A stretch of DNA of 64,000 nt from Hydra vulgaris. Its lineage: Eukaryota; Cnidaria; Hydrozoa; Anthoathecata; Hydridae. The stretch is from the NCBI RefSeq assembly GCF_038396675.1, contig NC_088931.1, positions 69,823,001 through 69,887,000 of the forward strand, in the 5' to 3' direction. Both the position numbers and the translations under genes were made by a program. Below are positions 1 through 64,000 of this stretch, piece by piece; position 1 is the stretch's first letter; the number at the start of each line of letters is the position of its first letter. The notes beneath the pieces are model-generated. The model saw only the letters and a list, made by a program, of their open reading frames with translations. It was not told where the DNA came from and ran no database searches.

Positions 1-360
1 CAGCTGCAAATAGTTGTAAAAAGTATGAGTCAAGCATACAATAATCAGTTTACTTTTAGAGTTTGTTTAGAGTTCTTTTTTACTGAACATCAGCTGCAAA
101 TAGTTAGTAAAAAGTATGAGTCAAGCATATAATAATCAGTTTACTTTTAGAGTTTGTTTAGAGTACTTTTTTATTTTACATCAGCTGAAAATAGTTAGTT
201 AAAAGAATGAGTCAAGCATATTATAATCAGTTTACTTTTAGAGTTTGTTTAGAGTTCTTTTTTACTTTTCATTAGCTGCAAATGGTTAGTTTAAAGTATG
301 AGTCAAGCATATTATAATCTGTTTAGTTCTATATAGAGTTTAGCGTTCTTTTTTTCATGA
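1..360. repeat. Left-arm satellite, about 90-bp unit
   Basis: About four tandem units of roughly 90 bp, each containing a CAGCTG, a short T-rich run, AAGTATGAGTCAAGCATA and a CAGTTTACTTTTAGAGTTTG segment. This is the reverse complement of the longer array at 5770-6960. Confidence 0.85.
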
Positions 361-1176
361 CTTAAGTGGTATAATTATTCGTTTAGGATTTATTAGTTAC
401 AATTTCTATTCTTATTATAATTTGCTATGATTTTTATTAGTTTATGGATTGCATTAATAATCTGGCTTCTAAATAATTAGTTTAGAGTTTTTGCAGAGTA
501 GTATTAATAATTTATGAATGTAATGGAATTTGAATGATTGGAAGTCTTATTTCTGAATTATTTGTTGAAATTATCTATTAATTAAATTATTGGTTAGATT
601 TAATTGGTAAATTGAAGTAGTTTTACGGCTTTTTTTCAGTTACTTGTAACAACATTCCTAAATGTTTTGCTATATTCTCTTATTATTGATTAGATTTTTA
701 GGTTTACCAATACAAAGGCTGAAAAATGTGGATTTACTGTACCATTTTTTTCTCAAACTAGTTTAGTTAGGTACTGAATGTATTATGTTCTGATTATATT
801 TTTTTTACAAGTTTTTTTGTTATATTCTTATTTTTCTTTAGTTTTATCATTATCATCAACTTGAATTAGTTTGCTGGCTGTTGAAATATGGTTTTAATAA
901 AGTAAAACTTTCATGATTTGAAGTTTATTTTATTGATCATTAGCCAACAGTCATCGAAAATTTCTATTTAACACAAAGTGTTGGACCCTTGGTGTATTGC
1001 TAAAGATGTTGAAAGCTTCAGGAGATATGGGTATCAGTAAATGTCACTACTTTTTTTTTTACTTTAGTGGCATATAATTATTAGTTTAGTATTTATTAGT
1101 TAAGCAATTCCTTACATTTTTTTTTCTTTTAATTTTCTAAGATTTATATTAGTTTATGGATTGCATTAATAATGTA

Positions 1177-1337
1177 TAACTGCTCTTTTTTTTACCCCAA
1201 TAATATAACTCTCAGGAGATAGGGGTTTTTAGTAAATGTCACTACTTCCCAATGCGATTGTACTTGAAATTACTGATAGTACATTGCCAGGTAATAAATA
1301 TTCTAAAAAGATTTATTGGGGTAAAAAAAAGAGCAGT
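1177..1337. mobile_element. Nested MITE-like element, left copy
   Basis: A 160-bp segment bounded by inverted termini ACTGCTCTTTTTTTT-ACCCC and GGGGT-AAAAAAAAGAGCAGT. The same segment, inverted, lies at about 4786-4945 in the other arm, so it was in place before the arms were duplicated. Confidence 0.6.
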
Positions 1338-1422
1338 TTATACATCAATAATATGCAATTTGATATAAGATAGTAAAGTTACAGATGATTGGGTATCTGC
1401 ATGTAGGACACTAATACATAGA

Positions 1423-1640
<218 letters not shown>

Positions 1641-1714
1641 ATGATTTAGTTTATTCAAAGCAATTACTAATTGCTTAATTTTTCAAGCCAATAATAACCA
1701 ACTTCTAATTGTCA

Positions 1715-2015
1715 CAGGGTTAATAAAAATCACAATTTTTTTGAAAAAAATCAAAAAAATCGATTTTTTTGATTTAATAATTTTTTTAAATAAAATGTAA
1801 CCATTACTAAATTAATTTAAAACATTGAAAAAATCTTTTTTAATGTTGATTATTTACAAATTTTCAAAGATTCAATCAATTAAACTCATTGATTCTAATG
1901 CTTTTTGATTAAATAGTTTGAATAGGAAAACCAATTTGCATGCTTTCACAATTCTGATTCTATTTCTAATCTTTGAATGCAAAAGACGAAATAATGAAAA
2001 TATTCTTTCAATGCG
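1715..2015 (-). pseudogene. Inverted copy of the hAT 3' end
   Basis: Begins with CAGGGTTAATAAAAATC at 1715, preceded by AATTGTCA (1707-1714), the complement of the target duplication on the other side. From 2015 down to 1917 it encodes a hAT C-terminus, IERIFSLFRLLHSKIRN, better preserved than the matching region of the element itself at 4110-4180. It therefore results from inverted duplication of the hAT 3' end plus its flank, not from an independent insertion. Confidence 0.8.
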
Positions 2016-2119
2016 GTTTCCAAGAAAGATCGGAAGTAAAAGTTAAGCCTAGAAGATGAATGGTGGATAAGGTAAATAGGGAAAAATCAAGGCAATATTA
2101 GCAAAAGTAAAATTGTATT

Positions 2120-2185
2120 TTAAAACTAAAGTCATATTATAAATAACAAAAGAAAATTTTGTTATTTATAATATGATTTTAGACA
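2120..2185. repeat. Short perfect hairpin
   Basis: Arms of about 27 bp around CATATTATAAATAACAAAA and its complement, with a loop of a few bases (GAAAA). It lies in the non-duplicated centre of the palindrome, just left of the hAT insertion. Confidence 0.75.
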
Positions 2186-2251
2186 CTCAATTTTTATAAT
2201 TAATTTTGCAATTTTTGAGGATAATAGTAATCAATTGTTGTTATGACAATT

Positions 2252-4477
2252 CAGGGTTGGTTTGATTTAAATCAATTGATTTAAATCAGTTGATTTAAAT
2301 GGATTTAAGTCATGATTTAAATCAGACGAATAAAAATCATGATTTAAATTGAGTTTTTTGATTTTAATTATTTTTAATGATTATTTGTTTATTAATCAAG
2401 TTAAAGTAAATTGCACTAGCTATATATAACTACTGCATAAACTACTAATAGTTGTAATAGTCAGATGATGCATTATAAAATATATAGTAGTCATATAAAT
2501 CATTAAATTTTTAAATTTATTGTAAGATTTTTATACCGTCTAAGTAAATTTTTTTTTCATGTTTTAACTTATTGACTAATTACATTAATTTCTGTTTTTG
2601 TTACTACTTATATAATAAATATAAATATATTCCTTTTATATAAGAGTATAATCAAATTTTTTTTAAATTACAGTATTCATGTAGAACTGGTTGTTATTTT
2701 TCAGTTGAAAATAAAAATAATATAACTAGAAACAAAAATGTCTCATGCCTGTAGAAAAGGTGATGCAGTTTGGACATGGTTTGAAGAAATACCTGCAAAG
2801 TTTGGGAAAAAGGGTAGTAAAGCTTAACGTAAAAGCTGGGGTGTACAAATGCAAAGTTTGGTTGCTCGAATGAGAAACCACAAAAGTGCTGGTAAATGTA
2901 ATTTTCTGAAAGATGTTCAAGATGACAAAAGCATTATTATTTGTCAAAAAACCCTTCGAAAATATCAACCAGGCAACTGAAGAACCACAAACTAATCAAT
3001 GCTCTGTTAAGAAAACTGAATCTAGTCAATCTGATATAGATAAAACAAGTTTTTTCTGTTAAAATAAAAAAGCAGAGACAAGACCAAGCAGTGGCAAGAC
3101 ATTGACAACTAAATTGGATTCATACCTTATTAAAACCACTAAATCTGAAAAAGAAGCTATTGATGAGCAGGTAAAATCAATATTAGTAGAAAACTTCTAG
3201 ATACTGTTCACCAGAACAGTTTAACTAGCTGTTCAGGTTTGCTACGTGATCAGTCTGTGACCATGAGTATTGATGGGTGGAGCAATGTTCATAATGAATC
3301 AATAGTTTGTGCAACAGTAACAACAATAAATTCAGATAACTATTTTGCAGATACAATTGATACTTCCGGCCATTCACATACTTCTGACTATTTGGTTGAC
3401 ATTGCTATTAATTCATTAACAAATGCGAAAAACAATTTGATTGTAAAGTTCACAGTGCAGTAACTGATAACTCAGCAAATGTTTCAAAAATGAGACAATA
3501 ATTGGAAACTCGAGATGATGTTAATGTTATTACATATGGATGTTCAGCTCATATTCTCAATCTATTGGCCCAAGATTTGGGAATTCCTAACATCAAGAAG
3601 CAGATTGTTCAAGTTGTTAAACATTTTAGAAACAACAATTTTGCTGCTGCTACATACAAAGCAAAAGAGGGGCTATGACTTATAATGCCCCAAGATGTCA
3701 GATGGAACACATTGGCTGATTACCTTGAATTCTATCTAAAACAATGGCCGATTCTGTTAACAATTTATGAAGAAAACAGGACAATAATTTATAAGAATAT
3801 TAAAAACAGACAATGACCCCAGCTCATTTCTTGGCTAATATTGTTAATCCTAAATACAGAGGTAAAGAATTAACTGATAAAGAAATAGAGATTAGAATGG
3901 ACTTTGCAGCTACAAAGAATCCAGATTTTCATCCACTTTTGGTTAACTTTAAAGCAGAAGCAGCACCATTTCAAAAGTTTATGTTCCATGATAACATTGT
4001 TCAAACTATTAAGCCATGTGATTTGTGGAAATCTCATAACGATTGAGTGAATCAGGAATTACTGAAAGTTGTTGAACAGTTTCTTACTGCAGTTGCTTCA
4101 TTTGTCGGAGTTAAAAGATTATTTTCATTATTTGGTCTTTTGCATTCAAACATTATAGACTCGGAATTGTAAAAGCAGGCAAATTGGTTTTTCTATTCAA
4201 ACTATTTAATCAAATAGCATTAGAATCAATGAGTTTAATTGATTGAATCTTTGAAAATTTGTAAATAATCAACATTAAAAAAGATTTTTTCAAAGTTTTA
4301 AATTAATTTAGTAATGATTACATTTTATTTAAAAAAATAATTTTAGTAAAAGTTTATTTTTTCAAAATGTATTTTAAATAAAAAAAAATCAGATTTTAAT
4401 CAAAAAAATCTGATTTAAATCAAAAAAATCGATTTTTTTGATTTTTTTCAAAAAAATTGTGATTTTTATCAACCCTG
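2252..4477 (+). mobile_element. hAT element with 8-bp target duplication
   Basis: Starts CAGGGTTG at 2252 and ends CAACCCTG at 4477, the terminal type usual for hAT elements, followed inward by AT-rich repeats of TTTGATTTAAATCA. It is flanked on both sides by the perfect 8-bp duplication TGACAATT (2244-2251 and 4478-4485), the size typical of hAT. The length is 2226 bp. Inside is a broken transposase. Confidence 0.92.
2739..4180 (+). pseudogene. Broken hAT transposase
   Basis: Four separated coding stretches can be followed. 2739-2980 is BED-finger-like (VWTWFEEIP ... SLVARMRNH) but has lost its first cysteine pair and carries a stop. 3239-3463 has the hAT core motif MSIDGWSNVHNESI. 3813-4046 is the later core. 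4060-4180 is the C-terminal dimerisation region with RLFSLFGLLHSN. At least three stops or frameshifts separate them. The family assignment is firm; the copy is dead. Confidence 0.85.
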
Positions 4478-4552
4478 TGACAATTAGAAGTTGGTTATTA
4501 TTGGCTTGAAAAATTAAGCAATTAGTAATTGCTTTGAATAAACTAAATCATC

Positions 4553-4700
<148 letters not shown>

Positions 4701-4785
4701 TCTATGTATTAGTGTCCTACATGCAGATACCCAATCATCTGTAACTTTACTATCTTATATCAAATTGCATATTATTGATGTATAA

Positions 4786-4945
4786 ACTGCTCTTTTTTTT
4801 ACCCCAATAAATCTTTTTAGAATATTTATTACCTGGCAATGTACTATCAGTAATTTCAAGTACAATCGCATTGGGAAGTAGTGACATTTACTAAAAACCC
4901 CTATCTCCTGAGAGTTATATTATTGGGGTAAAAAAAAGAGCAGTT
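4786..4945. mobile_element. Nested MITE-like element, right copy
   Basis: Reverse-complement partner of the element at 1177-1337, with the same GAGCAGT/ACTGCTC inverted termini and flanking TATA-rich bases. Confidence 0.6.
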
Positions 4946-5769
4946 ATACATTATTAATGCAATCCATAAACTAATATAAATCTTAGAAAATTAAAAGAAA
5001 AAAAAATGTAAGGAATTGCTTAACTAATAAATACTAAACTAATAATTATATGCCACTAAAGTAAAAAAAAAAGTAGTGACATTTACTGATACCCATATCT
5101 CCTGAAGCTTTCAACATCTTTAGCAATACACCAAGGGTCCAACACTTTGTGTTAAATAGAAATTTTCGATGACTGTTGGCTAATGATCAATAAAATAAAC
5201 TTCAAATCATGAAAGTTTTACTTTATTAAAACCATATTTCAACAGCCAGCAAACTAATTCAAGTTGATGATAATGATAAAACTAAAGAAAAATAAGAATA
5301 TAACAAAAAAACTTGTAAAAAAAATATAATCAGAACATAATACATTCAGTACCTAACTAAACTAGTTTGAGAAAAAAATGGTACAGTAAATCCACATTTT
5401 TCAGCCTTTGTATTGGTAAACCTAAAAATCTAATCAATAATAAGAGAATATAGCAAAACATTTAGGAATGTTGTTACAAGTAACTGAAAAAAAGCCGTAA
5501 AACTACTTCAATTTACCAATTAAATCTAACCAATAATTTAATTAATAGATAATTTCAACAAATAATTCAGAAATAAGACTTCCAATCATTCAAATTCCAT
5601 TACATTCATAAATTATTAATACTACTCTGCAAAAACTCTAAACTAATTATTTAGAAGCCAGATTATTAATGCAATCCATAAACTAATAAAAATCATAGCA
5701 AATTATAATAAGAATAGAAATTGTAACTAATAAATCCTAAACGAATAATTATACCACTTAAGTCATGAA

Positions 5770-6960
5770 AAAAAGAACGCTAAACTCTATATAGAACTAA
5801 ACAGATTATAATATGCTTGACTCATACTTTAAACTAACCATTTGCAGCTAATGAAAAGTAAAAAAGAACTCTAAACAAACTCTAAAAGTAAACTGATTAT
5901 AATATGCTTGACTCATTCTTTTAACTAACTATTTTCAGCTGATGTAAAATAAAAAAGTACTCTAAACAAACTCTAAAAGTAAACTGATTATTATATGCTT
6001 GACTCATACTTTTTACTAACTATTTGCAGCTGATGTTCAGTAAAAAAGAACTCTAAACAAACTCTAAAAGTAAACTGATTATTGTATGCTTGACTCATAC
6101 TTTTTACAACTATTTGCAGCTGATGAAAAGTAAAAAAGAACACTAAACTCTATATAAAACTAAACAGATTATAATATGCTTGACTCATACTTTAAACTAA
6201 CCATTTGCAGCTGATGAAAAGTAAAAAAGTACTCTAAACAAACTCTAAAAGTAAACTGATTATAATATGCTTGACTCATTCTTTTAACTAACTATTTTCA
6301 GCTGATGTAAAATAAAAAAGTACTCTAAACAAACTCTAAAAGTAAACTGATTATTATATGCTTGACTCATACTTTTTACTAACTATTTGCAGCTGATGTT
6401 CAGTAAAAAAGAACTCTAAACAAACTCTAAAAGTAAACTGATTATTGTATGCTTGACTCATACTTTTTACAACTATTTGCAGCTGATGAAAAGTAAAAAA
6501 GAACACTAAACTCTATATAAAACTAAACAGATTATAATATGCTTGACTCATACTTTAAACTAACCATTTGCAGCTGATGAAAAGTAAAAAAGTACTCTAA
6601 ACAAACTCTAAAAGTAAACTGATTATTATATGCTTGACTCGTACTTTTTATTAATTATTTGCAGCTGATGTACAATAAAAAAGAACTCTAAACAAACTCT
6701 AAAACTAAACCGAGAATTATATGATTAGCTAAAAGTTTTTACTAACTATTTTCAGCTGATGTAAAACAAAAAAGTACTCTAAACAAACTCTAAAAGTAAA
6801 CTGATTATTATATGTTTGACTCTTACTTTTTACTAATTATTTGCAGCTGATGTACAATAAAAAAGAACTCTAAACAAACTCTAAAACTAAACTGAGAATT
6901 AAATGATTGGCTAAAAGTTTTTATTAACTATTAGCAGCTGATGTAAAGTACAAAAAAACT
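5770..6960. repeat. Right-arm satellite with higher-order period
   Basis: About 13 tandem units of roughly 90 bp (CTCTAAACAAACTC ... GCTTGACTCATAC ... GCAGCTGATG). Four-unit blocks recur: the variant with CTCTATAT appears near 5785, 6146 and 6508, about 362 bp apart, so blocks rather than single units were duplicated. Units after 6600 are more diverged. Confidence 0.85.
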
Positions 6961-7314
6961 TTAAACAAGCTCTATCTTTTGGTGATTTGTTTGTGGTATT
7001 AAATGTTAACGGGCCTATTAGTATTGAGAATATTACAAATTTTGAAAATATTAAAAGAATTGAAAAATTAAAAAATAATAACACTTAATAATAATAATAA
7101 TAATACATTTAATAACAGTTGGGAACATAATTAAACACAATTTGGCAACCCAAAAAGTATTAAAACTACATACAAATATTGCTACTTAACCATTTGCAAA
7201 AATGGTTGTAAAACATTTAAAACAGATCAGATACAAAAATATAATAATAAAGTAAAACATTTAATACCAAATAAAACAAAATAAATTATAATTGCACATC
7301 ATTCTTAAAACAAT
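6960..7314. other. Spacer with no gene seen
   Basis: AT-rich sequence with a short (TAA)n run near 7087-7105. It is the 3' flank of the minus-strand gene that ends at 7315. No other feature is recognisable. Confidence 0.6.
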
Positions 7315-11843
<4,529 letters not shown>

Positions 11844-11929
11844 CTTTTAAGTATGAATGAAATGAAGTTTTTCAAATATTTTCCCAATGATTGGAATTTA
11901 AAATATATGAAATCGGAATTTGTTTTGAC

Positions 11930-12020
11930 ACGTGACTTTTTCAACCAATAAACGGGCTTCCGGCACTATAAGCAAATTTCGTTAAAGTGCCGACTTTCGG
12001 CACTCTATCCACGGCCTATA
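11930..12020 (-). promoter_or_regulatory. Putative promoter island upstream of the ZSWIM-like gene
   Basis: A relatively GC-rich patch just upstream of the ATG at 11843. On the plus strand it shows CACGTG (E-box), CCAAT (AACCAATAAA), a 7-bp-arm palindrome GTGCCGA-CTT-TCGGCAC (11987-12003) with an extra half-site CCGGCAC at 11960, and CTATAAAA at 12016. A promoter is inferred from composition and position only. Confidence 0.35.
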
Positions 12021-12109
12021 AAAATGGATGAATATTTAAATCATTTAAAGATGTTTTTATATGTATGTAAAATTTACGATCAAAGTATTATTATAATTAT
12101 AAAACTATA

Positions 12110-12300
12110 GTGTGGGCCAGTATGTTTTGGTTTGTATAGTCAAAAGACAATGTTGTTTGTGTGAATGAAAATCCATCAAGTTGAATAAAAAATGGTTTTA
12201 TCCATTGTCCAAATTGAAATGTGAAATTTGCAGTAAAAATTTGAAATATAACACAACAGTTGGTTGGTATAAGTTTAATCTAAAATGTGATAAAACTAAA
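12110..12300 (+). other. Possible zinc-finger-like exon fragment
   Basis: The plus strand reads RQCCLCE, a stop, then LKCEICSKNLKYNTTVGWYK and KCDKTKG followed by GTATTT. The two CxxC pairs suggest a degenerate zinc-binding fragment. One internal stop and no neighbouring exon make this weak. Confidence 0.2.
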
Positions 12301-12983
12301 GGTATTTTAACCTATTATATATAAATGATTATAACATATCTATATTTATAAGTGTAGTATTAAAGACCATTTAATCTTTGTCAAATCTTATGTAAAGTAT
12401 TTATTATATTTTTTTTTGTTAAGGATTGGTATAATAACATCAGGTAAAGTAAGAACATATGATATTTTTGTTTTGCCTTTTTTTTTTTTTTTAATATTTT
12501 GCTGCATTATTAAAATAAAATAAAGATGGCTTGCACAATAGAATATAGAAACTAAAGTATACAATAAAGTCATTTTTAAATATATTCACCTTATTTTGTC
12601 ATGTACATGTAATGCTCAGCCAGAGAGAGGAGCCAGTCAATGAAAATCTCTAAAAAAAAAGATTTTTTTTGTTTAATGTATTATTAATATCAAGCTGTTC
12701 AACTGTAATGGAGTTTAAATTTAAATAAATAAATAAAACACATTCTGGTTATAAAATGCATATGTAATTATATAAACACTATGAAAGTAGCAAAGAGTGT
12801 AAGTTATGACTTTTTTAATTAGCTTTTATTACTCTGCCATCATACACAATTGACTTGGATATGTCAATATTATACCATTCATGACAACTTATTTCATAAA
12901 TAGTATTTATAAAAAAGTTAGTATTTAAAAAAAAAGAAAAAGTTATTAAAAGTTGCTAACAGCATGCTCAAATTAGAGCTATC
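12300..12983. other. No gene seen
   Basis: AT-rich sequence without a convincing reading frame or repeat. Confidence 0.6.
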
Positions 12984-13054
12984 TTTTTTGCTGTTTTGAA
13001 GTCTGTTGATAAGATAAAGATATCTTATAAACAGACTTCAAAACAGCCAAAAAA
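12984..13054. repeat. 33-bp-arm hairpin
   Basis: Left arm 12984-13016 and right arm 13021-13054 are reverse complements around CTGTTTTGAAGTCTGTT, with one indel and one mismatch and a 4-base loop (AAGA). Confidence 0.8.
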
Positions 13055-13539
13055 CTATAAAAAAAGAAGAAAGAAAGTAAGGGAAAAAGCTCTTTATAAA
13101 CAGCTTTTTATCTAACTTCTTTTTTTTTTTAATATTTCAATATACCCTTGAGTATCAAATCACATTTATATAGACTAGTCTAAATCGGTTTGTCTACTAG
13201 CTCTAACCTCTCAGTTGTATTCATGTCTAGTTTTTCAGATCTTAGTTAAGATTTGGTTTATTACATTTTTTTTTTTGCCATGATTTTATTATTTTTGTTA
13301 ATTTGTGATTTGAGTATTTCATTAATTTAATTTATTTGTGATTTGATTGTACTTTTAATATGTTTATTTTTTTATTTAATTTATTTTGATTTCACAGGTT
13401 AATGGCAAATAAATTAAAAACAAAGTTTAACTTGACCAGATCTAAAACAAAACGAACAGAAGAGAATGGATTTTAAATATTTGCATTTAAATATTTATTG
13501 GTATGTATATTTTAATTCTTTGCGCTGCTCCAACCAATA

Positions 13540-14006
<467 letters not shown>

Positions 14007-14009
14007 TGT

Positions 14010-14940
14010 ATATATAAGTATAGTTAATTACAGGTATCTTGATCCTCTTGAGGACCAAAGAAAATGGTTTGACTAAACGATTGTTTGATTTAAGCGATGT
14101 ATAACTGCCTCCAAGGTTTGTGTTATGTGTGTATATGCGTTGATGTTGATGTGTAATGTATCTTTATCCAAAAAGGTTGATATCTTGTTCAATAATGAAG
14201 TAAATTTGGTACGGATCAGTAATGAGTTCCCCATTATTTGTCACTTAATGTTCACATTCGCTTGTGAACAATTTGAAGTATAATAATACTTATACAAATG
14301 TACCTTACTTTAAAGATATTTTTATTTAGATACAGTTACCCGATGTGCCTAAATAAAAAGACACAATGCACAAAGATATAATTTAGACTGTTTGAAGTTT
14401 GCACCATATTGATTGAATCGTGGAAAACGTGAATCAAATCAAAATGAGTCTGATGACAAAAGGCAATAAAAATACAGATGAATTTGATATTGATGATGAC
14501 GATAACGATATCACGATTTTATCAAGATCGTTTTAAAAATAATTTTAATTTTGTATAAGTTTTCGTTCAAATAATGTATAAATTATTTTTTTGGTTTTAT
14601 TTGCTTTCAACAATTGCTTTTCAATTTCTATAATTTAGTTACCTGCGTTAAAAAAAAATGGTACAGGGCAGATTATTTCTAAAACTATAACAACAGTTAG
14701 TATTATAATATAAAATTAACTAATAATACTACTAATAATAATAAGTGAAAGCTGTAATAATTGAGAACAAGATGTGCAGTACATTAGCATAAGATATTGT
14801 ACTATGACAGCTATTATAAGTTTATGAAGAATTATTGTTTCTATTCTCACTCGCAATAATATTGTACAAAAAATAAATGTTTTTCAGATTAAAAGAGTCA
14901 CGGCGCAAAAAGCTGTATTTCAAGTTTTATAAACTGGTAT
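14010..14940. other. Mostly empty; short acidic open stretch
   Basis: The plus strand has a small open frame from about 14442 to 14535 ending in TAA, with an acidic run (DEFDIDDDDNDI). It could be a C-terminal exon of a decayed element, but nothing around it supports a gene. The rest shows no feature. Confidence 0.3.
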
Positions 14941-14944
14941 ATAA

Positions 14945-15122
14945 ATTTTTATTTTTTTGGTGCCCCAAGAAGACCTAACGGTCTTGTCACAGCACCGCGG
15001 AAGTGCATTTAACTAGGAAGTTCAAGCCTTCTTCCTTACCGTGACGCGAATATATGTCCAGAGTTCTTTTCGAACCTGGATCTCCTGCTAAGCAAGCGCT
15101 CCTACCACTGCGCCACGGCCGC
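14945..15122 (-). mobile_element. tRNA-derived SINE
   Basis: On the minus strand it starts GCGGCCGTGGCGCAGTGGTA at 15122, giving an A box (TGGCGCAGTGG, 15105-15115) and a B box (GGTTCGAAAAG, 15066-15076) spaced as in a tRNA. An unrelated body follows, then GGGGCACC and an A-rich tail (complement of 14942-14957). No intact clover-leaf acceptor pairing, so this is a SINE and not a tRNA gene. Confidence 0.85.
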
Positions 15123-15125
15123 ATA

Positions 15126-15285
15126 TGAAGTTGGTTGAATCAACTAACGTTGATCTAACTTTGATTTTAGGTTTGTTTTTAACGTTGCTCTAACGTTTGG
15201 TTTTAAAGTTGATTTGCGTTTCCATTTTAACCAAGAATTTCAACGGTTTTTCAACGTTGTTTCAACTTGGATTGCGTTTGCTGGG
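15126..15285. repeat. CAACGTTG-motif array, possible element terminus
   Basis: Degenerate repeats around AACGTT and CAACGTTG (AACGTTGATC, AACGTTGCTC, TTCAACGTTGTTTCAACTTGG), ending GCGTTTGCTGGG at 15285. The edge resembles the end of a DNA transposon starting CCCAGCAAACGC on the minus strand. It abuts the SINE on the left and truncates a hAT remnant on the right. Confidence 0.55.
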
Positions 15286-15399
15286 TAATGTTTTATCACT
15301 GCGAAATCATTTTATCACGGCGTTTATCCATTCGCTTTTTTATCTGTTTTAATAAATTTTTACTTATATTCGTTTGTAACTTTATAAACATCTTTAGCG

Positions 15400-15774
15400 G
15401 TCAAAAGTTGCAGAAGTTTTACTCAACTTCTTTATTGCAGTTTCTATCAGTAATAAGACAATTAATAGTTCTTCTAAAGTCTCTTCTGAAATCTTTTGTT
15501 GCTCTAATTCATTTAAAGTTTTATTTACAGGACCCTTTTCTTGAAGGAATCGTTTGAACATGGTTATCAATGAATTTCACTGAGTTTTAAAATCTAACAT
15601 CAACTGCAATGTCATGCCTGCTTGTTCATTAACATATCCTTGTAAAATTTTGTTTTTGACTGAAGAGAATTTATCATTTTTATAATTCTTCTGAGATTTT
15701 TTATAACTTCTTGAAAATCTTCAGTGAGATCTATGATTTCAACGTCTTCCTTCAACTTACAGATTATGTTCACA
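15400..15774 (-). pseudogene. hAT transposase, middle part, continuation
   Basis: After the insertion the minus strand continues VNIICKLKEDVEIIDLTEDF; then, after a frameshift, AGMTLQLMLDFKTQ, a stop in place of the expected Arg-Trp of this motif, and NSLITMFKRFLQEKGPV up to AIKKLSKTSATFD. The C-terminal dimerisation domain is absent. Confidence 0.75.
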
Positions 15775-18700
15775 GTTAGCCTTAAATAAATTTAGGTTTT
15801 CTGAATTGTGTCCAAATTAATTTCAACGTTTTCTGAAAGAGTATATTTTACTGATCACTATGTTTGTAGTCCACCAAATCAGAAAACTCCTATTAAGTAA
15901 TTATGGCATTTTAAAGATTTTATCGCGCCTTTTATTTTGCGGCTTTTTGTACAAGTGTTTTGCTTCATTTTTTGGTCTGCCATATTTTCATTCAAAATTT
16001 TATTGTAAAAGTTACAGACAATTTATTGGAAATGAATAGTACAGATTATATTGTGTTATATTACATAGTTTAAGAGTTATAGTTAAGAACTTAATGCCCT
16101 TACTAAATTATGTCTATAATTAGAATTATTTGCGGACACCTCGTACCGGTTCCACGAGGCAGTTTGGAAGAGGTAGTGAGCACTTTTTCCTGATTGCTCC
16201 GAATAAACTCCAAGGTCCATTTTTTTTTGTTTTACAGAATTCAGATACATGATTAAACAGGATATGAAATTTTGGTGTTAAAGTAATATCATGTTCCAAC
16301 ATCAAATTTTTATAGCAGGCTTTTAAATTTTCGATATAAGTTTGAAAGTTTTCATCAAGTCCGGATCCAAAGCAAGACTCAACAACTAAATTTAACAACC
16401 TAAAGCATTCTCCAAAAGACTTTATTTAATTTGCAGCTTATCATTAAAGACTTCCCACTTTTTAGGAATTTTTCGAGAAGAATTTCCATTGAATTTTCCA
16501 CTATGCTGACCAGTCTTAATAATTTGCAACTGTTCGTAAATCTTGTTCATATTCATTCCCGACCAAATCCCCTCCATGTTATCCATTACATGGTTGACAG
16601 TTCCCTCTATTATATGAAGCTCCGATAAACCAAGTCTATCTACAAGAAATTCAGAGGGGTTTCCATGTACTGATACAGGGTTTATACAATTCCTAAAATG
16701 TTGTGCACACTTAAGTTTTAAACCAGATTCTTTGAATTTTGTATAGTTGTTTTGACAGCTCTCGAGAGTTCTGTATGGAGCATTTGTCCAAGTTTCTCTT
16801 CCATCCCACTTACATACATAACAGGGATGAATTGAACTGCTACTTGGACATATACCTGTCAGAATTTGAAGTTTTATGTCGCATACTCCAATGTGCTCAA
16901 CTTTTTCAAGATTTAATTTTTCAAATAATATTTTAATGTTTAAATATCTTACTGGGATTTCTGGAGCTACCAGAATAAGAAATGAAACATTTACTGACGA
17001 ATCTTTAAATAGTTTTTTTAGACCATCTTTATATAAAGACCTGCAAGCTGTTACCGGTTTTGTTTTAAGGTAATCTATTTCAACTTTGCCGTAATTTTCA
17101 AAAATTTCATTGAGGTCAACTATATTTAAACAAAATTTGATAAAACCACTTCCCCGTCAACAATAATTTTTAGAAACTGATTCTTAGAATCAACACATTT
17201 AAGATCCAGCAGTAGTTTAACAAAAAGAGTAACATCATTGCAGTACGCTACTGTAATACTTTTATATTCCAAAGTTTTATCTTTGTATTTAAATTTAAAT
17301 AAAATATATTGTTCGGTAAATAATTGGAGAAGATAACTGTCTAAATCAGAGACACAGTCTTTCAGCACAGGTTCTACAGCGTTTCTTCTTTTTTCAACAA
17401 CTCTGTAATTATTAATTTTTTTATATAATAAGTTTTACTCCAAACATTGCATCATTTTATTGTGCAGAATTAAATTTGTATTATTCTGAATATAAAGAAC
17501 ATTTTAGCGAGTAAAATTGGTTGTTTTTGGAGTATTCTCAGAACCAATAGATAGTTTCAGTTTACTACCTCCTGTCTTCAATGAAATGGTGTTACCCCTT
17601 TCACTACATAGCTTTTCTTTAATAACGTGAGAAGTCATTTGTTCCTTGGCATTTAAATAAATTACAAAACTATGGAGACTGAATGAAAAAGGTTTTTACA
17701 ACTTTACATTGTTCAAAAGATTATAGGTTCAAGAGCTAACAAAGGTTTTTTTAAGTTAAAATTATTATCTTTGATTTATTATTCTTAACATTTCTTTCAC
17801 TTATCTCTCTATTAGTAGCGCAAATTAATACGGTTTTTCTAATACCTTGATATCCGGATGCAGCTGATATGTTATTTCTGAAAGAAAAAAAAATTACATT
17901 TACGAACTTATTTTCTATAGAACATGGTATACAACCTTTCACAGTCAAATAATCAAAGTTATAAAAACGTTTTCTACCTAAGCGTTGTTGCATTGCATTT
18001 ATGATGCAATCCTTTTTTAACTTTAGTCAGACAAGAATTACACCGCGGACTAAAAGCTGCCGTTTTAAAAGTCTTTATACCAGATTTTTTCTTGGGTATC
18101 CTTCGCTGCGTTCTTGCGATTTTGCATATTTTACAGCTGCAAGGATTTAGCTTCCTGAAATTATATAAAAAATTATAGTTTTATATTTCTTTACAACAGA
18201 TATACAAATAAAATAACATTTTACCCATGTTGTGTTTTTGCCGGTATAGTCATCTTTGACCAGTCAATGTCAAAATTAATTTTCTGCTTGAGATCAACAA
18301 CATTTGTTTTTTCAACTATACCTCTACACCTTAAAAAGATAAAGATATCCTAGTACCAAGCAAAATGAGATTTGATTCATTTATCAAATCTTATTTCTTT
18401 ATGTTCAAAAAGGTATCCAATTTTTCAGTTATGTGAATGGTTTTACATTTATGACATATATACTTTTTATATATATTTATTTAGTTAAAAATCATTAAGT
18501 ATACCAACCTCGGACACAATCCAGTAGGGTATCGATCATCAGCAATTTTATAATCTGAAAAACAGCTCTAAAATTTAGAAATTATATGTCTTTGGCTGTT
18601 TATTTTCATATGACATTTGCGACCACAAAAAAGACAAACTTTTTCTCTGTTCTTTTGCTGATCATAAATAATCTGAGGATGTGATTTACCGATTCTTAAC

Positions 18701-18965
18701 ATTTTTTTAAACAAAATTTGTTCTATGAGTGTCTTTTGCAATTAAATTTGTGGCAGAAAAAATGGCGGATTAAAGATGGTCGTAAAAGACAAAAAAGGCG
18801 CAAAAAAAAGACGCGAAAAAATCTTAAAAAAGCCATAATTACTTAATAGGAGTTTTCTGATTTAGTAGACTATATACATAGTGATCAGTAAAATATACTC
18901 TTTCAGAAAACGTTGAAATTAATTTGGACACAATTCAGAAAGCCTAAATTTAGTTAAGGCTAACC
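15775..18965 (-). mobile_element. 3.2-kb TIR DNA transposon inserted in the hAT
   Basis: Inverted termini of about 150 bp: 15775-15930 pairs with about 18800-18965 (both begin GTTAGCCTTAA read inward, then TTTCAACGTTTTCTGAAAG and CTCCTATTAAGTAATTATGG). Between them the minus strand carries a broken, possibly intron-bearing transposase. The superfamily is not assigned, and no clear target duplication was found. Confidence 0.8.
16126..18702 (-). pseudogene. Zinc-rich transposase of unassigned family, broken
   Basis: Pieces in order: 18702-18572, starting MLRIGKSHPQ with a CLFCGRKC zinc motif; 18154-17995, with CSCKICKIAR ... PRCNSCLTKVKKGLHHKC; 17993-17887, RLGRKRFYNFDYL; 17368-17126; 17115-16437, open, with IHPCYVCKWDGRETW and ELHIIEGTVNHVMDNM; and 16420-16126, with ESCFGSGL and TPKFHILFNHVSEFC. 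Similar proteins recur in cnidarian genomes as multicopy genes. At least three frameshifts (near 17990, 17120, 16435) make it inactive. No DDE triad could be placed with confidence. Confidence 0.65.
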
Positions 18966-19753
18966 TTGTGTTAGTATCTTCAAAACTATTTGTATTCAAC
19001 TCATCATCAATGGTTTTGACAGATTCATCTTCACTATCTTCGCTAACCTCTTCATAATATGTTACTTCTTCATTGTCTTCACAAAACTTTGATTGTATAT
19101 ATAGTTTTGTTTGTTCAGCATTACATGTACATTTATGCGAACTAACCCCAATACATACACTTCAAATTTCTTCATTAAATTATCAACAAGGGTATGATGT
19201 GTAACATTAAGATACCTGTTCATAGAGTTATCAATCCACTTGTCTACTGTTAGTGTGAATTCAACAATTTTTTCCTTTAGGTAATACTAACTGTTTCACT
19301 TTTTTTTATTTTATAAAATTTTAAAATGCACTTTGTTACAGTAGCAGGACTTTTAGGCATGTCAAACCCTTTACTTCTAATGTACTCATTAATGGCTTGT
19401 GATTTCACTATAAAATTTATTGAAAACCCATTCTCTGCTACACATCAAGATGAAATTTTCTCCAATGTTTTAGTTTTAATAAATTTTTTTATGCTATTGT
19501 CAGCATAAGTACTTTTAAACTTTTTCGATGTCAATGGTTCACTTTGATCATAACTTATCTCGAATGAATTTTTAGTAGCAGCAGATAGGCTAGAGGAAAT
19601 TAAGAGAATCTTATGAACTTTTAAATGATTAAGAAGTGGTGTTGTAGATGATCCCTTACATCTTAATTGTTGACTACAATTTTTACAGAAAGCAATATCC
19701 CTATTTTTTTCATTTCTCATAAATTGGTTCCAAACTTCAGATCGTTTTGACAT
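18966..19753 (-). pseudogene. hAT transposase, N-terminal half (BED finger), broken
   Basis: From the ATG at 19753 it encodes a BED zinc finger (VWNQFMRNEKNRDIAFCKNC, then LLNHLKVHK). A frameshift near 19450 is followed by ENGFSINFIVKSQAINEYI, SKGFDMPKSPATVTK and, after another shift, TVDKWIDNSMNRYLNVTHHT, all typical of hAT transposases. The fragment ends where the inserted element starts. Confidence 0.8.
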
Positions 19754-19759
19754 TACTAC

Positions 19760-20600
19760 AACTTTTAAAGTTAAAGAAATATGTAAATGAACTATTAGTT
19801 TAAAATTAAAGTAATATATCTAGAGTGAAATATTAATCTAGAATTTTGTGTAATAAGTCAATTATTAAAGTAAATACTTATATAAATATGCTTATAACTT
19901 GTTGTATGACCAATTTAAAACAAATTGGAAACTGTTATTACATAATAAAATAGCTTAAAATAATAATGAAAAAGTAAAATAATTTAAATTATATATGATT
20001 TTTAAATCTAAATTATGTATGATTTATATTACATTTATATTACTTTTTGCTTGTTATATATAACAAGCAAAAAGAAACTAAAAGCACTAAATGAATTAAA
20101 TAAAAGATAAATAATGTTCAAGACAAAATTCTATAAGTTCTATAATTTGTTTAGAAATACAAAAATATAAAATTAAATATTAAAAATTGCACAAAAAGTT
20201 GTAAAATTGTATTTTTTTATAGTTATAAAATTCATATAATTTATTTTTTAACAAAACTCCATTTTTTGCACTAACATAAATACAATTACAAATACATACA
20301 TATACATAACTTTAAAAGAATTCTGAGTAAAATATATATTGTCGCTGCTAATATTACGACATTATTTTGCCAGCAGAGTTTCACTTTACTCAACTACTAC
20401 GAAACAATGGCTATGACAATCAATTATAGTTTATTGTAAACATGAGTAATTATATTTTACAAAATATAACTACGAGAAATCACTAAACGGATTGCTAACT
20501 TCTTACTGAGTTTTTATTGGTTATAACAAAAAAATCCCATGGATACAAAAACATACACACTTATACAACTTTATGCATTTAAATATTTTACATTAAAATC
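19760..20600. other. 5' flank of the second hAT, no gene
   Basis: AT-rich sequence with a small palindrome TTTTGCTTGT-TATATA-ACAAGCAAAA near 20044-20070. It is probably the hAT 5' untranslated part. Confidence 0.5.
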
Positions 20601-20663
20601 TTGCGACCCCAATATTTCGTTAAGCGACTCCATTTGGAGTTGCAGCCCATAGTTTAAGAAGCT

Positions 20664-21360
20664 TTTTGATGATATTAGTGTTTGCTTTCATTCCACTAAT
20701 TAAATGATATATTTCAAATGATATATATATTAAATGATATACTCCAAGAACATTCCATTCCACTAATTAAATGATATATTTACTCCAAGAACAATAAATA
20801 TTTAAATAAAAAGTGAAGAAGTCATACACATTTTTATTACTTTAATTTCTGCTAAACTTATAACAAAAGTCCAAATATTATAAGCAAATTATAGCGTCAA
20901 AAACTGTGTGTGTAATAGATTATTAGATCCGCTTTAAATATTCGATCCCATTGCATGTATTCAATAAATTATACGGGTCTAATAAATACAAATAATCCAC
21001 TATAGTAATAAATTACTAGATCCGCCTGAATTAGTAGATTCGATTGTGTAGGGAGGAGTGGGGTAATGGTGATCGTGGGGTAACTCTGAAGATGGTCGAA
21101 ATAGCATAAAAGAAAAAGCTTATATATTTTGATATTATTTTTTAATAATCTGGAAATTTGCCATTTCCAGATTATTAAAACACTTATTAAGTGTTTTAAT
21201 AATCTGAAAATGGCAAATTTACATATTGAAACTAATTTTACTTCAATTTTTTAGTCTATTGTTATTATTAACTAAGTTCGGACTCAGAGGAACGTTTCTG
21301 AAGAAAATTGAGTTTTACGCAAATAGGATCTTATAATTCAGGCGGATCTAATAATCTACT
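20664..21360. repeat. Short duplications and a MITE-like foldback
   Basis: 20690-20795 holds a local duplication of TTCCACTAATTAAATGATAT. 21003-21362 is bounded by inverted copies of TAGATCCGCCTGAATTA and TTCAGGCGGATCTAATAATC, and contains an inner palindrome at 21155-21235 built on AATAATCTGGAAATTTGCC. No coding sequence. Confidence 0.55.
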
Positions 21361-21389
21361 ACAGTGCACTGGTTTTTTCTGATTTTATT

Positions 21390-22054
21390 TTTTCAAGTTC
21401 TTCAAAAACTTCAACAACTATTTTCTGCTTGATTTTGTAAATAGGCAGGAAGTTTTCAAACATTTTTTACAAGTTTCAAACACTTTTACGAGTTAGGATA
21501 CAATTATAACCAATATGAAACCGCTGAGGTAACGGTACTAAACAACCATTGTAAAATAGTTTTACATGTAAGTTATCATCAACTCGTATACACTTGATAA
21601 CTTCTGGTAAGAAAAGCTCATTAAACAACATTTTGTAAAAAAAAATATTATGTTTTAGCATTTGGTAGCCTTTTGGGCATGAAACACCAGCAACACAATT
21701 TACTTCATGTACTAAATCATTTTTTTAAATATTCGCTACTTTGATCATTTTGGAGATTTTCTTTTCACCATTATTGTTGGTGAAGATTTTGCAATAAAAC
21801 TTGGGTGTATAGCTGGTAACGGTTTTAACTTTTATTAAACGAAATCTTTTTGCCTACTTTCCATGTTTTAAATGTTTTTCTTTAAAATATTTTGCATACA
21901 TAATAGATGACTTAGTTGGTATCCAAAGTTGTCTAATTACAAACTTTATCGATTTTGATCTTAAACCTTCTTTCACTGGAAATGAAAAAACCGGTACCAC
22001 ATCATGTTTTAAATAGTTTGAGTAACAACCAACAACCCAACATTTGTTAATCAT
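21390..22054 (-). pseudogene. THAP-domain (P-element/THAP9-like) transposase remnant
   Basis: From the ATG at 22054: CWVVGCYSNY ... VVPVFSFPVKEGL and RQLWIPTKSS form a THAP zinc finger (C-x-G-C ... W ... the second Cys of the usual C-x2-H pair is Tyr here). At 21661-21476 a second piece, VKLFYNGCLVPLPQRFHIG, matches the segment that follows the THAP region in P-element-like transposases. Frameshifts and stops separate the pieces. The C-terminal catalytic region is absent. Confidence 0.65.
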
Positions 22055-22059
22055 TTTAT

Positions 22060-22640
22060 GTCTAATACAACTTTCTCTTTTTCTTTTTTACTTTTAATTT
22101 ATATAGATCATGACAATTTTATTCAAAGCCGCTCAACTGACCTATTTTTTCTGAAAAATACAGAATATTAGGCCGTATACTAATAGTGGCCATGGTCATT
22201 TTTTTTTTAGTGAACTTTGTTTATTTTCAGTACGTTTTTTAATAATTTTGATCAGTTTCGAAGTATATATTAATTTTTATGTAAATACCTTCTTCTTCAA
22301 CACCCATCATAATTAATTAAAGATTTTACAGCATACAAACTCAAGTAATGCTTTCAAAAGTTGATTTTGGCCGGAAGCGTCAAGAACAAAGCATACGCAA
22401 AGTTTGAGTTCCAACTACTGTTATGACTGGAAGATCGGTGGGTGTTGTGGGCAACACTTAAAATGTTGTTATTTAAACTTTCATGATGTACTTTTACAAG
22501 ACAAACTTATTTAAATTATTAACTTATAACGTTTAATCTTAAATTTTCTCGATTTTTGATCGACGTTTACATAGAAATACTCCAGTGTGCAGCGTAGCAC
22601 TTTTTATTGTAAGTTTTGCCTAATGTACTATACTTTAAAG
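22060..22640. other. No gene seen
   Basis: Intergenic AT-rich sequence. No reading frame, repeat or RNA gene that I can support. Confidence 0.6.
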
Positions 22641-22710
22641 TAATAACGTGAAATTATTACATTTTACGTTATACTTTAAAGTAATAACGTGAAATTATTA
22701 CATTTAACTG
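22625..22710. repeat. Tandem duplication of a palindromic segment
   Basis: Two copies of TATACTTTAAAGTAATAACG followed by TGAAATTATTAC, about 47 bp apart. Each copy contains near-palindromic TACTTTAAAGTA and GTAATAACGTGAAATTATTAC. Confidence 0.7.
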
Positions 22711-22775
22711 TAAATTTAATGAAAGAATTTAAAATGTCAAAATTAATCAAGTCTTATGACAAAATGATGTCAATG

Positions 22776-22804
22776 CACAGTGGGCCAGTAGGTGGACAAA
22801 ATTG
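22776..22804 (+). promoter_or_regulatory. Left terminus, RSS-like (13-bp spacer)
   Basis: Heptamer CACAGTG at 22776-22782, 13-bp spacer, then ACAAAATTG at 22796-22804. This matches the vertebrate nonamer ACAAAAACC at the first six positions. Presumed transposase binding and cleavage site. Confidence 0.65.
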
Positions 22805-23289
22805 GAAAAATTTTAGTTGTCTAATCTTGAAAACCTACTTAATTTTAGTATCTACATATATTAGGAGAAATCTATTAATAATTTATTTATACTAAATCCC
22901 TTAGTTACCAGGACTCTAAGCATTTGAATATTGAGATTAAATAAAAAATAAAAAAAATTATAAATAAGTAATTAACGGTGACATCAACGTTGTGTTATAT
23001 TTCAATTACATCTACGTTTTTGAAACAAAAAATTAGTACATGTTATTCTAGAGTATTTAGAGATAAGAAAAACCAATGTGTGAAATAAATTTGTCATAGC
23101 ATGTTATCTCAGTTATACTTTGAAAATCACAGATTAAAAAAAAAAATTTCTTAAGAAACTTATTTTTTGCCGCACAATAACTAATAATTACCACAATTTG
23201 CCATGTGTTGTCTTATATTTATTTGAGCTATATGATGCTTCAATCGAGTTTTAATTGATTGCTCGTCCCCTTAAATCCCCGTCCAGATT

Positions 23290-23610
23290 TTATGTATGTT
23301 TTAACTTGGTTGCTATGGTACTAAATTTTGCATAGCAACAACTCATTTTTACATTAACGTTGTTTTAACAGTATTTTACTTGCGCTAAATACACAATATT
23401 GGGGGTATGTATTAAAATGAGATTCAGAATTCTTATGAGGTTAACTTTTTTTGGTTACTATGGATACCTTACTTTGCATAACATAGCAACAACATATTTT
23501 CGGTAGTTGTTAGTAATTTAATTACTAACACTGACAGTAATTTAATTACTTTTAATTTTAATTACTAACACTTGTAGTAACTTAATTACTAACAAGTATT
23601 AGTAGTCCAG
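23290..23610. repeat. Left subterminal repeats of the RAG1-like element
   Basis: Copies of GGTTGCTATGG and CATAGCAACAAC (23308-23345, 23452-23495), then three or four copies of TTAATTACTAACACT at 23505-23602, just upstream of the ATG. Confidence 0.6.
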
Positions 23611-23675
23611 GCGGCATATATATTATAACATTTTACTTTTAAATACAAAATACTTGTTACAATAATTATTTAGAT

Positions 23676-25647
23676 ATGGTTTTGTTAAACTTAGACATTC
23701 ATAATTTTCTCCAAAAAAACAATCTTAGTATTTCAAAACAAAATATTACTGAAGATATATTAAAATTTATTCAGCCAAAATTTGCTGATTTTAAAGACGT
23801 TGATTTTAGACATGCTGTTCAACGATTTGTTTACTTGTATAAAAAAAAGTGGAAATCTGCAAACTATAATGTGAAAAATTTTGAAAAGAAGTTTGTGAAC
23901 TGGCTTAATGAATATTTAATTGTCAGAAAAAAAGACAATGAACCAACTGCAAGTAGACGTGGTCGAAAACCAGTTGCATTTGATAATAGTTCTAATAAAA
24001 CTAAAAAACGGCGTGTATCTTGTTTAATTGAATCTCATTCATCCAATGAATTATTTTTTGCTGCTAATAAAAAATTTAGAGATGAATCTGTTGTTATTGC
24101 TGCCAAGAATGTTTTAAATATATCAAATACAGATAAAGCAACTAAATATTCAGCAGACGAAGCACTGGCTTTAATAATTGATGCAAGTCTGACAGAAGCT
24201 TCCTATCAATTGATTAGAAGCGGAGCCTTGGAGAAAGAATATAACATCTACCCCGCTTACAATGATGTCAGAGATGCAAAATTGAAATGTTATCCTGCAA
24301 ACATAACAGTGGAGGACTATTCAGCTTCAGTTCCTTTAAAAGATTTAATGACTCATACTTTGCAAAGAATCTGTGCAGTTCAGGAACCTGTGCTAAGGCA
24401 CTTGATATTGAACGACAAAGCAATAAAAACAATGACACTAACGTGTAAGGCTGGTTTTGATGGTGCTACTGGCCAAAGCATTTATAAACAAGTTTTATCA
24501 GAACCCGACATTAACAGAGATTTAAAGCGTGAAGAATCATTATTTATTACTTGTCTTGTCCCATTGGATTTGACTGGATTTAACAACAGCAACGGTGCCT
24601 ATTTGGAGAAATCAAAAGTCGTCCTCCACAGCCTATTGTAGACCCATAAGATTTGCATACAAAATGGAATCCAAGGAATCTGTGATTGAAGAAGATCAGT
24701 ACATTAAAAGTGAGATAGAAAGCTTGGGTAATATTTTATTAGAGGTTTGCGGATCTTCTATTGAAGTGAATTGTATTATTGAACTTACAATGATTGATGG
24801 GAAGGTTCAAATAATATTATCTAAAAAAAATAACTCATACCAATGCTGTTCAGTGTGTGGTGTCTCTCCAAAAAATATGAATAGTCTTGATATCCTTAAT
24901 ATAGATTATACTAACAGAGAGTTCAAATATGGTCTTTCCAGTCTTCATGCATGGATTCGATTTTTTGAGATGTTATTGCACATTGCATATAAAAAAGAAA
25001 CAAGAAAGTGGCAAGCAAGATCTAAAGAACACAAAGAAAAGGCATCTGTAGCTAAACAAAAGATTCAGACTGATTTTATGAACAAAATGGGACTTGTTGT
25101 TGATTTCCCTAAAAGTGGTGGTTCTGGAACAAGTAATGATGGCAATACCTCAAGGCGTGCTTTTGCAGCATATGAACAAACAGCTGAAATTCTGGGTATT
25201 GACCAAAACCTTATATTCAGATTTTACATTATCTTGGTAACGCTCTCTTCAGGATATGAAATAGACTGCCTAAAATTCAAGGATTATTGTTTTGACACTT
25301 TTAGACTATATGTGTCCCTTTATCCATGGTATTACATGGCTCAATCAGTTCTCAAAGTATTGATACATGGACATGACATAATTAAAAGCCTTACATTACC
25401 CATCGGACTTATGTCAGAGGAAGCTCAAGAGGCTAGAAATAAAGACTTTAAATCTTATCGCGAAAATTTCAGCCGAAAAACATCCAGAAAAGCAACAAAT
25501 ACTGATCTTATCAATAGACTCCTAGTTTCCAGTGATCCTGTTATTTCATCATTGCGTAAATCAACATCACACCAAACAAATCATAAAGCATTTCCTTCAG
25601 ATGTTTTACAATTACTTAAACAATCTTCAAAAGATATTATTGTTTAA
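23676..25647 (+). pseudogene. RAG1-like transposase with one frameshift
   Basis: Two overlapping frames: 23676-24641 (321 codons from the ATG) and 24595-25647 (350 codons). They join naturally across one extra base in the GGTGCCTATTT region near 24597, so the gene is nearly intact, about 655 residues. The first half ends with TCKAGFDGATGQSIYKQ, where Asp262 aligns with RAG1 Asp600 (DGMGDVSEKH). In the second frame, Asp68 (LTMIDGKV) lies 17 residues before a CSVC zinc pair, as RAG1 Asp708 lies 19 before CTLC. LMSEEAQEARNKDFKSYR resembles the RAG1 SEGNESGNK region with Glu962. A basic stretch, SRRGRKPV, near residue 93 looks like an AT-hook. No RAG2-like kelch gene is present. Family relation is by motif reading only. 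Confidence 0.8.
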
Positions 25648-25749
25648 TAATTTTTTGATGTAATTTAAAATTGATAACGTTTTCTTGCACTATTTTTTGC
25701 TTTTATTATTCCTAAAACATTATTTACCTAAATACTCAATTTTTATTCA

Positions 25750-26090
25750 ATATAGGTGGGTCAAAAATCCGATAAGATATTCAAATATCAATTTACCACT
25801 TTGTAACTAAGGAAAGTATCCGGTAACTAAGCAATATAAGTATCCATAACAACTAAATTTAAAAAATTATCACTTTTGTAAGAAGTGTGATCTCATATTG
25901 GTACTCATGCCAAATTTAGTGAATATAGCACTTATAAAATATCTGCAGATAACAAAAGTAGGTTGTTGCTAAGCAAAATAAAGGTATCCATAGCAACGAA
26001 ATAAAAAAATATTACCTTCATAAAAAGCGCAGACATCATATTAGTACTCATACTAATTTTAGTGAATATAGCTCTAATATTAAATTAGTT
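25750..26090. repeat. Right subterminal repeats of the RAG1-like element
   Basis: Two diverged tandem units, each with AAGTATCCATAACAAC or AGGTATCCATAGCAAC, followed by ATATTRGTACTCATRC and TTTAGTGAATATAGC. They are inverted relative to the left set. Confidence 0.6.
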
Positions 26091-26092
26091 AT

Positions 26093-26130
26093 GAATTTTG
26101 TCCAGTAAAAGTGCATTCTGGCCCACTGTG
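26093..26130 (-). promoter_or_regulatory. Right terminus, RSS-like (22-bp spacer)
   Basis: Read inward on the minus strand: CACAGTG (26130-26124), 22-bp spacer, then ACAAAATTC (26101-26093). The spacer differs from the left end by 9 bp, recalling the 12/23 asymmetry of recombination signals. Confidence 0.65.
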
Positions 26131-26626
26131 CAGTGGTGAAATAAAAAAAGACGAGAGTAGGGTAACAAATCTTTAATTCACTTATGATTTAAAGGCACAA
26201 GGTTCTCTGCTTTTAAATCAATGGTGAACATAAGAAAAGTAAATGTTGCATTTAATTAAAACCTAATTTACTTTGAAACTTTATTTTATTTTCTTATAAA
26301 AAAATTCTTCAATAGAAATTTATTAGTAAAAAATACATATATTTAAAAGTTGATATAAAAATATAAATTAGAAAAAAAATTTATTCCGAAACATTAAAAA
26401 GCTTAATAATTTGAAAAACGCTAAATACCGTAATATTAAAATATTAGCGTAAAACAATTAACACAGCACAACATAAAAGTATATATTAAAAAATAAAACA
26501 TTTTCTTCATAAAAAAAAGTAATAAAATTTAATAATAACTCTTTATAAAATAATGTATAAATATAAAAATAGAGATCTCTTCTATATAACTAAAAACGTA
26601 AATAAAATTTCCTTTTCCATTTGAGT
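26131..26626. other. 3' flank of the phosphatase gene
   Basis: AT-rich sequence downstream of the minus-strand stop at 26627. On the minus strand several AATAAA hexamers occur (for example the complement of TTTATT near 26381), any of which could be the polyadenylation signal. No gene. Confidence 0.45.
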
Positions 26627-59980
<33,354 letters not shown>

Positions 59981-60080
59981 CTAAAAAAAGTTATAAGAAT
60001 TTATTTTTTTAAGCACAATACTTTTTTAACTCTTACAATAATATATAAAATGTAATATATAAAACTAAACATCTTAATAT

Positions 60081-60620
60081 ACACTGTCCTCCAAAGCAAA
60101 AAATAGTTTTTCTACTTTAATTACTAATTAGAGCAACTTTTTTTAATTATGTTTTAAATGGTTAATATCATATATAAGAAAAAAGATTTGAACATAATAA
60201 GACTACTTGAAAATGAATAAACGTGTTTTTTTGCTTAAACTGGTATTTTAATGCAAATTTATGGTCTTCCAACTTTTTTATAACTACTCTAAAAAAATAC
60301 TATCAGTCATAATAACTAATAGTTAATTTTTAGGATCATGGAGCATCTTCTCAGCATGGACTCTATGAGTTTATTAATTTTTTCTTGTGTAATCTCATTC
60401 CACGTGGTTTCAATTTTATTACTTTAATTTGATTTATTTCAAACCATTCTTTAACAAGTTTAGAGGTGTGTTTGGGGTCATTGTCTTGTTGAAATGTCCA
60501 TAAAAAAGGCATATTATTATCAGTATGATGAACCACTTTTTCCTTGAGAATATCACGGTAAATATTTGACTTACAATTGACTTGGTAATGGAGTATTTTG
60601 TTGTAATTTCTTTTTGTTTG
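60081..60620 (-). pseudogene. Tc1/mariner transposase 3' part and terminus
   Basis: Minus 60562-60430 encodes YRDILKEKVVHHTDNNMPF then FQQDNDPKHTSKLVKEWFE, the second-Asp block of Tc1/mariner transposases. The Glu block is frameshifted. Downstream a terminus-like TACACTGTCCTCCAAAGCAA starts at 60081. The 5' half is missing. Confidence 0.75.
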
Positions 60621-61557
60621 ACTCCTTACTTATAATCTTTTACAATACATTCTCAAAAAGCAAAATCATAAAATCCAAAACAGCATAAACACGCGACCTC
60701 AAATTAATATTATAATGATTGCAACACTCAATTTTCCTCTCTGGACAAAAATTAATAGTTAGTCTATTCTCATTGGATAAGTATTAATAATTTTAGCACT
60801 AAAATTCCCCTGGATGTTATTTTCACAAGAAGGAATTCTTGCGCGGATGATTTTTCGAGAGTTTTTTAAAGTAACTTAAAAAAGTTGCTAATGTTTTGGA
60901 AGTCACATTAATATACCAAAAGAGGCAAAAAAACGCATTCAGGCTTCGGCAGGAATGGCAGGCTATAACCCGCACCTGCCTCCACACCTGTGCAAATGAG
61001 TTTACACGGGCAAAATAAAGCCGAGCAAAATAAAATTCTTTGGGTAAAAATAAAGTTAAATATTTTAATGTTTTTATTTAGTTATTCTTTTAAAAACTTC
61101 TCAAATGATGAAACTTTGTAAAAGTGTTTGTGTTGTTTTTATAAAAATCAAAAAAGTTATTTCAAACAGCTACAACTGTTCTGTATTATTCTGTGTTATG
61201 TTAAAAGATAAATAGTTAGTATGTTAAAAAAGTTTTTTTGGAAATTTGTAAACTTATACAATAAGAACTGTTAAATAATAAAGACAATTTTTTTTTTGTA
61301 TAATCACACATTTTGCATAATTGATTGATAAACTAGTTTGTTATACTTTAAAGTTGTTTTAATTTATATAATATGCTAATATATAACTTGTTATTAAAAA
61401 TCGAATATCTCATTTATAATCAACTGACTGCTAATGGATTTATAATCATTTTATAATCATTTATAAAATATTTATAATCATTGATTTATAATCATTCTCA
61501 TTTATAATCAACTGGACTGCTAATAGTGTTAATTGAGTGTATGATATAAAGTTATCA

Positions 61558-61924
61558 AGTTATTCATATGCTTATCTGGGTCGAACTCATCAGTGGAAAG
61601 AGCCTTTAGTCTTCTAACAACCCTAATGTCAGACCAAAGATTCAGAATCAACCACAAAACACTTAACGCTATCTTGGCCATTAAAATCAATGATACATAT
61701 TTTAGTGATAATAATAGGTATATAGTAATTGAATGGGTTACTGATATATTTTTACAAAAATAGCTATTTTCGATCCTATAATTCAACCTGCTACAATAGT
61801 AAATGACGAAAAAGAAGACATTGATTACGATAGTTTAAGCAGTGAAAGTGAATGGGAAACATCCGAATCGAATAAAAATGAAGAAACTGCATTAGATTTT
61901 GAAATTGAAGATATTTTAGGCTAA
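61558..61924 (+). pseudogene. hAT transposase C-terminal remnant
   Basis: 61588-61770 encodes SSVERAFSLLTTLMSDQRF and HKTLNAILAIKIND, the hAT dimerisation motif, then VIEWVTDIFLQK and a stop. Shifted by one frame, an acidic tail follows (SSESEWETSESNKNEET ... DFEIEDILG) ending in TAA at 61922-61924. The upstream part of the transposase is absent. Confidence 0.7.
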
Positions 61925-61925
61925 T

Positions 61926-63390
61926 TTATTTAAAATGAAAATTTATAAATAATTTATAACTATATGTATTCCTTTTGTATGATAAAAATAATGCTAAATG
62001 ATTTCTTCATATTTTATTTTCGTTTTTATACCTTTGCAGTATTTAATACATTTAAATATATTTTACAGCAATAATCTTGATATATAAAATAATACTGCAT
62101 TCATTACCCTTCTATTAGTTCTATTCATAAAAAAATGTAAAAAAGATTTATTTTTTTTTAAATTGATATAAGACTTTTTTTTATACACACCTATATTATA
62201 TAAGAAGAATATATTTAAGAATTATATATATCAGAATCTTAAAAAATCTATTTGTACTAAGTCTCTTAGAAATTAACAATTAGATCAAATTTTAACTTAC
62301 ATATCACATCAACATAACATATATTTTCTCTTATTTTTTGAAAAGAATATAAAATCAATTACCAGTTCATAAAAGAGTTTGATAGTAAATTGAACCAAAA
62401 CGATATATAATAAATAATAGAACTCTTTGGTTCAAGGTTTATTTAAAAAAAGGTTTCAATATAATTGTCATTATATCTTTATAGCTTAGAGATATCATAG
62501 TTAAATTTAAAAAATTTAATTTACAAAGCAAAAGAAAAATGAATTAACTAAAGAAGGGCTATAAAAAAATAAGTCAGTATATTAATACTTAAATAACTTA
62601 ATACTTAATACTTAATTAATACTTTAATACTTGCAAAATTTTTTAAGCAAATATCAAGATGGTTGAATAAAGAAACGTAATGGTTGCAAAAGTTGTTTTT
62701 CTGCTATTTTTTGCGTTGCTTGCAAATTATTGGTTTGACTATTTTTGGAATAAATCAACAAAAATCTGATTACGCAACTGATAAAACTGGAGAATAAAAG
62801 AATAAAGTCTGAATGAAAATTGAGAAACAAAACCAAAACAAAAACATAATAACAAAAACTCACTAAGTAGAGCGCACATTAATAACTCTGAACGAAAGAT
62901 AAAATCTTCGAAAAACTATAATTTCAACTTTACACGCATCCAACTATTTAAATGTTATCAAAGTCTTTTTAAATAATTTGTCACTCTCCTACTTGATAAT
63001 AAAGCGATTGTAGAAACTTTTATATACAATGACATTTTCATTTGCAAAGAAGAAGAGAAATAAATGAACTTTTATAATATAATTAAGATCATTTGTTTTT
63101 ATAAAAGAATTATATGATGTATAACAGTTTTTTTATATACTGTTGATTTATTAGAATGATTGATTATATTTTAACATTTGAATAAATTTTTATTTATTAT
63201 TTAATTAATTACTAAACTATTAAATAAAAATTAAATATAAAGAATTATTTAAAAAAAAATGTTAAGTTTTTTTTTTTTGCAAGTTGTTTTTCTGTCTTTT
63301 TATTGCTAAAAATATGGCATGAAACATCAACAAAATAAAATTTCAGAATAAAAAAAAATTTATCAAAACATAATAATTTAAATTTTTCAA
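61926..63390. other. No gene seen
   Basis: AT-rich sequence with runs of TTAATACTT repeats (62575-62635). Minus-strand exons of the phosphatase gene's 5' part were looked for here and not found. Confidence 0.5.
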
Positions 63391-63588
63391 AAAAGCCTGT
63401 GCAAGACTATCTAGGCGGGCGGCCCGCATAGCCTGCGAAGAAGGGATTAGATGGGTTATTTATAGCCCATGCACTCATTTACTCCTGCCGAAGCCTGTGC
63501 ATTTATTCATTTTCAAGTAGTCTTATTAGTCTTACAAATCTTTTTCTTATATGTAATATTACCATTTCTTTCATTTAAGACATAATCA

Positions 63589-63608
63589 GGGGACAGGGGT
63601 GGGGTGGG
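63589..63608 (+). other. G-quadruplex-capable G tract
   Basis: Four G runs with 1-3 base loops (GGGG-ACA-GGGG-T-GGGG-T-GGG), unusual in this AT-rich sequence. Confidence 0.7.
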
Positions 63609-63609
63609 T

Positions 63610-64000
63610 GCTTACCGCCGCCCAAATTATGTTTCTAGAATAGCTCCTGGTTTTTACTAATACCAATAAAAAAATTTTCCAATAGACTGGGATTAGGCTA
63701 TGTTACAGTGGCTTCATATGCAACATTTTTTAATAGACATTGGTTATTTTATGGGCATGCGGTTTTCTCAATGCAGTTTGTTTCATTACCAATAAATTTG
63801 TTGCAAACTCACTGGTAAACTAGTTGGTTGTATGAATTAATATATGATAGAATATTCAGCATTCAACTGTAACTAAGTTTTATTGTATTTCTGTTTAAAA
63901 ATGTTATGGAGCTTATAATGTAATAGAAAATGTCACTTGAGTTTAGGAAAAGGCATCCCTTTTTGGTTTCAACATTTTTGCTGAACAGAGGAAATGAAAA
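63610..64000. other. No gene seen
   Basis: The final stretch has no coding, RNA or repeat feature that I can support. Confidence 0.5.

Follow-up and report, generated by a model that had tools for sequence, protein, structure and literature searches.

The element at positions 22776 to 26130 of the analyzed stretch of Hydra vulgaris DNA (64,000 nucleotides of contig NC_088931.1, hereafter the window) is very probably a dead copy of a young, high-copy Hydra Transib family that is mobilised in trans, and whose unequal end spacers would reflect a preference for synapsis of one short and one long end. We observed homology to Transib together with the catalytic and zinc-binding residues; the target duplications are 5 bp long, near-identical copies are numerous, and each element has one short-spacer and one long-spacer end. 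Independent evidence for the layout comes only from two diverged families and a compact non-coding element, in which it recurs in similar form. An earlier note on this DNA had described a RAG1-like transposon: the relation to RAG1 was upheld, but Transib is a better name than RAG1-like (RAGL). Papers marked "excerpt" below are drawn on for part of their text.

Termini and transposase gene of the window copy

The features of the element are as follows.

22776 to 26130: Transib element, whole
22771 to 22775, plus strand: target-site duplication, left copy, CAATG (4/5 match to the right flank; perfect in 29/35 other copies)
26131 to 26135, plus strand: target-site duplication, right copy, CAGTG
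22776 to 22803, plus strand: left (5', short-spacer) terminus with CACAGTG, 13-bp spacer and box ACAAAATT
26094 to 26130, minus strand: right (3', long-spacer) terminus with CACAGTG, 22-bp spacer and box ACAAAATT
22776 to 22788, plus strand: terminal inverted repeat, 13 bp, CACAGTGGGCCAG, left
26118 to 26130, minus strand: terminal inverted repeat, 13 bp, CACAGTGGGCCAG, right
23295 to 23500, plus strand: left subterminal repeats, GTTGCTATGG-type motifs, inverted relative to the right ones
25833 to 26079, minus strand: right subterminal repeats, two units about 144 bp apart
23676 to 25647, plus strand: Transib transposase gene, split by a frameshift near 24598 into open pieces at 23676-24641 and 24574-25647
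24459 to 24461, plus strand: first catalytic Asp codon, D262 of P0001 (RAG1 D600 counterpart)
24796 to 24798, plus strand: second catalytic Asp codon, D376 of P0001 (RAG1 D708 counterpart)
24847 to 24858, plus strand: CxxC pair of P0001 (C393 and C396), zinc-binding to judge from homologs
25351 to 25353, plus strand: codon 561, with Leu in the window copy in place of the zinc-ligand His expected from homology
25429 to 25431, plus strand: catalytic Glu codon, E587 of P0001 (RAG1 E962 counterpart)

First, both ends were found where the earlier note had placed them, each beginning with CACAGTG, the same as the vertebrate heptamer. The left end reads CACAGTGGGCCAG-TAGG-TGGACAAAATT and the right end, read inwards, CACAGTGGGCCAG-AATGCACTTTTAC-TGGACAAAATT, so that heptamer and box ACAAAATT are separated by 13 bp at the left end and 22 bp at the right. 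With up to one mismatch, CACAGTGGGCC has two matches in the window, both of them element ends (0.08 expected from shuffling). The inner box alone is common in this AT-rich window (TGGACAAAATT with up to one mismatch, 9 matches vs 5.7 expected). Beyond the first 13 nt the two ends have an 11-nt word in common, a length that random window pairs reach in 0.35% of cases and shuffled sequences in 0.15%. This shared inner word of the window copy alone gives moderate support for a second box. The flanks CAATG and CAGTG agree at four of five positions (chance 3.5%) and have the size of the Transib 5-bp duplication. A reading of the flanks as a TGCA 4-bp duplication was dropped, as other copies show 5-bp duplications outside CACAGTG. 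Near both element ends (23295-23500 and 25833-26079), GTTGCTATGGATAC-like motifs occur about 145-150 bp apart and inverted between the sides; they resemble RFX X-boxes, and are possibly promoter or subterminal transposase sites.

Second, all residues of the DDE triad and of the C2H2 zinc site are present in protein P0001, whose residue numbering is used here (D262, D376, E587, C393, C396, H561 and H566). We take the RAG1 counterparts of D262, D376 and E587 to be D600, D708 and E962, in the RAG1 numbering of the earlier note; the claim that the protein carries these counterparts, together with the CxxC pair, was borne out. The window transposase matched HzTransib with E=1.6e-101 and was co-linear with it, HzTransib being the only subgroup reference compared. 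Identity to HzTransib was 41% over 475 aligned residues. Profile and fold searches placed the protein with HzTransib first and then with RAG1, and the RAG1/Transib relation thus holds; the alignment of the nonamer domain was weak by sequence (5 bits). No transposase family was found when the two open pieces were searched against Pfam, and PF12940 (RAG1) matched 8 of the 17 relatives and left P0001 without a match. In sum, the element combines a homologous transposase with triad and zinc ligands, 5-bp duplications and CAC heptamer-like terminal inverted repeats, the features of a Transib.

The window copy is dead, having a frameshift near 24598 and a lost zinc-ligand histidine (His 561 to Leu), two defects that the earlier note had not recorded. 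Position 561 is His in 17/17 rows of alignment A1 and in no fewer than 90% of the 53 in A2; among 36 aligned copies including the window, 34 have His, one has Leu (the window) and one is unread. At position 174, Lys occurs in nearly all relatives and Glu in the window copy (30 Lys, one Glu, which is the window, and five unread among the same number of aligned copies including the window). In 9/35 other family 1 copies the frame stays open for 655 codons or more, family 1 being the family of the window copy. Apart from the two pieces of the transposase, the element overlaps no stop-to-stop frame longer than 71 aa. There is no room within it for a RAG2-like gene, in line with the proposal that the element apparently lacks a RAG2 partner.

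Several other features were observed in the window. Inverted repeat arms of 1.5 kb (1-1548 and 4575-6122), 100% complementary and 3 kb apart, look like the ends of another large element, and a tandem array with dozens of copies of a 22-bp unit extends from 48111 to about 49500. Two protein tyrosine phosphatase gene pieces lie on the minus strand (32434-32769 and 37961-39130), the larger of which has an unnamed protein as its best match (70% identity). Three further pieces (42052-42612 on the plus strand, 19445-19819 and 11424-11846 on the minus strand) have transposon-like or zinc-finger domains, namely DDE_3 (Tc1/mariner-like), a BED finger and the ZSWIM3 N-terminal domain.

Family 1 copies and further Hydra families

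The genome searched comprised 911.5 Mb in 15 contigs. A left-end query gave 720 candidates, the best 40 of which were scored (all about 98% or more), and a right-end query gave 1378 candidates (99-100% for the best 40 scored). The 39 other copies compared were those most similar to the left end of the window copy; right-end and duplication counts use 35/39, leaving aside L016, L023, L033 and L040, which had no right end inside the fetched 3.5 kb. The left spacer was 13 bp in 39/39 other copies read, and the right box lay at 22 bp in 35/35 copies (34 with intact ACAAAATT, and L042 with one substitution). The expectation that other copies keep a second box at constant spacing was therefore confirmed, and the genome-wide matches listed agree with it. 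The spacing of 13 and 22 bp stood, but the proposal of ACAAAATT as the conserved box on both sides had to be corrected. The left box is ACAAAATG, ending in G, in the 39 other copies, and none of them shares the final T of the window copy's left ACAAAATT; thus, the box common to both ends is TGGACAAAAT.

The 5-bp duplications were perfect in 29/35 copies, with base counts by position among these 29 of C 22, A 17, mixed, T 22 and G 25. The target duplication of Chapaev elements is 3 or 4 bp, which differs from the 5 bp of the Hydra element. The median pairwise identity among fetched family 1 copies was 98.9%, and to judge from these sequences family 1 looks like a young burst, which agrees with the listing of CMC-Transib as putatively active in Hydra (PMC12220107, excerpt). 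The agreement of box and spacing within family 1 is a matter of inheritance among near-identical copies that were picked by likeness to the window. Because the copies are so alike, this agreement has slight functional meaning, and diverged relatives were therefore examined.

Coding DNA identity between families in matched stretches was 57-63% (families 1 and 2, 63%; family 3, 61% to family 1 and 57% to family 2), and the spacer sequence beyond the outer repeat differs from family to family. Family 1 copies match the family 2 protein P0002 (Hydra vulgaris LOC136091543) at 60%, and P0002 itself is found in this genome at 99% identity over residues 1-491, which supports the proposed cnidarian host. 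The left box of family 2 was ACAAAACC at 13 bp in 3/3 left ends read, and its right box lay at 24 bp in 3/3 right ends read, one of them being ACAAAACT (in each case 3 of 4 copies). The two family 2 copies with both ends and flanks read had perfect duplications (L057, CGCTG; L058, CCCTG). In family 3, four fetched copies of which match P0007 at 56-57%, the left box was ACAAAACC or GCAAAACC at 12 bp (L060, L062) and the right box CCAAAACC at 22 bp (L061, L063) or 21 bp (L062). The 12/22 spacing is assembled from L060 and L062 for the left end and L061 and L063 for the right, both ends never being undamaged in one family 3 copy. L062, with CAGTG flanks on both sides, has a changed first left base besides its right spacer of 21, and the left part of L060 is rearranged. 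The boxes ACAAAACC and CCAAAACC of families 2 and 3 are near the V(D)J nonamer. L057, L058, L062 and the window copy all have the gene between an upstream short end and a downstream long end. Finally, the compact element L064 (about 1.3 kb, longest stop-free stretch 88 codons) has spacers of 13 and 22 bp between flanks AAATG and CAATG.

Family 2 genes (e.g. C4:47483926-47485923) match P0002 in two blocks, approximately residues 1-491 and 484-636, and the short stop-containing gap between the blocks is perhaps a small intron; P0001 and the open family 1 copies, in contrast, are single frames. Short-spacer ends of type CACAGTGGGYCAGGTGGTGGACAAAACC were also seen at C1:5101133, C1:53193293 and C2:29715110 (L065, L066 and L067), with no recognised long end within about 1.6 kb. 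They perhaps belong to a further family whose long end is different or farther away.

Pairing of end types and the explanations considered

To describe spacing throughout the genome, we used two patterns. The first, CACAGTGGGCCAGN{0,30}GGACAAAATT, had 556 exact matches of the right-end type (reversed control, 0); it favors right ends, since its last T is missing from left ends. The spacer was 22 in 97 of the 100 matches listed of 556, and 13, 16 and 23 once each. The second, CACAGTGGGN{8,30}ACAAAACC, had 194 matches vs 2 for its control, and among the 100 matches listed of 194 the spacer was 13 in 81, 24 in 16, and 12, 15 and 17 once each. Among the second-pattern matches listed, 14 inward pairs lay within 8 kb, all of them 13 with 24; adding the first-pattern matches listed for contigs 1 and 2, the only contigs on which the two lists can be combined, gave one more (13 with 22). 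Thus, 15/15 inward pairs among the matches listed were short with long, and none consisted of two ends of the same class. The matches listed also included pairs not oriented like the two ends of one element: two faced outward (13/13, 603 bp apart; 22/22, 3471 bp apart), and one had both ends in the same direction. The 15/15 mixed pairs fit a pairing rule and are equally explained by inheritance.

According to the preferred explanation, the element would move by cut-and-paste, catalyzed by a RAG1-like DDE transposase that intact copies provide in trans. A transposase dimer would hold one heptamer in each active site and cut there. Judging from its homologs, it would nick at the heptamer, leave hairpins on the flanking DNA and insert with a 5-bp stagger. 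The N-terminal domain, as counterpart of the nonamer-binding domain of RAG1, would grip the inner box, and the dimer would dock a short end with a long one, in a manner like the 12/23 arrangement, without RAG2. Since box and spacers are conserved across families, the two-class ends appear likely to have a role.

It is also quite possible, at somewhat short of an even chance, that the same Transib carries unequal spacers as an inherited accident, with a box that merely serves as a transcription signal or belongs to the terminal repeat, and that mainly the outer 13-17 bp are read, as proposed for invertebrate RAGL complexes. Such complexes are expected to be relatively insensitive to asymmetry (PMC7204232, excerpt). 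The long spacers are unequal between families (22 and 24), the copies within a family are young, and mouse RAG1 is reported to favor 12/23 no more than 12/12 when RAG2 is absent (PMC8355894, excerpt), all of which favor an accident. Against it, the spacer sequences diverge between families (coding DNA 57-63%) while the layout persists, namely an ACAAAA/CCAAAA-type box, a short spacer of 12-13, a long spacer of 22-24, or 21 in a single damaged copy, and an unchanged orientation.

A true 12/23-like rule imposed by the RAG1-like transposase alone, in which the N-terminal domain binds boxes at 12-13/22-24 and mixed pairs only synapse, is a tentative and rather doubtful proposition. The variation of the long spacers (22, 24, 22) speaks against a rigid rule, and a RAG2-free rule is disfavoured by the behavior of mouse RAG1 without RAG2 (PMC8355894, excerpt). 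Moreover, Transib chemistry needs no asymmetry, since the published HzTransib has symmetric ends; amphioxus ProtoRAG, on the other hand, prefers asymmetric ends (both PMC8289069, excerpt). If the rule were true, it would be older than RAG2 and the antigen receptor loci and displayed by a recently spreading cnidarian transposon.

That the element is a RAG1-RAG2-like (RAGL, ProtoRAG-type) transposon after loss of RAG2L is very unlikely. It would account for a heptamer that is the same as in RSS and for the asymmetric ends, and the ends of Aureococcus RAGL (13-bp block, 4/13-bp spacers, 10-bp block) equal in geometry the 13-bp repeat, 4/13 spacers and TGGACAAAAT found here (PMC9435367). However, the nearest solved relative is HzTransib rather than RAG1L, and a second gene is absent from the element. 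In addition, a CCGHC motif in the C-terminal tail is named for RAGL (PMC7204232, excerpt), but P0001 has no Cys among its last 60 residues, and so no tail of this type. Finally, a Chapaev or other CACTA-like superfamily with CA..TG ends, whose members have C(2)C and H(3-4)H motifs in common and, for the most part, CA..TG at their termini (PMC12730594, excerpt), deserves hardly any credence in view of the 5-bp duplications in 29/35 copies and the extent of the match to HzTransib, which was the protein compared rather than one of Chapaev.

Comparison with known systems

Hydra was already included in a Transib tree (PMC4411706, excerpt), and Transib-7_HMp and Transib-9_HMp are named Hydra Transibs (PMC9435367). 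These two and CMC-Transib (PMC12220107, excerpt) share host group and superfamily with the present element, and are likened to it by name, not by sequence. Repbase may already list family 1; the literature searched, which did not extend to Repbase, yielded no account of this particular family. Bacterial Transibs exist according to PMC9435367. In our searches for relatives, 17 stretches in bacterial genome contigs and 34 in viral contigs matched the pattern, none of which was confirmed as a relative, and the end pattern had zero matches in either set.

HzTransib of Helicoverpa zea (PDB 6pqn, 6pqx and others) has the same transposase fold and catalytic core as the Hydra element, and also heptamer-like ends; its ends are symmetric with little or no similarity to the nonamer, whereas those of Hydra are asymmetric with a nonamer-like box (PMC8289069, excerpt). 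Asymmetric ends with spacers of 12 or 23 ±1 are described for Transib5 of Drosophila and for the Anopheles elements Transib2, N1, N2 and N3 (PMC8355894, excerpt, citing Kapitonov and Jurka 2005). Like the Hydra element they have heptamer and nonamer-like boxes, in hosts of another phylum, and this likeness is drawn from their description. Subgroup I Transibs are all asymmetric and subgroup II includes both kinds, the criterion being the alpha11-alpha12 region together with CTT1 (I) or CTT2 (II) (PMC9435367). AanRAGL of Aureococcus shares with the Hydra element a 13-bp outer block, 4/13-bp spacers, a 10-bp inner block and 5-bp duplications, but contains RAG2L and has other block sequences (PMC9435367). 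Asymmetric ends near 12/23 and Hydra Transibs are thus both in print, and the Hydra family is a Transib of an already published kind (PMC8355894, excerpt; PMC9435367). The proposed resemblance to the 12/23 arrangement is supported by the 13/22 spacers kept across copies, and is likewise of that kind.

At stake is the origin of the 12/23 rule. According to PMC8355894 (excerpt), 12/23 asymmetry is recognised only by RAG1 complexed with RAG2, and some Transibs provide the only other known transposition with such asymmetry. As a system for a direct test of whether a RAG1-like enzyme can impose a pairing rule alone, the Hydra family has the merits of being young, with open frames in 9/35 copies, an exact RSS heptamer, nonamer-like boxes and two-class ends common to diverged families. 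Compared with the vertebrate 12/23 signals, it has the identical CACAGTG, a family 2 box (ACAAAACC) close to the nonamer ACAAAAACC, and one short and one long spacer. The vertebrate spacers are exactly 12 and 23, whereas those of Hydra are 13/22, 13/24 and 12/22 (12-13 and 22-24 overall), and the Hydra signals are the transposon ends of an element without RAG2.
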